Source: Pseudactinotalea suaedae (GTDB taxonomy: Bacteria > Actinomycetota > Actinomycetes > Actinomycetales > Beutenbergiaceae). Taken from it: a DNA stretch of 64,000 bases. Location of the stretch: the NCBI RefSeq assembly GCF_009733815.1, contig NZ_WNXY01000012.1, positions 1 through 64,000 on the forward strand. The letters are read 5' to 3'. The position numbers and the translations under genes were made by a program. Below are positions 1 through 64,000 of this stretch, one piece after another; the first letter of the stretch is position 1, and each line of letters opens with the position of its first letter. A model generated the notes under the pieces. That model ran no database searches and was not told the DNA's origin. It saw only the letters and a list, made by a program, of their open reading frames with translations.

Positions 1-2
1 CT

Positions 3-1394
3 CGGGTGCTGGCTGGTGAGGTCAAGCCGTGGCGGGCGCGTCGGATCGCGCAGGCCACTGGCGGGTTGAGCAGGCTGGCGGCGGGGTTCGTGGATCGTGA
101 GATCGCTGCGGCGGCGGACCGGGTCAGTGGCCATCAGCTGGAGGGGTTGATCGCGACCGCGATGGCCCGTCATGACAGCGAGCTGGCCGAGCAGGTGGCG
201 GCCGAGCGGGCCGAGCAGCGGGGGGTGCAGATCCGCCTGGACCAGACCGGTATCGCCGGGTTGACCGAGGTCAGTGGCTGGGTGGATCTGCCGGATGCGT
301 TGGATCTGGAGGCGGCGCTGTCGCACTCGGCGCAGCAGCTGGCCGCGTGGGGATCAGCCGACCCGTTGAACGTGCGCCGCGCCCGCGCCCTGGGCGAGCT
401 CGCCCGCGAACACCTGACCTTCCAAGGTCAACCAGTCACCGGCAGCAGCAGCGACGACCACGCCGACCACGCCGACGGCCAGGCCTGCGACGCCGGTACT
501 GGTGGCCACGGTGGGGTGCGCGTGCGGTCCCGGCGGCAGGTGGTGCTCTACGTGCACCTGACCGATGCCGCGATCTACGACATGCTCAGCCGCGGCCCCG
601 CCAACACCGGGCAACCCGGCGCCAGCGGCCGCAGCGGTGGCGGCGCTGCCGCCGCGGACGGCGGTGCTGCTCCCCATAGCGACAGCGCTGCCGGTGGTGG
701 CGACGGCGCGGGTTGCGGTGTCAACGGCGAGGGGTGGCGGGTGCCGGTGTGGGTGGGGCGGGTGGAGAACACCGCGACCCCGATCACCGCCCAGACGATC
801 CGGGCCTGGTGCGCCGATCCGGGTACCCGGGTTGCGGTGCGGCCGGTGCTGGACCTGAACGGCTACCAGCAGGCCGACTCCTATGAGGTCCCGGGACGGA
901 TCAAGGAACAGCTCCGGTTACGTGATGGCACCTGCGTCTTCCCCAACTGCCGCGCCAAGGCCCTGTACTGCCAGGACGATCACGTCGAACCTTACGACCA
1001 CGCCAACCCTGAGGCCGGTGGCCGGACCGAGACCACGAACCTGCGGTTGTTGTGTCAACGCCACCACAACCTCAAGACCCACCACGGGTTCCGCTACCTG
1101 ATCCTGACCAACGGGGCGGTGCTGTGGCGCACCCCGCACGGCCTACGCATCCGCCGCAACCGCGACGGCACCGTCGACTACCTCACCCGACACCAAGCAC
1201 GCCACCGACCACACACCGACGACGACTGCGGCGGCGATGAAGCCGGCCACCAGGTCGAGACCACCACAGCCGCTGGTGCCCGCCGGCGAGGCATCCCCGG
1301 ACTGGACGCCCTCGACGGGCTCGCGAAGCTGAACTCCATGGACAGCGTCGAGGGTCGCGGCACTCTCGACGACCTCGGTCCACCACCCTTCTGA
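3..1394 (+). CDS. DUF222/13E12-type HNH endonuclease domain protein (5' partial)
   Basis: The gene is cut by the window start. A GTG at position 6 could be read as a start, but the visible product begins inside a DUF222-like helical region, so the true start probably lies upstream. The C-terminal third holds an HNH nuclease motif: a CVFPNC segment, then DDHVEPY, an NLRLLC segment and a CQRHHN segment, giving the expected His/Asn/His metal-binding set plus paired cysteines. Between the two lies a Gly/Ala/Ser-rich linker (roughly residues 150-240). The family is highly multicopy in actinobacteria and its biological role is unclear; nuclease activity is inferred from the motif only. Short tandem repeats follow the stop codon. 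Confidence 0.85.
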   Translation, partial: RVLAGEVKPWRARRIAQATGGLSRLAAGFVDREIAAAADRVSGHQLEGLIATAMARHDSELAEQVAAERAEQRGVQIRLDQTGIAGLTEVSGWVDLPDALDLEAALSHSAQQLAAWGSADPLNVRRARALGELAREHLTFQGQPVTGSSSDDHADHADGQACDAGTGGHGGVRVRSRRQVVLYVHLTDAAIYDMLSRGPANTGQPGASGRSGGGAAAADGGAAPHSDSAAGGGDGAGCGVNGEGWRVPVWVGRVENTATPITAQTIRAWCADPGTRVAVRPVLDLNGYQQADSYEVPGRIKEQLRLRDGTCVFPNCRAKALYCQDDHVEPYDHANPEAGGRTETTNLRLLCQRHHNLKTHHGFRYLILTNGAVLWRTPHGLRIRRNRDGTVDYLTRHQARHRPHTDDDCGGDEAGHQVETTTAAGARRRGIPGLDALDGLAKLNSMDSVEGRGTLDDLGPPPF

Positions 1395-1457
1395 ACCACC
1401 CGCCCCGAACCCCGCCAACCCACCGAGGCGGAGACATCGGGCTGTCCACGATCGGGC

Positions 1458-1598
1458 ACCGGGCTGCCGGAGCCAGACCACCAGGCAGTAGCAGAGACCT
1501 GAGGCTTGCGAGCCATCAAGCGGCGGGGATACCGGGCTTGTCGGAGTCAGGACACCGGGCTTGTCGGAGTCAGGACACTGGGCTGTCGGAGGCGCGAC
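1458..1598. repeat. Degenerate 22-23 bp tandem repeats downstream of the HNH gene
   Basis: Two adjacent identical 23-bp units (1531-1553 and 1554-1576) begin ACCGGGCTTGTCGGAGTCAG. A diverged third unit follows at 1577-1598, and another diverged copy lies upstream at 1458-1479. The 354-base gap between the HNH gene and the next gene (1395-1748) otherwise shows nothing I can identify. These may be remnants of local duplication at the end of a multicopy gene family. I see no gene in them. Confidence 0.7.
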
Positions 1599-1748
1599 AT
1601 CAGGCGCTGCCACCAGGTCCTGACGTCGACGCAGGCTTGCCCTCCACGACTCACGGCGTCCACGCGAGGCCCAAGGAACGTCCACTACCGCCCGGACCCG
1701 CGCGGTCCCACCACAGCACCAGGGCTGTACCGGTCTGCGTGTGCCGCC

Positions 1749-2243
1749 CTACGCTCGATCTGCTGGCATCGTCTGCGGGCGCGCCCAGACCGCGACAGCG
1801 TCGAGTACCTCGGCGACGTCCCGGCGACCGGTATCGATGCACGGCAGCCCGAGCGCGCGGTACTCAGCCGCATCGGCCAACGCGGCGAGGACCCCCGCCT
1901 CGGGCCCACCTCGGGACGACAACCGGCGTACCCGTTCCTCGTCGTCGCAGTCGAGCAGCAGCCACTCCCCCGTGGGCCAACCCTGGCCGGGGTCGAGCTC
2001 CTGCGGGGTGCACACCGTGGCGAGCAGCACGGGAACCGACCCGAGACCGCTGAGCACCGAGCGAACCAGCTCCGCATAGGGCTGCCACAGCTCCTGGTGC
2101 TCCCTGACCGGCCGCCCTGCGAGCCCCATGGCCGCAGGCATCAGCCAGTCCCAGTCGAGCACGACCCAGCCCGGCAACCGCTCCGTCAGCAACGGCAGCA
2201 CCGTGCTCTTGCCGACCCCGGGCGCACCCAGCACGTACCGCAT
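1749..2243 (-). CDS. P-loop NTP-binding protein, kinase-like
   Basis: Product of 164 residues. A Walker A motif (GAPGVGKST) sits almost at the N-terminus, so I start at the ATG immediately before it; a GTG six bases upstream is the alternative. The rest resembles small AAA/nucleoside-kinase-like P-loop proteins, with a DWDW motif at the end of strand two and a WLLLDCDD segment followed by arginines that could serve as a lid. The substrate is unknown. The gene is transcribed away from the SMP-30 gene, 60 bp apart. The antisense frame stays open far upstream into valS, but that extension is a high-GC artefact. Confidence 0.7.
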   Translation of the reverse strand: MRYVLGAPGVGKSTVLPLLTERLPGWVVLDWDWLMPAAMGLAGRPVREHQELWQPYAELVRSVLSGLGSVPVLLATVCTPQELDPGQGWPTGEWLLLDCDDEERVRRLSSRGGPEAGVLAALADAAEYRALGLPCIDTGRRDVAEVLDAVAVWARPQTMPADRA

Positions 2244-2303
2244 CTGCACGAGCCCGAGCGTTGCACGCCCGGCCCAACCCCGGAAGAGCAATAGCCTGGC
2301 CCC

Positions 2304-3224
2304 GTGGAACCGACGCCGACTCCCGTGCTGAGCAGCACCCCCGCCGAGCTCGTTCCCGCCCCGGGACACGACGACGAGTTCGCATCCCTCTTCCCCGAGG
2401 GCGCCACGCTCGACCTCCTCGCCGAGGGCGGCACCTGGTTCGAGGGCCCCACGTGGACCGGCGAGGACGAGATCGTCTGGAGCGACGTCGTCGGCAACCG
2501 TCTGCTGGTCTGGACCCCGCAACAGGGCGCCGGCATCCTCCTCGAACCTTCGCACCACCAGAACGGGCACACCGTCGACAACCACGGTCGCCTCGTCGCC
2601 GCCAGTCACGGCGAGCGCGCCGTGGTCCGTCGCGAGCTCGACGGCTCCTGGCACGTGCTCGTCGACCGCCACGAGGGGCGCCGCTTCAACTCCCCCAACG
2701 ACCTCGTCGTCGACAGCCACGACGCCATCTGGTTCACCGACCCCCGCTATGGCATCGACAAGCCCGAGGAGGGCTACGGCGGCACGGTCGAGATGGACGG
2801 CTGCCGCGTCTACCGGCTGACCCCGGACGGCAACGCCACCGCGGTCACCCCGCCGCACCCGGGCCCCAACGGGCTCGCCTTCTCCCCCGACGAGTCGGTG
2901 CTCTACCTGGCCGACTCCGAGGTCGGGCACATCCTGGCCTTCGAGGTGCTCGACGGCGGAGCTCGCCTGGGCGAGCCGGTCACGTTCGCGCGCCTCGACC
3001 CGGGACCGCCGGACGGCATCCGCGTCGACCCGCAGGGTCGCGTCTGGACCTCCTGCGCCTCGGGGATCCAGGTGTTCGCCGCGCGCGGCCCGAGCGAGCC
3101 CGGCGAGCGTCTCGGCTCGGTCGCCGTTCCCCAGCGCACCGCGAACCTCGCGTTCGGCGGCCCGGAGGGCAAGACCCTCGCGATCACCGCCACCTCGGGG
3201 CTGTACCGGCTGCAGACCCGCTGA
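2304..3224 (+). CDS. SMP-30/gluconolactonase family protein
   Basis: Product of 306 residues from a GTG start. It is a six-bladed propeller of the SMP-30/gluconolactonase/LRE type. Diagnostic segments are FEGPTW near residue 46 (metal-binding Glu), the NSPNDLVVD motif near residue 131 (metal-binding Asn), a PNGLAFSPD segment and PDGIRVD near residue 240 (Asp ligand). Family members hydrolyse lactones such as gluconolactone using a divalent cation, but the substrate here is not fixed by sequence. No sugar dehydrogenase lies next to it. The start leaves about 60 bp to the divergent kinase-like gene. Confidence 0.85.
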   Translation: MEPTPTPVLSSTPAELVPAPGHDDEFASLFPEGATLDLLAEGGTWFEGPTWTGEDEIVWSDVVGNRLLVWTPQQGAGILLEPSHHQNGHTVDNHGRLVAASHGERAVVRRELDGSWHVLVDRHEGRRFNSPNDLVVDSHDAIWFTDPRYGIDKPEEGYGGTVEMDGCRVYRLTPDGNATAVTPPHPGPNGLAFSPDESVLYLADSEVGHILAFEVLDGGARLGEPVTFARLDPGPPDGIRVDPQGRVWTSCASGIQVFAARGPSEPGERLGSVAVPQRTANLAFGGPEGKTLAITATSGLYRLQTR

Positions 3225-3257
3225 CCACCGCCGCTGGCCCGCGCCGGGCAGGGTGGG

Positions 3258-3263
3258 TACCCT
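3258..3263 (+). promoter_or_regulatory. Leaderless-type -10 element (TACCCT) for the valS leader transcript
   Basis: TACCCT ends six bases before the GTG at 3270, so transcription would start at or next to the first base of the leader-peptide start codon. The same TACCCT-N6-GTG geometry precedes the truncated hemoglobin gene at 60224. No good -35 is visible. Confidence 0.5.
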
Positions 3264-3269
3264 GTGACC

Positions 3270-3353
3270 GTGATCTCGACTCTTCCGTCCCGCCCTCTGG
3301 TGGTGCTGACGCGCGTCGAGGTACCGGTACGAGTATCCGTACCCCTCGCCTGA
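3270..3353 (+). CDS. Valine-rich leader peptide of valS (putative attenuator)
   Basis: GTG-started 27-codon ORF ending in TGA at 3351-3353. Seven of its 27 codons are valine: two in a row (GTG GTG) at codons 11-12, then codons 16, 18, 20, 22 and 24, alternating with other residues. Four of these are GTA, rarely used in the surrounding genes, where GTC and GTG predominate. A second in-frame GTG lies at 3264. The ORF ends about 100 bases before valS, with hairpin-forming sequence between. Valine-tRNA shortage would be expected to stall ribosomes here, as in classical leader-peptide attenuation. The peptide itself probably has no other function. Its translation is inferred. Confidence 0.7.
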   Translation: MISTLPSRPLVVLTRVEVPVRVSVPLA

Positions 3354-3430
3354 GCGCTCCGGCCGTCGGCCGCGCTCGCGAACCGCAGGACACCCCTGCC
3401 CCCAGCCGCACCGCGGGCCGACCGGCCCGC
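3352..3430 (+). promoter_or_regulatory. Hairpin-rich valS leader region
   Basis: Three potential stems lie between the leader peptide and valS. GAGCG (3352-3356) can pair with CGCTC (3373-3377), overlapping the leader stop codon. GCAGG (3385-3389) can pair with CCTGC (3395-3399). GCGGGCCG (3413-3420) and CGGCCCGC (3423-3430) form a nearly loopless GC stem 23 bases before the valS ATG. No U-tract follows the last stem, so it could act as an intrinsic-like terminator or by occluding ribosome binding. Which structures compete is not resolved. Confidence 0.45.
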
Positions 3431-3453
3431 TGATACCGAGAGACGAAGCGACC

Positions 3454-6105
3454 ATGACCAGCACCACGCCGAGCCAGCCGACATCCACCCGCAAGGCGCA
3501 GGTGCCGGACAAGGTCGCGCTCGAGGGTCTCGAGGAGCGCTGGGGCCAGACCTGGGCCGAGCACGGCACCTACACCTTCGACCGCAGCCGCTCGCGCGAG
3601 GAGGTCTTCTCGATCGACACCCCGCCGCCCACGGTCAGCGGGTCGCTGCACGTCGGGCACGTGTTCTCCTACACGCACACCGACGTGGTGGCCCGCTTCC
3701 AGCGGATGCGGGGCCGCGAAGTCTTCTATCCGATGGGCTGGGACGACAACGGCCTGCCCACCGAGCGTCGCGTGCAGAACTACTACGGCGTGCGGTGCGA
3801 CCCGTCGCTGCCGTACGTCGCGGACTTCACTCCGCCGCACGACGGGACCGACGGCAAGAACGTCAAGCCCGGTGACCAGGTCCCGGTGTCCCGCCGCAAC
3901 TTCATCGAGCTGTGCGAGCAGCTGACCGCTCAGGACGAGAAGCAGTTCGAGGCGCTCTGGCGCTACCTGGGCCTGTCGGTCGACTGGTCGCAGACCTACC
4001 AGACCATCGGCACGCGCGCCCAGAAGGTCGCCCAGGTCGCGTTCCTGCGCAACCTCGCCCGCGGCGAGGCGTACCAGGCCGACGCACCCGGGCTGTGGGA
4101 CGTCACGTTCCAGACGGCGGTCGCCCAGGCCGAGCTGGAGGCTCGCGACTACCCGGGTCACTTCCACGAGGTCGCGTTCCACACCTCCGCCGGTGAGAAC
4201 GTGGTCATCGAGACCACCCGGCCCGAGCTGCTCCCCGCCTGTGTCGCGCTGATCGCGCACCCCGACGACGAGCGCTACCAGGCGCTCTTCGGCACCACGG
4301 TCACGACGCCGGTGTTCGGGGTCGAGATCCCGGTGCTGGCACACCCGGACGCCGAGAAGGACAAGGGATCCGGCATCGCGATGTGCTGCACCTTCGGCGA
4401 CCTCACCGACGTGACGTGGTGGCGCGAGCTGAACCTGCCCACCCGCTCGGTGGTCGGCCGTGACGGTCGCATCCTCGCCGACACCCCCGAGTGGATCACC
4501 ACCGACTCGGGCCGCGCCACCTACGCCGAGCTCGCGGGCAAGACCACCTTCTCGGCGCGCACTGCCGTCGTCGACGCGCTCATGGCGAGCGGCGACCTGC
4601 TCGCCGAGCCCAAGCCCACCCAGCGCAAGGCGAACTTCTACGAGAAGGGCGACAAGCCGCTCGAGATCGTCACCAGCCGCCAGTGGTACATCCGCAACGG
4701 CGGCCGCGAGGCACCCGGGCGCAACCTCCGCGGCGAGCTGCTCGCCCGCGGTGACGAGCTCGCGTTCCACCCGGACTTCATGGGTGTGCGCTACGCGAAC
4801 TGGGTCAACGGCCTCAACGGTGACTGGCTGATCAGCCGGCAGCGCTTCTTCGGCGTCCCGATCCCGCTCTGGTACCGGCTCGACGAGGCCGGCGAGCCCG
4901 ATCTCGGCGACCCGATCCAGCCCACCGAGGACCAGCTCCCCGTGGACCCGAGCTCGCAGGCGCCGGCCGGGTACACCGAGGACCAGCGTGGCGTGCCCGG
5001 CGGCTTCATCGGCGACCTGGACATCATGGACACCTGGGCCACCAGCTCGCTGACACCGCAGATCGTGGCCGGCTGGCTCGAGGACGAGGACCTGTTCGGT
5101 CGGATCTTCCCGATGGACCTGCGCCCGCAGGGCCAGGACATCATCCGCACCTGGCTGTTCGCCACCGTGCTGCGCAGCCACCTCGAGCACGGCTCGCTGC
5201 CGTGGACCGACGCCGCGATCTCAGGCTGGATCCTCGACCCGGACCGCAAGAAGATGAGCAAGTCCAAGGGCAACGTCGTGACCCCGATGGGACTGCTGGA
5301 GCAGCACGGCTCCGACGCGGTGCGCTACTGGGCGGCGTCGGCGCGGCTGGGAACGGACGCGGCGTTCGACCCGCAGCGACCCACCCAGATGAAGATCGGG
5401 CGCCGCCTCGCGATCAAGGTCCTCAACGCCAGCAAGTTCGCGCTCTCCTTCGGCGGTGACGAGCCGGTCTCGCTCGACGGCGGCGCCGTCACCGAGCCCA
5501 TCGACAGGGCCGTGCTCGCCGCGCTGGCCACGGTGGTCGACGAGGCCACCACCGCGCTCGAGAGCTACGACCACACCCGTGCGCTCGAGGTCACCGAGAC
5601 CTTCTTCTGGACGTTCTGCGACGACTACCTCGAGCTCGTGAAGGACCGCGCCTACGGTCGCGAGGACGCCGGTCTCGATCCCGCGAGCGTCGCCTCGGCC
5701 CGCACCACGCTCGGGCTCGTGCTCGACGTCGTGCTGCGCCTGCTGGCCCCGGTGCTGCCGTTCGCCACCGAAGAGGTCTGGTGCTGGTGGCGCGAGGGCT
5801 CGGTGCACCGAGCACCCTGGCCCGTCTCGGCGCCGCTGCGTGAGGCCGCGCCCGACGGCGACCCCCACCTCCTCGCGGCCGCGGGCGCCGCTCTCGCGGC
5901 GCTGCGCAAGGTCAAGAGCGAGGCCAAGGTGAGCCAGAAGACCCGCCTGAGCGCCGCCGTCGTGCACGCCCCTGAGGCCGAGGTGGCGCTGCTGCCGGCC
6001 GTGCTGGCTGACCTGCGTGCGGTCGGCGGCGTCGACGGCGAGCTGAGGTTCCAGGTCGGCGACGAGCACCGCGCCGAGGGTGAGCTGCTCGTCGAGGCGG
6101 AGTGA
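3454..6105 (+). CDS. valS: Valyl-tRNA synthetase
   Basis: Class Ia aminoacyl-tRNA synthetase of 883 residues, the expected length for ValRS. It attaches valine to tRNA-Val in the cytoplasm and edits mischarged threonine. The HIGH-type motif reads HVGH at residues 66-69, after a TPPPTVSGSLH segment. The KMSKS motif lies near residue 600 (KKMSKSKGN). The editing (CP1) domain falls between about residues 230 and 410, and the C-terminal anticodon-binding part follows. The ATG at 3454 has a GAGAGACG stretch 8-15 bases upstream. A valine-rich leader ORF and hairpins precede it, suggesting control by charged tRNA-Val supply. The gene ends four bases from a convergent neighbour. Confidence 0.97.
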   Translation: MTSTTPSQPTSTRKAQVPDKVALEGLEERWGQTWAEHGTYTFDRSRSREEVFSIDTPPPTVSGSLHVGHVFSYTHTDVVARFQRMRGREVFYPMGWDDNGLPTERRVQNYYGVRCDPSLPYVADFTPPHDGTDGKNVKPGDQVPVSRRNFIELCEQLTAQDEKQFEALWRYLGLSVDWSQTYQTIGTRAQKVAQVAFLRNLARGEAYQADAPGLWDVTFQTAVAQAELEARDYPGHFHEVAFHTSAGENVVIETTRPELLPACVALIAHPDDERYQALFGTTVTTPVFGVEIPVLAHPDAEKDKGSGIAMCCTFGDLTDVTWWRELNLPTRSVVGRDGRILADTPEWITTDSGRATYAELAGKTTFSARTAVVDALMASGDLLAEPKPTQRKANFYEKGDKPLEIVTSRQWYIRNGGREAPGRNLRGELLARGDELAFHPDFMGVRYANWVNGLNGDWLISRQRFFGVPIPLWYRLDEAGEPDLGDPIQPTEDQLPVDPSSQAPAGYTEDQRGVPGGFIGDLDIMDTWATSSLTPQIVAGWLEDEDLFGRIFPMDLRPQGQDIIRTWLFATVLRSHLEHGSLPWTDAAISGWILDPDRKKMSKSKGNVVTPMGLLEQHGSDAVRYWAASARLGTDAAFDPQRPTQMKIGRRLAIKVLNASKFALSFGGDEPVSLDGGAVTEPIDRAVLAALATVVDEATTALESYDHTRALEVTETFFWTFCDDYLELVKDRAYGREDAGLDPASVASARTTLGLVLDVVLRLLAPVLPFATEEVWCWWREGSVHRAPWPVSAPLREAAPDGDPHLLAAAGAALAALRKVKSEAKVSQKTRLSAAVVHAPEAEVALLPAVLADLRAVGGVDGELRFQVGDEHRAEGELLVEAE

Positions 6106-6109
6106 CCGC

Positions 6110-6685
6110 CTACCAGGCAGCTCCCAGCAGCAGCCGGTGTCCCACCTCGTCGCCCGCGCGTGCGCGGGCGATGAGGTCGTCGACGTGCGCGGTCGGGTGC
6201 GCGCCCAGGCCGGTGGCGCTCCAGCCGTCGACCGTCGTCTGCAGCGACCAGTCGGCAGCCTCGATGTGCACGAAGCCGCCGCCGACGACGGCGAGGATCT
6301 CGTCGTCGAGCGCACGGAGCAGATCCTCCGAGCCGCTGTCGCAGGCGTCGCAACCGCAGTCGGGTGCCCCATGACCGACAGCGACCGGCGGCTCACCGGC
6401 ACCGAGGGTGAGGACGCAGCCCGGTACCGCGTCGAGGTCGCTCAGCACCAGCAGCAGCGGCTGCGCACCGGGAGCGTGCGGGCGCAGCAATGTGGCGGCG
6501 TCGGCGCTGGTGCGCCATCCCGTCGGCACGGGCACCGAGGCAGCGGCAGCCAGGCCCAGGCTCGTGAGCGTCTCGACCCAGGCGTCCGCGCGAGCGCCGA
6601 CGATCCGGTACCGCTCCGGGTCGGTCACCCGCGAGTACTCCTCGTCAGCCACCTCGTGTTCCGGGTGGGGGTCCGGCCAGCTCAC
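6110..6685 (-). CDS. Conserved hypothetical protein (DUF6226-like)
   Basis: Product of 191 residues if the GTG at 6685 is used. The open frame continues upstream for about 25 more sensible-looking codons (reading ALRAAVDRTYG before the GTG) without a standard start, so the N-terminus is uncertain. The sequence has a conserved-looking HPEHEVADEEYSRVTDPERY block and a CGCDACDSGSEDLL motif, which resembles small actinobacterial proteins annotated DUF6226. No enzymatic motif or membrane segment is evident. It lies just downstream of a small membrane-protein gene on the same strand and converges on valS. Confidence 0.6.
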   Translation of the reverse strand: MSWPDPHPEHEVADEEYSRVTDPERYRIVGARADAWVETLTSLGLAAAASVPVPTGWRTSADAATLLRPHAPGAQPLLLVLSDLDAVPGCVLTLGAGEPPVAVGHGAPDCGCDACDSGSEDLLRALDDEILAVVGGGFVHIEAADWSLQTTVDGWSATGLGAHPTAHVDDLIARARAGDEVGHRLLLGAAW

Positions 6686-6750
6686 GTGCGCAAGCGGGCC
6701 GGCTCCGTAGGTCCGGTCGACGGCAGCACGCAGCGCGTGGACGTCCAGGC

Positions 6751-6960
6751 TCAGCTCCGACGCTGAGGTCTGAGGGCGCGGTAGCGCTCGAGGAGGAGCT
6801 TGCCGTACCGCAGCGCCACGAACAGCGACAGGCCGCCGAGCAGCAGCGCCAGCCAGCTGCCGTGCGTCGCGGACCGGAGGTTGACCAGGGTCACGACCAC
6901 CGAGAGCACGAACCAGAACACGGCGGCCCCCGTCGAGCCGCCGGGACGCTTCTCCGGCAT
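6751..6960 (-). CDS. Small two-helix membrane protein
   Basis: Product of 69 residues starting at MPEKRPGG. Two hydrophobic segments (about residues 13-28 and 34-48) are separated by a short polar turn, and the tail is Arg-rich and would be cytoplasmic. The longer antisense frame extending to 8499 is a shadow of the fucosidase gene. Function unknown. It may be co-transcribed with the DUF6226-like gene downstream. Confidence 0.6.
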   Translation of the reverse strand: MPEKRPGGSTGAAVFWFVLSVVVTLVNLRSATHGSWLALLLGGLSLFVALRYGKLLLERYRALRPQRRS

Positions 6961-7035
6961 CCGCACCTCCTCTGTCCTGTCCAGCCTACGGCGTGAAGTT
7001 GACCGGACCCGCCGCGCCGTGTTGGCTCGTGCCCG

Positions 7036-8328
7036 ATGAGCAGCGACGACGCCACGCCCGACCCGCACGCCTGGTTCAGCCACGACCGCTTCGGCATGTT
7101 CGTGCACTGGGGGCTCTACTCCCTCGCGGCACGCCACGAGTGGGTGATGAGCAACGAACGCATGAGCATCCCCGACTACGAGCGCTACGCCGAGCGGTTC
7201 GAGCCCGACCTGTACGACCCCGCCGCATGGGCGCGCGCCGCCAAGGCGGCCGGCATGACCTACGTGGTGCTGACGACCAAGCACCACGACGGCTTCTGCC
7301 TGTGGGACTCCGACCTCACCGACTACACCAGCGTCAACACCCCGTTCGGCCGCGACGCCGTGGCCGAGTTCGTCGAGGCCGTGCGCGCCGAGGGCCTGCG
7401 GGTCGGCTTCTACCACTCGCTGATCGACTGGCACCACCCGGACTTCCACGTCGACGGCGTGCACCCCCGCCGCGACGACGACGTGGAGGCGCTCAACGCC
7501 GGCCGCGACTGGGACCGGTACCGCACCTACCTGCACGGCCAGGTCCGTGAGCTGCTCACCCGGTACGGCCAGGTCGACTACCTCTTCTTCGACTTCACCT
7601 ACCCGGGTGTCCGTCACGGGCTGCCGGGCAAGGGGCCGCAGGACTGGGACTCCGAAACCCTGCTGGCGATGGTGCGCGAGCTGCAGCCCGGGATCGTCGT
7701 CAACGACCGTCTCGGCATCCCCGGCGACCTCACCACGCCCGAGCAGTACCAACCGGCCGGTCCGGTGATCGACGAGAACGGGCGCGAGATCCTCTGGGAG
7801 GCGTGCCAGACCATCAACGGCTCCTGGGGCTACGACCGCGACAACCACAACCACAAGTCGCCCGAGCTGCTGGTGCGGATGCTGGTCGACGGCGTCTCCA
7901 AGGGCGGCAACATGCTGCTCAACGTCGGTCCGACCGGGCGGGGTGATCTCGACCCCGTCGCGCAGCGGACCCTGGCCGGCATCGCGGAGTGGACCGGGCA
8001 CCACGAGCGTTCCTTCCGCGGCGCCGGACCGGCCCCCTTCACTCCCCCGCCGGACGCCCGCTACACGCTCCGCGGTGACCGGCTCTACCTGCACCTGTTC
8101 GCCTGGCCGATGAACCACGTGCACCTGACCGGTCTTGCGGGCAAGGTCGCGTATGCCCAGCTGCTCCACGACGGCTCGGAGATCCACGTCGAGGAAGCCG
8201 CCGCCGACGCACCGCACACCAGCATGACCCCGGACGCACCGACGGACGCCGTCACGTTGCGGCTGCCGACCCGCGCGCCCGACGTCGCCGTCCCGGTCAT
8301 CGAGCTCTTCCTCGTGTCGGCACCGTGA
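7036..8328 (+). CDS. GH29 alpha-L-fucosidase
   Basis: Product of 430 residues with a glycoside hydrolase family 29 TIM barrel. Recognisable blocks are FGMFVHWGLYS near residue 20, the TKHHDGFCLW substrate-pocket motif near residue 85, FYHSLIDWH near residue 120, and the strand carrying the predicted nucleophile (YLFFDFTYPG, about residue 176). A KGGNMLLNVGPTGRGDL block near residue 300 is typical of the family. No signal peptide is seen, so it is probably intracellular and acts on imported fucosides. No Shine-Dalgarno is obvious before the ATG. It is followed seven bases later by a C45-type hydrolase gene, with which it is probably co-transcribed. Confidence 0.88.
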   Translation: MSSDDATPDPHAWFSHDRFGMFVHWGLYSLAARHEWVMSNERMSIPDYERYAERFEPDLYDPAAWARAAKAAGMTYVVLTTKHHDGFCLWDSDLTDYTSVNTPFGRDAVAEFVEAVRAEGLRVGFYHSLIDWHHPDFHVDGVHPRRDDDVEALNAGRDWDRYRTYLHGQVRELLTRYGQVDYLFFDFTYPGVRHGLPGKGPQDWDSETLLAMVRELQPGIVVNDRLGIPGDLTTPEQYQPAGPVIDENGREILWEACQTINGSWGYDRDNHNHKSPELLVRMLVDGVSKGGNMLLNVGPTGRGDLDPVAQRTLAGIAEWTGHHERSFRGAGPAPFTPPPDARYTLRGDRLYLHLFAWPMNHVHLTGLAGKVAYAQLLHDGSEIHVEEAAADAPHTSMTPDAPTDAVTLRLPTRAPDVAVPVIELFLVSAP

Positions 8329-8335
8329 GCCGGTC

Positions 8336-9412
8336 ATGATCCACACCTGGCACACCGAGGAGACCGACCCGGCCCGCCGCGGCGAGGAGCTCGGGTCCCG
8401 GTGGCGCGACCGGGTGCGCGCCACGCTCGAGGAGTACGAGGCGCTGTTCGCCGGGCGCGCCGTCAGCTCCGTGGTGGTGCGAGAGACCTCCGAGGCCACC
8501 CGCGAGCTGGTCGCCGGTCACGCCCCCGAGATCCTCGCCGAGATCGACGGCGTCGCGCGCGGCGCGCAGATCGAGCCGTGGCAGGCGATGGCGCTGAACG
8601 CGCGCACCGAGATCCTCGCCCGCGCCGCGGCGGTCACCCAGGAGTGCTCGACGGCGGTGTTCCTGCCCGCCGACGGCGGCGCACCTCGGTCCGTGCAGAC
8701 GTGGGACTGGTACAGCCAGATGGCGCACGAGACGATGGTGCGGTCACAGCCAGCCGCGGGCGGCACCCGGATCGTCACCTTCGGCGAGTTCGGCCAGGTC
8801 GCCAAGATCGGCGTCAACAGCCGCGGTCTGGGCGTCCACTTCAACATCCTGCAGCACACCAGTGACGGGTCCCGCCTCGGCGTTCCCGTGCACGTGCTGA
8901 CCCGGATGATCCTGGAACGCGCCGGCACCCTGGCGGAGGCGCTGCAGATCGTCGACAGCGTGCCGCTGGGTGCCTCGACGGTGCTCACCGTCGTCACGGC
9001 CGAACCCGCTGCGGCGAGCGTCGAGCTCAGCCCCGTCGGCTGGGCGGTACTGCACGCCACACCCGGTGAGCCGCTCCTGCACACCAACCACTTCCTCGAC
9101 CCGGCGCTCGCCGCCGGCGAGGTCGCCGCCACCCCCTTCAGCACCACGCGCGAGCGGCTCGCCTTCCTCGGTGGGCGCGGCTCCGCCGTCGAGATCGGTG
9201 AGCCGTTGGCGAGGGTGCGGGCGCTCGCCGACGAGGCCCCGGGCTCGATCTGCGTGGATCCCGACCCGCGGCGCGCGCCCGACGACCGCCCGGAGACCAA
9301 GGCCACCTTCACGATCGACGTCGAGCGGGCCGAGCTGGGCTTCCATGCCGGCCACCCCCGGCAGGTCGCCGACAGGACCTGGAGGGTGCTCGCGGCCCGC
9401 TCGCCTGCGTGA
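8336..9412 (+). CDS. C45-type peptidase / acyl-CoA:6-APA acyltransferase-like Ntn hydrolase
   Basis: Product of 358 residues resembling the isopenicillin-N acyltransferase/C45 group of N-terminal nucleophile hydrolases. The probable nucleophile is the cysteine in QECSTAVF (about residue 103), which would become N-terminal after autocleavage. It is followed by a TWDWYSQM segment and a GVNSRGLGVHFN segment, both usual in the family. Members cleave or transfer acyl groups on amides. The substrate here is unknown and beta-lactam synthesis is not implied, since no such genes are present. Its position directly behind a fucosidase suggests release of sugar and acyl groups from the same compound, an inference. 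Confidence 0.75.
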   Translation: MIHTWHTEETDPARRGEELGSRWRDRVRATLEEYEALFAGRAVSSVVVRETSEATRELVAGHAPEILAEIDGVARGAQIEPWQAMALNARTEILARAAAVTQECSTAVFLPADGGAPRSVQTWDWYSQMAHETMVRSQPAAGGTRIVTFGEFGQVAKIGVNSRGLGVHFNILQHTSDGSRLGVPVHVLTRMILERAGTLAEALQIVDSVPLGASTVLTVVTAEPAAASVELSPVGWAVLHATPGEPLLHTNHFLDPALAAGEVAATPFSTTRERLAFLGGRGSAVEIGEPLARVRALADEAPGSICVDPDPRRAPDDRPETKATFTIDVERAELGFHAGHPRQVADRTWRVLAARSPA

Positions 9413-9501
9413 CATCTGTCAGCCCGCACCCGTGCAGCGCTCCTGCGGATCGGTGACCGGGCGCACTACTGGAAGCGGGGCGGCCCGGGCAGGCTCGTGT
9501 C

Positions 9502-10032
9502 ATGGCTGACCTACTCATCTCCTTGCAGGAATTCACCACGTCCCTCCCCCCGGTCCTGCGGTGGGTGGGTGTGATGCTCGCGGCCGCGATCCCCTACGTC
9601 GAGGCCGAGGGTGGCGCCGTGCTCGGGATCGCCGCCGGGCTCCACCCGGTCGTCGCGATCGCCGCCGCCATCGCCGGCAACGGTCTGGCGCTCGCCGTGG
9701 TCGTCAACGCCACCTCCGCCGTGCGCTCGGGCGTCACCGCCCGCCGCAACGGCTCCTCCGCCGCGGGCGGCGTCGCCGTTCTCGAGCAGGACGAGGCCCC
9801 AGCGAACGACGCCAAGCGTGCCCGGATGCGCCGGGTGTTCAACCGTTACGGGGTGCCCGGCGTGAGCTTCCTCGGCCCGCTGCTGCTGCCCTCGCACGTG
9901 ACGGCCGCCGCCATGGTCGGCTTCGGTGCCCCGAAGCGTGCGGTGCTCGCCTGGGGCGTCATCGCGGTCGGCGCCTGGGCCGTCGTGCTGGGCACGATCG
10001 CCTACCTCGGGATCTCCGCGCTCGTCGGGTGA
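9502..10032 (+). CDS. Small multidrug export family membrane protein (COG2426-like)
   Basis: Product of 176 residues with about four hydrophobic segments. Near the N-terminus is the typical AAIPYVEAEGGAVLGIAAGL stretch, and a FLGPLLLPSHVTAAAMVGFG block lies in the second half, both characteristic of small multidrug efflux proteins of this group. A polar, charged loop (about residues 82-112) separates the halves. Substrate unknown. It converges with the ATP-grasp gene four bases after its stop. Confidence 0.75.
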   Translation: MADLLISLQEFTTSLPPVLRWVGVMLAAAIPYVEAEGGAVLGIAAGLHPVVAIAAAIAGNGLALAVVVNATSAVRSGVTARRNGSSAAGGVAVLEQDEAPANDAKRARMRRVFNRYGVPGVSFLGPLLLPSHVTAAAMVGFGAPKRAVLAWGVIAVGAWAVVLGTIAYLGISALVG

Positions 10033-10036
10033 GCGC

Positions 10037-11272
10037 TCAGCGGCGCTCGCGCACCCACATCCCCGTCAAGCCGCGGAAGTGGGCGATGAACCTCTCGTGC
10101 TCGTGCGCGGGGTAGGTGCTGCGGACCGTGTCCACCAGCAAGGTGTCGAAGTCCGCCGAGGCCACCCAGTCGAGCACGCGTGAGTCGAGGTCGGGCAGGA
10201 ACTCGGCGCACCAGTCCCAGTACCGATCGGTCTCGAAGTAGTCGTCCGCGAGCCGCCGGTACCGCTCCATCTTCTCCTCGTACGTGAGCGAGGCGTCGTC
10301 GGCCACGGCGAAGTAGGACTCCATGCTGAGGTCGGCCTTCACACGGCGACCGGTGGCCAGGCAGTAGACGCTCCACCGCACCAGCGCCGTGATCGCCCAC
10401 GGGAAGTAGTAGTGCAGCGACGTCAGCGAGACGTCCGGGCACGCGTTGGCGTAGTCGATCGGATACACCTCGGTGCCTGCGACCAGCATCTCGGCGGAGT
10501 TGAACTCCCACCCGAAGAAGGCGTTGACCACCCGGCTCACGGTCACCGCCTCGGCGCCGGTCGACGGCGAGAGGAAGCCGTGGTTGACCTGGTAGCGCTC
10601 GTGCATGGGCAGCTCGGGCCGGAAGTCCACCACCATCGTCTCCGGCCCGATGGACAGGGCGCGCGCGAACACGTCGTAGTCCACGGTCGCCTGCAGGTGC
10701 ATCAGCATCTGCCCCGACTCGTCGTAGGCGGTGTGCAGCTGCTCGGCGTTGTCGATGCGGGACACGCCGCGCCAGGCACCGCCGTCGAACGGCTTCATGT
10801 ACAGCGGGTAGCCGAGATCCTCGGCGATCGCGTCGAGATCGAACGGGTCGTTGTAGTGCGTGGAGGTGTACGCCCAGCGATCGTTGTCGATCGGGTTCTT
10901 GTAGGGCACCAGCACGGTGCGCGGGACCTTCAGCCCGAGCCGGAGCATCGCGCAGTAGGCGCTGTGCTTCTCCATCGACTGGAACGTGAAGGGTGAGTTC
11001 AGCAGATACGTGCCGTCCACGAGTGCGGCCTTCTTGAGCCACTCGCGAGGGTGGTAGTACCAGTGGGCGAGCCGGTCGATCACCAGGCCCGGGCGGACCG
11101 GGTCGAGCAGGTCGAAGGGCGCGATCCGCAACCGGTCGCTGCTGAAGGAGTGGGTGGTGCCGTCCGCGGTGCGCACGTCGCCCACGCGCCGCAGGATGGT
11201 CTCGAAGGCGCGTGGCCAGTCTTCCTCGGCGCCGAGCAGCAGCCCGATCAGGTGCCGCGAGATGTCCGCCAT
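10037..11272 (-). CDS. ATP-grasp domain protein
   Basis: Product of 411 residues starting at MADISRHL. The ATP-grasp core is visible as a P-type loop YPLYMKPFDGGAWRGVSRI near residue 155 (lysine contacting nucleotide, glycine-rich flap). An acidic MVVDFRPELP strand near residue 215 and an EFNSAEM segment near residue 255 probably supply Mg-binding residues. ATP-grasp enzymes make an acyl-phosphate and couple it to an amine or thiol; the substrate here is unrecognised. It is the last gene of a three-gene run with two alpha/beta-hydrolases upstream (28-bp gap), so the ligase probably acts on the same compound as the esterases. Confidence 0.75.
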   Translation of the reverse strand: MADISRHLIGLLLGAEEDWPRAFETILRRVGDVRTADGTTHSFSSDRLRIAPFDLLDPVRPGLVIDRLAHWYYHPREWLKKAALVDGTYLLNSPFTFQSMEKHSAYCAMLRLGLKVPRTVLVPYKNPIDNDRWAYTSTHYNDPFDLDAIAEDLGYPLYMKPFDGGAWRGVSRIDNAEQLHTAYDESGQMLMHLQATVDYDVFARALSIGPETMVVDFRPELPMHERYQVNHGFLSPSTGAEAVTVSRVVNAFFGWEFNSAEMLVAGTEVYPIDYANACPDVSLTSLHYYFPWAITALVRWSVYCLATGRRVKADLSMESYFAVADDASLTYEEKMERYRRLADDYFETDRYWDWCAEFLPDLDSRVLDWVASADFDTLLVDTVRSTYPAHEHERFIAHFRGLTGMWVRERR

Positions 11273-11300
11273 GGTGCTCCCGTCCTCGTCGTCGTGAACG

Positions 11301-12047
11301 CTACCGCTCGAGCAGCCGTGGCAGGTGGTGCAGCAGCTGCAGGCGCCACCAGTGCCAGTGATGGGCGACGTCCTCGCCCCAGGTGTCCAGGTCGTGATCG
11401 ATCCCGTGGCGGGCGAGGTGGGCGGCCATCGCCCGGGTGCCCGGCAGCGCGCCGGTGGGCCAGGTCTCCCACTCCCCCTGGCCGACGACCAGCTGGACGA
11501 ACAGCCGGGATCGCAGCCAGGCGAGGTGGTCGGCGTCGAAGGAGTCGAGGTAGCGGCTGGGGTTGGTCCAGTGCAGGTGCTCACCGTGCTCGCCCCAGAC
11601 ATGCCACAGCGAGGGGTCGTAGCTGCCCGAGAGCGCCAGCACCCGCGGCGCGATGTCGGCCCGCGCGAGCCCGAGCTGGAGCGCGTGGTAGGCGCCGAGA
11701 CTGGCTCCGACGGCGATCATGTCGGCGGGCGCCCGCTCGTGGACCCGGGGCACCACCTGGTGCACCAGCCAGCGCTCGTACGCCCGGTAGCGGCGAGCGC
11801 GTTCCTCGGCGGGGATGCCGCGGTCCGACCAGGTGAAGGCGTCGACGGCGTCCACGCAGAAGAGCGTGATGCGACCCTCCTCGATCAACGAGGACAGCGC
11901 GCCGACCATGCCCTCGTCCTCCCACTCCCAGGCGCGACCCAGCTCGGTGGGGAAGGCGAGCACCGGGCGGCCGCTGTGGCCGAACCGCAGCAGCGTTCCC
12001 GCGTGCGGCAGGTCGGGAGCCTCGAGCTCGAGGTGCTCGCGGTGCAC
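11301..12047 (-). CDS. Alpha/beta-hydrolase esterase, small Fes/EsteraseD-like
   Basis: Product of 248 residues from a GTG start that lies two bases after the upstream esterase stop, indicating translational coupling. The nucleophile elbow is VGASLGAYHAL (serine about residue 115). An aspartate candidate follows the GQGEWE region, and the histidine is in DVAHHWHWW near the C-terminus. This resembles the COG4947-type esterases related to enterochelin esterase. No signal peptide is seen. Substrate unknown; see the neighbouring ATP-grasp and second esterase genes. Confidence 0.8.
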   Translation of the reverse strand: MHREHLELEAPDLPHAGTLLRFGHSGRPVLAFPTELGRAWEWEDEGMVGALSSLIEEGRITLFCVDAVDAFTWSDRGIPAEERARRYRAYERWLVHQVVPRVHERAPADMIAVGASLGAYHALQLGLARADIAPRVLALSGSYDPSLWHVWGEHGEHLHWTNPSRYLDSFDADHLAWLRSRLFVQLVVGQGEWETWPTGALPGTRAMAAHLARHGIDHDLDTWGEDVAHHWHWWRLQLLHHLPRLLER

Positions 12048-12049
12048 GC

Positions 12050-13069
12050 TCAGGCCACCGTGACCGTCGCGAGCAGGTCCCGCAGTGCCGGGTCCAGCCC
12101 GTCGCGCCAGCAGGTGAAGTTGTGCAGGTCGGGCAGCTCGGTGTGGCTGAGGAGCACACCGGCCGCACGCAGCCGATCCGCCAACCTCCTGTTGTTGACC
12201 ACGTTCTCCTCATGGCTGCCGCACGTGGTCGCGACGGGCGGCAGCGCCGCGACCGCGCGGTCGTCGGTGTGGAGCTCGGCGACGAACGCGGTGACCTCGC
12301 CCCACCGGGCGAACGCCGACTCCTGCCCGTCGGTCTCGGGGCTGAAGAACGACCCCGACTGCAGCAGCAGGGCGTCGAAGGCACCGGGATGGCGCCACTG
12401 GGCGTGCAGCGCCGCCAGCGCTCCCAGGCTCGCCCCGACGGCGATCGTGGCGCTGGTCGGCCAGCGCCGGGTCACGCTCGGGACCAGGTCGGTGACGAGC
12501 GCGGCCGCGTAGTCCTCCGAGGCCGCGTACAGCTCCTCGCGCGGGTCGGCGGTCAGCAGCAGCGCGCGCGTCGGGGGCGCCGCGCCGTCGGCAGCGAGCA
12601 CGCTCAGATAGCGGGACAGCTCACCGCGGCTCGCGTAGTCGGGCCCGTCATGAACCACGAGCAGGGGCGCCGGCGTCGTCTCGTCGACACCCTCGGGCGA
12701 CCACAGCGCGGCGGTGACACCCGGCACGAGCGCCGCGAGCGCCGTCGTCGTGCCCGGGGGGACCTCCCGAGCGGTCCAGGCGGGCGACTCGTACCCGGGG
12801 AGCTCGAGGACCGACCGGTGCCCGAAGCCGGTGTCGACCTGCGTGGGGCTGGCGGGATCGACCACGGTGGTGGTGACCTCGAAGCCGTACTCGACGCGGT
12901 GCAGCGGCGGGAGCGCGACCTCCACCGACCAGACGCCGTCCGCCCAGGCGAGCTCGGGCCGCGCGCCCGCGGTGCCCAGGCCGGCGTCGAGACGAACCCG
13001 GGTGTAGCGGCGATCAGGGTCGGGCAGACGGAACTCGAGGCGGCCGTCGCCGCGCGTTCCTGCGTGCAT
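12050..13069 (-). CDS. Enterochelin esterase-like alpha/beta-hydrolase
   Basis: Product of 339 residues. The N-terminal third (to about residue 115) is beta-rich like the N-terminal domain of Fes-type esterases. The C-terminal catalytic domain carries a VGASLGALAALHAQW elbow (serine about residue 210) and a DLHNFTCWRDGL histidine motif near the C-terminus. A putative partner aspartate lies in between. Fes enzymes open cyclic ester siderophores. Here no siderophore genes are adjacent, so the function is unassigned. It is the first gene of the three-gene cassette. Confidence 0.8.
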   Translation of the reverse strand: MHAGTRGDGRLEFRLPDPDRRYTRVRLDAGLGTAGARPELAWADGVWSVEVALPPLHRVEYGFEVTTTVVDPASPTQVDTGFGHRSVLELPGYESPAWTAREVPPGTTTALAALVPGVTAALWSPEGVDETTPAPLLVVHDGPDYASRGELSRYLSVLAADGAAPPTRALLLTADPREELYAASEDYAAALVTDLVPSVTRRWPTSATIAVGASLGALAALHAQWRHPGAFDALLLQSGSFFSPETDGQESAFARWGEVTAFVAELHTDDRAVAALPPVATTCGSHEENVVNNRRLADRLRAAGVLLSHTELPDLHNFTCWRDGLDPALRDLLATVTVA

Positions 13070-13121
13070 CCGGCGAGGCTACCCGCCCGCCCCGATCTGA
13101 TCGCTGCGGCAGCCGGGCTGT

Positions 13122-13994
13122 TCACGCAGCGATGCTGTCGAGCTCGCGCAGGTCGTCGTCGGAGAGCTCGATACCGGCCCCTGCGATGTTCTCCCGGAGG
13201 TGCTGCACCGAGGAGGTACCGGGGATGAGCAGGATGTTGGGCGCGCGGTGCAGCAGCCACGCCAGCGCCACCGCCTTCGGGGTCGCGCGCAGCCGACCAG
13301 CGACGCGCGACAGCGCGTCGGACTGCAGCGGCGTGAAGCCACCCAGCGGGAAGAACGGGATGTAGGCGACCCCCTCGGCGGCAAGGCGGTCCACGAGGTC
13401 GTCGTCGTGGCGGACGGCCAGGTTGTACATGTTCTGCACCGATACGATCGGCGCGATCGCCTGCGCCTCGGCGACCTGCTCCGCGGTCGCGTTGCTGACA
13501 CCGAGGTGGCGGATCACGCCCTGCTGCTGCAGCTCGACCAGGGTCTCGAACGCCTCGGCCACCGAGCCCGCGACGGGGCCGTTCGCGTCGCCGAGACGCA
13601 GGTGCACCAGGTCGAGGGCATCGAGCCCGAGCGTCACGAGGTTGTCCTCGACCTGCTGGAGGAGCTCGTCGGGCTTCCTGGCGGAGGGCCAGCCGCCCTG
13701 GGCGTCTCGCCGCCCGCCGACCTTCGTCGCGATGACCAGGTTCTCCGGGTAGGGGTGCAGCGCCTCGCGGATGAGCTCGTTCACCACGCGCGGGCCGTAG
13801 GCCTCGGCGGTGTCGATGTGGCTGATGCCGCTGGCGTCGGCGGCCCGGAGGACCGCGAGCGCGCCCTCGCGGTCCCTCGGTGGGCCGAGGACCCCAGGGC
13901 CGGCCAGCTGCATGGCGCCGTAGCCGACGCGGGCGACGGCGGTGCTGCCCAGGGTCCAGGTGCCGCCGGGAAGATCGGTCGTGGTGATGCTCAT
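13122..13994 (-). CDS. Aldo/keto reductase
   Basis: Product of 290 residues, an NADPH-dependent TIM-barrel oxidoreductase. The catalytic tetrad is visible as Asp and Tyr in HIDTAEAYG (about residues 60-67), Lys in IATKVGG and His in LDLVHLRLG. A cofactor-phosphate binding segment lies near IPGTSS toward the C-terminus. It is transcribed divergently from an HxlR regulator across a 103-bp interval containing a 9-bp inverted repeat, so it is the likely target of that regulator, possibly in detoxifying reactive carbonyl compounds. Confidence 0.92.
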   Translation of the reverse strand: MSITTTDLPGGTWTLGSTAVARVGYGAMQLAGPGVLGPPRDREGALAVLRAADASGISHIDTAEAYGPRVVNELIREALHPYPENLVIATKVGGRRDAQGGWPSARKPDELLQQVEDNLVTLGLDALDLVHLRLGDANGPVAGSVAEAFETLVELQQQGVIRHLGVSNATAEQVAEAQAIAPIVSVQNMYNLAVRHDDDLVDRLAAEGVAYIPFFPLGGFTPLQSDALSRVAGRLRATPKAVALAWLLHRAPNILLIPGTSSVQHLRENIAGAGIELSDDDLRELDSIAA

Positions 13995-14015
13995 CGGGTG
14001 CCTTTCGTGGCGTGC

Positions 14016-14051
14016 GGATAGTCGTCGTCCACTCTCACCGATCGACTATCC
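14016..14051. promoter_or_regulatory. Probable HxlR operator in divergent promoter
   Basis: Perfect inverted repeat GGATAGTCG (14016-14024) and CGACTATCC (14043-14051), 18 bp apart. The right arm overlaps a possible -35 (14042-14047) of the regulator, 17 bp before TACCCT at 14065-14070, so binding would block the regulator's own promoter. Its place between two divergent genes supports control of both. Confidence 0.65.
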
Positions 14052-14097
14052 AGAAGGAAGTAGTTACCCTGAAGTGCGTTGATACCTAGGAGGACCG

Positions 14098-14532
14098 ATG
14101 GTCACGACGACGGCCGCCCGGAAGAAGGCGGAAGCCAAGGTGCAGTACGACGCGTTCCTGGCGGCGTGCCCCAGCCGGCAGCTGCTCGACCGCGTGTCCG
14201 GCAAATGGGTGATCCTCGTGCTCTCGGCGCTGGGGAGCGGCCCCGACTGCACCGGAGACCCGCGACCGATGCGGTACTCCGAGCTCGGCCGGGTGCTGGC
14301 GGGCGTGAGCCCCAAGATGCTGTCGCAGACGCTGAAGTCCCTCGAGCGGGACGGTCTGCTCCAGCGCACCGCCACGGCGACCGTTCCGGTCACGGTGACC
14401 TACGAGCTCACCGACCTGGGCATCTCGCTGCACCAGACGTTGCGGATGCTCAAGGTCTGGGCCGAGCGCCACAGCGACGAGGTCGCCGCGCACCAGGCAC
14501 AGTTCGACGCCGCGAGCCAGCCGGCGCGGTAG
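14098..14532 (+). CDS. HxlR-family transcriptional regulator
   Basis: Product of 144 residues with a winged helix-turn-helix. Typical HxlR features are CPSRQLLDRVSGKWVILVLSAL near residue 23, RYSELGRVLAGVSPKMLSQTLKSLERDGLL near residue 60 (recognition helix) and VTYELTDLGISLHQ in the wing. A CTAGGAGGACC Shine-Dalgarno precedes the ATG. Family members are often sensors of electrophiles or quinones through a conserved N-terminal cysteine; one cysteine is present here in ACPSR. It probably represses the divergent aldo/keto reductase. Confidence 0.92.
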   Translation: MVTTTAARKKAEAKVQYDAFLAACPSRQLLDRVSGKWVILVLSALGSGPDCTGDPRPMRYSELGRVLAGVSPKMLSQTLKSLERDGLLQRTATATVPVTVTYELTDLGISLHQTLRMLKVWAERHSDEVAAHQAQFDAASQPAR

Positions 14533-14576
14533 CCCGGAGCGCCCGCCGCCCCCGCGCGATCACACCGCGGTGGCTC

Positions 14577-15050
14577 TCACGCCGGGCGGTCGATCTCGTC
14601 CATGTACGTGCGGAGTCGAGCGGCGAATTCTGCGACGTCACCGCGTACCCCGCCTTCCCACTGCTGCCACCAGAGATGGTCGTGAGGCGTTCCGAGGTGC
14701 CGGGCGAACAGGTGCTCATGGAAGTGCGGTATGCCGAGCCCCGCGACGAACGCGTGCACGTGCTCGACCCCGATCTCGGTCCGCAGCCCGCGGGCCAACC
14801 GGGATCGAGCCTGACCGATCACCCGAGCCTCCTCCTCGGTCAGCTGATCGAGTGACGCGACGTGTCGCTTCGTCTCGATGAACACATATCCCAGCGGTCC
14901 GTCGGCGCGATGAGTGATCTCGATCAGCGTGTCGGAGTGGATCACCGGTCCGGTCAACGACCCGCGACCACGGTGCTTCTGACAGATCGGGCACGGCGGA
15001 CCCGTAGCTGCGCCGGTGGTCGATGTCTCGGGTGGCTGCTCGATCGACAT
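14577..15050 (-). CDS. HIT family hydrolase
   Basis: Product of 157 residues. The histidine triad motif appears as IPHFHEHLF (about residues 105-113), with the middle histidine expected to attack nucleotide phosphate bonds. An N-terminal CPICQKH pair of cysteines followed by His suggests a zinc site, as in many HIT proteins. It has a 5' neighbour on the same strand 28 bp away (glycolipid-binding protein). Substrate not predictable. Confidence 0.85.
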   Translation of the reverse strand: MSIEQPPETSTTGAATGPPCPICQKHRGRGSLTGPVIHSDTLIEITHRADGPLGYVFIETKRHVASLDQLTEEEARVIGQARSRLARGLRTEIGVEHVHAFVAGLGIPHFHEHLFARHLGTPHDHLWWQQWEGGVRGDVAEFAARLRTYMDEIDRPA

Positions 15051-15078
15051 GGGGAACGCCTCTCTTCCGCGCTGGGTC

Positions 15079-15660
15079 CTACGACTCCCGGCTGGCGATG
15101 CTCGGGTACTGGAGGATGAGCCCGCTGTGGTCGTACTCGAGGTCGCAGGCGACGTCGAAGCTCGACGACTCGTAGTGGACGAGCAGCCGCTCGGGCCACG
15201 CCTCCACCAGGGTGTAGCGCTGCTCCAGACGTTCCACCCGAAGGTCGTCGGCGCGGACGAACGCTGCCGGCACATCGATCCCGGCTCCGGGGACCAGCTC
15301 GAGCCGGTGAAGAGGCAGCGTGTTCGTGACGGCGGACGACTCGAGGTCGACGTCGACGCACCCGTCGAGCTCGGGGCGCAGCTCACCGTTGACGGTCCAC
15401 CGACCGTGCGCATCGCGTATCAGCGTCAGGGCGCTCGTTCCCGCGGCGGTCAGGCTCGACACGTGCGCCGAGACGGTTGTCCAGGCACCGTCGACCGTGA
15501 CGTCGTAGCCGACGGACCACAGCGCCCCGGACTCGTGTGCGGTGGTGTGACCCGCGAGGCGATGGCCCCCGTTCAGATCGGCGAAGAAGGCGATCTCGAA
15601 ACCGGTCCGTACCCCTCGGTGGTTCCAGCTCGCGGCGGCCGGCAGCGGCGTCAGGTTCAT
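15079..15660 (-). CDS. Putative glycolipid-binding protein (PF06475-like)
   Basis: Product of 193 residues, predominantly beta. It shows the pattern of the putative glycolipid-binding family: an N-terminal SWNHRGVRTGFE segment, a GHTTAHESGALWSVGYDVTV strand pair, a GRWTVNGEL strand and a LDGCVDVDLESSAVTNTLPLHRL block. No signal peptide is seen. The molecular role of the family is poorly known. It lies upstream of the HIT gene in the same orientation. Confidence 0.7.
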   Translation of the reverse strand: MNLTPLPAAASWNHRGVRTGFEIAFFADLNGGHRLAGHTTAHESGALWSVGYDVTVDGAWTTVSAHVSSLTAAGTSALTLIRDAHGRWTVNGELRPELDGCVDVDLESSAVTNTLPLHRLELVPGAGIDVPAAFVRADDLRVERLEQRYTLVEAWPERLLVHYESSSFDVACDLEYDHSGLILQYPSIASRES

Positions 15661-15741
15661 GGATCGAACCTATTCCGGACGCGGTCGTTCGTGGGCGTCG
15701 CGCGACAGCGGGCGCCAGCGCCGGTGCAAAGGGGGAGGCAG

Positions 15742-16848
15742 CTAGGACGCCGCGACGGCGCCGATCACGATGACGGCGGGAGCGCGCACCCGGACCTCGG
15801 CAGCCACGGCGACGACGTCGGCCAGGGTGGCGCGAGTGAGCCGCTGGGCCGGCGTGCTCCCCCGTTCCACGATCGCGACCGGCGTCGCGGGGTTCGCGCC
15901 CGCACTGCGGAGCTGCTCCACGATGTGGCCGAGATTCCCGACGCCCATCAGCACGACCAGGGTCGCTGAGGCGTCACGGACGCAGGCCAGCGCCGCCTCC
16001 GCCAGCGGCTCGTGGCCGCTGGTGACGTGCACCGCCGCGACGACCTCGCGCTGCGTGACGGGGATGCCCGCCAGCGCCGGTACCGCGAACGCGCTGCTGA
16101 TGCCGGGGATCACGTCGACCGGCACCGCGGCCTCCTGGCACGCGAGCACCTCCTCGCCACCACGGCCGAGCAGGAACGGGTCCCCGCCCTTGAGGCGGAT
16201 CACGCGGCGCCCGAGCTGGGCCTGCTCCACGAGGATCCGGTTGATCTCGTGCTGGGGCACCGGGTGGTGGCCCGGGGTCTTGCCGACGTCGATGACCTCG
16301 ACGCCGGGGCGCACGTGGGCCAGCACGCTGCGCGGGCCGAGACGGTCGGTGACGATGACATCCGCCTCCGCGAGCGCGCGACGACCGGCGACCGTGATCA
16401 GCTCCGCGGCACCAGGACCGCCCCCGACCAGCGTGACGCTCCCCAGCGTGCCCGGGGGGCGGCGGAGGTCGACCTCGCCGCGGTCGAGGAGTCCGTCGGC
16501 GTCGTGGATCTGCGCGGCTGCGGGGTCGTCGCTGACGACGCACCAGGTCCGCCGCGCCTCGGCCCACCCCTGCACGGCGGAGCGGTCGCGGGCGCTGTCG
16601 TCGGCGGCGACCACCAGCCACACGCCGTCGAGGTCGACCGGCGTGGGCTCACGTTCGTCGAGCCGTACGGTGGCACCGTGCTCGGCCACGAGGTCACGGA
16701 GGTCCTCGCACACGTGCGGCGCGACCACCCGCACGCGCGCCTGCACCTGCCGCAGCGCCGCCACGTGCGCCGCCGCGGCGGGACCGCCGCCGGTGACCAG
16801 CACGTCGCGGCCGGCGAGCGGCAGGCCGACGAGCAGCGCGGGTGTCAT
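15742..16848 (-). CDS. cysG: Siroheme synthase-like fusion: precorrin-2 dehydrogenase and uroporphyrinogen-III methyltransferase
   Basis: Product of 368 residues. The N-terminal half (to about 125) is an NAD-binding precorrin-2 dehydrogenase domain with a VTGGGPAAAAHVAAL nucleotide loop. The C-terminal half is an S-adenosylmethionine methyltransferase with TLVGGGPGAAELITVAG, VTDRLG (catalytic Asp) and VIRLKGGDPFLLGRGGEE motifs. Together these steps supply siroheme for nitrite and sulfite reductases. It is shorter than CysG of enteric bacteria and apparently lacks the middle dimerisation/chelatase part. It lies 67 bp after the nitrate-operon flavoprotein and is probably part of that operon. 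Confidence 0.88.
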   Translation of the reverse strand: MTPALLVGLPLAGRDVLVTGGGPAAAAHVAALRQVQARVRVVAPHVCEDLRDLVAEHGATVRLDEREPTPVDLDGVWLVVAADDSARDRSAVQGWAEARRTWCVVSDDPAAAQIHDADGLLDRGEVDLRRPPGTLGSVTLVGGGPGAAELITVAGRRALAEADVIVTDRLGPRSVLAHVRPGVEVIDVGKTPGHHPVPQHEINRILVEQAQLGRRVIRLKGGDPFLLGRGGEEVLACQEAAVPVDVIPGISSAFAVPALAGIPVTQREVVAAVHVTSGHEPLAEAALACVRDASATLVVLMGVGNLGHIVEQLRSAGANPATPVAIVERGSTPAQRLTRATLADVVAVAAEVRVRAPAVIVIGAVAAS

Positions 16849-16915
16849 GCCTCCATGGTGAGGGCGGCTCGCGATCTCCGCCCGCTCCGCTCTCGGACGT
16901 CCGCCTGCCGGACGC

Positions 16916-18484
16916 TCAGCCCACCGTGACATCGGCGTTCTCCTTGTCGTTGACACCCAACCAGTCGAGAAGCCCGCAGACCGTGGCGGTGCAGCTGCCG
17001 CACCCGGTGGTGGCTCGGGTCCCGCGCGCCACGTCCGCCACCGTGCGGGCCCCCGCGTGGACGCAGTCCACGATCTCGCCCTTCGACACCGAGTTGCACG
17101 AGCACACCGTGGCGCGCGCGGGCATCTGCTCGGGCCCTGTCGCGACCGCCGGTGACGGCTGCACGGGCCGCAGGAACAACATCGAGGGATCGCTCGGTAT
17201 CGGGGTCCGGCGTGTGTAGGTGGCGACCAGGTCCGCTGCGAGGTCGGGTGCGCCCACGCACGTCGCTCCCACGAGCTGGCCCTGGGCCACCACCACCTCG
17301 ACGTGCCGTCCGGCGGCTGGGTCGTCCAGACGCAGCACGCGCTCGCCGGGTCCTGCCCGCCCGCCGCAGACGCCCATCGCGACGACGTCGAGCCCACGCG
17401 CCTTCAGCGTGACGACATCCGTGCCGGACACGGCCGGGGCCGCGTCCGCCGGACCGCGCATCTCCCTGGCCGCCATCACCGAGCCGACGCGCACCGCCAG
17501 GCTGGGACGCCCGCGACCGGCCGGCTCGTCGGTGCGGGACCGGGTCAGGTCGATCGCCAGCCGCCGGGCCTGCTCCCACCCCTGCGCGATCAGCCCGCTC
17601 GCACCCTCGGGCGGTTCGGCGCAGTCACCGATCGCGTAGACGGCCGGGTCGGTGGTCGCGAGGTCGGCACCGACGCGGATCCCGCGCGCCGTCGCCAGCC
17701 CGGCGGCGGCAGCCACCGAGCCCGCGGGCACCGTGCCGGTGGCGAGCACCACCAGGTCGGCGGGCAGGTCCGCCGCAGCGGGCGCATCCGTTCCCCGCCC
17801 GCCGGGCGGGCATCCCTGGACGGCGACCGACACCACCCTGCCCTGGCGTGCCTGGACACCGAGCGTGCGCGCGGCGGTCCAGCAGTCCACGCCCAGCCCG
17901 GCCAGCGACGCCTCGACCACCTGCCCCGCCCCTGACGCGAGCTGGCGGTCCATCAGGCCGGTACCGCCGTGCACGAGCGTCACCGCGAGCCCCCGACCGG
18001 CCAGCCCGCACGCGACCTCCAGCCCGAGCACCCCGCCGCCCACGACCACCGCACGACTCGCGTTCGCCGTCGCGGCGACGATCTCGCGAGCGTCGTCGAG
18101 GGTTCGCAACGGATGCACCCCCGCCGGCAGGTCGCCGTCGAGCCCGGGGACCTCCGGGACCCGTGCCGCGGCGCCGGTGGCGAGCACGAGCACGTCGTAG
18201 GGAATGCTCGCCGTCTCGGTCCGCACGCGCCGCCGTCGCCGGTCGATCGCGACGACCTCCTGCCCCCGGTGCACACGCGCGCGCTCGTCGTCATGAGGGA
18301 GCTCGAGCCCCAGCAGGTCGACCTTCCCTGCGACGACCTCGCTCAGCAGCACGCGGTTGTACGGCCGGTACGGCTCGGCGCCGAGCACGGTGATGTCGAA
18401 GCGTTGCTCGGGATCGCGTGCCGCCACCTCCTCCACGAACCGGGACCCGACCATCCCGTTGCCGACCACGACCAGCTGCGTCAT
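16916..18484 (-). CDS. NirB-like FAD/NAD oxidoreductase with BFD-type [2Fe-2S] domain (nitrate reductase electron-transfer subunit)
   Basis: Product of 522 residues. An N-terminal FAD site is seen as VVVGNGMVGSRF, an NAD site as VVVGGGVLGLEVACGLA near residue 145, and a VYAIGDCAE flavin motif near residue 280. The C-terminus (about 455-515) carries a bacterioferritin-associated-ferredoxin-like cysteine set: CSCNS and then CGSCTATVC. It lacks the siroheme and 4Fe-4S sulfite-reductase-like part of true NirB. The ATG overlaps the nitrate reductase stop by four bases. It most likely passes electrons from NAD(P)H to the nitrate reductase. Confidence 0.85.
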   Translation of the reverse strand: MTQLVVVGNGMVGSRFVEEVAARDPEQRFDITVLGAEPYRPYNRVLLSEVVAGKVDLLGLELPHDDERARVHRGQEVVAIDRRRRRVRTETASIPYDVLVLATGAAARVPEVPGLDGDLPAGVHPLRTLDDAREIVAATANASRAVVVGGGVLGLEVACGLAGRGLAVTLVHGGTGLMDRQLASGAGQVVEASLAGLGVDCWTAARTLGVQARQGRVVSVAVQGCPPGGRGTDAPAAADLPADLVVLATGTVPAGSVAAAAGLATARGIRVGADLATTDPAVYAIGDCAEPPEGASGLIAQGWEQARRLAIDLTRSRTDEPAGRGRPSLAVRVGSVMAAREMRGPADAAPAVSGTDVVTLKARGLDVVAMGVCGGRAGPGERVLRLDDPAAGRHVEVVVAQGQLVGATCVGAPDLAADLVATYTRRTPIPSDPSMLFLRPVQPSPAVATGPEQMPARATVCSCNSVSKGEIVDCVHAGARTVADVARGTRATTGCGSCTATVCGLLDWLGVNDKENADVTVG

Positions 18485-20646
18485 GCCACCGCCTCCTGGC
18501 CGGCCGGGACCACGTCGACGGCGCACACCTTGAACTCCGGCATGCCCGAGACCGGGTCGGTGGCGTCGTTGGTGACGCGGTTGACGCTGCCGACACCCGG
18601 GAAGTGGAACGGCATGAACACCGTGTCGGGACGGATCCGGTCCGTCCACCGTGCGGTGGCCTCGACCCAGCCTCGTGCCGAGGTCAGGCGGACCAGCGCG
18701 CCGTCGAGGACCCCGAGACGGAAGCCCAGCATCGGGTGCATCTCGACGTAGGGCTCGGCGACCACCGAGCTCAGCTCCTCGACGCGGCGGGTCTGCGCTC
18801 CCGACTGGTAGTGCTGGAGCACGCGGCCGGTGACGAGGTGGATCGGCGCGTCCGGCCGTACCACCTCGTCCGGTCCGACGTGCTCGACGGCGATCAGCCG
18901 CGCCCGGCCGTCCGGCGTCGGGAACTCCTCCAGGAACATCCGCGGCGTGCCCGGGTGGGCGGGCGCGGGCACCGGCCAGAAGTAGCCCGGCCCCGCGACG
19001 GCCTCGTCGGCGTCGAGCCTGTCGTGGCTGAGGCCCGAGTAGTCGGCGCGGCCGCCGGCAGAGGCGCGGGCGAGCTCGGCGAAGACGGCGGCCGGGTCGG
19101 TGTCGAGCCGGACCTGCGACCCCAGCCGGGCCGCCAGCTGAGCGAGGACCCAGAGCTCTGACCGGGCGCCGTCCGGCGGCTCCACGGCCTTGCGGCGGCG
19201 GATCACCCGCCCCTCCAACGACGTCATCGTGCCCTCCTCCTCGGCCCACTGGGTGACGGGGAGGACGACGTCGGCGATCCTGGCGGTCTCCGACGGCACG
19301 ACGTCGCACACGACCAGCAGGTCGAGCGAGCGCAGACGTTCCTCGACCGCGGTCGCATCCGGTGCGCTGATCAGCAGGTTCGATCCGTGCACGAGCAGCG
19401 CGCGTGGCCCGCCCGCGGTGCCGAGCTCGCGCAGCAGCTGCACGGCGGGCACACCCGGGCCCGGCAGGTCGTCCGGGTCGATGCCCCACACACCGGCCAC
19501 ATGCCTGCGGGCGGCCGGGTCGGTGACGGAGCGGTACCCGGGCAGCTGGTCGGACTTCTGGCCGTGCTCGCGGCCGCCCTGCCCGTTCCCCTGCCCGGTG
19601 ATCGCGCCGTACCCGCTGCCGACCCGGCCGACCAGGCCGAGCACCAGGGCGAGATTGATCGCCGCGGTGACGGTCGCCGTCCCCTGCACCGACTGCTCGA
19701 CCCCACGCCCGGTCAGCACGTACGCGCCGCGACCGCCGTGCGCGGGCGCCGCGGCGGCCAGCAGCCGCGCGGTGCGTCGCAGCGCGTTGACGGGGACGCC
19801 GGTCACCGCGGCCACGCGCTCGGGCCACCAGGCCACGACCGACCGGCGCAGGTCCGACACACCGGTCGTGCGCGTGGCGAGGTAGTCCGCGTCAGCCAGG
19901 CCTTCCATGAGCACGATGTGGGTCAGTCCGAGCAGCACCGCGAGGTCGGTGCCTGGCACGGGTTGCAGGTGCACGCCGTCGCTCCCCCGGCCGCCGCCGT
20001 CGACACCCGGCGTCAGCTCGCCCGTGAGCGCGGCCGTCGCGCTGCGCCGAGGATCGACGACCACGAGGCCGCCCCGTTCGCGGACGCCCGCCAGGTGCTG
20101 CACCGCCGGCGGCATGGTCTCCGCGAGGTTCGAGCCCAGCAGCACCACGGCGTCGGCACCACCGAGGTCGGTGAGCGGGAACGGCAGCCCGCGGTCCAGC
20201 CCCAGGCTGGCGTTGGCCGCGGCGGCCGCGCTCGACATGCAGAAGCGGCCGTTGTAGTCGATCCGCGAGGTGCGCAGGACCGCACGTGCGAACTTGCCGA
20301 GCATGTACGCCTTCTCGTTGGTGAGGCCGCCGCCCCCGAAGACGGCGACCGCGTCCCGACCGTGCTCGACCTGCAGCCGCTGCAGGGTGCCGGCCACGTG
20401 GTCCAGCGCCACGTCCCAGGTGACCTCCTCGAGCGCGCCGGTGGCGCCGCGCAGCAGCGGGGTGGTCAGCCGGTCCGGGGCAGTCAGCACGGCGGGACTG
20501 GTCCAGCCCTTCTGGCACATGCCGCCACGGTTGGTGGGGAACGCACGCGGTTCCACCTCGAGCGCCCGCCCCGGTGCAGCGCTGATCGCCATGCCGCACT
20601 GCAGGGCGCAGTACGGGCAGTGGCTGGCGACCGCGGGAGCCGACAT
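18481..20646 (-). CDS. nasA: Assimilatory nitrate reductase catalytic subunit (molybdopterin oxidoreductase)
   Basis: Product of 721 residues. The N-terminal 4Fe-4S motif is CPYCALQCGM followed by a cysteine in GGMCQKGW. Molybdopterin-binding segments follow: GGGGLTNEKAYMLGKFAR, NGRFCMSSAAAAANASLGLD (with the probable Mo-ligand Cys), LLGSNLAETMPPAVQ and the C-terminal dinucleotide-binding domain (LVTGRVLQHYQSGAQTRR). No twin-arginine signal, so it is cytoplasmic and assimilatory rather than periplasmic. Start and stop overlap both neighbours (one base with the transporter, four with the flavoprotein), consistent with one operon. Confidence 0.92.
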   Translation of the reverse strand: MSAPAVASHCPYCALQCGMAISAAPGRALEVEPRAFPTNRGGMCQKGWTSPAVLTAPDRLTTPLLRGATGALEEVTWDVALDHVAGTLQRLQVEHGRDAVAVFGGGGLTNEKAYMLGKFARAVLRTSRIDYNGRFCMSSAAAAANASLGLDRGLPFPLTDLGGADAVVLLGSNLAETMPPAVQHLAGVRERGGLVVVDPRRSATAALTGELTPGVDGGGRGSDGVHLQPVPGTDLAVLLGLTHIVLMEGLADADYLATRTTGVSDLRRSVVAWWPERVAAVTGVPVNALRRTARLLAAAAPAHGGRGAYVLTGRGVEQSVQGTATVTAAINLALVLGLVGRVGSGYGAITGQGNGQGGREHGQKSDQLPGYRSVTDPAARRHVAGVWGIDPDDLPGPGVPAVQLLRELGTAGGPRALLVHGSNLLISAPDATAVEERLRSLDLLVVCDVVPSETARIADVVLPVTQWAEEEGTMTSLEGRVIRRRKAVEPPDGARSELWVLAQLAARLGSQVRLDTDPAAVFAELARASAGGRADYSGLSHDRLDADEAVAGPGYFWPVPAPAHPGTPRMFLEEFPTPDGRARLIAVEHVGPDEVVRPDAPIHLVTGRVLQHYQSGAQTRRVEELSSVVAEPYVEMHPMLGFRLGVLDGALVRLTSARGWVEATARWTDRIRPDTVFMPFHFPGVGSVNRVTNDATDPVSGMPEFKVCAVDVVPAGQEAVA

Positions 20647-22028
20647 CAGATCCTGGCCGCGGACAGCGTGGTGCCCGGGCGGAGGTAGACGAACCACGTG
20701 GTCGCCGCCATCACCAGGTAGCAGCAGACGAAGAGGCCGAGCGCCGTCGCGAGCGATCCGGTCAGCTGGGTGGAGACGGCGAACCCGCGCGGGATCAGGA
20801 ACCCGCCGAACGCACCCACCGCACCCGCGATGCCGATGCAGCCCGCCGCCGCCTGCTGCGCCCGCAGCCGGCGCTCCGCCAGGTCGCCCTCGGCCTCGAG
20901 CTCGCTCATCCCCTCGTGGGCGCCGGCCGCGAAGACGGCCGGGATCATCCTGTAGGTGGAGCCGTTGCCGATCCCGGTGGCCACGAACAGCAGCAGGAAC
21001 GAACCGAAGAACAGACCGAACTCGGTGCGCTGCAGCGCGGCGATCACCCCGGCGGCGCCCACGCCCATGACCAGGAACGAGGCGACGCTGACCCGGGCGC
21101 CACCGAGCCTGTCGGCCAGCACCCCGCCGAGCGGCCGGGCGACCGAGCCCACCAGGGCGCCGAGGAAGGCGACCGTCAGGGTCACCTCGGGAAAGGTGGT
21201 GGCCAGCAGGGTCGGGAACACCCCGGAGTAGCCGATGAAGGATCCGAAGGTACCGATGTAGAGGAAGGAGATGATCCACGTGTGCCGGTTCCGGGTCGCC
21301 ACCGTGAACGTGCGGGCGTCAGCGCGTGCGGTACCGAGGTTGTCCATGAACCTCCACGCCAGCACGGCGGCGAGGAGCACCAGCGGGATGAACACCAGGC
21401 CGGCGCGCTCCAGCGCGATCCCGGCGCCCGTCGCGATCACCAACGGGACCGCGAGCTGCACGGCTGCCGTGCCGATGTTGCCGCCGGCGGCGTTCAGACC
21501 GAGCGCGCGGCCCTTCTCCCGCTGCGGGAAGAAGAAGGTGATGTTCGCCATCGAGGAGGCGAAGTTGCCCCCGCCCAGGCCTGCGAGGGCGGCGACGGTC
21601 AGCAGCACCGGGAACGGCGTCGCGGGTTGCTGCACCACGATCACCACGGCCACCGTCGGGATCAGCAGCAGCAGCGCCGAGATCATCGTCCAGTTGCGGC
21701 CACCGAGCAGCGGGACCGCGAGTGTGTAGGGGATGCGCAGGGTCGCGCCCACCAGGCTCGGGATCGCGATCAGCCAGAACTGCTGGTCGACGCTGAGGGC
21801 GAAGCCCGCCGCCGCCAGCTGCGGCACGACGATCGACCACAGCGCCCACACGCCGAACCCGAGGAACTCGGCGACGATCGAGACCGACAGGTTCCGCCGT
21901 GCGACATGGCGACCGGTGCTCTGCCAGGAGCGCTCGTCCTCCGGGTCCCAGTCCTCGATCCAGCGGCCACCGAACCTGCGGCGCTCCCGCGTCGGCGCGA
22001 CGGTGGAACCTGTTGCGGTCGTCGACAT
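20646..22028 (-). CDS. narK: Nitrate/nitrite transporter (MFS, NarK family)
   Basis: Product of 460 residues with about 12 membrane segments. Nitrate-signature-like glycine-rich segments are visible as GLGGGNFASSMANITFFFPQREKGRALGL split across helices 4-5, and GATLRIPYTL in the N-terminal half. An acidic cytoplasmic N-terminus (WDPEDE) precedes the first helix. It is the first gene of the nitrate operon and takes up nitrate for the reductase. A GlnR-like operator lies about 50-90 bases upstream of its ATG. Confidence 0.92.
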   Translation of the reverse strand: MSTTATGSTVAPTRERRRFGGRWIEDWDPEDERSWQSTGRHVARRNLSVSIVAEFLGFGVWALWSIVVPQLAAAGFALSVDQQFWLIAIPSLVGATLRIPYTLAVPLLGGRNWTMISALLLLIPTVAVVIVVQQPATPFPVLLTVAALAGLGGGNFASSMANITFFFPQREKGRALGLNAAGGNIGTAAVQLAVPLVIATGAGIALERAGLVFIPLVLLAAVLAWRFMDNLGTARADARTFTVATRNRHTWIISFLYIGTFGSFIGYSGVFPTLLATTFPEVTLTVAFLGALVGSVARPLGGVLADRLGGARVSVASFLVMGVGAAGVIAALQRTEFGLFFGSFLLLFVATGIGNGSTYRMIPAVFAAGAHEGMSELEAEGDLAERRLRAQQAAAGCIGIAGAVGAFGGFLIPRGFAVSTQLTGSLATALGLFVCCYLVMAATTWFVYLRPGTTLSAARI

Positions 22029-22079
22029 GTGCGCTCCCCAGAGGATCGGCGGTATGCCTACCGACGCTAGGGAGACGCT

Positions 22080-22117
22080 GTTTCGACCAGCGGCGTGGTC
22101 GGTTTCCTACCGGTAAG
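22080..22117 (-). promoter_or_regulatory. GlnR-type operator of the nitrate operon
   Basis: Read on the minus strand: CTTAC, six bases, GAAAC, six bases, CGCCG, six bases, GAAAC. This is the two-site GlnR pattern (gTnAC-n6-GaAAc repeated), with exact 22-base spacing of the two GAAAC boxes. The second gTnAC is degenerate. It ends about 52 bases before narK. GlnR activates nitrate assimilation under nitrogen limitation in related actinobacteria; regulation here is inferred. Confidence 0.7.
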
Positions 22118-22152
22118 GGCTTGCGCACGCCGGCCCGACCACGGTTGTGAGG

Positions 22153-22446
22153 TCAGCTCTGTGCGGCGATGTCCTCGTGGTGCCGGATCACCTCGGCGAC
22201 GATGAACGACAGGAACTTCTCGGCGAACACCGGGTCGAGCCCGGCCTCTTCGGCCAGTGCCCGCAGCCGGGCGATCTGCTTCGCCTCGCGGCCGGGGTCG
22301 GAGGGCGGCAGGCCGTGCTCGGCCTTGAACCGCCCGACCTCCTGCGTGCACTTGAACCGCTCGGCGAGCAGGTGCACCAGGGCGGCGTCGATGTTGTCGA
22401 TGCTGCCGCGGAGCCGGACCAGCTCCGCGGGGGGCTGATCAGGCAC
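22153..22446 (-). CDS. Chorismate mutase (AroQ type)
   Basis: Product of 97 residues from a GTG start that overlaps the clpX stop by eight bases. It converts chorismate to prephenate for phenylalanine and tyrosine. The all-helical AroQ pattern is present: [23 protein letters not shown] (N-terminal active-site Arg), [26 protein letters not shown] split over helix 2, and a C-terminal [14 protein letters not shown] helix. The longer upstream frame lies inside clpX and is not coding. Overlap with clpX indicates co-transcription. Confidence 0.88.
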
Positions 22447-23740
22447 TCTTCTCCCGCGGCGGGCGCTTGCTGCGCGGAGCCTCGCGAGGCACCAGGGTCG
22501 GGTTGACGTTCTTCTCCACGACGGCGCGATTGATGACCACCCGGGCCACATCATCACGGGAGGGCACGTCGAACATCACCGACTGCAGCACCTCTTCCAG
22601 GATCGCCCGCAGCGCCCGCGCACCCGTACCCCGCAGGATCGCCTGCTCAGCCACGGCCTCGACCGCGTCCGGGGCGAACTCCAGCTCCACGTTGTCCAGC
22701 TCGAACATCCGCTGATACTGCTTGAGCAACGCATTCTTCGGCTCGGTCAGGATCCGCGAGAGCGCCTCCTTGTCCAACGGCGCCACCGTGGCCAGCACCG
22801 GCAACCGACCGATGAACTCCGGGATCAACCCGAACTTCAACAGATCCTCCGGCATCACATCAGCGATCCCGTCCACATCATCAGCCGAGTGCAACGGCGA
22901 ACCGAAACCGATGCCCTTACGACCCCGCCGCCCGGCGATGATCTCCTCCAACCCCGCGAACGCACCCGCCACGATGAACAACACCTTCGTCGTATCGATC
23001 GTGATGAACTCCTGATGCGGGTGCTTGCGCCCACCCTGCGGCGGCACCGAAGCGGTCGTGCCCTCGAGGATCTTCAGCAGCGCCTGCTGCACACCCTCAC
23101 CCGAGACATCACGCGTGATCGAGGGGTTCTCACTCTTGCGAGCGATCTTGTCGATCTCATCGATGTAGATGATCCCGGTCTCAGCCTTCTTCACATCGAA
23201 GTCAGCCGCCTGCAACAGCTTCAACAGGATGTTCTCCACATCCTCACCGACATAACCCGCCTCGGTCAGCGCCGTCGCATCAGCGATCGCGAACGGCACG
23301 TTCAACAACTTCGCCAACGTCTGCGCGAAATACGTCTTCCCACACCCCGTAGGACCGATCAGCAGAATGTTCGACTTCGCCAGCTCCACGTCATCGGCCT
23401 CACCGCCGAATGCCGTGGCGCCTGCGCCGCCCACGCCGCTCTCGCTGGCCTGGACGCGCTTGTAGTGGTTGTAGACGGCGACGGCGAGCGCCCGCTTGGC
23501 CGGCTCCTGGCCCACGATGTAGGACTCGAGGAACTCGAAGATCTCGCGCGGCTTGGGGAGCTCGACCAGTCCGAGCTCGCTGGCCTCGGCGAGCTCCTCC
23601 TCGATGATCTCGTTGCAGAGCTCGATGCACTCGTCGCAGATGTACACGCCCGGCCCGGCGATGAGCTTCTTGACCTGCTTCTGGCTCTTGCCGCAGAACG
23701 AGCACTTCAGCAGGTCGGCGCCTTCTCCTACCCGGGCCAT
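22439..23740 (-). CDS. clpX: ATP-dependent Clp protease ATPase subunit ClpX
   Basis: Product of 433 residues. An N-terminal zinc-binding domain shows CSFCGKSQ followed by ICDECIELC. The AAA+ core has Walker A GPTGCGKT (about residue 132), Walker [12 protein letters not shown] and a sensor arginine region. The IGF-type loop that docks ClpP is visible as RGRKGIGFG. ClpX unfolds tagged substrates and feeds them to ClpP1P2, encoded just upstream. An AGGAGG Shine-Dalgarno precedes the ATG. Within the gene, codon use shifts toward A/T-richer synonymous forms over about 22550-23400, compared with its own ends. Confidence 0.97.
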
Positions 23741-23903
23741 GGGTACCTCCTGCTTGTCTGGTTCTGCGTGGTCATCGGTGGTGCGATCGCGGTGCCGCGT
23801 CCTGCTGCTCGCGCTGCATCCGCGAGGGTGCGGCGCTCAGCACCATTGCACACTATGTTCACCCACCCACGCACGCCCGATTGAGCACCGCGTGTCGGAA
23901 GGA

Positions 23904-23947
23904 CACAGGGCCCCGGCCGGCCGAGGTGGCCGGCACGGAGCCCTGTG
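23904..23947 (-). terminator. Terminator hairpin after clpP2
   Basis: Outer stem CACAGGG (23904-23910) with CCCTGTG (23941-23947), and an inner GGCCGGCC/GGCCGG stem, 13 bases after the clpP2 stop. No T-tract follows. It would separate clpP1P2 from clpX, which therefore probably has its own promoter in 23741-23900. Confidence 0.6.
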
Positions 23948-23959
23948 GGTGTTCAGCTC

Positions 23960-24622
23960 TCAGCTCGCGGCGATCGCTGCTGCGGCCTTGCGGCTCTCCA
24001 GCACCTGGTCGACCAGGCCGTACTCCAGGGCCTGCGCGGCGGAGAGGATCTTGTCGCGCTCGATGTCCTGGCGGACCTCCTCGACCGGCTTGCCGGAGTG
24101 GTCGGCCAGCGTGTTCTCGAGCCACTCGCGCATGCGGATCATCTCGTTGGCGTGGATCTCGATGTCCGACGCCTGCGCGTAGCCACCCTCCATCGCCGGC
24201 TGGTGGATCAGCACGCGAGCGTTCGGCAGCGCCAGTCGCTTGCCGGGGGAACCGGCGGCGAGCAGCACGGCTGCGGCCGACGCGGCCTGTCCGAGGCACA
24301 CGGTCTGGATCTGCGGCTTGATGTACTGCATCGTGTCGTAGATCGCCGTCATCGCGGTGAACGAGCCACCGGGGCTGTTGATGTACAGCGTGATCAGGCC
24401 GTCCGGGTCCTGGCTCTCCAGGACGAGAAGCTGGGCCATGATGTCGTCGGCCGAGGCGTCGTCCACCTGGACGCCGAGGAAGATGATGCGGTCCTCGAAC
24501 AGCTTGGTGTAGGGGTCCTGACGCTTGAAGCCGTAGGCGGTGCGCTCCTCGAACTGCGGGAGGATGTAGCGCGCCGACGGGGTGGCAGCTGACCCACCGA
24601 AGTTGCTGTAGCTCATGTTCAC
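23960..24622 (-). CDS. clpP2: ATP-dependent Clp protease proteolytic subunit ClpP2
   Basis: Product of 220 residues (218 if the second ATG at 24616 is used). Serine protease triad: Ser in [14 protein letters not shown], His in VLIHQPA and Asp in the RDIERDK-like segment near residue 180. An extended N-terminus (MSYSNFGG) and an IQTV strand are typical of actinobacterial ClpP2, the ring that contacts ClpX. It lies 31 bases downstream of clpP1, forming a two-ring mixed protease as in related bacteria. Confidence 0.95.
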
Positions 24623-24653
24623 TGCTCGTCTCTTCCTGTCTTCGCCGGCCGGC

Positions 24654-25295
24654 TCAGTCGCTCGTCCCGCCGCCGCCGCGCACCAGGTTGGAGTGCGCGA
24701 CGACGTGGTCGATGAACCCGTACTCGAGCGCCTCCTCCGCGGTGAACCAGCGGTCGCGGTCAGCGTCGCGGTTGATCTCCTCGACCGACTTGCCGGTCTG
24801 CTCGGCGGTCAGCTCGGCCATCACTCGCTTCATGTGCAGGATCAGCTCGGCGTTGATCTTGATGTCGGTGGTGGTGCCGCCGATGCCGCCGGAGGGCTGG
24901 TGCATCATCACGCGGGCGTGCGGCGTGGCGTAGCGCTTGCCCTTGGCGCCGGAGGCGAGCAGGAACTGCCCCATCGAGGCGGCCATGCCCATCGCGACCG
25001 TTGCCACGTCGGGCTGGATGAACTGCATGGTGTCGTAGATCGCCATGCCTGCCGTGACCGATCCACCCGGGCTGTTCACGTACAGCCAGATGTCCTTCTC
25101 GCTGTCCTCGGCCGCCAGCAGCAGCATCTGCGCACAGATCTGGTTGGCGTTGTCGTCACGCACCTCCGACCCGAGCCAGATGATGCGCTCCTGCAGGAGT
25201 CGGTTGTAGATGCTGTCCCCGAGCGTCAGGCCCCGGGTGTCCGGGCCTGCCGCCTGCGGGAAGTCGTTCGAGTGCTGACTCACGTCTGCCGCCAT
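24654..25295 (-). CDS. clpP1: ATP-dependent Clp protease proteolytic subunit ClpP1
   Basis: Product of 213 residues starting at MAADVSQHS. Catalytic Ser in [14 protein letters not shown], His in VMMHQPSGG and Asp in NRDADRDRW. The start was chosen at the ATG just before the conserved N-terminal part; the longer upstream open frame lies across the intergenic region. It is the first gene of the clpP1-clpP2 unit, 136 bp after tig. A ClgR-type activator site would be expected but I could not identify a convincing one. Confidence 0.95.
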
Positions 25296-25388
25296 TCTGC
25301 TTCGGTTTGAGACTGTCGCTTGGCACCAGCCACTGGTAGCTGTTGCATGCGAGGCTAACGCCGCGGCATGCCCCGCCATGCCCGCGCC

Positions 25389-25422
25389 CGGCCCGGTTTC
25401 GCTGCTAGCGCACACCGGGCCG
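25389..25422 (-). terminator. Terminator hairpin after tig
   Basis: Nine-base arms CGGCCCGGT (25389-25397) and ACCGGGCCG (25414-25422), 9 bases past the tig stop. The loop region can itself fold through GCTAGC. No U-tract follows, as often in high-GC genomes. Confidence 0.6.
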
Positions 25423-25431
25423 GCGCTGACG

Positions 25432-26856
25432 TCAGGCCTTCTCGGCGTCGGCCGCGTCCTCGTCGTCGGCGGACTCGGCTGCCTCGGTCTCGACGAGCTC
25501 GACCTCGGGGGCCTCGACGGCGGCCTCGTCGGTCGCCGCGCCGGCTGCGGCGTTGGCGGCGTCCTCCTCGTCGGAGCCGATGTAGTCGGCGAGGTCGACG
25601 ACCTCACCGGAGGCGTCGACGACCTTGACGTCGCGCAGCGCGACCGCGAGGGACTTGTTGCGAGCCAGCTCGGCCGCGTAGAGCGGGATCTGGTTGTTCT
25701 GCGACGCGCTCTGGATGAACTCGTTCGGGTCCATCCGGTACTCCTGCGCGGTACGCAGCATGAACTCGATCATCTCGCCCTGCTCGACCTGGACCTCGAG
25801 CTTCTCGGCCAGGGTGTCGAGCAGGAGCTGACGGCGGAGCGCGTCGGTGGCCTGCGCGCGCACCTCTTCGCGGTGCTCGTCGTCCTCGAGGCGACCCTCG
25901 CCCTCCAGGTGGCGGTGGATCTCGTCCTCGATCACGCCCTGCGGCAGCGGGAACTCGGTGACCTCGAGCAGGTGCTCGAGGAGCAGGTCACGAGCCTGCA
26001 CGGCGCGGTTGTTCGACTTGGCGTCGGCCACCTGCGTGCGCAGGTTCGCCCGGAGCTCCTCGATCGTGTCGACCTCGGAGGCCATCTGCGCGAACTCGTC
26101 GTCAGCCTCGGGGAGCTCCTGCTCCTTGACCGCGGTGGCGGTCACGGTGACGGTGGAGTCCTCGCCTGCGTGCTCGCCACCGGCCAGCGGCGCGTTGAAC
26201 GTGGCGCTCTCCCCGGCGGAGAGGCCGATCAGCGCCTCGTCGATGCCGGGCAGCATGTTGCCCGAGCCCACCTGGTAGGAGACGCCCTCGGCGGTGTCGA
26301 TCTCCTCGTCGCCGATCTTGGCGACCAGGTCGATGCTGACGAAGTCGCCGTCAGCGACCGCTCGGTCGACGCCGACCAGGCTGGCGAAGCGCTGACGCAG
26401 CGTGGTGAGGCTCTCCTCCACGTCCTCGTCGCTGACCTCGGCGTCCTCGACGGTCAGGGTGACGTCGGACAGGTCGGGCAGCTCGATCTCGGGACGCACG
26501 TCCAGCTCGGCGGTGAAGACGAGGTTCTCCGCCTCGGCCTCCGCCGCGGCGGTCAGACCCGGGATGTTGGTGACGTCGATCTTCGGCTGGCCGATCGGCT
26601 TCAGCTCGGCCTCGGTGACGGCCTGGCGGTACAGGTCGGGCATCGCCGAGTTGATCGCCTGCTCCATCACAGCAGCCTTGCCGACGCGCTGGTCGATGAT
26701 GCGGGGCGGCACCTTGCCCTTGCGGAAACCAGGAATCGTGACCGACTGGGCGATCTCCGAGTAGGCCCGGTCGACCTGAGGCTTCAGGTCGTCCATCGGG
26801 ACCTCGACGGTCAGCTTGACCCGGGTCTCGTCGACGGTCTCGACGGCGCTCTTCAC
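25432..26856 (-). CDS. tig: Trigger factor (ribosome-associated chaperone and prolyl isomerase)
   Basis: Product of 474 residues. The ribosome-binding signature lies near residue 44 (GFRKGKVP). The FKBP-type domain spans about 150-250 ([33 protein letters not shown]), and a long helical chaperone arm and an acidic Ala/Glu/Asp-rich tail follow. I start at the GTG at 26856 because a CAGGAG Shine-Dalgarno sits eight bases upstream; another GTG lies three codons earlier. Order tig-clpP1-clpP2-clpX is conserved in actinobacteria and joins nascent-chain folding with degradation. Confidence 0.96.
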
Positions 26857-26980
26857 GGCATGCACTCCTGAACGTTTTCTCTGGGGCTCGACGGGCGCGC
26901 GCCTTGGCGACGGCACCGGCGTCGAGCGGGATCAGTCGTCCGCACGCCAAGGATCCGGCGCACAACAGCGACGCCCAATG

Positions 26981-27976
26981 CTACGGCACCGGCTCCGTCC
27001 TGATGGACGTGGGCTCACTCCTGCCGCGAAGCACCCCGATCACGACGGCGGCGCCGATGACGAGGACGAGCACGGCGACGAGGGTCCAGGGCACGGCCCA
27101 GGCTCCGCCGTCGAGCCGGATGGGTGAGGCGAGCTCGCCATCGACAGCCTGCGGGACCAGCTCGACGCTCACGTCCGTGTAGCCCACTGACCAAGCCCCG
27201 GGGATCTCGACCACCCTGACGATCTCGCTGCCAGGCAGGATCTCGGCCACGGTCGCCGTGGCCATCACGCTTCCGAGACCGCCGGGGCCGCTGACCGTGA
27301 CCCGCTCGGTGAACACGGTGCGGACGCTGCCCTCGTTGCGGACCGCGTACCGCACGGTTGCGGTCCCCCCAGCGACCGGGTTGAGCTGCGCCGGTTGGCT
27401 GACCGCCAGCTCGTCCGCCGACAGCGCCACGACCTGGTCGCCCGGCACCCGGACGTGGATGCGCGACCCCAGTCGCTGCTCGAGCTGCACGGTGCCGCCG
27501 CCGGAGCTGGTACGCACGGTGACGAGGCCGCCGGTGTGGTCGCCAGGTGCGGCCCCCGCCGGCACGGCGAGCGTGAAGGGGACCTCGGTCGACTCCCCCG
27601 GTGCCAGCGTGATCTCCGAGACGGCGGGGACGACCCACATCCCGACACCGCTCTGGATCTGGCTCAGCGGCAGCAGGTCGAGGACGCCCTGCGGCGTCGT
27701 GTACCCGTCGGCAGCGGCGACGGCGAGCGTGAGCTCGACGTCGCCGGTGTTGACCACGTCGAGGGCGTCCTCGATCGTGGCGCCCGGCTCGAGCCGGTAG
27801 CCGAAGTTCGGCCGGCTCTCGCCGTGCTCGTTGTCGGACGGAGCGACCGACCACGCCGCGTCGAGTGCTGTCGCGGGTGGCGCTGTCACCACGGCGACCG
27901 CGAGCACCGCGAGCACCGCGAGCACGACGCCCGTGCGGGGCCTGGGCGGGGCGGCGGCGGTCGAGTCAGTTCTCAT
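26981..27976 (-). CDS. DUF916/WxL-partner-like cell-surface protein
   Basis: Product of 331 residues. It has a signal peptide (hydrophobic core at about residues 16-34, cleavage near ATA-LDA), a beta-rich region, a C-terminal membrane helix (about 293-315) and a short basic tail. The extracellular part has the pattern of DUF916/WxL-protein peptidoglycan-binding domains: NFGYRLEPGATIEDALDVVN, then ITLAPGESTEVPFTLAVPAGA and GDHTGGLVTVR. Such proteins accompany WxL-domain proteins, and the gene just upstream (28057-29469) ends in a WxL-like module. It is the last gene of the heme operon and probably anchors or displays its partner on peptidoglycan. Confidence 0.7.
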   Translation of the reverse strand: MRTDSTAAAPPRPRTGVVLAVLAVLAVAVVTAPPATALDAAWSVAPSDNEHGESRPNFGYRLEPGATIEDALDVVNTGDVELTLAVAAADGYTTPQGVLDLLPLSQIQSGVGMWVVPAVSEITLAPGESTEVPFTLAVPAGAAPGDHTGGLVTVRTSSGGGTVQLEQRLGSRIHVRVPGDQVVALSADELAVSQPAQLNPVAGGTATVRYAVRNEGSVRTVFTERVTVSGPGGLGSVMATATVAEILPGSEIVRVVEIPGAWSVGYTDVSVELVPQAVDGELASPIRLDGGAWAVPWTLVAVLVLVIGAAVVIGVLRGRSEPTSIRTEPVP

Positions 27977-28056
27977 CGTGCCTCTCTTCGGCAGGTGGCG
28001 GGCGGGCCGGGAGATGCCCCTGCCCGCCCGCCTGATGTGCGCGGTATCTGCGGTCC

Positions 28057-29469
28057 TCAGCCGACCATCGTGAGTGTGATGGTCGAGCTGTACGAGCCGG
28101 GCTCGGTGTCGGCGGGTGCCACGAGGTCCAGCGCCGCGGTGATGGTGGACGACTCGGCGTTGTGCCCCACCAGCCCGATCGCGAGCCGCGCGGCCGTGGC
28201 CAGACCACCGGTCCCCGAGGTGCTGCTGCCCGGGTACGCCCCACCGGGGTTCGACAGCACCTGCGGCGACCAGCCCAGGTACTCGGCGCCGAATCCAGCC
28301 GTGCCCGAGGTGAAGTCGGTCGCATGACCGGTCAGCTCCCAGGCCGGCGCATCCTCACGACTGTCGGTGACGGTGATGGTGGGAAGCATGCCCTCGGCGT
28401 AGAAACGACCGTCGTCGAGCAGTCCCGCCTGACCCAGGTTCACCGATGCGGCGCCCTCGATGCTCCACTCGAGCGCTCCCGGCTCCTCCGGCTCCGTCGG
28501 AGCCTCGGGGACGTCGACACCGACCTCGATGTCACCGGAGCCCTGGCCGGGCTCCCCGGGGTCGGTCGGCTCCTCGCCGTCCTCTCCGAGCACCCAGGCG
28601 ACGCTCATGGGGTTGGCCACCTTGCGCGCATCGACGCTGCCGCCGGATGAGTACCAGTAGGACGACTGCCCGGTCTGGCCCTGGAAGGTCACGAAGTCCT
28701 GCGGGAACGCGCCCCAGGTGGCACCCGTACGAACTTGCGTGGAGGTACCTGCAGGCGCCTCGACCTCGACGCCGAGGTAGTCCGGGGTGTGCTCGAAGCC
28801 GTGCTCGGTGACGTCCACACCGGTGAGCGTGGCGAACGTGATCTCGGTCGGCTCGATGGGGACCCAGATGCTCGGGTCCTCCATCGACGCCTGATAGCCG
28901 CCGGCCGTGACCGTCAGCTCCACCGTGCCGTCCGCGGCCACGCTCAGGTGCGGGTCGGAAGCGGTCCAGTAGGTCATCCCGCCGTAGAACACGACCGTGA
29001 AGTCGCCCTCCCAGCCGATCTCGGCGGTGTTGGACTCGATGTCGACGGTGCCGCTGCCGCCCGCGATCTGGACGATGTTGCCGGTCACGGCTGAGCCGGT
29101 GTTGGCGTTGCCGCCGTCGGGCGTCTGGCACTTGGTGGACCAGGTCGGCTCGACCCAACCACCGTCGGCGGTCGGCTTGAGGATGCTCACGTCGCCGGCG
29201 GTCGTGGCATAGAACCCGTCGGCCTCGGTCCAGAGCCTGGAACCGCCCGCGTTGCCGGCGGCGCCCGCGACGAGGAAGTTGCAGCCGCCGAAGAACGCCC
29301 CACCTCCCGACTCGTCGTTGATGGACCACGCGAACGTGGCGTCGTCCACCGTGGCCGGGGCGGCCGAGGCAGGTGCGGCGAGGGCGATCCCCGCCGCCGC
29401 AAGTGTCAACGCTGCCGTGGTGGCGGCGGCGAGCCGCGCACCCAGCGCTGGTGGTCGGTTGTACTTCAT
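28057..29469 (-). CDS. Exported HtaA-like protein with C-terminal WxL-like domain
   Basis: Product of 470 residues. The start is set at MKYNRPP because an AGGAG motif lies six bases upstream; another ATG is 12 bases earlier. A signal peptide (about residues 10-40) is followed by an HtaA-like region (about 45-305) with FAWSINDESGGGAFFGGCNF, FTVVFYGGMTYW and SSYWYSSGGSVDA segments. A Pro/Glu linker (about 310-345) leads to a C-terminal domain with LPTITVTDSR, the AWELTG W-x-L motif, YLGWSPQ and a terminal GSYSSTITLTM strand, all as in WxL wall-binding domains. It likely holds heme at the cell wall. The domain combination is unusual. Confidence 0.72.
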   Translation of the reverse strand: MKYNRPPALGARLAAATTAALTLAAAGIALAAPASAAPATVDDATFAWSINDESGGGAFFGGCNFLVAGAAGNAGGSRLWTEADGFYATTAGDVSILKPTADGGWVEPTWSTKCQTPDGGNANTGSAVTGNIVQIAGGSGTVDIESNTAEIGWEGDFTVVFYGGMTYWTASDPHLSVAADGTVELTVTAGGYQASMEDPSIWVPIEPTEITFATLTGVDVTEHGFEHTPDYLGVEVEAPAGTSTQVRTGATWGAFPQDFVTFQGQTGQSSYWYSSGGSVDARKVANPMSVAWVLGEDGEEPTDPGEPGQGSGDIEVGVDVPEAPTEPEEPGALEWSIEGAASVNLGQAGLLDDGRFYAEGMLPTITVTDSREDAPAWELTGHATDFTSGTAGFGAEYLGWSPQVLSNPGGAYPGSSTSGTGGLATAARLAIGLVGHNAESSTITAALDLVAPADTEPGSYSSTITLTMVG

Positions 29470-29544
29470 CGTTCTCCTCATGGTGGTGTGAACAGGAATT
29501 GCCGCGTTCTGGTGCGGGTCAGCTGCCCGCGGTTCGTGGACGAC

Positions 29545-30840
29545 TCAGGGGGAGCTGAAGGGCAGCACCAGCCACCCGCTCCGGAAGCCGACCAGCGCGA
29601 TGCTGCTGAGCCCGAGCACGCCGGCGACACCCAGCGGCAGCAAGTCGTTGGAGGTGGCGGGAGCGGCAGACGGGATCAGCCCCGGTGCCAGCCAGGTCGG
29701 GGCGCTCACCAGCTGACCGGTCGGGGCCTGCAGCGTGGGCTCGTCGGCCAGCACCGGGGGCGTCGAGATACCGCTCGGCGGGACGCCGCCGGCCCCTGCG
29801 CCGCTCGAGCCGGGGAACCCGTCGGCGGTGCCCGGCGCCGGTGCCCCGCCCGCGGACGGCTCCGGCGTCGAGGGCGGGGGCGGCGTCGACGGCAGCGGGG
29901 TCGATGCCTCGTAGCTGACCCACATCGTCGTCGGCGTCTTCGCACTGTCGCGCAGCCCGCCCGAGGTGTACCAGTAGGCAGCCTGGCCCGTGCGGACCTG
30001 CGCGTCGACGAACTCCTGCGGGAACGACCCCCAGCCCTCGACGTCCCTGCGCTGCGGCTGCACCGAGTCGGGGACCTGCACCTGGACGCCGTCGAAGACC
30101 GGCACGGTCGCCATCCCGGTCTCGCCGAGCTCGACCCCGGACAGCGTGGCGATCACGACGTCGGGAACCGGGCTCAGCCGCTCCCAACGGGTCAGATCGT
30201 CCATCGAGGTGCCATAGCCGCCGATCGTGGCGGTCAGAGTGCCGGTGCCGTCGGGCTCGATGACCAGCATCGGGTCGGTGAGCCACCAGTAGGTGAGCCC
30301 GCCGTAGAACACGACCGTGACAGATCCGCGCCACTGGATCCGCGCCGTGCCCGCATCCAGGTCGACGGTCCCTTCACCGCCGTCGATCACCGCGACCACG
30401 CCGGTGCCCAGGTCACCGCCGTCGCTGGTGACCGTACGACCGGTGCCGTCCTGGCAGCGGTCGGGCCAGGTGAGATCCTGCCAGCCGCCGTCGGCGTCGG
30501 GCTTCTCGATGCGAACTGCGCCGTCCCGCGTGCGGAAGAGGGCACCCGGACCCGTCGCGTCCGCATCACTCCATACGCGGGCGCCGCCCGCGTCACCGGC
30601 GGCGCCGGCGGAGAGGAAGTTGCAGCCGCCGAAGAACGCCCCCGACCCGGTCTCGGCGTTCAGACCCCACCTCAGCTGCGCATCCGTGACCCGGAGCTCG
30701 CTGTCGCCGTCGGGGATGTCGACGACGACGGTGACGCCATCGGCTGCCGCTGCTCCCGCGAGCGCGAGCACGGGCCCGAGTGCGAGCACCGCAGCGGCGA
30801 GCGCGCGCAGCCCGGCTCGGGCCGCGGTCCGGGCGGTCAC
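29545..30840 (-). CDS. HtaA-like surface protein with C-terminal membrane anchor
   Basis: Product of 431 residues from a GTG that overlaps the preceding stop by four bases. It has a signal peptide (to about residue 34), then an HtaA-like region similar to the neighbour at 28057-29469 (GSGAFFGGCNF, TVVFYGGLTYWW and AAYWYTSGGLRDS blocks are shared), so the two genes look like duplicates. A long Pro/Ser/Gly-rich stalk (about 315-385) leads to a C-terminal hydrophobic helix (about 398-418). HtaA proteins of corynebacteria bind heme at the surface and pass it inward. This copy appears membrane-tethered. Confidence 0.72.
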   Translation of the reverse strand: MTARTAARAGLRALAAAVLALGPVLALAGAAAADGVTVVVDIPDGDSELRVTDAQLRWGLNAETGSGAFFGGCNFLSAGAAGDAGGARVWSDADATGPGALFRTRDGAVRIEKPDADGGWQDLTWPDRCQDGTGRTVTSDGGDLGTGVVAVIDGGEGTVDLDAGTARIQWRGSVTVVFYGGLTYWWLTDPMLVIEPDGTGTLTATIGGYGTSMDDLTRWERLSPVPDVVIATLSGVELGETGMATVPVFDGVQVQVPDSVQPQRRDVEGWGSFPQEFVDAQVRTGQAAYWYTSGGLRDSAKTPTTMWVSYEASTPLPSTPPPPSTPEPSAGGAPAPGTADGFPGSSGAGAGGVPPSGISTPPVLADEPTLQAPTGQLVSAPTWLAPGLIPSAAPATSNDLLPLGVAGVLGLSSIALVGFRSGWLVLPFSSP

Positions 30841-32060
30841 GCGTCGACCCGCTCAGGCGCCGAGCGGCGCTCCGGGACTGCTGGGAGCACGGCCGTCTGC
30901 TCCTCCTCGGGTGCGGCGTGCGCGGCGGCAGCCTGCGTCTCTGGCACGGATCGGGCAGCACGACGGCCCCTGCGTCTGCGGATCAGCCCGTTCACGAACG
31001 AGCTGAGCACCAGCACTGCGAGCACCAGCCCGGTGACGAGCACGGCGATCACCGGCCAGGTCAGCTGGTCGCCGTCGTCCGCGGCGATGCCGAACGCCGA
31101 GGGGTCCGCCATCACCGAGATCGTCGCCTCCGCGACCTGGCCGGAGCCCGCCCCGGCGATCGTGAGCACGTGCGTGCCCGGCCGCAGGTCGGGTGGCAGC
31201 GTCACCGCGCCGGCGACCTCCCCGAACTCACCCGCGAGCAGCGGCCCGGCGCCGGTCTCGCCCGCACCCAGCACCGCGACGACCTGCTCCCCGGGCTGGA
31301 ACCCGGTCCCGGTGAAAGTCAGCACCCGGCCCGCGATGATCGTCGACTGCTCCAGGCCGATCGTCGCCGGTTCCGACAAGGATGCGGTGGCGCCGTCGGC
31401 GCTCTCCTCGGTGTCGTCGGTGTCCTCGACCGGCGCCGGGTCGCTTCCTGGCGCCTGCTCGTCCCGCACCGTTGCGACGCCCCCCGACCTGGGTGAGATG
31501 AACTCGACCGGTGTGAAGGTCTCGTTGTTCGCGTTGGCGACGCCGTGGGCGCCGATCGTGATCAGGCCGCACGTGACCTCGCGGCAATCGACGGTGCGCA
31601 TCCCGCCGTCGCGATCGACCGCCTGGAACGTCGGGCCGGGCACGACCATCGTGAGGTCCCAGCTGCCGTCGGCGCGAACCTCGCCACCGTTGGCGGCGGC
31701 CGCCGTCCCGGATCCCGGGAACGTCACGAAGCGCTGGTAGCCGGCGTTGTCCTTGGCCTCGGAGTCGGGGACGTACAGGTAGTCGACGCCGGTGCGACCA
31801 CCCTCGCTCGGTCGCCACGAGCTCGACGGCTCGACCCAACCGAAGAACACGTAGATGCCACCGAACCCGCCCTGGACCGACTGGAACCCGCTCCCGCTCA
31901 CGGAGATCGTCGTCGGTCCCTCCAGGCTGGCGAGGGCGGATCCCAGGTCTGAGGCGATGCTCACCCGTGCGGCCGCCTGGGCCGGGGTGCCGACGCCGCT
32001 GACGGCGGTGGCGGCCAGCAGGCCTGCAGCGAGCAGGGAGGCGAGGCGGGCGCGGGTCAT
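30837..32060 (-). CDS. Heme-locus surface protein with membrane anchor, family not recognised
   Basis: Product of 407 residues, starting within a 4-bp overlap with hmuV. It has a signal peptide (residues 1-29) and a beta-rich domain with GGIYVFFGWVEPSSSW and a paired-cysteine segment VDCREVTCGLITIGAHG (about residue 160), which resembles the end of HtaA-associated domains. An acidic linker precedes a second Ig/TIG-like domain (about 235-320), a membrane helix (about 340-362) and an Arg-rich cytoplasmic tail. I cannot name the family. Position between hmuV and the HtaA-like genes suggests a role in heme capture or relay. Confidence 0.65.
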   Translation of the reverse strand: MTRARLASLLAAGLLAATAVSGVGTPAQAAARVSIASDLGSALASLEGPTTISVSGSGFQSVQGGFGGIYVFFGWVEPSSSWRPSEGGRTGVDYLYVPDSEAKDNAGYQRFVTFPGSGTAAAANGGEVRADGSWDLTMVVPGPTFQAVDRDGGMRTVDCREVTCGLITIGAHGVANANNETFTPVEFISPRSGGVATVRDEQAPGSDPAPVEDTDDTEESADGATASLSEPATIGLEQSTIIAGRVLTFTGTGFQPGEQVVAVLGAGETGAGPLLAGEFGEVAGAVTLPPDLRPGTHVLTIAGAGSGQVAEATISVMADPSAFGIAADDGDQLTWPVIAVLVTGLVLAVLVLSSFVNGLIRRRRGRRAARSVPETQAAAAHAAPEEEQTAVLPAVPERRSAPERVDA

Positions 32061-32914
32061 CGGTACAGCTCCTTGGCACGAGGACGCGCTGGGATCACCA
32101 GCGGACCAGAGGGATGGTCGAGCACCTCGACCGGGTGGCCGTAGACGTCACCGAGCAGCTGGGCGTCGCACACCTGGCGCGCGGGTCCGTCGGCGCGCAC
32201 GGCGCCGCGGTCCAGCAGCACCAGGCGGTCGGCGTAGGCGGCGGCGAGGGACAGGTCGTGCAGCACGACGACAACAGCGGCGCCCTCGTGAGCGCATACC
32301 CGGGCACGCACGAGCGTGGCCTCCTGATGGCGGATGTCGAGGGCCGCGGTCGGCTCGTCGAGCAGGATCACGGGGGTGCGCTGAGCGAGCACACGCGCGA
32401 ACGAGGTCCTCGCCTTCTCACCGCCGGACAGCGTCGGGAAGCTCTGCTCGGCGAGGTCGCGTACGTCGGTCGCGGCCATCGCCTCCTCGACGACCAGGTC
32501 GTCATCCCGAGCCGCTGAGGTGCGTCGCCACGGAGCGCGCCCCATCTCGACGACCTCACGAGTGGCGAACGCGAACGCGAGGCGGTTCTCCTGCATCTGG
32601 ACGCTGCGCTGCTGCGCGAGCCTGGCAGCGGGGATCGAGGCAAGGGGGACGCCGTCGAGATCCACGCTTCCGCTCGCCGGGGCGAGGTCGCCGGAGAGCA
32701 CACCGAGCAGGCTGGACTTTCCCGCGCCGTTCGGTCCGACCAGCACGACCAGCTCACCCGGCCCGACGACGACGCTGACGTCGTCGAGCACTCGGCGGCC
32801 GCCCAGCTCGAGGCTCACCCCGGCAGCGGACAGCCCGAGCACACGGTCGCGAGCTGACCGGTCGGCCACCGTCGTTCCGGGATCTGCAGGGACCGTCAAC
32901 CCCGTCATGCCCAT
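32057..32914 (-). CDS. hmuV: Heme ABC transporter ATP-binding protein
   Basis: Product of 285 residues. Walker A GPNGAGKSS (about residue 58), Q-loop in RSVQMQENR, signature LSGGEKARTSFARVLAQ, Walker B VILLDEPTAALD and the H-loop histidine (VVLHDLSLAA) are all intact. FecE/HmuV-type siderophore and heme importer ATPase. The start is MGMTG, three overlapping bases into the hmuU end region; an alternative ATG is two codons later. It powers heme import with HmuU. Confidence 0.92.
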   Translation of the reverse strand: MGMTGLTVPADPGTTVADRSARDRVLGLSAAGVSLELGGRRVLDDVSVVVGPGELVVLVGPNGAGKSSLLGVLSGDLAPASGSVDLDGVPLASIPAARLAQQRSVQMQENRLAFAFATREVVEMGRAPWRRTSAARDDDLVVEEAMAATDVRDLAEQSFPTLSGGEKARTSFARVLAQRTPVILLDEPTAALDIRHQEATLVRARVCAHEGAAVVVVLHDLSLAAAYADRLVLLDRGAVRADGPARQVCDAQLLGDVYGHPVEVLDHPSGPLVIPARPRAKELYR

Positions 32915-34011
32915 GCCCCCGACCGCCGGCCGCGCCGGATCAGGTAGAAGAAGAACGGGCCTCCGACGAGCGCGGTCAGCATCCCGATCGGCAGATCGGC
33001 GTACGGCACCATCGTGCGAGCGCCCAGGTCCGCGGCGAGCAGCAGCACGGCACCGCCGAGCATGCTGGCCGGTACGAGCGTGCGGTGACCGGGCCCGACG
33101 ATCATGCGCAGCAGGTGCGGCACGACCAGACCGACGAAGGCGATGATTCCGCAGAAGGCCACCGCAGCCCCCGTGAGGATCGCCACCAGCACCACGGTGC
33201 CGGAGCGCAGTCGCTCGACGTCGACACCCAGGTGACGCGCAGCTCGGTCACCGAGCGACATCAGGTCGAGCTGCCGGGCGAACGCGAGTGCGAGCACGGA
33301 CCCGATGACGCACGCGGGCAGCACGGCGAGCACGTGCTGCCAGCGGGTGCCGTTGAGTGAGCCGAGCTGCCAGAACACGATCTCCTCGCGCGCGGCGGTG
33401 TCGCCCAGGAACGTCATCAGCGCGATCCCGGCGCCGCAGAACGCGTTGACCGCGACGCCGGTCAGGATCAGCGTGACAGCCTCGGTGCGACCGCCGTGGC
33501 GAGCGGTCCGGTAGGCGACTGCGGTGGCGGCGAGCGCACCGACAAACGCGCATGCGACCACGGTCCACTCGCCGAAGAAGTTCAGGCCGAGCACGATGAC
33601 GGTGCAGGCGCCGAGCGCCGCGCCCGAGCTGACGCCGATGACACCGGGCTCGGCGAGCGGGTTGCCGAAGACGCCCTGCATGAGGACGCCGCCGACACCC
33701 AGGCAAGCGCCCACGAGCAGCGCCAGCGCCACGCGGGGGAACCGGATCAGCCAGAGCGCGCTCTCGGCGTTCTCGGCCAACGGGCTGGGACCGGGCAGCA
33801 CCTGCAGGCGGTGCAGCACCGAGGCGAGCACGTCGCCGGGTGCGATCGCAAGCTGGCCCATGCCGACCGAGACGAGTGTGAGCGCGGTGCCGAGCGCGAG
33901 CAGCACGAGCACCACGCCGGTGGTGCGGGCGGTGCCGCGGCGCTGCCGCTCGCGCGGGACCTCGGCGCGCGCCGGTGCGTCAGGGGTGGCGGTGGTGGTG
34001 TCGGGCGTCAT
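32905..34011 (-). CDS. hmuU: Heme ABC transporter permease
   Basis: Product of 368 residues, FecCD family, with about ten membrane segments beginning near residue 30. The family motif GVLMQGVFGNPLAEPGVIGVSSGAALGA is clear near residue 108, and GIIAFVGLVVPHLLRMIVGPGHR near residue 290 is the ATPase-coupling region. The N-terminal 25 residues are polar and basic. It overlaps hmuT by four bases and hmuV by ten, as expected in a tightly coupled transporter operon. Confidence 0.92.
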   Translation of the reverse strand: MTPDTTTATPDAPARAEVPRERQRRGTARTTGVVLVLLALGTALTLVSVGMGQLAIAPGDVLASVLHRLQVLPGPSPLAENAESALWLIRFPRVALALLVGACLGVGGVLMQGVFGNPLAEPGVIGVSSGAALGACTVIVLGLNFFGEWTVVACAFVGALAATAVAYRTARHGGRTEAVTLILTGVAVNAFCGAGIALMTFLGDTAAREEIVFWQLGSLNGTRWQHVLAVLPACVIGSVLALAFARQLDLMSLGDRAARHLGVDVERLRSGTVVLVAILTGAAVAFCGIIAFVGLVVPHLLRMIVGPGHRTLVPASMLGGAVLLLAADLGARTMVPYADLPIGMLTALVGGPFFFYLIRRGRRSGAWA

Positions 34012-35093
34012 GCGGCGTCCGGTGCGTAGATCGCGACTGCGAGCGCCTCGAGCACCTGGGCGGCGTTGGAGCCGAAGCTGAGGATCTCGGTGTCGGCCAT
34101 GTCGACGACGCGGCGGTGCTGGCCTGCCGGAGTGATGGCGAGGGCCGGGACTCGTTCCAGCAGGCCGTCGACTCCCTCGACCGAGCTCAGCCCTCCGCTC
34201 ATCATGAGGATCAGGTCCGGGTCCGCGGCCACCAGGCCCTCGTCATTGAGCGGCCGCATGCCGTCCCAGCCGATCTCTGTGGCGACGTCGATACCGCCCA
34301 GCGCTGTGATCAGGGAGTCCGTCCCTGAGCCGGTGCCGAACATGTAGTAGATGCCCGACTGGCCGCGCACGTAGAGGAAGACCATGCGCAGCCGCGCGTC
34401 GCCGGTCGGCGCGATCGCGGCGATCTGCTCGATCATCTCCTCGACGGCGGTCGTGGTGCGCTCGGCGAGCTTCTCTCCCTCGGCGGGCACCCCGAGCGCG
34501 GCGGCGACCTGCCGGATCAGGTCTCCGGCGGTATCCAGCGAGCGGTGCGAGTCGACGACCACGACCGGGATCCCGGCGTCGCGCATCTGGAGCATGACGT
34601 CCCACGGACCGAGGCTGGTGTCGGTGATGATCACCGTCGGCGAGAGCTCGAGGATGGCCTCGCCGTTGAGGTCGTGGCCGTTCGCGGTCACGAGCGGGAG
34701 GTCGGCGGCTTCGGCGAAGCCCGAGGACGCGTCCCGGCCGACGACGTGCTTGCCCAGACCGAGCTCGAACACCGTCCGCGCGGTCGTGCCGTAGAGGTCG
34801 AGCGCCAGGATGCGCGAGACATCGTGCACCGTGACCTCGCTGCCCTGCGCGTCGGTGACGGTGACCGGGAGCTCTGGCTGGGGGCCGTCCGCGACCGGCG
34901 AGATGCTGGTGTCGCCGAGCACCGCCGTCGACTCCCCGACATGGCTGAGGGGATCGGTGAGCGGCTCGACCTCGGCGAGGGCAGGGCCCCCGTCGGGCGC
35001 CTGGGAGGTGGAACTTGCGAGGCCGCCGCAGCCGGCGAGCACGAGAGCCAGGCCCAGCACGGCGAGAAGGACGGCGGGACGACGCGAGGACAT
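34008..35093 (-). CDS. hmuT: Heme-binding lipoprotein of the ABC importer
   Basis: Product of 361 residues. The N-terminus is a lipoprotein signal with lipobox LAGC (cysteine at about residue 22). The rest is a class III periplasmic-type binding protein: RILALDLYGT, HVVGRDASSGF, VIITDTSLGPWDV and a YVRGQSGIYYMFGTGSGTDSLITALGG block. HmuT proteins bind heme with axial His/Tyr ligands and deliver it to HmuUV. I would look for those ligands among the Tyr and His residues, but have not assigned them. It lies 85 bp downstream of hmuO. Confidence 0.9.
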   Translation of the reverse strand: MSSRRPAVLLAVLGLALVLAGCGGLASSTSQAPDGGPALAEVEPLTDPLSHVGESTAVLGDTSISPVADGPQPELPVTVTDAQGSEVTVHDVSRILALDLYGTTARTVFELGLGKHVVGRDASSGFAEAADLPLVTANGHDLNGEAILELSPTVIITDTSLGPWDVMLQMRDAGIPVVVVDSHRSLDTAGDLIRQVAAALGVPAEGEKLAERTTTAVEEMIEQIAAIAPTGDARLRMVFLYVRGQSGIYYMFGTGSGTDSLITALGGIDVATEIGWDGMRPLNDEGLVAADPDLILMMSGGLSSVEGVDGLLERVPALAITPAGQHRRVVDMADTEILSFGSNAAQVLEALAVAIYAPDAA

Positions 35094-35178
35094 GGGGCTC
35101 CAGCGGAGGACGAGAGAGCGGGCAGAGCAGGATGGCGCCCCGCCCGGCGCGGCACCGGGCGGGGCAGTCTGGGGGCCG

Positions 35179-35844
35179 TCAGCCGAGCGCGGCGAAGATC
35201 GCGGCGTTCATCGCGAACGCACGCTCGGCCTCGGCGACCACCTCGCCACGTTCGACCGGACCCCATGGGGCGGTGTCCAGGGCGCGTCGGTAGTCGTCCT
35301 TGAAGAGTTTCGGCTTGGGGATGCCGTCGAAACGGTAGAAGAGCAGTCCCGGTTCGCCCTCGCGCAGCCCGTAGTGCTGCGCGACCCGGCGCGCGATGGC
35401 CAGCCCGCCCGAGAGGTCGCCCAGGTAGCGCGTGTAGTGGTGCCCGACGAACGCCGGCGTGCTGCCGGAGACGCTAGCGACGTGCTCGGCGTAGGCACGG
35501 GCGGCGGGGAGCACCGGCTCTGCGGTGCGCCAGTCCGGTCCGATCAGCGTGGCCAGGTCGTGCTCGAGAACAGCCAGCCGGTGCAGGCGCGGGTCGTCGA
35601 AGCGATCGCGCACCGAGTCGTTTGCGCTCGAGCACTCCATCGCCTCGTAGACCGGATACAGCTGGGCCATCAGGCGCGCGAAGGCGGCGGCGTCGAGCTC
35701 ACCGGCCAGCAGCCGATCGACGAAGCTCGAAGATTCCGCAGCGGTGTGAGCTCGCTGGGTGCTCTCACGTAGGACTTGTGAGAAGGGCATCTCGTCGGTG
35801 CTGAGCGCCGACGAGGCGTGCAGGGGCGGCAGGGTGGTGGTCAC
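35179..35844 (-). CDS. hmuO: Heme oxygenase (biliverdin-producing)
   Basis: Product of 221 residues from a GTG preceded by GAGGA. The proximal heme ligand is predicted as His33 in TQRAHTAAE. The distal helix motif GDLSGGLAIARR (about residue 143) provides the flexible glycines over the heme. A GIPKPKLFKDDYRRALD segment near the C-terminus is also typical. It opens imported heme to release iron. As first gene of the heme operon, it lies behind an IdeR-type box, so expression should rise when iron is scarce. Confidence 0.95.
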   Translation of the reverse strand: MTTTLPPLHASSALSTDEMPFSQVLRESTQRAHTAAESSSFVDRLLAGELDAAAFARLMAQLYPVYEAMECSSANDSVRDRFDDPRLHRLAVLEHDLATLIGPDWRTAEPVLPAARAYAEHVASVSGSTPAFVGHHYTRYLGDLSGGLAIARRVAQHYGLREGEPGLLFYRFDGIPKPKLFKDDYRRALDTAPWGPVERGEVVAEAERAFAMNAAIFAALG

Positions 35845-35871
35845 GGGGTCCTCGGAGCGACGGATTCGGCA

Positions 35872-35918
35872 CCGGCCCGAGCGGGCCGGCTGGAGTCATT
35901 GCTGGTCCTGGGACCAGC
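35872..35918 (-). promoter_or_regulatory. Two strong hairpins in the hmuO 5' leader
   Basis: On the transcript, GCTGGTCC-tg-GGACCAGC (35901-35918) is followed by CCGGCCCG-ag-CGGGCCGG (35872-35889); both have perfect 8-base arms and near-minimal loops. They lie between the IdeR box and the hmuO start. They may be terminators of transcription entering from the IS side or part of a leader control element. Confidence 0.45.
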
Positions 35919-35963
35919 CGTTGCACCGGACCGGAAGCTGCCGCGTTAATAGCCCCGATCGGC

Positions 35964-35982
35964 TGAGGTGAGCCTAACCTTA
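35964..35982 (-). promoter_or_regulatory. DtxR/IdeR iron box of the heme operon
   Basis: A 19-bp palindrome-like site (TGAGGTGAGCCTAACCTTA) matches the DtxR/IdeR consensus at 15 of 19 positions by my count. It lies 120 bases upstream of hmuO. Iron-loaded IdeR/DtxR would be expected to repress the operon. Confidence 0.8.
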
Positions 35983-36144
35983 CGTAGGCTGCGCACGCAA
36001 ATTCGTCATGTTGGCCGCGCGTAATTGATGACGATCTCTGGCGGCGTGTCACCATGGGGCCGCCCCCACCCCTTTCTCGCCACGATTCCGGACAGCCCTG
36101 GCTGGACGTGACGGGTTGCACTGCTCGCCTGAATCGCCCCGGGT

Positions 36145-37271
<1,127 letters not shown>

Positions 37272-37376
37272 GGTCATCATCTCTCGGGAATCAGACCCTC
37301 TACGAGACCCGGGGCGATTCAGACCTCACCCGCGACTACCAACCCACCGGCAAGCCGCTCGCCCCCACCAAAAGCT

Positions 37377-37407
37377 AGCCCGAACCCACGATCCGTGGGC
37401 CCGGGCT
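37377..37407 (-). terminator. Rho-independent terminator of tRNA-Pro
   Basis: On the minus strand a stem formed by AGCCCG/CGGGCT and CCCACG/CGTGGG is followed by GCTTTTGG, one of the few hairpins here with a T-run. It lies 28 bases downstream of the tRNA-Pro 3' end. Confidence 0.75.
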
Positions 37408-37434
37408 GTGCCGATGTCCTGAGACATCACAACG

Positions 37435-37508
37435 TCGGGATGACAGGATTTGAACCTGCGACCTTCCGCTCCCAAAGCGGACGCGCTACCAACCTGCGCC
37501 ACATCCCG
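37435..37508 (-). tRNA. tRNA-Pro (anticodon TGG)
   Basis: A 74-base cloverleaf. The acceptor stem is CGGGATG/CATCCCG with discriminator A. The anticodon stem-loop is TCCGC-TTTGGGA-GCGGA, giving anticodon TGG. The T-arm is GCAGG-TTCAAAT-CCTGT. CCA is not encoded. Confidence 0.95.
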
Positions 37509-37578
37509 TCGCCCGGCGCGACGCCATCGGCACCGCACAGAACCACCCGCTCCTGCCTGTATTCTCGTCGGCAGCACC

Positions 37579-37649
37579 GCGGGTGTAGCTCAATGGTAGA
37601 GCCTCTGCCTTCCAAGCAGATGGTGCGAGTTCGATTCTCGTCACCCGCT
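37579..37649 (+). tRNA. tRNA-Gly (anticodon TCC)
   Basis: A 71-base cloverleaf. The acceptor stem is GCGGGTG/CACCCGC. The anticodon stem-loop is TCTGC-CTTCCAA-GCAGA, anticodon TCC. The T-arm is GCGAG-TTCGATT-CTCGT. It is divergent from tRNA-Pro across a 70-bp gap. Confidence 0.95.
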
Positions 37650-37656
37650 CCAGCCC

Positions 37657-37682
37657 GACGGGGCCGCGTGAGCGGCCCCGTC
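37657..37682 (+). terminator. Strong hairpin after tRNA-Gly
   Basis: Perfect 11-bp stem GACGGGGCCGC and GCGGCCCCGTC around a GTGA loop, eight bases after the tRNA end. A short mixed sequence follows and there is no T-tract. It could also end transcription of the convergent small gene. Confidence 0.75.
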
Positions 37683-37705
37683 GTCACGTCCGGAGCCTGC
37701 CGCTG

Positions 37706-37912
37706 CTAGTGCGGACCTGGCGGCAGCTTGTCGACGCCGTGGCGGGCCGGCTCGCCGGGCTCGGCGGCGGTCTCCGGGCTCACGTCGCTTCGCTCGACCG
37801 GTCCGCCGCCCGGGTAGGGGTCACCGGACGTGGTCCGCTCGTCATCCGGCTCGCGCTCGTCGGCCGGCGGGAGGTGGTCGGTCGGTCGCTTCGGTTCGGG
37901 CGTGTCGCTCAT
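37706..37912 (-). CDS. Small acidic, proline-rich hypothetical protein
   Basis: Product of 68 residues beginning MSDTPEPKRPTDH. It is rich in Pro, Asp, Glu and Gly without hydrophobic core, so it is predicted to be disordered. A GTG one codon upstream is an alternative start. No homologue recognised. It may be co-directional with, but not clearly linked to, the ribosomal-protein genes upstream. Confidence 0.45.
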   Translation of the reverse strand: MSDTPEPKRPTDHLPPADEREPDDERTTSGDPYPGGGPVERSDVSPETAAEPGEPARHGVDKLPPGPH

Positions 37913-38048
37913 CACTCCACGCTAACCCGCTCGGCTGCCCGGCGTGGGTCGCTCGGCACCACGATCGGGTTCGCGCAGGCACGACGAAGGCCGCCCCGGC
38001 GAGGCCGGAGCGGCCTGTCGATCACGCCGGCGCGAGCCGGCGGAAAAC

Positions 38049-38219
38049 TCAGTCCTCGGGGACGACGAGACCGCGCTCGACGGCCTTCGCGAGCCGACGG
38101 GGAACGCGGACCTCGCGACCGCCCACACGGACGGGGACAAGCTCGGCGACCTTCGCCTTCCACTGCGAACGGCGGTGGCGGGTGTTGCTGCGCGAGAGCT
38201 TGCGCTTGGGGACAGCCAT
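38049..38219 (-). CDS. rpmF: 50S ribosomal protein L32, cysteine-less form
   Basis: Product of 56 residues starting [20 protein letters not shown], the family signature. It contains no cysteine, so it is the zinc-independent form (the zinc form has four Cys). It lies 39 bases downstream of the type B L31 gene and is probably co-transcribed with it. In several bacteria such zinc-free paralogues are induced by zinc shortage; no Zur site was recognised here. Confidence 0.9.
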
Positions 38220-38258
38220 CGGGGTCTCCTAGGTCTGGTTCTGGTGAGCGGCAGGCCG

Positions 38259-38519
38259 TCAGGCCTTCGCGTCACCCTGGGTGGCGTAACGGCGGCGGAA
38301 CTTCTCCACACGACCTGCGGTGTCGAGGATCTTCTGCTTGCCCGTGTAGAACGGGTGCGAGGCCGAGGAGATGTCGACGTCGACCACCGGGTAGGTGTTG
38401 CCGTCCTCCCACTCGACCGTCTGGGTCGAGGTCAGCGTGGACCGCGTCAAGATCGAGAAGTCCGCGGAGATGTCGCGGAAAACGACCGGCGCGTACTCCG
38501 GGTGGATGTCCTTCTTCAT
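38259..38519 (-). CDS. rpmE2: 50S ribosomal protein L31 type B
   Basis: Product of 86 residues. The type B signature [16 protein letters not shown] is followed by [25 protein letters not shown]. It lacks the CxxC zinc ligands of type A L31. A TATGAT -10-like element lies about 120 bases upstream on the same strand. It heads the L31-L32 unit. Confidence 0.93.
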
Positions 38520-38637
38520 GACTGTCGCTTCCTTGTTCGTGACGGGACGGCACAGGTCGACGCCGTACTCCCGAGACGGCGCAATCACCCCGGGTTCGAG
38601 GGCGCGCCAGGTGCGGCCCTGCAGCCGCAACCGGACG

Positions 38638-38643
38638 ATCATA
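38638..38643 (-). promoter_or_regulatory. Possible -10 element for the L31/L32 unit
   Basis: TATGAT on the minus strand, about 120 bases before the L31 ATG. No strong -35 is visible at 17 bp, so this is tentative. Confidence 0.35.
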
Positions 38644-38717
38644 CCCGCAATCGGAGCCCGCTCGCACCTCGGGACGGGCGTCGTGGGTTCGCCGCGGCTC
38701 CCACTACGGTGACGCGC

Positions 38718-39152
38718 ATGATCGAGGAGCAACCCTGGGTCGGTCTGCTCATCGGCCTGGCCGCGGTGACCCCGTTCGTCGTGCAGGCGAGCATCTTCAC
38801 ACGCAACCAGCGACGGCACCGCTCCTGGGTCCGGGCCGTCGGCGTCGTGCTTCACACCCACGCCTCCTCCACCAGCGACGGCGTCAGGACCTATCGCGCG
38901 AGCTACAACTACACCGACCCCACCGGGACGATCCGCAGCGGGCGGGGCGAGATCGACCGCGACGCCCCGCACGGCACCGAGCTGCCGATCCTCTACGACC
39001 CGGAGAACCCCGCCACGACCCAGCCCCAGCGGCGCATCGGCGTCGGCCACTGGATCGCCGGCGGCCTGGGCCTGCTGCTGTTCGTGGTCGGCGTCTTCGG
39101 CGTGGTCCAGAGCATCCACATCATGGCGACCGGGAGCATGCTCGGCGAATAA
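38718..39152 (+). CDS. DUF3592-like membrane protein
   Basis: Product of 144 residues starting [11 protein letters not shown]. It has an N-terminal hydrophobic helix (about 8-24), a soluble beta region with a [16 protein letters not shown] and [16 protein letters not shown] pattern typical of DUF3592 proteins, and a C-terminal helix (about 114-136). Function unknown. It ends immediately before the GntR operator and does not overlap the regulator gene. Confidence 0.7.
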
Positions 39153-39179
39153 ACTTGTGCTAGTTGGACTAATACAAGT
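39153..39179. promoter_or_regulatory. Nested palindrome, probable operator of the GntR regulator
   Basis: Two concentric inverted repeats share one centre: ACTTGT (39153-39158) with ACAAGT (39174-39179), and TAGT (39161-39164) with ACTA (39168-39171). It ends 11 bases before the GTG start of the regulator gene. The arrangement resembles operators of YtrA-type GntR proteins, implying autorepression. Confidence 0.7.
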
Positions 39180-39190
39180 ATGGTGATGGC

Positions 39191-39544
39191 GTGCTCATCA
39201 CCATCGACCCCTCGCTGCCGCGACCGCTCTTCGAGCAGGTCGCCGCAGCGGTTCGCCTCGCCGTCGTGCGGGGCGAGGTGGCCCCGGGGGAACGTCTTCC
39301 CGCGGCACGCGACCTGGCTGAGGCGCTCGACCTCAACGTCAACACCGTGCTGCACGCCTATCGCGACCTGCGCGAGGAGGGCCTGATCGATCTGCACCGC
39401 GGCCGGGGCGCGACCGTGAGTCCCGCCGCTGCCCGCAACTACGACCGCCTGCGCCAGCAGGTCGCCGCCGTGCGTCTGGAAGCTGAACGCCTCGGCGTGC
39501 AGCCCGCGACGCTGGCCGCCATGCTCACCGAGGAGGAGCAATGA
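39191..39544 (+). CDS. GntR-family regulator, YtrA subfamily
   Basis: Product of 117 residues. A winged helix-turn-helix fills residues 10-75 ([48 protein letters not shown] split at its usual positions). Only a short helical tail follows, typical of the YtrA group, which has no ligand-binding domain. Its stop overlaps the start of the downstream DUF1648 membrane-protein gene by four bases, so it probably controls itself and that partner. Confidence 0.9.
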
Positions 39545-40527
39545 CCATCCGAACCCGAGCCGTGATCCTGGGTGCGGTGCTGCCCGCAGCACTGCTGGCG
39601 GGAGCGTTCGCGCTCATCACCGGCTGGCGTGACCGGCTCCCGGACCCGATGGCGCTGCACTGGGGTCTCGACGGCGTCGACCGGGTCGGCTCGTTCACCG
39701 AGCACCTGCTCCCGTTGGCGATCCTCGGTCTTCTCGTCTGCCTGCCCTCGATCGCCCTCGCCCTCGTCGTCACGGGCGCTGCTCGACGCGGCATGGTCGG
39801 CCTGTCCGCCGGGATGGCGGCGATGATCGCCGGGATCGCGATCAGCACCACCGCCGTCCAGCTCGACGCCACCGACGCGTACGCGGTCCCCTCCCCCGGC
39901 TCGGCGATCGTGCTGCCGCTCGTCGGTGCCGTGGCGATCGGGATCCTCGCGACCTGGCTCGCCGGGCGCGACACCCCACAGCCCGCCACCTCGACCGTGC
40001 CGGACGACGCCGCTCGCCTCCCGCTCCCCGCCGGTACCGCCGCCGTGTGGTCGCGTCCGCTGCCCTCGGTGCCGCTCGCGCTCCCGATCGGGGTCACCGC
40101 ACTGCTCGTGGTGCTGGCGCTCACCTTCGGCGCGCTGACCGGGGACTGGTGGATGCTGGCCTTCCCTGCGCTGCTCGCGCTGCTGTTCCTCTTCACGAGC
40201 GGCTGGCGTGTGCAGATCGACCGCACCGGGCTCACGCTCTACAGCTTCCGCGGCCGTGCCCGCCACCACGTGCCCGCGAACGAGATCGTCCGCGCCGACG
40301 TCACCCAGGTGCGGCCGATCGCCGAGTTCGGCGGCTGGGGCATGCGGGTCGGCTACGGCGGGGCGCACCGCGGTGCGCTCGGGTTCGTCTCACGCTCCGG
40401 CGAGGCCGTCTCGGTCGAGCGCACCGGGGGCCGTCGCGTGGTGGTGACCGTCGACGGCGCAGCCCAGGCCGCAGCACTGCTCAACACCCTCGCCGACCGG
40501 GCCCGCTCGTCGAGTCCTGCGGAGTGA
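39541..40527 (+). CDS. DUF1648 domain membrane protein
   Basis: Product of 328 residues with about six membrane segments. A DUF1648-like block ([21 protein letters not shown]) follows the first helix. The C-terminal part (about 215-320) is a soluble PH-like domain with [16 protein letters not shown] and [19 protein letters not shown] strands. It is coupled to a YtrA-type regulator, a pairing usual for this family. Role unknown, possibly in membrane or envelope stress. Confidence 0.75.
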
Positions 40528-40609
40528 GACGCCGCTCAACCGGGTACGCCACCTGAGCACCTCGTGGGATCGTGACCCCGTACGCCTTTCACGCTCCCGG
40601 AGGAACCCC

Positions 40610-41548
40610 ATGGCACGCATCTATGACGACGCGACCCAGCTGATCGGCAACACGCCGCTCGTGCGTCTGAACAAGGTCACCGACGGCGCGGGCGCGACCG
40701 TCCTCGCGAAGCTGGAGTTCTACAACCCGGCGAACTCCGTCAAGGACCGCATCGGCGTGGCGATCATCGACGCCGCGGAGCGCTCCGGCGAGCTGCAGGC
40801 GGGCGGCACGATCGTCGAGGCGACCTCGGGCAACACCGGCATCGCACTCGCGTTCGTGGGCGCGGCACGCGGCTACAAGGTCGTGCTGACCATGCCCGAG
40901 ACGATGTCCAACGAGCGCAAGATGCTGCTCCGCGCCTTCGGGGCCGAGCTCGTCCTGACCCCGGGTTCGGAGGGCATGAAGGGCGCCGTCAACCGGGCGG
41001 ACCAGATCGCCGCCGAGCGCCCCGGTGCCGTGCTGGCCCGCCAGTTCGCGAACGAGGCGAACCCCGAGATCCACCGCAAGACCACGGCCGAGGAGATCTG
41101 GAACGACACCGACGGCGGCGTCGACATCCTCGTGGCCGGCATCGGCACCGGCGGCACGATCACCGGCGTGGGTCAGGTCCTCAAGGAGCGCAAGCCCGAG
41201 GTGCAGATCATCGCCGTCGAGCCCGAGGAGTCCGCGATCCTCAACGGTGGCCAGCCCGGCCCCCACAAGATCCAGGGCATCGGTGCGAACTTCGTGCCCG
41301 AGATCCTCGACACCTCCGTCTACGACGAGGTGATCGACGTCAACGCCGAGACCGCCGTCAAGGTGGCCCGCCGCACCGCCGCCGAGGAGGGACTGCTCGT
41401 CGGCATCTCCTCGGGCGCCGCGATCCACGCAGCCACGCAGGTGGCCCAGCGCCCGGAGAACGCCGGCAAGACGATCGTCGTCATCATCCCCAGCTTCGGC
41501 GAGCGCTACCTGTCGACGATCCTGTTCGCCGACCTCGCCGAGGGCTGA
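40610..41548 (+). CDS. cysK: Cysteine synthase A (O-acetylserine sulfhydrylase)
   Basis: Product of 312 residues, PLP-dependent. The PLP lysine lies in [11 protein letters not shown] (about residue 44). The substrate loop TSGNTGIAL (about 71-79) and the phosphate-binding glycine loop [12 protein letters not shown] (about 178-189) are present. It makes cysteine from O-acetylserine and sulfide. A CCCGGAGGA Shine-Dalgarno precedes the ATG. cysE follows 10 bases downstream, giving a two-gene cysteine operon. Confidence 0.97.
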
Positions 41549-41558
41549 TCACTCCTTC

Positions 41559-42146
41559 ATGAGCGCGACGCATCACCTTCCCCTGCTCAGTCTCGTACGG
41601 GAGGACCTGGAGACCGCGCGGCGGCGTGACCCCGCCGCGCGGACCTTCCTGGAGGTCGCGCTGCTGTACCCGGGTGTGCACGCGCTGTGGGCGCACCGGT
41701 TGGCGCACCGGCTCTGGACCACCATGCCGCTGCTCCGCTTCCCCGCGCGGCTGCTCTCGCAGCTGGTCCGGCTGGGCACCGGGGTGGAGATCCACCCCGG
41801 GGCCCAGCTGGGTCGGCGCTTCTTCATCGACCACGGCATGGGCGTCGTCATCGGCGAGACCGCCGAGGTCGGCGACGACGTGCTGATGTTCCACACCTCG
41901 ACGCTCGGCGGACGCTCCATGAGCAAGGGCAAGCGCCACCCGACGATCGGTGACCGCGTGGTGATCGGAGCCGGCGCCATGGTGCTCGGCCCGATCACGA
42001 TCGGTGACGACGTGCAGGTGGGCGCGAACGCCGTCGTCGTCAAGGACGTCGAGGCGGGCGCCGTGGTCGTCGGCGTGCCCGGCAAGCCCAAGAAGGTGCC
42101 GCCCGCCGCACGCGACGACCTCACCGACCCCGCGATCTACATCTGA
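41559..42146 (+). CDS. cysE: Serine O-acetyltransferase
   Basis: Product of 195 residues. An N-terminal helical part is followed by a left-handed beta-helix with hexapeptide repeats ([53 protein letters not shown]). The catalytic His and Asp lie in the DHG region. The C-terminus ends in isoleucine (DPAIYI), the residue that inserts into the CysK active site in the cysteine synthase complex. Feedback by cysteine is expected. Confidence 0.95.
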
Positions 42147-42246
42147 GGCCCTTCTTCCGGCTCGCCTCATGAGAGGAGAGCCAGGATCGCCGTCCTCCCT
42201 CGGGCGACGAGGCCGGCCGACGGCGGTCGACCGGGTGGGGCGCCCG

Positions 42247-42588
42247 TCACGCACCTCGCGACAGGTCCGGTGGGCTGGGTGCCCAGGCTGCCCTGCGCAT
42301 GTCGACCCGAGGCGGCTCACCCATCATCGGGACGTCCTCGGAGCGCAGCCGCGCGCGCTGCTCGGCGGCGACCCGCTCCGCGAGCGCGCCGGACGCCGTC
42401 ACCACCCGCCACCAGCAGACCTCGCCGCCGTAGTGAGCCATCACGCGCCCGACCACGCGCGCGCTGCCCCGCCCGGTCACCTCGCGCACGGCGGCTGCGA
42501 CGGCGCCGTAGCTGGTGACGCGACCCTCGGGCACGGTCGCGACGACGTCCAGGACCAGCTCGGCGTAGTCGTCGGGTGGTGGCAGCAC
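42247..42588 (-). CDS. Alkyltransferase-like (ATL/MGMT family) protein
   Basis: Product of 113 residues if the GTG at 42588 is used; an ATG at 42633 would extend it by 15 residues with less family-like sequence. The DNA-binding fold is present: VPEGRVTSYGAVAAAVREV, and RVVGRVM. The alkyl-acceptor PCHR of true methyltransferases is replaced: here the segment reads EVCWWRVV, with Trp at the acceptor-side position. This suggests an ATL protein that marks O6-alkylguanine for nucleotide excision repair rather than repairing it directly. Confidence 0.78.
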   Translation of the reverse strand: MLPPPDDYAELVLDVVATVPEGRVTSYGAVAAAVREVTGRGSARVVGRVMAHYGGEVCWWRVVTASGALAERVAAEQRARLRSEDVPMMGEPPRVDMRRAAWAPSPPDLSRGA

Positions 42589-42635
42589 GCACCTATGATC
42601 GCTTGTCGACCCTCGAGAAGGCTGGCTGACCAAGC

Positions 42636-43337
42636 ATGACGACGGCGGACCCTTACGTCTGTGAGCACTGCGACGACTCCGTGCCTCACCAGCACGTGGA
42701 CGAGCGACCGCTCGTGGAGAGCTACAGGCGCGACCTGCTCCGAGCGGTGCTCGCGGCCTGCGCGGTCAGCGTGGTGTGGCTCGCGCTGGGCCTGACGACG
42801 GCCTGGGGTTCGGTGCTCGGCGTCATCCTCGGGATGGCCGCCTGGGCGGTCGCGACGGCGGTCGGGGTGCTGTTCTTCCTGCTGACGCGTCGCGGGAAGC
42901 CGGCCGCGACCGCGGTGATCGGCGGCGCGATCGCCACCGCTGCGGTCTCGCCGATCCTGGCGTTGCTCGTGGCTTTCCTCACGCCCGGTCCGATCGCGGC
43001 TCGCGCCGTTGTCGCCGGGCTGGGCTGGCTCGTGCTGAGCACGCTCGTGACCGCGGTCCGGGCGGGTCGGCTGCGCGCCCAGCTGGTCGCGCACACCCGT
43101 GACGGCGAGGCAGCCCGTTCCGCGGTGGTGCGCACCGGTGGCCGGCCCAGCCCCTACGTCGAGGCCGGCTGGCTCGTAGGGACGGCGGTCGTGTTCGGGC
43201 TGTGCGTCGCGGCCACCGCGGCGCTGCCGGTCGTCACCGGGGTGCTCGTGCCGCTCAACGCCGCGCTCGCCGTGCTCAGCCGGCGGCTCCAGGCGCGTGC
43301 GGCGCAGCCGCAAGCGGCCTCGTCGACGCGGCGGTGA
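42636..43337 (+). CDS. Multi-spanning membrane protein with N-terminal Cys/His motif
   Basis: Product of 233 residues. The N-terminus has YVCEHCDDSVPHQHVD, a possible metal-binding Cys-Cys-His-His cluster. Five or six hydrophobic segments follow (starting about residue 37). The C-terminal tail is Arg/Ala/Gln-rich. No family recognised. The gene converges on rpiB across the 31-bp repeat cluster and is divergent from the ATL gene. Confidence 0.65.
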   Translation: MTTADPYVCEHCDDSVPHQHVDERPLVESYRRDLLRAVLAACAVSVVWLALGLTTAWGSVLGVILGMAAWAVATAVGVLFFLLTRRGKPAATAVIGGAIATAAVSPILALLVAFLTPGPIAARAVVAGLGWLVLSTLVTAVRAGRLRAQLVAHTRDGEAARSAVVRTGGRPSPYVEAGWLVGTAVVFGLCVAATAALPVVTGVLVPLNAALAVLSRRLQARAAQPQAASSTRR

Positions 43338-43508
43338 GACAGCGCCCACGCATCTGCACCGTCGGTGAGACAGGGCCCACACATCTCCACCGTCGGTGAG
43401 ATAGCGCCCACGCGGAGTCCTCCTGTGGGCCCTCACCCACCGCCACCGCGCTGAGATGGGCCCTCACCCACCGCCACCGCGCTGGGATGGGCCCTCACCC
43501 ACCGCTGA
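43332..43508. repeat. 31-bp repeat cluster: three direct and three inverted copies
   Basis: Three units in forward order contain CGGTGAGA followed by G/CGCCCAC at 43332, 43363 and 43394 (31-bp period). Three units in reverse order contain GGGCCCTCACCCACCG at 43427, 43458 and 43489 (also 31 bp). The two blocks share about 15 of 18 core bases when one is reverse-complemented, so they form a long imperfect hairpin centred near 43415. It lies between convergent genes and could act as a bidirectional terminator. No spacers, so not CRISPR. Confidence 0.85.
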
Positions 43509-43577
43509 AGCGGGACCGTAGGCGGTGGCGCACCGCGGAGTGCGGTGTGGTCGGCGGGCTCGCGCGAGGTCGATGCC

Positions 43578-44030
43578 TCAGCCGCGAGCGGCCTCGTAGG
43601 CGCTGACCTCGTCGATGCGGCGCTGGTGCCGCTCGTCGCCGGAGAACGGTTCGGCCACGAAGGCGTCGACGATCGCGAAGGCCTCGTCCTCGCTGTGCTG
43701 GCGTGCGCCGATGCCCATGACGTTGGCGTCGTTGTGCTGGCGGCCGAGCTGCGCCGTCGTGACGTTCCAGGCGAGCGCGCAGCGCACCCCGGTGACCTTG
43801 TTGGCGGCGATCTGCTCGCCGTTGCCGCTGCCCCCGATGACGATCCCCAGCGTGCCCGGCTCGGCGACGACCGCCTCGGCGGCCGCGAAGCAGAACGCGG
43901 GGTAGTCGTCGAGCGGGTCGAAGCTGTCGGCGCCGTGGTCGACGACGTCGTGCCCGGCAGCGCGCAGGTGCTCGGTGAGGGCGGTCTTGAGCTCGAAGCC
44001 GGCGTGGTCGGCGGCGATGTGCAGACGCAT
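43578..44030 (-). CDS. rpiB: Ribose-5-phosphate isomerase B
   Basis: Product of 150 residues starting MRLHIAADHAGFELK; ATGs at 44039 and 44042 are alternatives. RpiB/LacAB fold. The GSGNGEQIAANKV loop (about 66-78) carries the Glu used as base in the actinobacterial type. RHNDANVM-like and GARQHSEDEA segments contribute His/Arg residues. It interconverts ribose- and ribulose-5-phosphate. Promoter overlaps the divergent S9 peptidase region. Confidence 0.93.
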   Translation of the reverse strand: MRLHIAADHAGFELKTALTEHLRAAGHDVVDHGADSFDPLDDYPAFCFAAAEAVVAEPGTLGIVIGGSGNGEQIAANKVTGVRCALAWNVTTAQLGRQHNDANVMGIGARQHSEDEAFAIVDAFVAEPFSGDERHQRRIDEVSAYEAARG

Positions 44031-44065
44031 GAGCGTCATCATGCCGCACCCGCGATACTGATGCC

Positions 44066-46054
44066 GTGACGTCCACGAAGCCTGCAACCGAGACCACACT
44101 CATCCCCCGCGACGCCCTCTTCGGCAATCCCGAACGCGCGTCGGTCCAGATCAGTCCCGACGGCCGCCACCTGTCCTGGCTCGCACCGGTCGAGGGCGTG
44201 CTCAACGTCTGGGTCGCCCCCGCGGACGACCTCGGCGCGGCCCGACCGGTCACACGCGACACCGCGCGGGGCATCCGCGCCTACTTCTGGACCTATCGCC
44301 CGGACGTGCTGCTGTACCTGCGCGACACCGGCGGCGACGAGGACTTCCACGCCTTCCGCGTCGACGTCACGGGCGGTGAGCCGCTCGATCTCACGCCGTA
44401 CGAGGCGACCACCGCCGACATCGCCGGCGTCAGCCCGCAGGTGCCGGACGCCGTGCTCATCGGCATGAACGATCGGGACCCCGAGCTCCACGACCTCTAC
44501 CGCGTGGACCTGGCAACCGGCGAGCGCATCCTGGTGGAGCAGAACACCGACGGCTTCCTCGGTTACCTCGCCGACGACCGCTACGAGGTCCGCTATGCGC
44601 TCAAGCAGCGCCCCGACGCCGGCATGGACCTGCTCGCCCGGACCGAGGAGGGCTGGGAGATCGCCGAGTCGATCGGGTTCGAGGACTCCCTCTCGACGGC
44701 GCCGCTGTCGCTGACCGCTGACGGCTCCGTCCTCTACATGCTCGACTCGCGCGAGCGGGAGACCGCGGCGCTCGTGGCTCTCGACGTCGCGACCGGTTCC
44801 CGTTCGGTGGTGCACTCCGACCCGCGCGCCGACGTGCAGGGCCGGCTGCTCGTGCACCCGACGACCGGTGTGGTGCAGGCCGTGGGAGTCACCTACCTCG
44901 AGCCCGAGTGGGCGGTGATCGACGAGACCGTCGCCGCGGACCTCGAGCGGCTGCGCGAGCTCGGCCCTGGTGACGCCGTCGTCAACACCCGCACCCTCGA
45001 CGACGCCACCTGGGTGATCGCCTACTCGGCACCCGACACCCCGCTCGCCTACCACCTGTACCACCGGGAGAGCGGTGAGATCGAGTACCTGTTCAGCGGC
45101 CGCCCCGCGCTCGAGGGCGCCCCGCTCGTGCCGATGACGGGCGTCGAGATCGTCGCCCGCGACGGGATGACGCTGCCGAGCTACCTCACGCTGCCCGCGG
45201 GCGTCACGCTCGGCGAGGCCGGCCGCGCGGGCACCGCGGTGCCCATGGTGCTGTTCGTGCACGGCGGGCCGTGGGCGCGCGACGGCTTCACCTACGACCC
45301 CTGGGCGCAGTGGCTCGCCAACCGCGGCTACGCCGTGCTCCAGGTCAACTTCCGCGGCTCGACCGGGTTCGGCAAGGCGTTCACCAACGCCGGTGACCAG
45401 CAGTGGGCCGCCGCGATGCACGAGGACCTGCTCGACGCCGTCGAGTGGGCCGTGCAGCAGGGCGTCACCACCTCCGACAAGGTCGCGATCATGGGCGGCA
45501 GCTACGGCGGCTACGCCACGCTCGCCGGTCTCACCTTCACGCCGACCACCTTCGCGTGCGGCGTGGACATCGTGGGCCCCTCGAACCTGCACACCCTGCT
45601 CGAGACCATCCCACCGTACTGGAAGCCGATGTTCGAGCAGCTGGCCAGGCGCGTGGGCGACCCCCGCACCGAGGAGGGCCGGGCGCTGCTGACCGAGCGG
45701 TCACCGCTGGGCCGGGCCGAGGCGATCGTGCGGCCGCTGCTCATCGGTCAGGGTGCCAACGACCCCCGGGTCAAGCAGGCGGAGAGCGACCAGATCGTCA
45801 CCGCGATGTCCGAGCGCGGCATCCCGGTCACCTACGTGCTGTTCCCGGACGAGGGTCACGGGTTCCACCGCCCGGAGAACAGCAAGGCCTTCAACGCGGT
45901 CGCCGAGAACTTTCTCGCCACCCACCTCGGTGGGCGCGCGGAGCCGATCGACGCCGACCTGCGGGGCTCGAGCACCGAGGTGCCGACGGGTGCCGACGGC
46001 GTCCCCGGGCTCGTCGAGGCCCTCTCGGCCCACGAGGCGGTGTCGCGGGCCTGA
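44066..46054 (+). CDS. S9-family serine peptidase (prolyl-oligopeptidase type)
   Basis: Product of 662 residues from a GTG. The N-terminal 360 residues form a beta-propeller. The C-terminal alpha/beta-hydrolase carries Ser in GGSYGGYATLAG (about residue 479), Asp in NDPRVKQAES and His in DEGHGFHRPEN. No signal peptide, so it is cytosolic. It would cleave peptides at alanyl, prolyl or basic residues depending on subtype. A Gly/Pro tail after the His motif extends about 40 residues. Confidence 0.93.
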   Translation: MTSTKPATETTLIPRDALFGNPERASVQISPDGRHLSWLAPVEGVLNVWVAPADDLGAARPVTRDTARGIRAYFWTYRPDVLLYLRDTGGDEDFHAFRVDVTGGEPLDLTPYEATTADIAGVSPQVPDAVLIGMNDRDPELHDLYRVDLATGERILVEQNTDGFLGYLADDRYEVRYALKQRPDAGMDLLARTEEGWEIAESIGFEDSLSTAPLSLTADGSVLYMLDSRERETAALVALDVATGSRSVVHSDPRADVQGRLLVHPTTGVVQAVGVTYLEPEWAVIDETVAADLERLRELGPGDAVVNTRTLDDATWVIAYSAPDTPLAYHLYHRESGEIEYLFSGRPALEGAPLVPMTGVEIVARDGMTLPSYLTLPAGVTLGEAGRAGTAVPMVLFVHGGPWARDGFTYDPWAQWLANRGYAVLQVNFRGSTGFGKAFTNAGDQQWAAAMHEDLLDAVEWAVQQGVTTSDKVAIMGGSYGGYATLAGLTFTPTTFACGVDIVGPSNLHTLLETIPPYWKPMFEQLARRVGDPRTEEGRALLTERSPLGRAEAIVRPLLIGQGANDPRVKQAESDQIVTAMSERGIPVTYVLFPDEGHGFHRPENSKAFNAVAENFLATHLGGRAEPIDADLRGSSTEVPTGADGVPGLVEALSAHEAVSRA

Positions 46055-46112
46055 TCGCCGCGGTCACGGCATCCGCCACCCGGCGTCGGGGGGCAGCGGG
46101 TACCGTCGGGAG

Positions 46113-47294
46113 ATGAACGAGGTCAAGCACGACGTCCTCGTCGTCGGTGGCGGCAACGGCGGCCTCTCGGCGGCGGCGCAGCTGCTCCGACGCGGCTGCC
46201 GCGACGTGGGCCTGATCGAGCCGGCCGACGTGCACGTGTACAAGCCGCTGCAGCACTACGTCGCCGCGGGCCTGGCCGACCAGAGCGAGCTGACGCGCCC
46301 CCAGCGCGACCTCGTGCCGGACGGCGTCCGGTGGCACCGCACGGCGGCCGTGCTCGTGGACCCGCAGCGGCGCGCCGTGCTCGGCGAGGACGGCGTCTGG
46401 CGGCAGGGCACCGACCTGGTGCTCGCACCCGGGGCCCGCCTCGACTGGGACCGGGTGCCGGGGGCCTGGGACGCCGTCGAGCGAGGCACGGCGGTGTCCT
46501 CCTTCCTCGACACGCTGCTCAGCCGGACCGGCGAGCGGATCGAGGGCCTCGAGTCGGGCCGCGCGATCTTCGAGCTGCACGGTCAGCCCGCGTCAGGGCG
46601 CGAGACCGCGCTCAAGTCGCTGTTCTTCGCCTGTGATCGGTGGCGCCGCAGCGGTGCGCTCGGGCGCATCGAGGTCGTGCTCGTCCACGCCGGCCCGCGG
46701 GTGCACCCGGTGGCGGCGATCGCCGACGAGATCGAGCGACACCTGGACAGCTACCGGGTGCAGGTCCGACCGGACACCTCGATCAGCGCCATCGAGGGCG
46801 AGACGATCGTGCTGAGAACACCGCACGGCGAGGACCGCGAGCGGTTCGACCTCGCGCACCTGCACCCGCCGTACGCGGCCCCGGAGCTGGTGGCAGCCTC
46901 CGGGCTCGACTCCTCGGGGACGTCCGGCTTCCTCGACGTCGACCCCGAGACGATGCAGCACCGCCGCCATCCGCGGATCTGGGGCGTGGGAGATGCGTGC
47001 GACCTCGGTGACGCGCGCACCGGCGGCGCGCTGCGGCACCAGGTGAAGGTGCTCGTGGAGAACATCCGCAGAGCTCGGACCGGGGCGGAGCTGCAGCGCT
47101 ACGACGGCTACACCGTCGCGCCGGTCGCGACCTCCCGGAGGAGTCTGTCGTTCGGTGAGTACGACCGGGACCTCCAGGTCCGTCGGAGCCTCCCGGTGCC
47201 TGACGAGATCACGTCGACCCCGCTCTGGTACCTGCTCGACCGGTACCTGCTGCCGCAGATCTACTGGCACCGCATCCTGAAGGGTCGGCTCTGA
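46113..47294 (+). CDS. SQR-like NAD(P)/FAD-dependent oxidoreductase
   Basis: Product of 393 residues. The FAD fingerprint is VLVVGGGNGGLSAAAQL at the N-terminus, and WGVGDACDLGDARTGGAL (about 298-315) is the second flavin motif. The overall length, the HVYKPLQHYVAAGL segment and a long amphipathic C-terminal region fit sulfide:quinone oxidoreductase-like proteins. Cysteines in FFACDRW and GDACDLG are candidates for redox residues, but the full SQR cysteine set is not clear. Preferred ATG lies after GGGAG. Confidence 0.82.
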   Translation: MNEVKHDVLVVGGGNGGLSAAAQLLRRGCRDVGLIEPADVHVYKPLQHYVAAGLADQSELTRPQRDLVPDGVRWHRTAAVLVDPQRRAVLGEDGVWRQGTDLVLAPGARLDWDRVPGAWDAVERGTAVSSFLDTLLSRTGERIEGLESGRAIFELHGQPASGRETALKSLFFACDRWRRSGALGRIEVVLVHAGPRVHPVAAIADEIERHLDSYRVQVRPDTSISAIEGETIVLRTPHGEDRERFDLAHLHPPYAAPELVAASGLDSSGTSGFLDVDPETMQHRRHPRIWGVGDACDLGDARTGGALRHQVKVLVENIRRARTGAELQRYDGYTVAPVATSRRSLSFGEYDRDLQVRRSLPVPDEITSTPLWYLLDRYLLPQIYWHRILKGRL

Positions 47295-47322
47295 AGCTCG
47301 CCACGGTGTCGAGGGGCGGCGG

Positions 47323-48075
47323 TCAGCCGCGGCCCAGCGCGGTGCCGCCGTTGACCTGCAGGATCTGCCCGGTGGTCCAGCCCGCCTGCGGCGAGGCCAG
47401 GTAGGCGACCGCCTCGGCGACCTCCTCCGGGGTGCCCGGGCGGCCCATCGGGATCTGCTTGACCCGCGAGTCGGCGACCTGGGGGTCCGCGGCGATCCGG
47501 TCACGCCAGAACTCGGTGTCCGGCACGAACCCCGGGGCGACGGCGTTGACCGTGATCCCCGAGGTAGCGAGCGCCGTGGCCTCCGACCACACCCAGGCGT
47601 TGACGGCGGCCTTCGCGGCGCCGTAGGCACCGGACCCGCGGATCGCCGCGACCGAGCTCATCGCGATCACGCGGCCGCCGGGCGAGCTCAGGTGCGGCTT
47701 GAGCGCGTGCGCGAGCAGCACCGTGGTCAGCACGTTCCCGTCGAAGTCGGCACGCCACGACTCGGCGACGGCGGCGAGCCCGGTGCCGCCGCCGACCCCG
47801 AAGTTCCCGCCGGCGTTGAGCACCAGCACGTCCACGCTGCCCGCCTCGGTGATCTCCGCGGCGGCGTTGCCGACAGCCGCCGGGTCGGTGAGGTCCGCGG
47901 TGTGCAGGGTGACCTCGACCTGGGGATCGGCGGCGCGGAGCTCGGCGGCGGTCTCCTCGAGCACGCCCAGACGGCGACCGACCAGGGCGAACGACGGGCT
48001 CTCGGCCAGCAGCCGGTGCGCGACGGCACGACCGAGGCCGGTGCCGCCGCCGGTGATGACGATGCGACGGGTCAT
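47323..48075 (-). CDS. Short-chain dehydrogenase/reductase
   Basis: Product of 250 residues. Classical SDR: nucleotide loop TGGGTGLGRAVA (about 8-19), LNAGGNFG, catalytic Ser in MSSVAA, and YGAAKAAVN (Tyr-x-x-x-Lys). The C-terminal GWTTGQILQVNGG is usual. Substrate not assignable. It is downstream of the rhodanese-like gene on the same strand with a nine-base gap, so probably co-transcribed. Confidence 0.92.
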   Translation of the reverse strand: MTRRIVITGGGTGLGRAVAHRLLAESPSFALVGRRLGVLEETAAELRAADPQVEVTLHTADLTDPAAVGNAAAEITEAGSVDVLVLNAGGNFGVGGGTGLAAVAESWRADFDGNVLTTVLLAHALKPHLSSPGGRVIAMSSVAAIRGSGAYGAAKAAVNAWVWSEATALATSGITVNAVAPGFVPDTEFWRDRIAADPQVADSRVKQIPMGRPGTPEEVAEAVAYLASPQAGWTTGQILQVNGGTALGRG

Positions 48076-48084
48076 GAGCCGTGT

Positions 48085-48456
48085 CTACGCGGTCGGCAGA
48101 CCGCACGCAACCCAACCGGCGAAGCCGCCGTGGACCGAGGTGACACGAGGATCGGATCCGGCGGCCAACCGCCCGGCCCGAGCTCCGTCGTCGTCCACGA
48201 GGACGATGCGGGAGGCGAGCGACTCGCGCAGCCACACACCGAGCTCGAGCCGGTCGACGACGGCGGTCGCGACCTCCGTGGACAGCTCGCCGTCGCGCTC
48301 GCGCCGGCGAGGCGTCCGGAGGTCGACGAGGATCGCGCGCCCGTAGAGCGCGGCCTGGTAGGCGGCGCGGGGCGAGGTCGCCGACCGGGAGGGGGCGGTG
48401 GTGACGGGCTCGTTGCTGAGGACGATGTCCCAGGTGGTGCCGGTGGTGACGGCCAT
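48085..48456 (-). CDS. Rhodanese-like protein lacking the catalytic cysteine
   Basis: Product of 123 residues from an ATG seven bases after GGAG. The rhodanese fold is suggested by AILVDLRTPRRRERDGEL and by HGGFAGWVACGL at the C-terminus. The expected Cys-x5-Arg active loop reads LVDDDGARAGRL instead, so sulfurtransferase activity seems lost. A 10-residue Cys-rich ORF lies 41 bases upstream. Mycobacterial rhodanese-like genes have comparable uORFs. A longer frame starting at 48513 is possible but overlaps that uORF. Confidence 0.7.
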   Translation of the reverse strand: MAVTTGTTWDIVLSNEPVTTAPSRSATSPRAAYQAALYGRAILVDLRTPRRRERDGELSTEVATAVVDRLELGVWLRESLASRIVLVDDDGARAGRLAAGSDPRVTSVHGGFAGWVACGLPTA

Positions 48457-48497
48457 GAGGTGCTCCGAGGGTGTGCGAGAGAAGGTGTGGCTGCTGG

Positions 48498-48530
48498 TCA
48501 GGAGCAGCGACACATCTCGCAGATACGCAT
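48498..48530 (-). CDS. Cysteine-rich leader mini-ORF of the rhodanese-like gene
   Basis: ATG-started 11-codon ORF encoding MRICEMCRCS, with three cysteines in ten residues, ending 41 bases before the rhodanese-like start. Cysteine-rich uORFs upstream of rhodanese-like genes control expression by cysteine supply in mycobacteria. A hairpin-forming segment (CCGCGCCC/GGGCGCGG, 48539-48555) lies just upstream. Too short for routine gene finding; translation is inferred. Confidence 0.65.
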   Translation of the reverse strand: MRICEMCRCS

Positions 48531-48644
48531 GCCACGCACCGCGCCCAGGGCGCGGGGGCGGGCGGTCTCGGCGATCACGACGTCAGTCAAACCGGTCGGG
48601 CCTCGCCGCGGCACCGGCGGCGGATCGTTCCCAGATGGTGAGAC

Positions 48645-49217
48645 TCAGTCGAGGCTGGGCCCGTACCGGGTGATCGTGAACCGGTGCCCGGCGCTGAGGT
48701 TGGTGCACGTGACACCGGTCTCGCTCGAGGCGCACATGTAGTCGCCGACCGCGGTGGTCTGGTCGTAGTCGAGCACCGTGCGGTCGGCAGCGGCGGCGCC
48801 GGGGATGTTCTCGGTGGGGCAGGGGTACTCGGCGCCCTCGGCGCTCACCTGGACGATCTTGCCGGCGAGCTCGTTGTCCGCGCAGCCCTCGATCTGCGGC
48901 GGCTGGTAGTCGATCACGTCGATCTGGCACACCGCTGCCGAGTCGCCGATCGTGCACCAGATGTTCCCGCTCGGGGTGGCGAACTCGGCGACGTCGAGGG
49001 CGTCGGCCGGCGCCGTGACCGCCTGGGTGGAGGTTCCCGAGGTCGTCTCGTCGGTGGCCGGGTCGCTGGGGGCGGACGTGGTCGTCGTCGGCCCGCCGGC
49101 CCCGTCGTCCGGGCCGTCGGGAGCCGTGGCGAGCAGGACGATGAGCACACCGATGAGGATCACGTCGATCACGATCAACGTGATCTCCACGGGTCCTAGG
49201 CGGCGTGCAGCGGGCAT
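48645..49217 (-). CDS. Membrane-anchored protein, DUF6636-like
   Basis: Product of 190 residues. A signal-anchor helix (about 10-30) is followed by a Thr/Ser/Pro-rich linker. The extracellular domain has ATPSGNIWCTIGDSAAVCQID, GCADN, YPCPTEN, MCASSETGVTCTNLSAGHRF, matching the pattern of the DUF6636 group with about six cysteines likely forming disulfides. Function unknown. Confidence 0.7.
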   Translation of the reverse strand: MPAARRLGPVEITLIVIDVILIGVLIVLLATAPDGPDDGAGGPTTTTSAPSDPATDETTSGTSTQAVTAPADALDVAEFATPSGNIWCTIGDSAAVCQIDVIDYQPPQIEGCADNELAGKIVQVSAEGAEYPCPTENIPGAAAADRTVLDYDQTTAVGDYMCASSETGVTCTNLSAGHRFTITRYGPSLD

Positions 49218-49304
49218 GGCAGAGGTCTCCTCACGATTCGAGCACCCCTAAGGTACGCGAACCGGCGAGCGCTGCTCAGGCTCCTCGGTCTGGCCGGCGG
49301 TGGG

Positions 49305-49952
49305 TCAGTCGAAGACCGGCCCCTGCGTGCGGGTGCGCTTGATCTCGTAGAAGCCCGGGTAGGACGCGACCAGCACGGCACCGTCCCAGAGCTTGCCCGC
49401 CTCCTCGCCCCGGGGCGCGGGCGTGATGACCGGACCGAAGAACGCGGTGCCGTTGAAGGCGACGATCGGGGTCCCGACCTCCTCGCCGACCTGGTTGATG
49501 CCCTCGGCGTGGGAGGCGCGCAGAGCGGTGTCGATCTCGTCGCCGGGGGTGTTGTCCCAGACCTCGATCAGCTCAGCAGGCAGGCCGACCTCGGCCAGCG
49601 CCTCGACGACCAGCACCTTGAGGCCCTCGTCGCGGCGACCCTGCGGGTGGATCCGGGTGCCGATCGCGTCGTAGAGCGTCTTGACGTGCTCCTCGCCGTG
49701 GCGCTGCTGCGCGGCGATGATCACGCGCACCGGGCCCCAGGCCTCCTCCAGCCCCTTGCGGTAGTCCTCGGGCAGCTCGTCGCGACCCTCGTTGAGCACC
49801 GACAGGCTCATGACGTGCCAGCGGACCGTGATGTCCCGGACCTTCTCGACCTCGCCGATCCATCGGGAGGTCATCCACGCCCAGGGGCAGGTCGGGTCGA
49901 ACCAGAAGTCGGCGACGGCGGTCGTCACGGGTGCTGTGGCCTCGGAGCTCAT
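49305..49952 (-). CDS. Rv2466c-like DsbA-fold oxidoreductase (mycothiol-dependent type)
   Basis: Product of 215 residues. The active site is CPWAW at residues 22-26 in [14 protein letters not shown], with a single catalytic-type cysteine pattern as in mycobacterial Rv2466c. A long helical insert and the [19 protein letters not shown] segment (cis-Pro loop) follow. The mycobacterial enzyme is a mycothiol-dependent reductase. This supports a mycothiol-producing actinobacterium. Start chosen at MSSEATAP, 53 residues into the open frame of the longer antisense artefact. Confidence 0.88.
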
Positions 49953-50037
49953 GGTGGTCCTCTCACATCGGTTCGCGTGCTCGTCAGATCCAACCACCGC
50001 CGACGGCGCTTGTTCCCCTCGGGCGGAACCGTCCCGG

Positions 50038-51426
50038 TCACCGGATCGCAGCGGCGATCGCCCGCACCGCCGTCTCGAGCCGGTCGGGTGGGTGGGCGGC
50101 GTACCCCAGCACCAGCCCGGGTCGCTCGCTCGCGGCGTGGGCCAGGCGGTGCCGGGAGAGGGGATGGACGATGACGCCCACCGCCGCGGCTCGCTGCGCC
50201 ACCGCCACGTCGTCGACGCCGTGGGGCACCAGCACGAGCACGTGCAGACCGGCAGCGACGCCGGTGACCTCCGCGGCCGGCAGGTGCCGCCGCACCGCCT
50301 CGACCACGGCGTCGCGTCGGAGCCGTTGCCGCCGGCGCACCCGCCGCAGGTGCAGGTCGTAGCCGCCGTCCTCGAGCAGTCTCGCCAGCACGAGCTGCGG
50401 CAGCGCAGGGCTTCCGAGATCGGCGTCGTGCCTCGCCTGCACGAGGTCGTCGAGGTACCGACGCGGCGGCACCAGCCACCCCAGCCGCATCCCCGGAGCC
50501 AGCGTCTTGGACGTGCTCCCGGTGTGGGCGACGTGCTCGGGAGCTGCCGCCTGCAGCGCGGCCACCGGCGGCCGGTCGTACCGGTGCTCGGCGTCGTAGT
50601 CGTCCTCCACGACCAGACCGTCGGTCGCTGTGAGGCGCTCCAGCAGCGCACGCCGGCGTTCCGGGGCGAGCACGACGCCGGTCGGGAACTGGTGAGCGGG
50701 CGTGAGCATGATGGTCGTGACCCGCTCCGGGATCGCCGCCACCTGCGCACCCTCGGCGTCGACCGGTACCCCGACGGCGCGCATGCCCCAGCTCTCCAGC
50801 TGGTCGCGAGCGCCCTTGGACCCGGGGTCCTCCACCGCGACCTCGGCGACGCCGCTGGCCCCGAGGACCCGCCACAGCAGCGCCAGCGCCTGGGCCACCC
50901 CGGCGACGACGAGGACGCCCTCGGGCTCGACGTGAACGCCGCGGGTGCGCGCGAGCCAGCCGGCCAAGGCGGTCCGGAGAGCGACGTGACCGCGCATGTC
51001 CCCGTAGCCGAGGTCGGTGGCACCCATCTCGCTGAGCACCGCCCGCTCGGCACGCAACCACGCCGTGCGCGGGAACGCGGACAGGTCCGGGACGCCGGGT
51101 GAGAGGTCGAGGGCGGCCGCCGGGCGGCGCCGGGGCTCCGCAGCCCTGGGGGGCTGCGGAGCCGTCACGCCCGACGCCACGACCACCGTGCCGCCGCCGG
51201 CCCGGCCCTCGGCCAGTCCCTGCTCGGTGAGGCGTTCGTAGGCGGCCACGACGACGCCGCGCGAGACACCCAGATCGGCGGCGAGCACGCGGCTCGCGGG
51301 CAACCGGTCGCCGGCGCGCAGCCGGCCGTCGTCGACCGCCTCCCGGAGCGCCGTGGCCAACCACGCGGTGCGTCCGCGCGCGGGAGCCGTACCGATGTCC
51401 AGCACGAGGAAGTCCGAGCCTGACAT
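50038..51426 (-). CDS. MocR-type GntR regulator with aminotransferase domain
   Basis: Product of 462 residues. An N-terminal wHTH (about 10-80; [44 protein letters not shown]) is fused to a class I aminotransferase fold. The PLP lysine lies in [15 protein letters not shown] (about residue 310) and an Asp in [13 protein letters not shown]. Such MocR proteins often sense PLP or amino-acid adducts. It is divergent from an EamA-type exporter across an interval with matching GGACCT repeats. Confidence 0.9.
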
Positions 51427-51450
51427 GTCTCCCCCGCCCGCTGAGGTGCC

Positions 51451-51500
51451 GTTTGGACCTCAACAGTAGGACCGCGATGGACCTGTTACCAGGTCCAAAC
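51451..51500. promoter_or_regulatory. MocR operator: two direct and one inverted repeat
   Basis: GTTTGGACCT (51451-51460), a GGACCT direct copy at 51479-51484, and AGGTCCAAAC (51491-51500), the exact reverse complement of the first. The two direct copies are 24 bp apart. This direct-plus-inverted layout resembles GabR operators. It lies between the divergent regulator and exporter. Confidence 0.7.
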
Positions 51501-51518
51501 CCCGACCAGCCTGGTGGG

Positions 51519-52469
51519 ATGGTCGAGCGGACGCAATACCTCCCCACCGGTGACATCAGTGACGACACGCATGATGGTGGTGCCCGCCCGCGCACCACCT
51601 CGGTGGCGGCGGCAGCACAGGGCGCCCTGGCGATGGTGTTCGTCGGTGGCAGCGTCGCGGTCAGCGCGCTGCTGCACGACGCGCCGATGCACACGGCCCA
51701 GGCCGCGCGCTACGCCGTGGCGTGCCTCCTGCTGGTCGGCTGGGCGCGGCTGCGCGGCATCGCGGTGCAGCGACCGGTCGGGCGCGAGTGGGCCTGGCTC
51801 ACCGGGATCGCCGCGACCGGGCTGGTGCTCTTCAACATCGGTCTGGTCGAGGGCTCGGCTCACGCCGAGCCGGCCGTGCTCGCCGTTGCGGTCGCGAGCG
51901 TCCCGATCGCCCTTGGCGTCCTCGGTCCGCTGCTCGAGGGCTCCCGACCCACGACGCGCATGCTGGTCGCCGCCGCCGTCGTCACCGCGGGCGCCGCCGT
52001 GGTGCACGGGTTCGGACGCAGCGACGGCGTCGGGCTGCTGTGGGCGCTGCTGGTGCTGGTGTGCGAGGCCGGTTTCACGCTGCTCGCCGTGCCGGTGCTG
52101 CGGCGCCACGGCCCGCTCGGCGTCTCCGTCTGGGCCACGGCGATCGCCGCCGTGGCGTTCGGAGCGCTCGGCGTCGGCGTCGAGGGCCCGACGGCGGTGC
52201 TGCGGCTGACGACCACGCACCTCCTGGCCGCCGCCTTCCTGGCGGTCGCCGTGACGGCGGTGGCGTTCGTGCTCTGGTACGGCGCGGTGCAGCGACTGGG
52301 GTCCGCGCGCGCCGGGCTGCTCACCGGCGTCGCCCCGATCAGCGCCGCCCTGGCGGCGGCCGTGCTGGCGGTCAGCCTGCCCGCCACCGCGGTGTGGGTC
52401 GGGCTCGCGCTGGTGGCGAGCGGTCTGGGGATCGGGCTGTCGCGCCGTGGCCCCGGCCCGACCGGGTGA
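51519..52469 (+). CDS. EamA-family (DMT) transporter
   Basis: Product of 316 residues with about ten hydrophobic helices in two EamA repeats. I start at the ATG of MVERTQYLPT because it follows the operator; an earlier ATG at 51477 lies inside the operator. The N-terminal 35 residues are polar. EamA proteins export amino acids or small metabolites. Regulation by the divergent MocR protein is implied. Confidence 0.85.
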   Translation: MVERTQYLPTGDISDDTHDGGARPRTTSVAAAAQGALAMVFVGGSVAVSALLHDAPMHTAQAARYAVACLLLVGWARLRGIAVQRPVGREWAWLTGIAATGLVLFNIGLVEGSAHAEPAVLAVAVASVPIALGVLGPLLEGSRPTTRMLVAAAVVTAGAAVVHGFGRSDGVGLLWALLVLVCEAGFTLLAVPVLRRHGPLGVSVWATAIAAVAFGALGVGVEGPTAVLRLTTTHLLAAAFLAVAVTAVAFVLWYGAVQRLGSARAGLLTGVAPISAALAAAVLAVSLPATAVWVGLALVASGLGIGLSRRGPGPTG

Positions 52470-52533
52470 GGGGCGTCAGGCTCCACGTGGCAGGATCGCA
52501 GCCACACCTGACAGCTGACCAAGGAGCCCATCC

Positions 52534-55119
52534 GTGCCCGGACAGAACCTCACCCGCGCCGAGGCGGCAGAACGCGCCACCATCGTCCGGACCCACAGCT
52601 ACGACGTCGCGCTCGACCTGACCCGAGGCCCCGACGTCTTCGGCTCGAGCACCGTGGTGCGGTTCTCCGCCCAGGCAGGCGCGTCGACATTCATCGACCT
52701 GATCGCCCCGGTCGTGCACGAGGTCGTGCTCAACGGCGTCGCGCTCGACCCCACCGAGGTGTTCGGCGACTCCCGCATCCAGCTCGAGAACCTGGCCGAG
52801 GAGAACGAGCTGCGGGTCGTGGCCGAGGCCGCCTACATGAACACCGGTGAGGGTCTGCACCGCTTCGTTGACCCGGTCGACGACGAGGTCTACCTGTACT
52901 CCCAGTTCGAGGTGGCTGACACCCGGCGCGTGTTCGCGGTGTTCGAGCAGCCGGACCTGAAGGCGACCTTCACCTTCACCGTCACGGCGCCCGACCACTG
53001 GCAGGTGGTGTCGAACTCGCCCACCCCGGAACCGACCGCCGTCGGCGAGGGCACCGCCGTCTGGGCGTTCGAGGCCACCCCGGTGCTTCCCTGCTACGTG
53101 ACCGCGCTCGTGGCCGGGCCCTACCACCGCGAGACCGGCACGCTCACGAGCACCGACGGCCGCGAGATCCCGCTCGGGGTCTTCTGCCGCTCGTCGCTGG
53201 CCGAGCACCTGGACACCCAGAACATCGTGGACATCACCACGGCCGGGTTCGCCTTCTTCGAGAAGGCGTTCGACATGCCCTACCCGTACGCCAAGTACGA
53301 CCAGCTCTTCGTGCCGGAGTTCAACGCGGGCGCGATGGAGAACGCGGGCTGCGTGACGTTCGTCGAGAACTACGTGTTCCGCTCCAAGCCCACCGAGGCC
53401 ACCGTCGAGCGCCGCGTGGTCACGATCCTGCACGAGCTCGCCCACATGTGGTTCGGCGACCTCGTCACGATGCGCTGGTGGGACGACCTGTGGCTGAACG
53501 AGTCGTTCGCCGAGTACGCCTCGACGCTCGCGACGGCCGAGGCCACGCGGTGGACGCAGGCCTGGACCACCTTCTCCTCGCTGGAGAAGTCCTGGGCCTA
53601 CCGGCAGGACCAGCTGCCCTCCACCCACCCGATCGTCGCCGACATGGTGGACCTCGAGGCCGTCGAGGTGAACTTCGACGGCATCACCTACGCCAAGGGC
53701 GCCTCCGTGCTGAAGCAGCTCGTGGCGTGGGTGGGCCAGGACGCGTTCCTCGCCGGTGTGCAGCAGTACTTCAAGAAGCACGCCTACGGCAACACCGAGC
53801 TGCGCGACCTGCTCGTCGAGCTCGAGGCCACCAGCGGTCGCGACCTGTCCGAGTGGTCGAAGGTCTGGCTCGAGGAGGCAGGCGTCACGCTGCTGCGCCC
53901 CGAGATCGAGGTCGACAGCCAGGGCCGGATCACGAGCTTCGTGATCGGCCAGGAGACGCCGCAGGAGATGTCGTCGCTGCGGCCCCACCGCATCGCGGTC
54001 GGCGGCTACGACGTGCAGGCCGACGGCACGCTGCTGCGTACCCAGCACGTCGAGCTGGACATCGCCGGTGCTGCGACCCCGGTGCCCCAGCTGGTGGGCG
54101 TGGACCGTCCCGACATCGTGCTGGTCAACGACGACGACCTCGCGTACGCGAAGGTCCGCCTGGACGCGGCCTCGTTGGCGGCCGCGACCGAGCACATCAC
54201 CGCCTTCACCGACTCCCTGCCGCGCACCCTGGTGCTCTCGGCGGCGTGGGACATGACGCGCGACGGCGAGACCCCCGGTCGGCAGTTCGTCGAGCTCGTC
54301 CTCAACACGATCGCGACCGAGTCCGACTCCACGGTCGTCATGGTGCTCCTGCGTCAGCTCAGCACCACGATCGACTACTACGTGGACCCGAAGGTGCGTG
54401 CCGAGCTGTCGGCGAGCGTGGCGAGCAGGTTGTGGGCACTGGCCGTGGCCGCGGAGGCGGGCTCGGACAGCCAGCTGCAGTTCGTCAAGGCCTTCGCGGC
54501 CAGGGTCGAGAGCGAGGAGCAGACGGCGCAGGTCAGGGCGCTGCTGGACGGCCCGACCGTCTCCGACCTCGTGCCCGGGCTGGCCGTCGACACCGACCTG
54601 CGGTGGGAGCTGCTCACCGGGCTGGCCGCCGCCGGCGCGGCGTCGGAGGAGGACATCGCGGCCGAGCTCGAGCGCGACGGCACCGCCGCGGGCCAGCGAG
54701 CTGCGGCGAGCGCACGCGCCGCCGTGCCGAGCAAGAACGCCAAGCAGGCGGCGTGGCGCGACGTCGTCGAGGACGACAAGCTGCCCAACGCCGTCCAGGC
54801 GGCCGTGATCAGCGGGTTCAGCCGCTCCCGCGACCGCGAGCTGCTGGTGCCGTTCGTCGAGCCGTACTTCGACTCGATCGAGAAGGTCTGGGACCACCGG
54901 ACCAACGAGATCGCGCAGAACATCGTCGGCGGCCTCTACCCGAGCCACCTCGCCGACATCGACAACACCTACGGGGTCGACGTCATCGCGCGCACCGACG
55001 AGTTCCTCCAGGCGCTCGCCGACCGCATCCCGGCCCTGCGCCGGATCGTCGTCGAGAACCGTGACGCCACGCGCCGCGCGCTCGCCGCGCAGCAGGTGGA
55101 CCGCACCGCGGGAGCCTGA
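52534..55119 (+). CDS. pepN: Aminopeptidase N (M1 family)
   Basis: Product of 861 residues from a GTG. M1 zinc metallopeptidase: exopeptidase motif GAMEN (about residue 268) and the zinc motif HELAHMWFGD with downstream NESFAEY (about residues 300-325). A large C-terminal helical domain (about 480-860) is typical. No signal peptide, so it is cytosolic and removes N-terminal residues from peptides. Confidence 0.96.
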   Translation: MPGQNLTRAEAAERATIVRTHSYDVALDLTRGPDVFGSSTVVRFSAQAGASTFIDLIAPVVHEVVLNGVALDPTEVFGDSRIQLENLAEENELRVVAEAAYMNTGEGLHRFVDPVDDEVYLYSQFEVADTRRVFAVFEQPDLKATFTFTVTAPDHWQVVSNSPTPEPTAVGEGTAVWAFEATPVLPCYVTALVAGPYHRETGTLTSTDGREIPLGVFCRSSLAEHLDTQNIVDITTAGFAFFEKAFDMPYPYAKYDQLFVPEFNAGAMENAGCVTFVENYVFRSKPTEATVERRVVTILHELAHMWFGDLVTMRWWDDLWLNESFAEYASTLATAEATRWTQAWTTFSSLEKSWAYRQDQLPSTHPIVADMVDLEAVEVNFDGITYAKGASVLKQLVAWVGQDAFLAGVQQYFKKHAYGNTELRDLLVELEATSGRDLSEWSKVWLEEAGVTLLRPEIEVDSQGRITSFVIGQETPQEMSSLRPHRIAVGGYDVQADGTLLRTQHVELDIAGAATPVPQLVGVDRPDIVLVNDDDLAYAKVRLDAASLAAATEHITAFTDSLPRTLVLSAAWDMTRDGETPGRQFVELVLNTIATESDSTVVMVLLRQLSTTIDYYVDPKVRAELSASVASRLWALAVAAEAGSDSQLQFVKAFAARVESEEQTAQVRALLDGPTVSDLVPGLAVDTDLRWELLTGLAAAGAASEEDIAAELERDGTAAGQRAAASARAAVPSKNAKQAAWRDVVEDDKLPNAVQAAVISGFSRSRDRELLVPFVEPYFDSIEKVWDHRTNEIAQNIVGGLYPSHLADIDNTYGVDVIARTDEFLQALADRIPALRRIVVENRDATRRALAAQQVDRTAGA

Positions 55120-55125
55120 CCGCGA

Positions 55126-55157
55126 GCTGCCCTGCCCGGCGCGCCGGGCAGGGCAGC
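55126..55157. terminator. Perfect 32-bp palindrome between convergent pepN and GNAT genes
   Basis: Arms of 16 bases (GCTGCCCTGCCCGGCG and its exact complement) meet with no loop. It begins seven bases after the pepN stop and ends 21 bases before the GNAT stop. It probably ends transcription in both directions. Confidence 0.75.
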
Positions 55158-55178
55158 GCACCGCGTCTGCCGCAGCGC

Positions 55179-55751
55179 TCAGGCGCCGCGCCACTCCCGG
55201 TCGAGCATGGCGTAGCCGAGGCCGTCCATCCACTCACCCGAGCGGTGGAGCGACTCGGCGACCGAGTGGATCTCGCGGCGCATGCCGGTGCGCTCCATCA
55301 ACCGCCACGACGGCTCGTTGACGGCGAAGCACAGCGCCTCGACGCGGTGCAGCCCGAGCGTCTCGAAGCTGAGCCGCAGCAGCTCGCGCGCGGCCTCGGT
55401 GGCGTATCCGTGACCGTGGTGCCGGGCGTCGAACGCCCACCCGATCTCGGCCTGCACACCCCTGGCCTGCTCCGCGATCTCCCGCTGCGACCAGGCGTCG
55501 GAGATGCGCATCATCAGGTCGCCGATGATCTGACCGTCGCGCTCGACGATCAGCGTGACGCCGAGACGGTCCGGCTCGGCGAAGGCCTCGCGGAAGGTCG
55601 CGAGCTCGCCGGGCAGCGTGGTCATGTAGCGGGAGACCTGCTCCAGGCTGCGGTAGGCCCAGACTGCCTCCGCGTCCGACGGCGTGGCTCGCCTGATCGT
55701 CAGCCGAGAGGTCCGCAGCGGCCAGGTGACGTCGTCGAGGGTGCCAGGCAT
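55179..55751 (-). CDS. GNAT acetyltransferase (RimJ/RimL-like)
   Basis: Product of 190 residues. An acetyl-CoA site is visible as a short R-x-x-G-x-G/A-type segment HHGHGYATEAARELL (about residue 105). The rest follows the GNAT pattern with RLTIRRATPSDAEAVW at the N-terminus and RVEALCFAVNEPSWRLMERTGMRRE, in the style of ribosomal-protein N-acetyltransferases. Substrate unknown. Confidence 0.88.
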   Translation of the reverse strand: MPGTLDDVTWPLRTSRLTIRRATPSDAEAVWAYRSLEQVSRYMTTLPGELATFREAFAEPDRLGVTLIVERDGQIIGDLMMRISDAWSQREIAEQARGVQAEIGWAFDARHHGHGYATEAARELLRLSFETLGLHRVEALCFAVNEPSWRLMERTGMRREIHSVAESLHRSGEWMDGLGYAMLDREWRGA

Positions 55752-55771
55752 CGCCGTCGAGGTTAGTCGTC

Positions 55772-56092
55772 TCAGCCGACGGGTCGGACCTCCACGCCGC
55801 CGCCCTGGCGCAGGACCGGGTTGCGGCGCGCGATCGCGAGCGCGGCCTCGAGGTCGTCGGCCTGCACCACGTAGAAGCCGACGACCGACTCCGCCGTCTC
55901 GAGGTAGGGGCCGTCGGTCTGGCCGTCCGGACGCAACGACACCGACGCCGTCGGGCCTGCCAGAGGCCTTCCGAACGTCATCTGGCCGGCCTCGGTCATC
56001 TCCTGCGCGTAGGCGTCGTGCTCGGCGAGGGCCGCGTGGCCGCCCGCCTCGGCATCGTTCGGGCGGTACATGAAGACGGCGAACTCCGCCAT
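55772..56092 (-). CDS. YCII/DGPF-domain protein
   Basis: Product of 106 residues starting MAEFAVFMYRP. A YCII-related ferredoxin-like fold: AGQMTFGRPLAGP and a DGPYLETAESVVGFYVVQADDLEAALAIA helix. Such proteins often accompany ECF sigma factors, but none is next to it. Function unknown. Start chosen at the ATG near the family N-terminus. Confidence 0.78.
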   Translation of the reverse strand: MAEFAVFMYRPNDAEAGGHAALAEHDAYAQEMTEAGQMTFGRPLAGPTASVSLRPDGQTDGPYLETAESVVGFYVVQADDLEAALAIARRNPVLRQGGGVEVRPVG

Positions 56093-56177
56093 GGTCGTGC
56101 TCCGTTCTGCGCTCGGCCGGTCGGTCCGACCACTCATGCCTTCATGACGAGCGAGCCCGGCCGAGATCGACAGCGAC

Positions 56178-56654
56178 TCAGTGGAGCCAGGTGAACAGCA
56201 GGTCCCCGGGGTCGACGCGCTCGGTGTCGGTCACGGTGAGCTGATCCGGATCGGCCGCGAGCGCGATGACGGCGACGAAGGAGCTCATGCCGCGGACCAC
56301 CACGTCGTCCGGGGACCAGCGCACCAACGGCTGGCCCGCGACCACCTCGTCGCCCTGCGCGACCAGCAGCTCGAAGCCGGCGCCCTTGAGCTGGACCGTG
56401 TCGATCCCGAGGTGGACGAGGATTCCGCGCTCACCGCCGCCGGGACCCGCGATGACGAACGCGTGCGGGTGCATCGCGGCGACCACACCGCTGACCGGCG
56501 CGAACGCCTCGACCACGGGGGCGACCCCGAGATCGGGGGCGATCGCGGCACCCGGCCCGACCATGGCGGCCGCGAACACGGGGTCGGGGACCTCGGCGAG
56601 CGGGATCACCCGACCGCTGGAGGGGGCGAGCACGTCCACGTTCTTCTCAGGCAT
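56178..56654 (-). CDS. crr: PTS glucose-type EIIA component
   Basis: Product of 158 residues, a crr-type EIIA. The phosphorylated histidine is predicted at residue 81 (ILVHLGIDTV), with a second active-site His near 64 (MHPHAFVI). A GDEVVAGQPL motif follows. It relays phosphate from HPr. Its start overlaps malQ by eight bases, linking it to glucan use. Confidence 0.9.
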   Translation of the reverse strand: MPEKNVDVLAPSSGRVIPLAEVPDPVFAAAMVGPGAAIAPDLGVAPVVEAFAPVSGVVAAMHPHAFVIAGPGGGERGILVHLGIDTVQLKGAGFELLVAQGDEVVAGQPLVRWSPDDVVVRGMSSFVAVIALAADPDQLTVTDTERVDPGDLLFTWLH

Positions 56655-58809
56655 CGGCGCGTAGCTCCCTCACGAGCGTGGTGACGAGCGAGCCCAGGCG
56701 GGCGTTGTCGGGAAGGTCGGACACGAGCACGCACCGCTCCCCGCCGTCGGCCAGCGGGATCTTCCAGTTCGGGTACTCGGTGTCGGTGCCCGGCTGGTTC
56801 TGGGTGCGCCGCTCCCCCACCGCGTCGGCCAGCGAGACACCGACGAGCGCCGAGGGTGTCTGCGCGATGAACGCGTGCAGCGCCTCGACGGTCTGGCGCT
56901 CGGTGGGGTCGTCCGGCAGCAGGCCCCGGGAGGCGAGCGCGGCGAGCATCCGCTCCCGCTGGATCCTCGCCTCCAGCCGCACCTGGGCGACCGGCTCGGT
57001 CAGCAGGCCCAGCCGGTTGCGCAGGTCGACGTGCTCCTCCGCCAGGTAGCCGGCGGTGGGTGGCAGGTCATGGGTGGTCACGGTGGCGAGCACGAGCCTG
57101 CGGTACTCCTCGGGCGGGCGCGGCTGGCCGTCCTCGGTGTTCTCGAACCAGAGCACCGAGGTGCCGAGGATGCCGCGGCGCTCGAGGTACTCCCGGACCC
57201 AGGGCTCCACCGTGCCGAGGTCCTCCCCGATGACGACCGCCCCCGCGCGGTGCGCCTCGAGCGCGAGCACGCCGATCATCGCGTCGTGGTCGTACCGGAC
57301 GTAGGTGCCCTCGGAGGGGCTCGCACCCTGCGGGATCCACCAGAGCCGGAAGAAGCCGATGATGTGGTCCACCCGCAGCGCGCCGGCGTGGCGCAGCACG
57401 GTCCGGACCATGTCACGGACCGGCGCGTAGCCCGAGGCGGCCAGCGCGTCCGGCCGCAGCGGCGGCTGGCTCCAGTCCTGACCCTGCTGGTTGTAGAAGT
57501 CCGGCGGTGCGCCCACGGAGATGCCGCGAGCGAGCACGTCCCGCAGCGACCACGCGTCGGCCCCCTCGGGGTGCACGCCGACCGCGAGGTCGTGCATGAT
57601 GCCCAGCCGCATCCCGTTGTCGCGGGCGGCCTGCTGCGCCCGGCCGAGCTGGGCGTCCGCGACCCACTGCAGCCACACGTGGAAGTCGATGCGGTCGGCG
57701 AGCTCGCGGCGCAGCGCGGCGATGGTGCCGGGGGTGGCGTTCTCGACGGTGAGCGGCCAGTCGCGCTCGTCGTAGCGCTCGTGCACCGCGCACCACAGCG
57801 CAAAGTCCTCGAGCCCCTCGCCCTGCTCGCGCCGGAACGCGTCGAGCTCACGCTGCCGCGACCGGGAGCGCCCGGCGGCGAAGATCGTCTCCAGAGCGGG
57901 ACGCTTGGCGTCCCAGACCGCGTCCCGATCGATCGGGCCCGGATCGGAGTTCGCCGGGGACACGCCGTCGAACGCCCACTCCACCAGGGTGCGCTGGCTG
58001 GTGGGCAGGTACCCGATCTCGGTGATCTCCTCGGGGCGGATGTAGAGCGGGTTGACGAAGCGGCGGGTGGCGGGGAGGTACGGCGAGGGCGTGATCGGCG
58101 TGGTGGGCTCCGCCGCGTGCAGCGGGTTGATGAGCAGGAAGTCGGCTCCCAGCTCGCCACCGGTCGTCGTCAGCTCGGCCAGGTCGGCGAAGTCCCCGAA
58201 CCCCCACGACCGTTCCGACCGCACCGAGTAGAGCTGGGTCATCAGCCCCCAGCACCGGTTGCCGAGCTCGGGGCGCAGCTCGGGCAGCTCCAGTCGCGCC
58301 GGAGTCACCGCGAGCGGCGCGGTGGCGACACCCTCGGGGCTGGTCGCGCGCAGCGTGTGCCAGCCGAGCGGCAGCGTGCGCGGCACCTCGAAGGTGGCGC
58401 GACCGACCGTGCGGCCATCGACCTCGTGAGCCGGCGTCCACTCGTCGAGCTGCTCCAGGGCGACCTCGCCGCCCTCCTCGAGGTCGACGACCAGGTCGAC
58501 GGCGGTGCCGTCGGTGACGTGCACCGGAACCTTGGAGACCACACCCTGGGTGACGATCACGCTCGGGGGCAGCATCTGGCGCCACGGCGCGAGATCGGCG
58601 TCGACAAGGCTGCGCTCGATCTGCTCGGGGGTCTCCGCCGGCACGTCGAGAGCGGCGAGGACGCCGCGGATGGTGCCGGCCGAGACCTGCTGCCGGGTGC
58701 CGTCGATGTCCCAGTACTCGGTGGCGACCCCGTGGGCGCGCGCGAGGGCGCGCAAGTCATGACCGACCGGCTCGGAGTGGCCCTCGGCCTGCTCTGGTGT
58801 CTCGCTCAC
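56647..58809 (-). CDS. malQ: 4-alpha-glucanotransferase
   Basis: Product of 720 residues, GH77. Segments include SPYLPATRRFVNPLYI, LRVDHIIGFFRLWWIP (catalytic acid region), VVIGEDLGTV and ATVTTHDLPPTAGY. The N-terminal 170 residues are an extra domain common in actinobacterial MalQ. Start GTG at 58809 gives VSETPEQAEG. It shuffles maltodextrin chains. It precedes crr. Confidence 0.92.
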   Translation of the reverse strand: MSETPEQAEGHSEPVGHDLRALARAHGVATEYWDIDGTRQQVSAGTIRGVLAALDVPAETPEQIERSLVDADLAPWRQMLPPSVIVTQGVVSKVPVHVTDGTAVDLVVDLEEGGEVALEQLDEWTPAHEVDGRTVGRATFEVPRTLPLGWHTLRATSPEGVATAPLAVTPARLELPELRPELGNRCWGLMTQLYSVRSERSWGFGDFADLAELTTTGGELGADFLLINPLHAAEPTTPITPSPYLPATRRFVNPLYIRPEEITEIGYLPTSQRTLVEWAFDGVSPANSDPGPIDRDAVWDAKRPALETIFAAGRSRSRQRELDAFRREQGEGLEDFALWCAVHERYDERDWPLTVENATPGTIAALRRELADRIDFHVWLQWVADAQLGRAQQAARDNGMRLGIMHDLAVGVHPEGADAWSLRDVLARGISVGAPPDFYNQQGQDWSQPPLRPDALAASGYAPVRDMVRTVLRHAGALRVDHIIGFFRLWWIPQGASPSEGTYVRYDHDAMIGVLALEAHRAGAVVIGEDLGTVEPWVREYLERRGILGTSVLWFENTEDGQPRPPEEYRRLVLATVTTHDLPPTAGYLAEEHVDLRNRLGLLTEPVAQVRLEARIQRERMLAALASRGLLPDDPTERQTVEALHAFIAQTPSALVGVSLADAVGERRTQNQPGTDTEYPNWKIPLADGGERCVLVSDLPDNARLGSLVTTLVRELRADA

Positions 58810-58939
58810 GGCAACGGGTGCTCTCTGGTTGCTGCTCCCCGCCCACCGGGGAGTCCTTCGATCTTGCCAGAGCGTGACTGGTTGCGTGGACGCCGTGCCC
58901 GCGACGGCGCCACCGATCGCGGTCATTACGCTGGCAGCC

Positions 58940-59776
58940 GTGTCCATCACCGCCGACAACCTGCTCCGCATCCTTGTCATCCTCCTCGTCGCGATCGTGC
59001 TCACCGTGGTGCTGCGGTTCGTGGTCGCGCGGGTGATACGCCGCCTGGGGAGGCTGCCGGCCCGCCAGCTGGGGGTGAGCAACAGCGCCAAGATCGTGCT
59101 CGGCCAGCCGCAACGCATGGGCCAGCGCCTGCAGACCTTCCAGTCGGTGCTGAACTCGACGATCGCGATCGTCATCGGATCGGTGGCGCTGCTGATGATC
59201 CTGGCCGAGCTCGGTGTCCAGGTGGCGCCGCTGCTGGCCTCCGCGGGCGTGGTCGGTGTGGCGGTGGCGTTCGGCGCCCAGTCCCTGGTGCGCGACATCA
59301 TCAGCGGTGTCTTCATGCTCGTCGAGGACCAGTACGGCGTGGGCGACCGTGTCGAGCTGGGGTCGACCGGTGCCGTGATGGCCGCCGGGACCGTGGAGCA
59401 GGTCACGCTGCGGATCACCACGGTGCGCGACGACGACGGCCGGGTCTGGCACATCCGCAACGGCGAGGTGATGCGGGTCGCCAACGAGTCGCAGGGCTGG
59501 TCGCACGCGGTCGCGCAGGTGCAGGTGGTGCCGGGCACCGACATCGCCGAGACCCGGGACGTGATGACCCGCGTGACCACCCAGCTGCGCGCGGAGGAGA
59601 GCTATTCGGACGCGATCCTCGACGACGCAGAGGTGCGCGTGGAGGAGATCTCGGGCGCCGGCATCACGCTGCGGTGGGCGGTGCGGACGCGGCCCGGTCA
59701 GCAGTGGCGCGTGGCCAGCGCCATGCGGCGCCGCCTCACGACGGCGTTCGCCGAGCAGGGCATCCAGCTCGTCTGA
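58940..59776 (+). CDS. MscS-family mechanosensitive channel
   Basis: Product of 278 residues from GTG (VSITADN). Three transmembrane helices; the pore helix shows the Ala/Gly pattern LLASAGVVGVAVAFGAQSLVRDIISG (about 94-119). The beta domain follows (DQYGVGDRVELG, GTVEQVTLRIT). It relieves turgor on osmotic downshift. The gene is divergent from malQ. Confidence 0.9.
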   Translation: MSITADNLLRILVILLVAIVLTVVLRFVVARVIRRLGRLPARQLGVSNSAKIVLGQPQRMGQRLQTFQSVLNSTIAIVIGSVALLMILAELGVQVAPLLASAGVVGVAVAFGAQSLVRDIISGVFMLVEDQYGVGDRVELGSTGAVMAAGTVEQVTLRITTVRDDDGRVWHIRNGEVMRVANESQGWSHAVAQVQVVPGTDIAETRDVMTRVTTQLRAEESYSDAILDDAEVRVEEISGAGITLRWAVRTRPGQQWRVASAMRRRLTTAFAEQGIQLV

Positions 59777-59803
59777 AGCCCGCGAGGGCTCCTCTGAAAC
59801 CCT

Positions 59804-60040
59804 CTAGGAGCTGCGGAGCTTGTCCATCGCCGCGGCGAGGTCGTCGGCCTCGGGGCCGACCACCACCTGCACGACGCGTCCCGAGCGGACGACGCCGAAC
59901 GCGCCGTGGCTGCGCAGCGTCTCGTCGTCGACGAGGGCGGGGTCCGAGACCTCGACGCGCAGCCGCGTGATGCAGGGCTCCAGGTCGACGACGTTCTCGT
60001 TGCCGCCCAACGCCGACAGGATCTCCTCGGCCTTGCCCAC
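59804..60040 (-). CDS. Stand-alone PTS EIIB component (glucose/GlcNAc type)
   Basis: Product of 78 residues, GTG start with AGGAG five bases upstream. Phosphorylated cysteine at position 23 in LEPCITRLRVEV, the EIIB signature. It would accept phosphate from EIIA (crr lies nearby at 56178) and needs a membrane EIIC, which is not in this window. Its stop is 27 bases from that of mscS. Confidence 0.88.
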   Translation of the reverse strand: MGKAEEILSALGGNENVVDLEPCITRLRVEVSDPALVDDETLRSHGAFGVVRSGRVVQVVVGPEADDLAAAMDKLRSS

Positions 60041-60223
60041 ACCCGCTCCTTCGTCGTCGGTCCGCCCAGCTGAGGGGCGCCCGCTCAGCATACGCTGCAC
60101 CCTGCGACGTTCCCTGGTTCTGGCCCCGCTTTCACCGCACGTCTGCACACCCTCCGCCCCCCTCGCCCATCTCGACGACGACGCGTTCGCGCAGCAATCG
60201 TGAGTGCGGGTGCCACGGTCTCT

Positions 60224-60229
60224 TACCCT
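60224..60229 (+). promoter_or_regulatory. TACCCT -10 element for truncated hemoglobin (leaderless type)
   Basis: TACCCT, six bases, then GTG, the same arrangement as at 3258 in front of the valS leader. Transcription would start at the start codon. Confidence 0.55.
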
Positions 60230-60235
60230 TGCTGG

Positions 60236-60682
60236 GTGACCGCTTCAGCTCCTCGGCCGGGAATCCCGCTCCGCTCACGGTCGGCTGCGCCCGAGCAGCC
60301 CGGCTCGTTCTACGAGGCCGTCGGCGGTGAACCGACGATCCGCGCGATCGTGCACCGCTTCTACGAGCTCGTGGCGACCGACGACCTGATGCGCCCGATG
60401 TACCCCGAGGAGGACCTCGGACCGGCGGAGGACCGGCTCCGGATGTTCCTCGTGCAGTACTGGGGCGGTCCCACCACCTACTCCGACCAGCGTGGGCACC
60501 CGCGGTTGCGGATGCGTCACGCACCGTTCCCGATCGGCCCGGCCGCGCGTGACCGGTGGCTGCAGCACATGCGGACCGCCGTCAAGGAGGCCCGCCTGGC
60601 CCCGCTGCACGAGGCGACCCTGTGGGACTACCTCGAGCGCGCCGCGCACGCGATGCTCAACATCCCCCAGGACCCGGCGTGA
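60236..60682 (+). CDS. glbO: Truncated hemoglobin, group II-like
   Basis: Product of 148 residues from the GTG at 60236. A 2-on-2 globin: [59 protein letters not shown] (proximal His in RHAPF) and [15 protein letters not shown], as in actinobacterial trHbO. It binds O2 or NO. The stop overlaps the next gene by four bases. Confidence 0.92.
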
Positions 60683-61557
60683 GCGCCGCCGAGGAGCCCC
60701 GCCCGCTCGACGCGGTGCTCGAGGTGCTGGACCTCGCCGAGTCCGGGCCGGACACCTTCGTCGGTGGCTCGTTGCCCCAGCTGCACGGTCGGGTCTACGG
60801 CGGCCAGGTGCTGGCGCAGGCGATCATCGCCGCCCAGCGCACCCTCGAGGGCGAGCTCGCCCAGCGGCTGATCCACTCCCTGCACGGCTACTTCCTGCGC
60901 CCCGGCGACCTGGAGGCACCGATCACGTTCGCCGTCGAGCGGCTGCGTGACGGCGGCTCCTTCAGCGCCCGACGCACGCACGCGCTGCAGGAGGGGCGAC
61001 CGATCCTGTCGATGATCGCCTCCTTCCAGGAGGTCCAGGAGGGCATCGAGCACACCGAGCCGATGCCCGTCGTCCCGGCGCCCGAGGACCTGCCCAGCTC
61101 CGTGGCGCTGTTCGACTCGCTCGACCACCCGGTGGCCAAGTTCTTCTACCGCAACGGCGCCTTCGACATCCGGCACACCGGCAGCGCCCTGTTCGTCGCC
61201 CCGGCGCCGGAGCCCGAGCCCACGCAGGCGCTGTGGATGCGTGCCCGCGGCCCTGTCCCTGGTGGTCAGCCCGAGCAGCGGGCGCTGCTGGCCTTCGCCT
61301 GCGACCAGGTGATGCTGGAGCCGGTGCTGCGGGCGCACGGCGTCTACTGGCGCAGCAAGGGGGTCAGCATCGCGTCGTTGGACCACGCGATGTGGTGGCA
61401 CCGCGACGTCGACCTCGGCGACTGGCTGCTCTACGTGCAGGACTCGCCAACGGCGCAGGGCGGCCGGGGTCTGGGTCTCGCCCGCGTCTTCTCCCGCGAC
61501 GGACGACTCGTCGCCACCATCGGCCAGGAAGGCATGGTCCGGCTGCCGCAGGCATGA
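60679..61557 (+). CDS. tesB: Acyl-CoA thioesterase II
   Basis: Product of 292 residues, a double hotdog TesB. Segments include [44 protein letters not shown] and the second-half [23 protein letters not shown] (catalytic Asp region). The start is a GTG overlapping the glbO stop by four bases, giving tight coupling. Confidence 0.93.
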
Positions 61558-61627
61558 GTCGACCGGCGGCCTGAGGTCGGCCCCACACCAGGGCCTTGTC
61601 GACGACGACGCGGTGCGCTAACATCGA

Positions 61628-61643
61628 ATGTAAGCGCATACAT
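61628..61643. promoter_or_regulatory. LacI-type operator
   Basis: ATGTAAGCGCATACAT, a palindrome with the central CG typical of LacI-family sites (TGTAARCGYTTACA), 73 bases before the LacI gene. Autoregulation of the regulator-binding protein operon is likely. Confidence 0.75.
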
Positions 61644-61715
61644 CAGCAACTGCCGACATCCACGCCGACCGACGACCGGTCAGCAGCGAGACATCGACGT
61701 CCGACGGAGCATCGC

Positions 61716-62747
61716 ATGGGCCGAGCCGCCCGCCCCACCGTGTACACGGTGGCCGATCGCGCCCAGGTGTCGGTGGCGACCGTCTCGCGCGCGCTGGCGG
61801 CGCCGGAGAAGGTCTCCGAGGCCACCCGGCTGCGGGTGCTCGAGGCGATCGACGCCCTCGGCTACGTCCCGCACGGCGCCGCCCGCTCGCTCGCCGCCGA
61901 CGCCCACCGCGCGCACGGGCTCGTGCTGCCCGAGCTGGTCGGCCCCTACTACTCCGACCTGCTGCTCGGGTACGAGCGCGAGGCCGCCACCGGCGGCGAC
62001 GCGGTGGTGCTCGCGCTGGCCGGCGGGGACGACCTCGCGGCCAAGGTGCTCAGGATCGCCGGCAGCGTGGACGGCATCGTCGTGATGGGTGCCTCCGCGC
62101 TGCCCCGCGCCGCCCTCGCGGCCATCCGCGAGCTGGTCCCGGTCCTCGGGCTGACGGGTGGCGCCGGCCAGGGCCTGGAGGTCATCGGTACCCGCAACCT
62201 CGACAGCTCGCGCGAGCTGACGCAGCACCTGGTCGAGCACGGTCGCAACCGGCTCGTGTTCGTCGGTGACCCCGACCTCGCCGAGGACATCCAGGCGCGC
62301 TACCGGGGCTTCTGCGAGGCGCTGCAGCCGCACGCGCCCGAGCCGGTCCGGGTGGAGCCCAGCGAGGCCGCCGGTGTGGAGGTGGCCGAACGGCTGCTCG
62401 CCGGCGAGCTCGATGCCGACGGCCTCGTGTGCGCCAACGACGAGCTCGCGCTCGGCGTCATCGTCACCCTCACCGCACGCGGCTGCGACGTCCCGGGAGA
62501 CGTCGCGGTGGTCGGGTGGGACGACGTGATGGCCGCGCGCTACGTCCAGCCCTCGTTGACCACCGTGCGGCAGCCGGTCGCCGATCTCGGCGCGACCGCT
62601 GCGCGGCGGCTGCGCGAGCACATCGCCGCCTTCCGCGCCGGGCAGCTGCCTCCCGGGCCGGCGCCGGACCGCCTCATGACGTCCGTGATCTATCGACGCT
62701 CGTGCGGATGCACGAGCGATCCCTCCAAGGAACAGGAGCACAGATGA
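61716..62747 (+). CDS. LacI-family transcriptional regulator
   Basis: Product of 343 residues. N-terminal HTH VYTVADRAQVSVATVSRALAAPEKVS, hinge helix AARSLAADAHRAHGLV, then a sugar-binding domain (VIGTRNLDSSRELTQHL, DGLVCANDELALGVI, VAVVGWDDV). Its stop overlaps the downstream sugar-binding protein by four bases, so it should control that importer. ATG chosen at MGRAARPTVYT. Confidence 0.92.
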   Translation: MGRAARPTVYTVADRAQVSVATVSRALAAPEKVSEATRLRVLEAIDALGYVPHGAARSLAADAHRAHGLVLPELVGPYYSDLLLGYEREAATGGDAVVLALAGGDDLAAKVLRIAGSVDGIVVMGASALPRAALAAIRELVPVLGLTGGAGQGLEVIGTRNLDSSRELTQHLVEHGRNRLVFVGDPDLAEDIQARYRGFCEALQPHAPEPVRVEPSEAAGVEVAERLLAGELDADGLVCANDELALGVIVTLTARGCDVPGDVAVVGWDDVMAARYVQPSLTTVRQPVADLGATAARRLREHIAAFRAGQLPPGPAPDRLMTSVIYRRSCGCTSDPSKEQEHR

Positions 62748-64000
62748 GCACGCGCCGAACGCGGCTGGTGGTGGCCCTCGGGCTCGCCGCCGCACTGAGC
62801 CTGACCGCCTGCGGTCGCAGCGACACCCCGGAAGGTACGGGCGAGACCGACGCCGAGGAGTTCTCGAGCGACGACCTGCAGGGCGAGATCGAGATGTGGG
62901 CGATGGGTGCCGAGGGCGAAAAGCTCCCGGCGCTGGCGGACGCCTTCATGGCTGACAACCCGGGCACGACCGTCAACATCACCGCGATCCCGTGGGACGC
63001 CGCCTACGACAAGTTCGCCAACGCGATCACCGCCGGCACCACCCCCGACGTGGCGATGATCGGCAGCACCTGGAGCGGCGACTTCGCCGGTCAGGGTGCG
63101 CTCGAGCCGCTGCCGGAGTCCTTCGACACCAGCGGCTTCTTCGAGGGCGCCGTCGGCACCACCATGGTCGACGACGTCGCCTACGGGGTGCCCTGGTACG
63201 TCGAGACCCGGATGGTCTACTACCGCACCGACATCGCCGAGGCCGCCGGGTACCCGGAGGTCCCGACCGACTGGGAGGGCTTCCAGGAGATGGCGGTCGC
63301 GATGCAGGGGCAGCCCGACGTCGAGTGGGGCATCAACCTCCAGCCCGGTGGCGAGGGTTCGTGGCAGCAGGTGCTGCCGCTCGCCTGGTCCGCCGGCGCC
63401 GAGACCGACGACGCCGAGGGCTTCCACTTCGACTCCCCCGAGGTGCTCAGCGCCGTCGAGTACTTCCAGAGCTTCTTCACCGACGGCATCAGCGACCCCA
63501 ACCCGCCGGAGGGCCAGACCGAGGCCGACTTCACCTCCGGGCGGATCCCGATGTTCATCTCGGGCCCGTGGATGATGTCGCTCGTCGAGGACCTGGGCGG
63601 TGAGGGCTTCGCCGAGCTCTACGACGTGGCCCCGATCCCCTCACCGGACGGCTCGACGTCGCACTCCTTCGTGGGTGGCGCGAACCTCGGCGTCTTCACC
63701 ACGAGCGAGAACCGCGACCTCGCCTGGAGCTGGGTGCAGTACCTGAGCGACCCCGCCACGCAGGTCGAGTGGTACGGCCAGACCTCCGACCTGCCGGCGA
63801 TCCAGAGCGCCTGGGACGACCCGGCGCTGAGCGACGACCCGAAGCTGGCGGCGTTCGGCGTCCAGCTGGAGACGGCGCTCGCGCCGGCCAGCTACCCCAG
63901 CTGGACCCAGGTCTCCGCGGCCTTCGACGGCGAGATGGAGAAGATCGCGAAGGCGGGCGCCGACCCGGCCTCCTCGCTCGCCGCCGTGCAGGAGACCGCC
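62744..64000 (+). CDS. Sugar ABC transporter solute-binding lipoprotein (3' partial)
   Basis: The gene runs out of the window after 419 codons without a stop. The lipoprotein signal has lipobox LTAC (cysteine about residue 23). The mature part is a family 1 extracellular binding protein: IEMWAMGAEGEKLPALADAF, GTTPDVAMIGSTW, YGVPWYVETRMVYYRTD and FVGGANLGVFTTSENRDLAW. Aromatic residues suggest a sugar or oligosaccharide ligand. Permease genes would be expected just beyond 64000. Confidence 0.9.
   Translation, partial: MSTRRTRLVVALGLAAALSLTACGRSDTPEGTGETDAEEFSSDDLQGEIEMWAMGAEGEKLPALADAFMADNPGTTVNITAIPWDAAYDKFANAITAGTTPDVAMIGSTWSGDFAGQGALEPLPESFDTSGFFEGAVGTTMVDDVAYGVPWYVETRMVYYRTDIAEAAGYPEVPTDWEGFQEMAVAMQGQPDVEWGINLQPGGEGSWQQVLPLAWSAGAETDDAEGFHFDSPEVLSAVEYFQSFFTDGISDPNPPEGQTEADFTSGRIPMFISGPWMMSLVEDLGGEGFAELYDVAPIPSPDGSTSHSFVGGANLGVFTTSENRDLAWSWVQYLSDPATQVEWYGQTSDLPAIQSAWDDPALSDDPKLAAFGVQLETALAPASYPSWTQVSAAFDGEMEKIAKAGADPASSLAAVQETA

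Follow-up and report, generated by a model that had tools for sequence, protein, structure and literature searches.

A candidate genus-specific, valine-responsive leader-peptide attenuator of valS in Pseudactinotalea

That an amino acid can control its own synthetase operon through leader-peptide attenuation is known from the enterobacterial pheM leader of pheST, which is similar in this respect to the valS candidate described here and differs from it by a classical intrinsic terminator and by Shine-Dalgarno ribosome loading. In Firmicutes, valS is among the synthetase genes with T-box leaders, which sense tRNA charging in the 5′ region; unlike the present leader, the T-box RNA binds the tRNA directly, without a translated ORF. 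A leucine-rich attenuator reportedly controls ilv genes in Staphylococcus aureus (PMC5794164), and Lopatovskaya et al. in 2010 are said to have treated attenuation of amino-acid and aminoacyl-tRNA operons.

Among actinobacteria, classical attenuators were predicted for Streptomyces leuS (and trpS2) by Seliverstov et al. 2005 (PMC1262725), where the pheST attenuator is mentioned as well and where, in the accessible part of the paper, valS is not mentioned. As described in that part, they resemble the valS leader in that a leader ORF containing cognate codons, together with competing hairpins, precedes an actinobacterial synthetase gene, and they differ from it in having leucine or tryptophan codons and terminator hairpins. 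Leader uORFs of ilvB appear in the available portions of papers on Corynebacterium (PMC10272879) and on ilvB1 of M. tuberculosis (PMC13236596); these are also short ORFs rich in codons for valine and the other branched-chain residues, in which a stalled ribosome selects the rival hairpin, but they belong to a biosynthesis operon, use mixed Ile/Leu/Val codons and are followed by a U-tract hairpin. The mycobacterial polycysteine leaderless uORFs (Canestrari et al. 2020, as cited in the accessible text of PMC13236596 and PMC4633059) have the start codon at the transcript 5′ end and a run of one cognate residue, as is predicted for the valS leader, and differ from it in preceding cysteine genes. 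The principle itself is familiar, and no report was found for valS: no valS leader peptide was among the matches listed in the open PMC literature, which fits the earlier note, where valS control of this kind was held to be little described, save for a possible case that Lopatovskaya et al. 2010 could contain.

The window analysed here is the whole stretch of 64,000 nucleotides of Pseudactinotalea suaedae DNA, and the parts of the leader and valS given below lie on its plus strand. The valS gene, encoding valine–tRNA ligase, occupies 3454–6105 and was scored above the cut-offs of models NF000540 and NF009687 and below that of TIGR00422. The top-scoring NCBIfam model was NF000540 (“alt_ValS”), and 110 of 296 genomes of the class were without a match at E ≤ 1e-150, so two types of ValS may exist within the class. 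Further upstream (1527–1591), between an HNH-like gene and the next genes, the window carries a tandem array with 2.9 copies of the 23-base unit GGACACCGGGCTTGTCGGAGTCA.

Direct reading of the sequence places the leader ORF VISTLPSRPLVVLTRVEVPVRVSVPLA at 3270–3353, where 27 codons are followed by the stop codon TGA (3351–3353), with 100 bases from its end to the valS ATG at 3454. Besides the start it contains seven valine codons, namely GTG GTG (3300–3305), GTC (3315) and a candidate control-codon run (3321–3341) with GTA at 3321, 3327, 3333 and 3339; the short valine-rich ORF in front of valS reported by the earlier note was thus recovered on re-reading. A −10-like box TACCCT (3258–3263) is separated by six bases from GTG 3270. 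No promoter was found in 3100–3600 by the sigma-70 consensus scan. The genus comparison included three genomes, the species of the window (G000), Pseudactinotalea terrae KACC 16542 (G001) and Actinotalea caeni JCM 30447 (G002), and the TACCCT-N6-GTG start, likewise claimed before, is present in the window and in both relatives (3/3 genomes). In the ORF list the leader starts two codons earlier, at GTG 3264, which is absent in G001, and GTG 3270 was preferred because the GTG at N6 from TACCCT is present in all three. This arrangement suggests that transcription probably starts at the GTG of the leader itself, giving a leaderless message, in which case ribosomes would load at the mRNA 5′ end without a Shine-Dalgarno sequence.

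The leader peptides of the three genomes are VISTLPSRPLVVLTRVEVPVRVSVPLA, VTSMFSSRPQVVLTRVEVSVRVHVPLV and VTSFLLAGPSVVLARVEVPVRVSVPLA. Start spacing, the 27-codon length, the stop and the four GTA positions are identical in 3/3 (GTA at offsets 51, 57, 63 and 69, stop at 81), each genome has one such run with 4/4 GTA invariant, and the other residues vary, so the frame and the control codons are kept in close relatives, where their loss had been named beforehand as a refuting outcome. At the base level 20/21 positions of valine codons are invariant versus 37/57 of other ORF codons (three genomes; Fisher one-sided p 0.005), and within codons 11–27 only the ratio is 20/21 versus 23/30 (three genomes; p 0.08). 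The expectation that valine codons rather than the peptide are conserved is therefore mostly borne out in the genus and not across genera, where conservation is lacking because the leader itself is absent.

With 229/438 valS fourfold sites identical in all three genomes as a yardstick, codons 2–10 are no better conserved (14/27 invariant columns), whereas codons 11–27 (43/51), the segment from the stop to the end of hairpin P2 (26/31) and the P3 stretch (21/22) are far better conserved. This distribution bears on the reading of the ORF as a small functional protein, or as one whose only role is to deliver ribosomes to valS. According to the accessible text of PMC4633059, mycobacteria commonly have short leaderless ORFs where transcripts begin, which would suit either role; on the other side, the N-terminal third of the peptide shows no conservation, rare codons are kept, and the 97–100 bases between the leader stop and valS across the three genomes are far for coupling, making both roles very improbable.

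Rarity of the control codon was estimated in 42 window ORFs chosen by GC3 bias, where GTA represents 18/1491 valine codons (1.2%), so that its seldom use in the surrounding genes, as stated earlier, holds; in the three valS genes GTA represents 0/199. The binomial probability of at least four GTA among seven valine codons is ~7e-7. The pattern GTANNNGTANNNGTANNNGTA, i.e., (GTANNN)x4, has a single match in the window and 0 in 100 shuffles, and one match in each of the three genus genomes (4.0–4.8 Mb), always upstream of valS, with 2, 3 and 2 matches on both strands for its reversed control. Valine richness alone is weak, since the probability of at least seven valines in 27 codons is ~0.01 and at least seven valines also occur in each of 24 overlapping 13-codon frames without a stop in other parts of the window, a density above that of the leader, whose seven valines are spread across 14 codons. 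What goes beyond chance is the clustering of GTA and its conservation, not the valine richness. To our knowledge, no rare-codon choice is known in the polycysteine uORFs. The genome gave 45 tRNA matches, with one tRNA-Val each for the anticodons TAC, GAC and CAC, and GTA should be read by tRNA-Val(UAC).

Several RNA structures are predicted in the leader. Hairpin P1 (3317–3348) is formed by the valine-codon run itself (3317–3321 with 3344–3348 and 3326–3331 with 3338–3343); 97% of its cells are paired in the three genomes, with one GC-to-GU change and one mismatch, by which a pair is lost in G002. Its inner-helix arms contain the second and fourth GTA, the third GTA lies in the loop and the TA of the first in a bulge. 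Three hairpins are predicted downstream of the leader ORF. In P2 (3346–3381) the 5′ core arm 3352–3357 overlaps the stop codon and pairs with 3372–3377; there is no broken pair in the three genomes, and one compensatory change of C-G to U-A and one change of C-G to U-G were computed, a covariation that is not significant (157/500 shuffles as good, three sequences only). The alternative helix Palt (3374–3418), in which seven invariant pairs join 3374–3380 with 3412–3418, excludes on paper both P2 and P4; it has no covariation at all in three sequences, and a complement of its length was found in 59, 11 and 0 of 500 shuffles for the three species, which are not independent. For P4 (3413–3430), located just before the valS ribosome site, 12/12 stem columns are invariant and 5/6 loop columns vary (p 0.0007). 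The lack of significant covariation reflects the availability of only three sequences. The predicted fold of the whole leader is not significantly more stable than those of shuffles (z −1.29, 21/200 as good). Constrained energies of P2+P4 and Palt are −45.3 and −41.5 kcal/mol in G000, −50.8 and −45.6 in G001, and −43.5 and −42.7 in G002, and the unconstrained fold of G000 (−46.7 kcal/mol) has a further long helix that excludes P2. The small hairpin P3 (3385–3399; GCAGG-ACACC-CCTGC), with 21/22 surrounding columns invariant, deserves separate mention: no other non-coding stretch of the leader is as conserved as GCAGGACACCCCTGC with its flanks, and pairing in P2, Palt or P4 does not account for this.

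Such strong conservation outside the reading frame allows the block to be regarded as a structured RNA or protein-binding site with GTAC-type repeats, in which the ORF would not be the sensor and valine would be a by-product. The downstream non-coding sequence is indeed conserved like the ORF core (26/31 and 21/22 versus 43/51 columns), and two of the GTA codons sit in P1 helix arms; however, the third GTA and the TA of the first are invariant though unpaired, 3/3 genomes retain the start, frame, length and stop of the ORF, a P1 pair is missing in G002, and the gene that follows is valS. Moreover, no Rfam family was matched at gathering thresholds, where the 64-kb window gave only two tRNAs and, in distinction from the Firmicutes leaders, no T-box. 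On balance we consider this explanation unlikely.

A valine-responsive leader-peptide attenuator of valS, specific to the genus, is in our opinion the probable explanation. When charged Val-tRNA, and above all tRNA-Val(UAC), is scarce, the ribosome would stall in the four-GTA run. The leading edge of a ribosome is about 15 bases from its P-site codon. A footprint of ~26 masked bases is used in the accessible text of PMC13236596. In the computed geometry a stall with any GTA, even the last, in the A site would leave the P2 core arm 3352–3357 free, so that P2 and then P4 could form and valS would be expressed. With ample valine the ribosome would reach the stop and mask the 5′ arm of the P2 core; the P2 3′ arm would then pair with the P4 5′ arm as Palt, within a GC-rich helix that immediately precedes the valS ribosome site, and valS would be held down. 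That P2+P4 corresponds to the starved, ON state is what we infer from the analogy to other leader attenuators.

How the signal would be converted into output is less certain. The earlier note held that three hairpins complete the attenuation architecture; three hairpins are predicted, while completeness was too strong a claim, as there is no U-tract terminator. No U-tract intrinsic terminator was found by the scan in 3100–3600, and no T-run follows P2, Palt or P4 on reading of the sequence, a second line on which the absence rests because the same scan missed a U-tract hairpin at ilvB (see below). We know of no obvious intrinsic terminator in the polycysteine uORFs either. The C-rich segment at 3381–3411 (55% C, 19% G) may be, speculatively, a Rho loading site.

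The same leader sensing could instead act on translation: once Palt has formed, the 5′ part of P2 is left without its partner and could pair with the valS Shine-Dalgarno sequence, putatively GAGAG at 3438–3442, which was found in 3/3 genomes by inspection, so that ample valine would keep valS untranslated. The lack of an intrinsic terminator in 3100–3600 favours this output, and the accessible text of PMC13236596 states that M. smegmatis cysteine genes are subject to uORF-mediated translation attenuation. In G001 the GAGAG bases have unpaired probabilities of 0.16–0.34 with Palt enforced, and the first three have 0.71–1.0 with P2+P4; however, the last two are paired also in the P2+P4 state, GAGAG of G000 is mostly unpaired in both states, and G002 is mixed. 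Shine-Dalgarno masking was accordingly rejected as a conserved output, the folding being inconsistent, with failure in G000 and a mixed result in G002, and a translational output appears possible but rather doubtful. Of the two, U-tract-independent premature termination of transcription, perhaps through Rho, is slightly favoured here over a block of translation.

Outside the genus no comparable leader was found in 113 valS upstream regions. The survey comprised 116 loci, 3 of the genus and 113 others (26 + 27 + 60 loci), after removal of six repeat entries for genus loci and of L024, whose valS is truncated at a contig edge, and scored only ORFs of ≤100 aa with a stop before valS. The top score overall belonged to an outsider (L143) with 7 valines in 12 codons, which has no GTA and lies within an 85-codon hydrophobic ORF, and it was rejected as not leader-like. 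When 396 genomes of the order were searched at the DNA level, 52 had matches with E ≤ 0.001, and only the three genus genomes matched most of the query; the five best non-genus matches (L206–L210) cover 29–45 bases, no valS was detected at E ≤ 0.01 within ~3 kb around them, and they were discarded. The core pattern with ≤2 mismatches was found in 9 of 24 family genomes, exactly only in the three of the genus, and its reversed control matched at a similar rate outside the genus. A looser GTA pattern in the collection scan gave 12 stretches, of which 2 lie before valS (Pseudactinotalea terrae and Actinotalea caeni), and the other 10 had no valS match (E ≤ 1e-30) in the stretch examined.

The absence of the leader in other genera accompanies a different arrangement of the valS promoter, not leader decay. 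In the family 19/20 loci have a −10-like GGGANRAT 6–8 bases before the valS start, the 20th being without the exact motif and one further genome being excluded from the count because its valS is split by contig edges, so valS itself looks near-leaderless there. Close to the valS start of the other 93 loci GGGANRAT was found in 16, a loose TANNNT in 48 and either in 64. Judging from these motifs, a promoter at the valS start seems to have given way in the genus to one that lies ~190 bases further upstream and drives the leader ORF. To the full proposal, that the promoter at the valS start was replaced, in this genus specifically, by one driving a leaderless GTA-reading ORF, with silencing achieved without an intrinsic terminator by Rho or by a block of the ribosome site, we give an even chance.

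Another leader was found before ilvB of the same genome (L155, G000:C18, 3335–3470, minus strand). Its GTG-started ORF VSSTVIVVVLTERASAAV, the internal start being the analyst's choice, carries ATC GTC GTC GTA CTT codons after TACAGT and is followed by a GC-rich hairpin and UUUUU (z −3.11, 0/200 shuffles as good). This hairpin is not listed in L155 by the consensus terminator scan, probably because its loop is beyond the limit of the scan. By its sequence it is a classical-looking attenuator, unlike the U-less valS leader, and since a short ORF rich in branched-chain codons precedes a U-tract hairpin there, the genome seems to use leader attenuation. The peptides of the valS and ilvB leaders have VVLT in common, and an origin of the former leader from the latter is conceivable.

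According to the selective-charging theory, as summarised in the accessible text of PMC1183508, rarity alone does not make a codon the best for control. The rarest valine codon, fixed here at four sites, would make this leader a test of why attenuators choose given synonymous codons. If the proposed mechanism is true, leader-peptide control would extend to valyl-tRNA synthetase, and the switch would have been gained within one genus whose relatives keep a promoter directly at valS.
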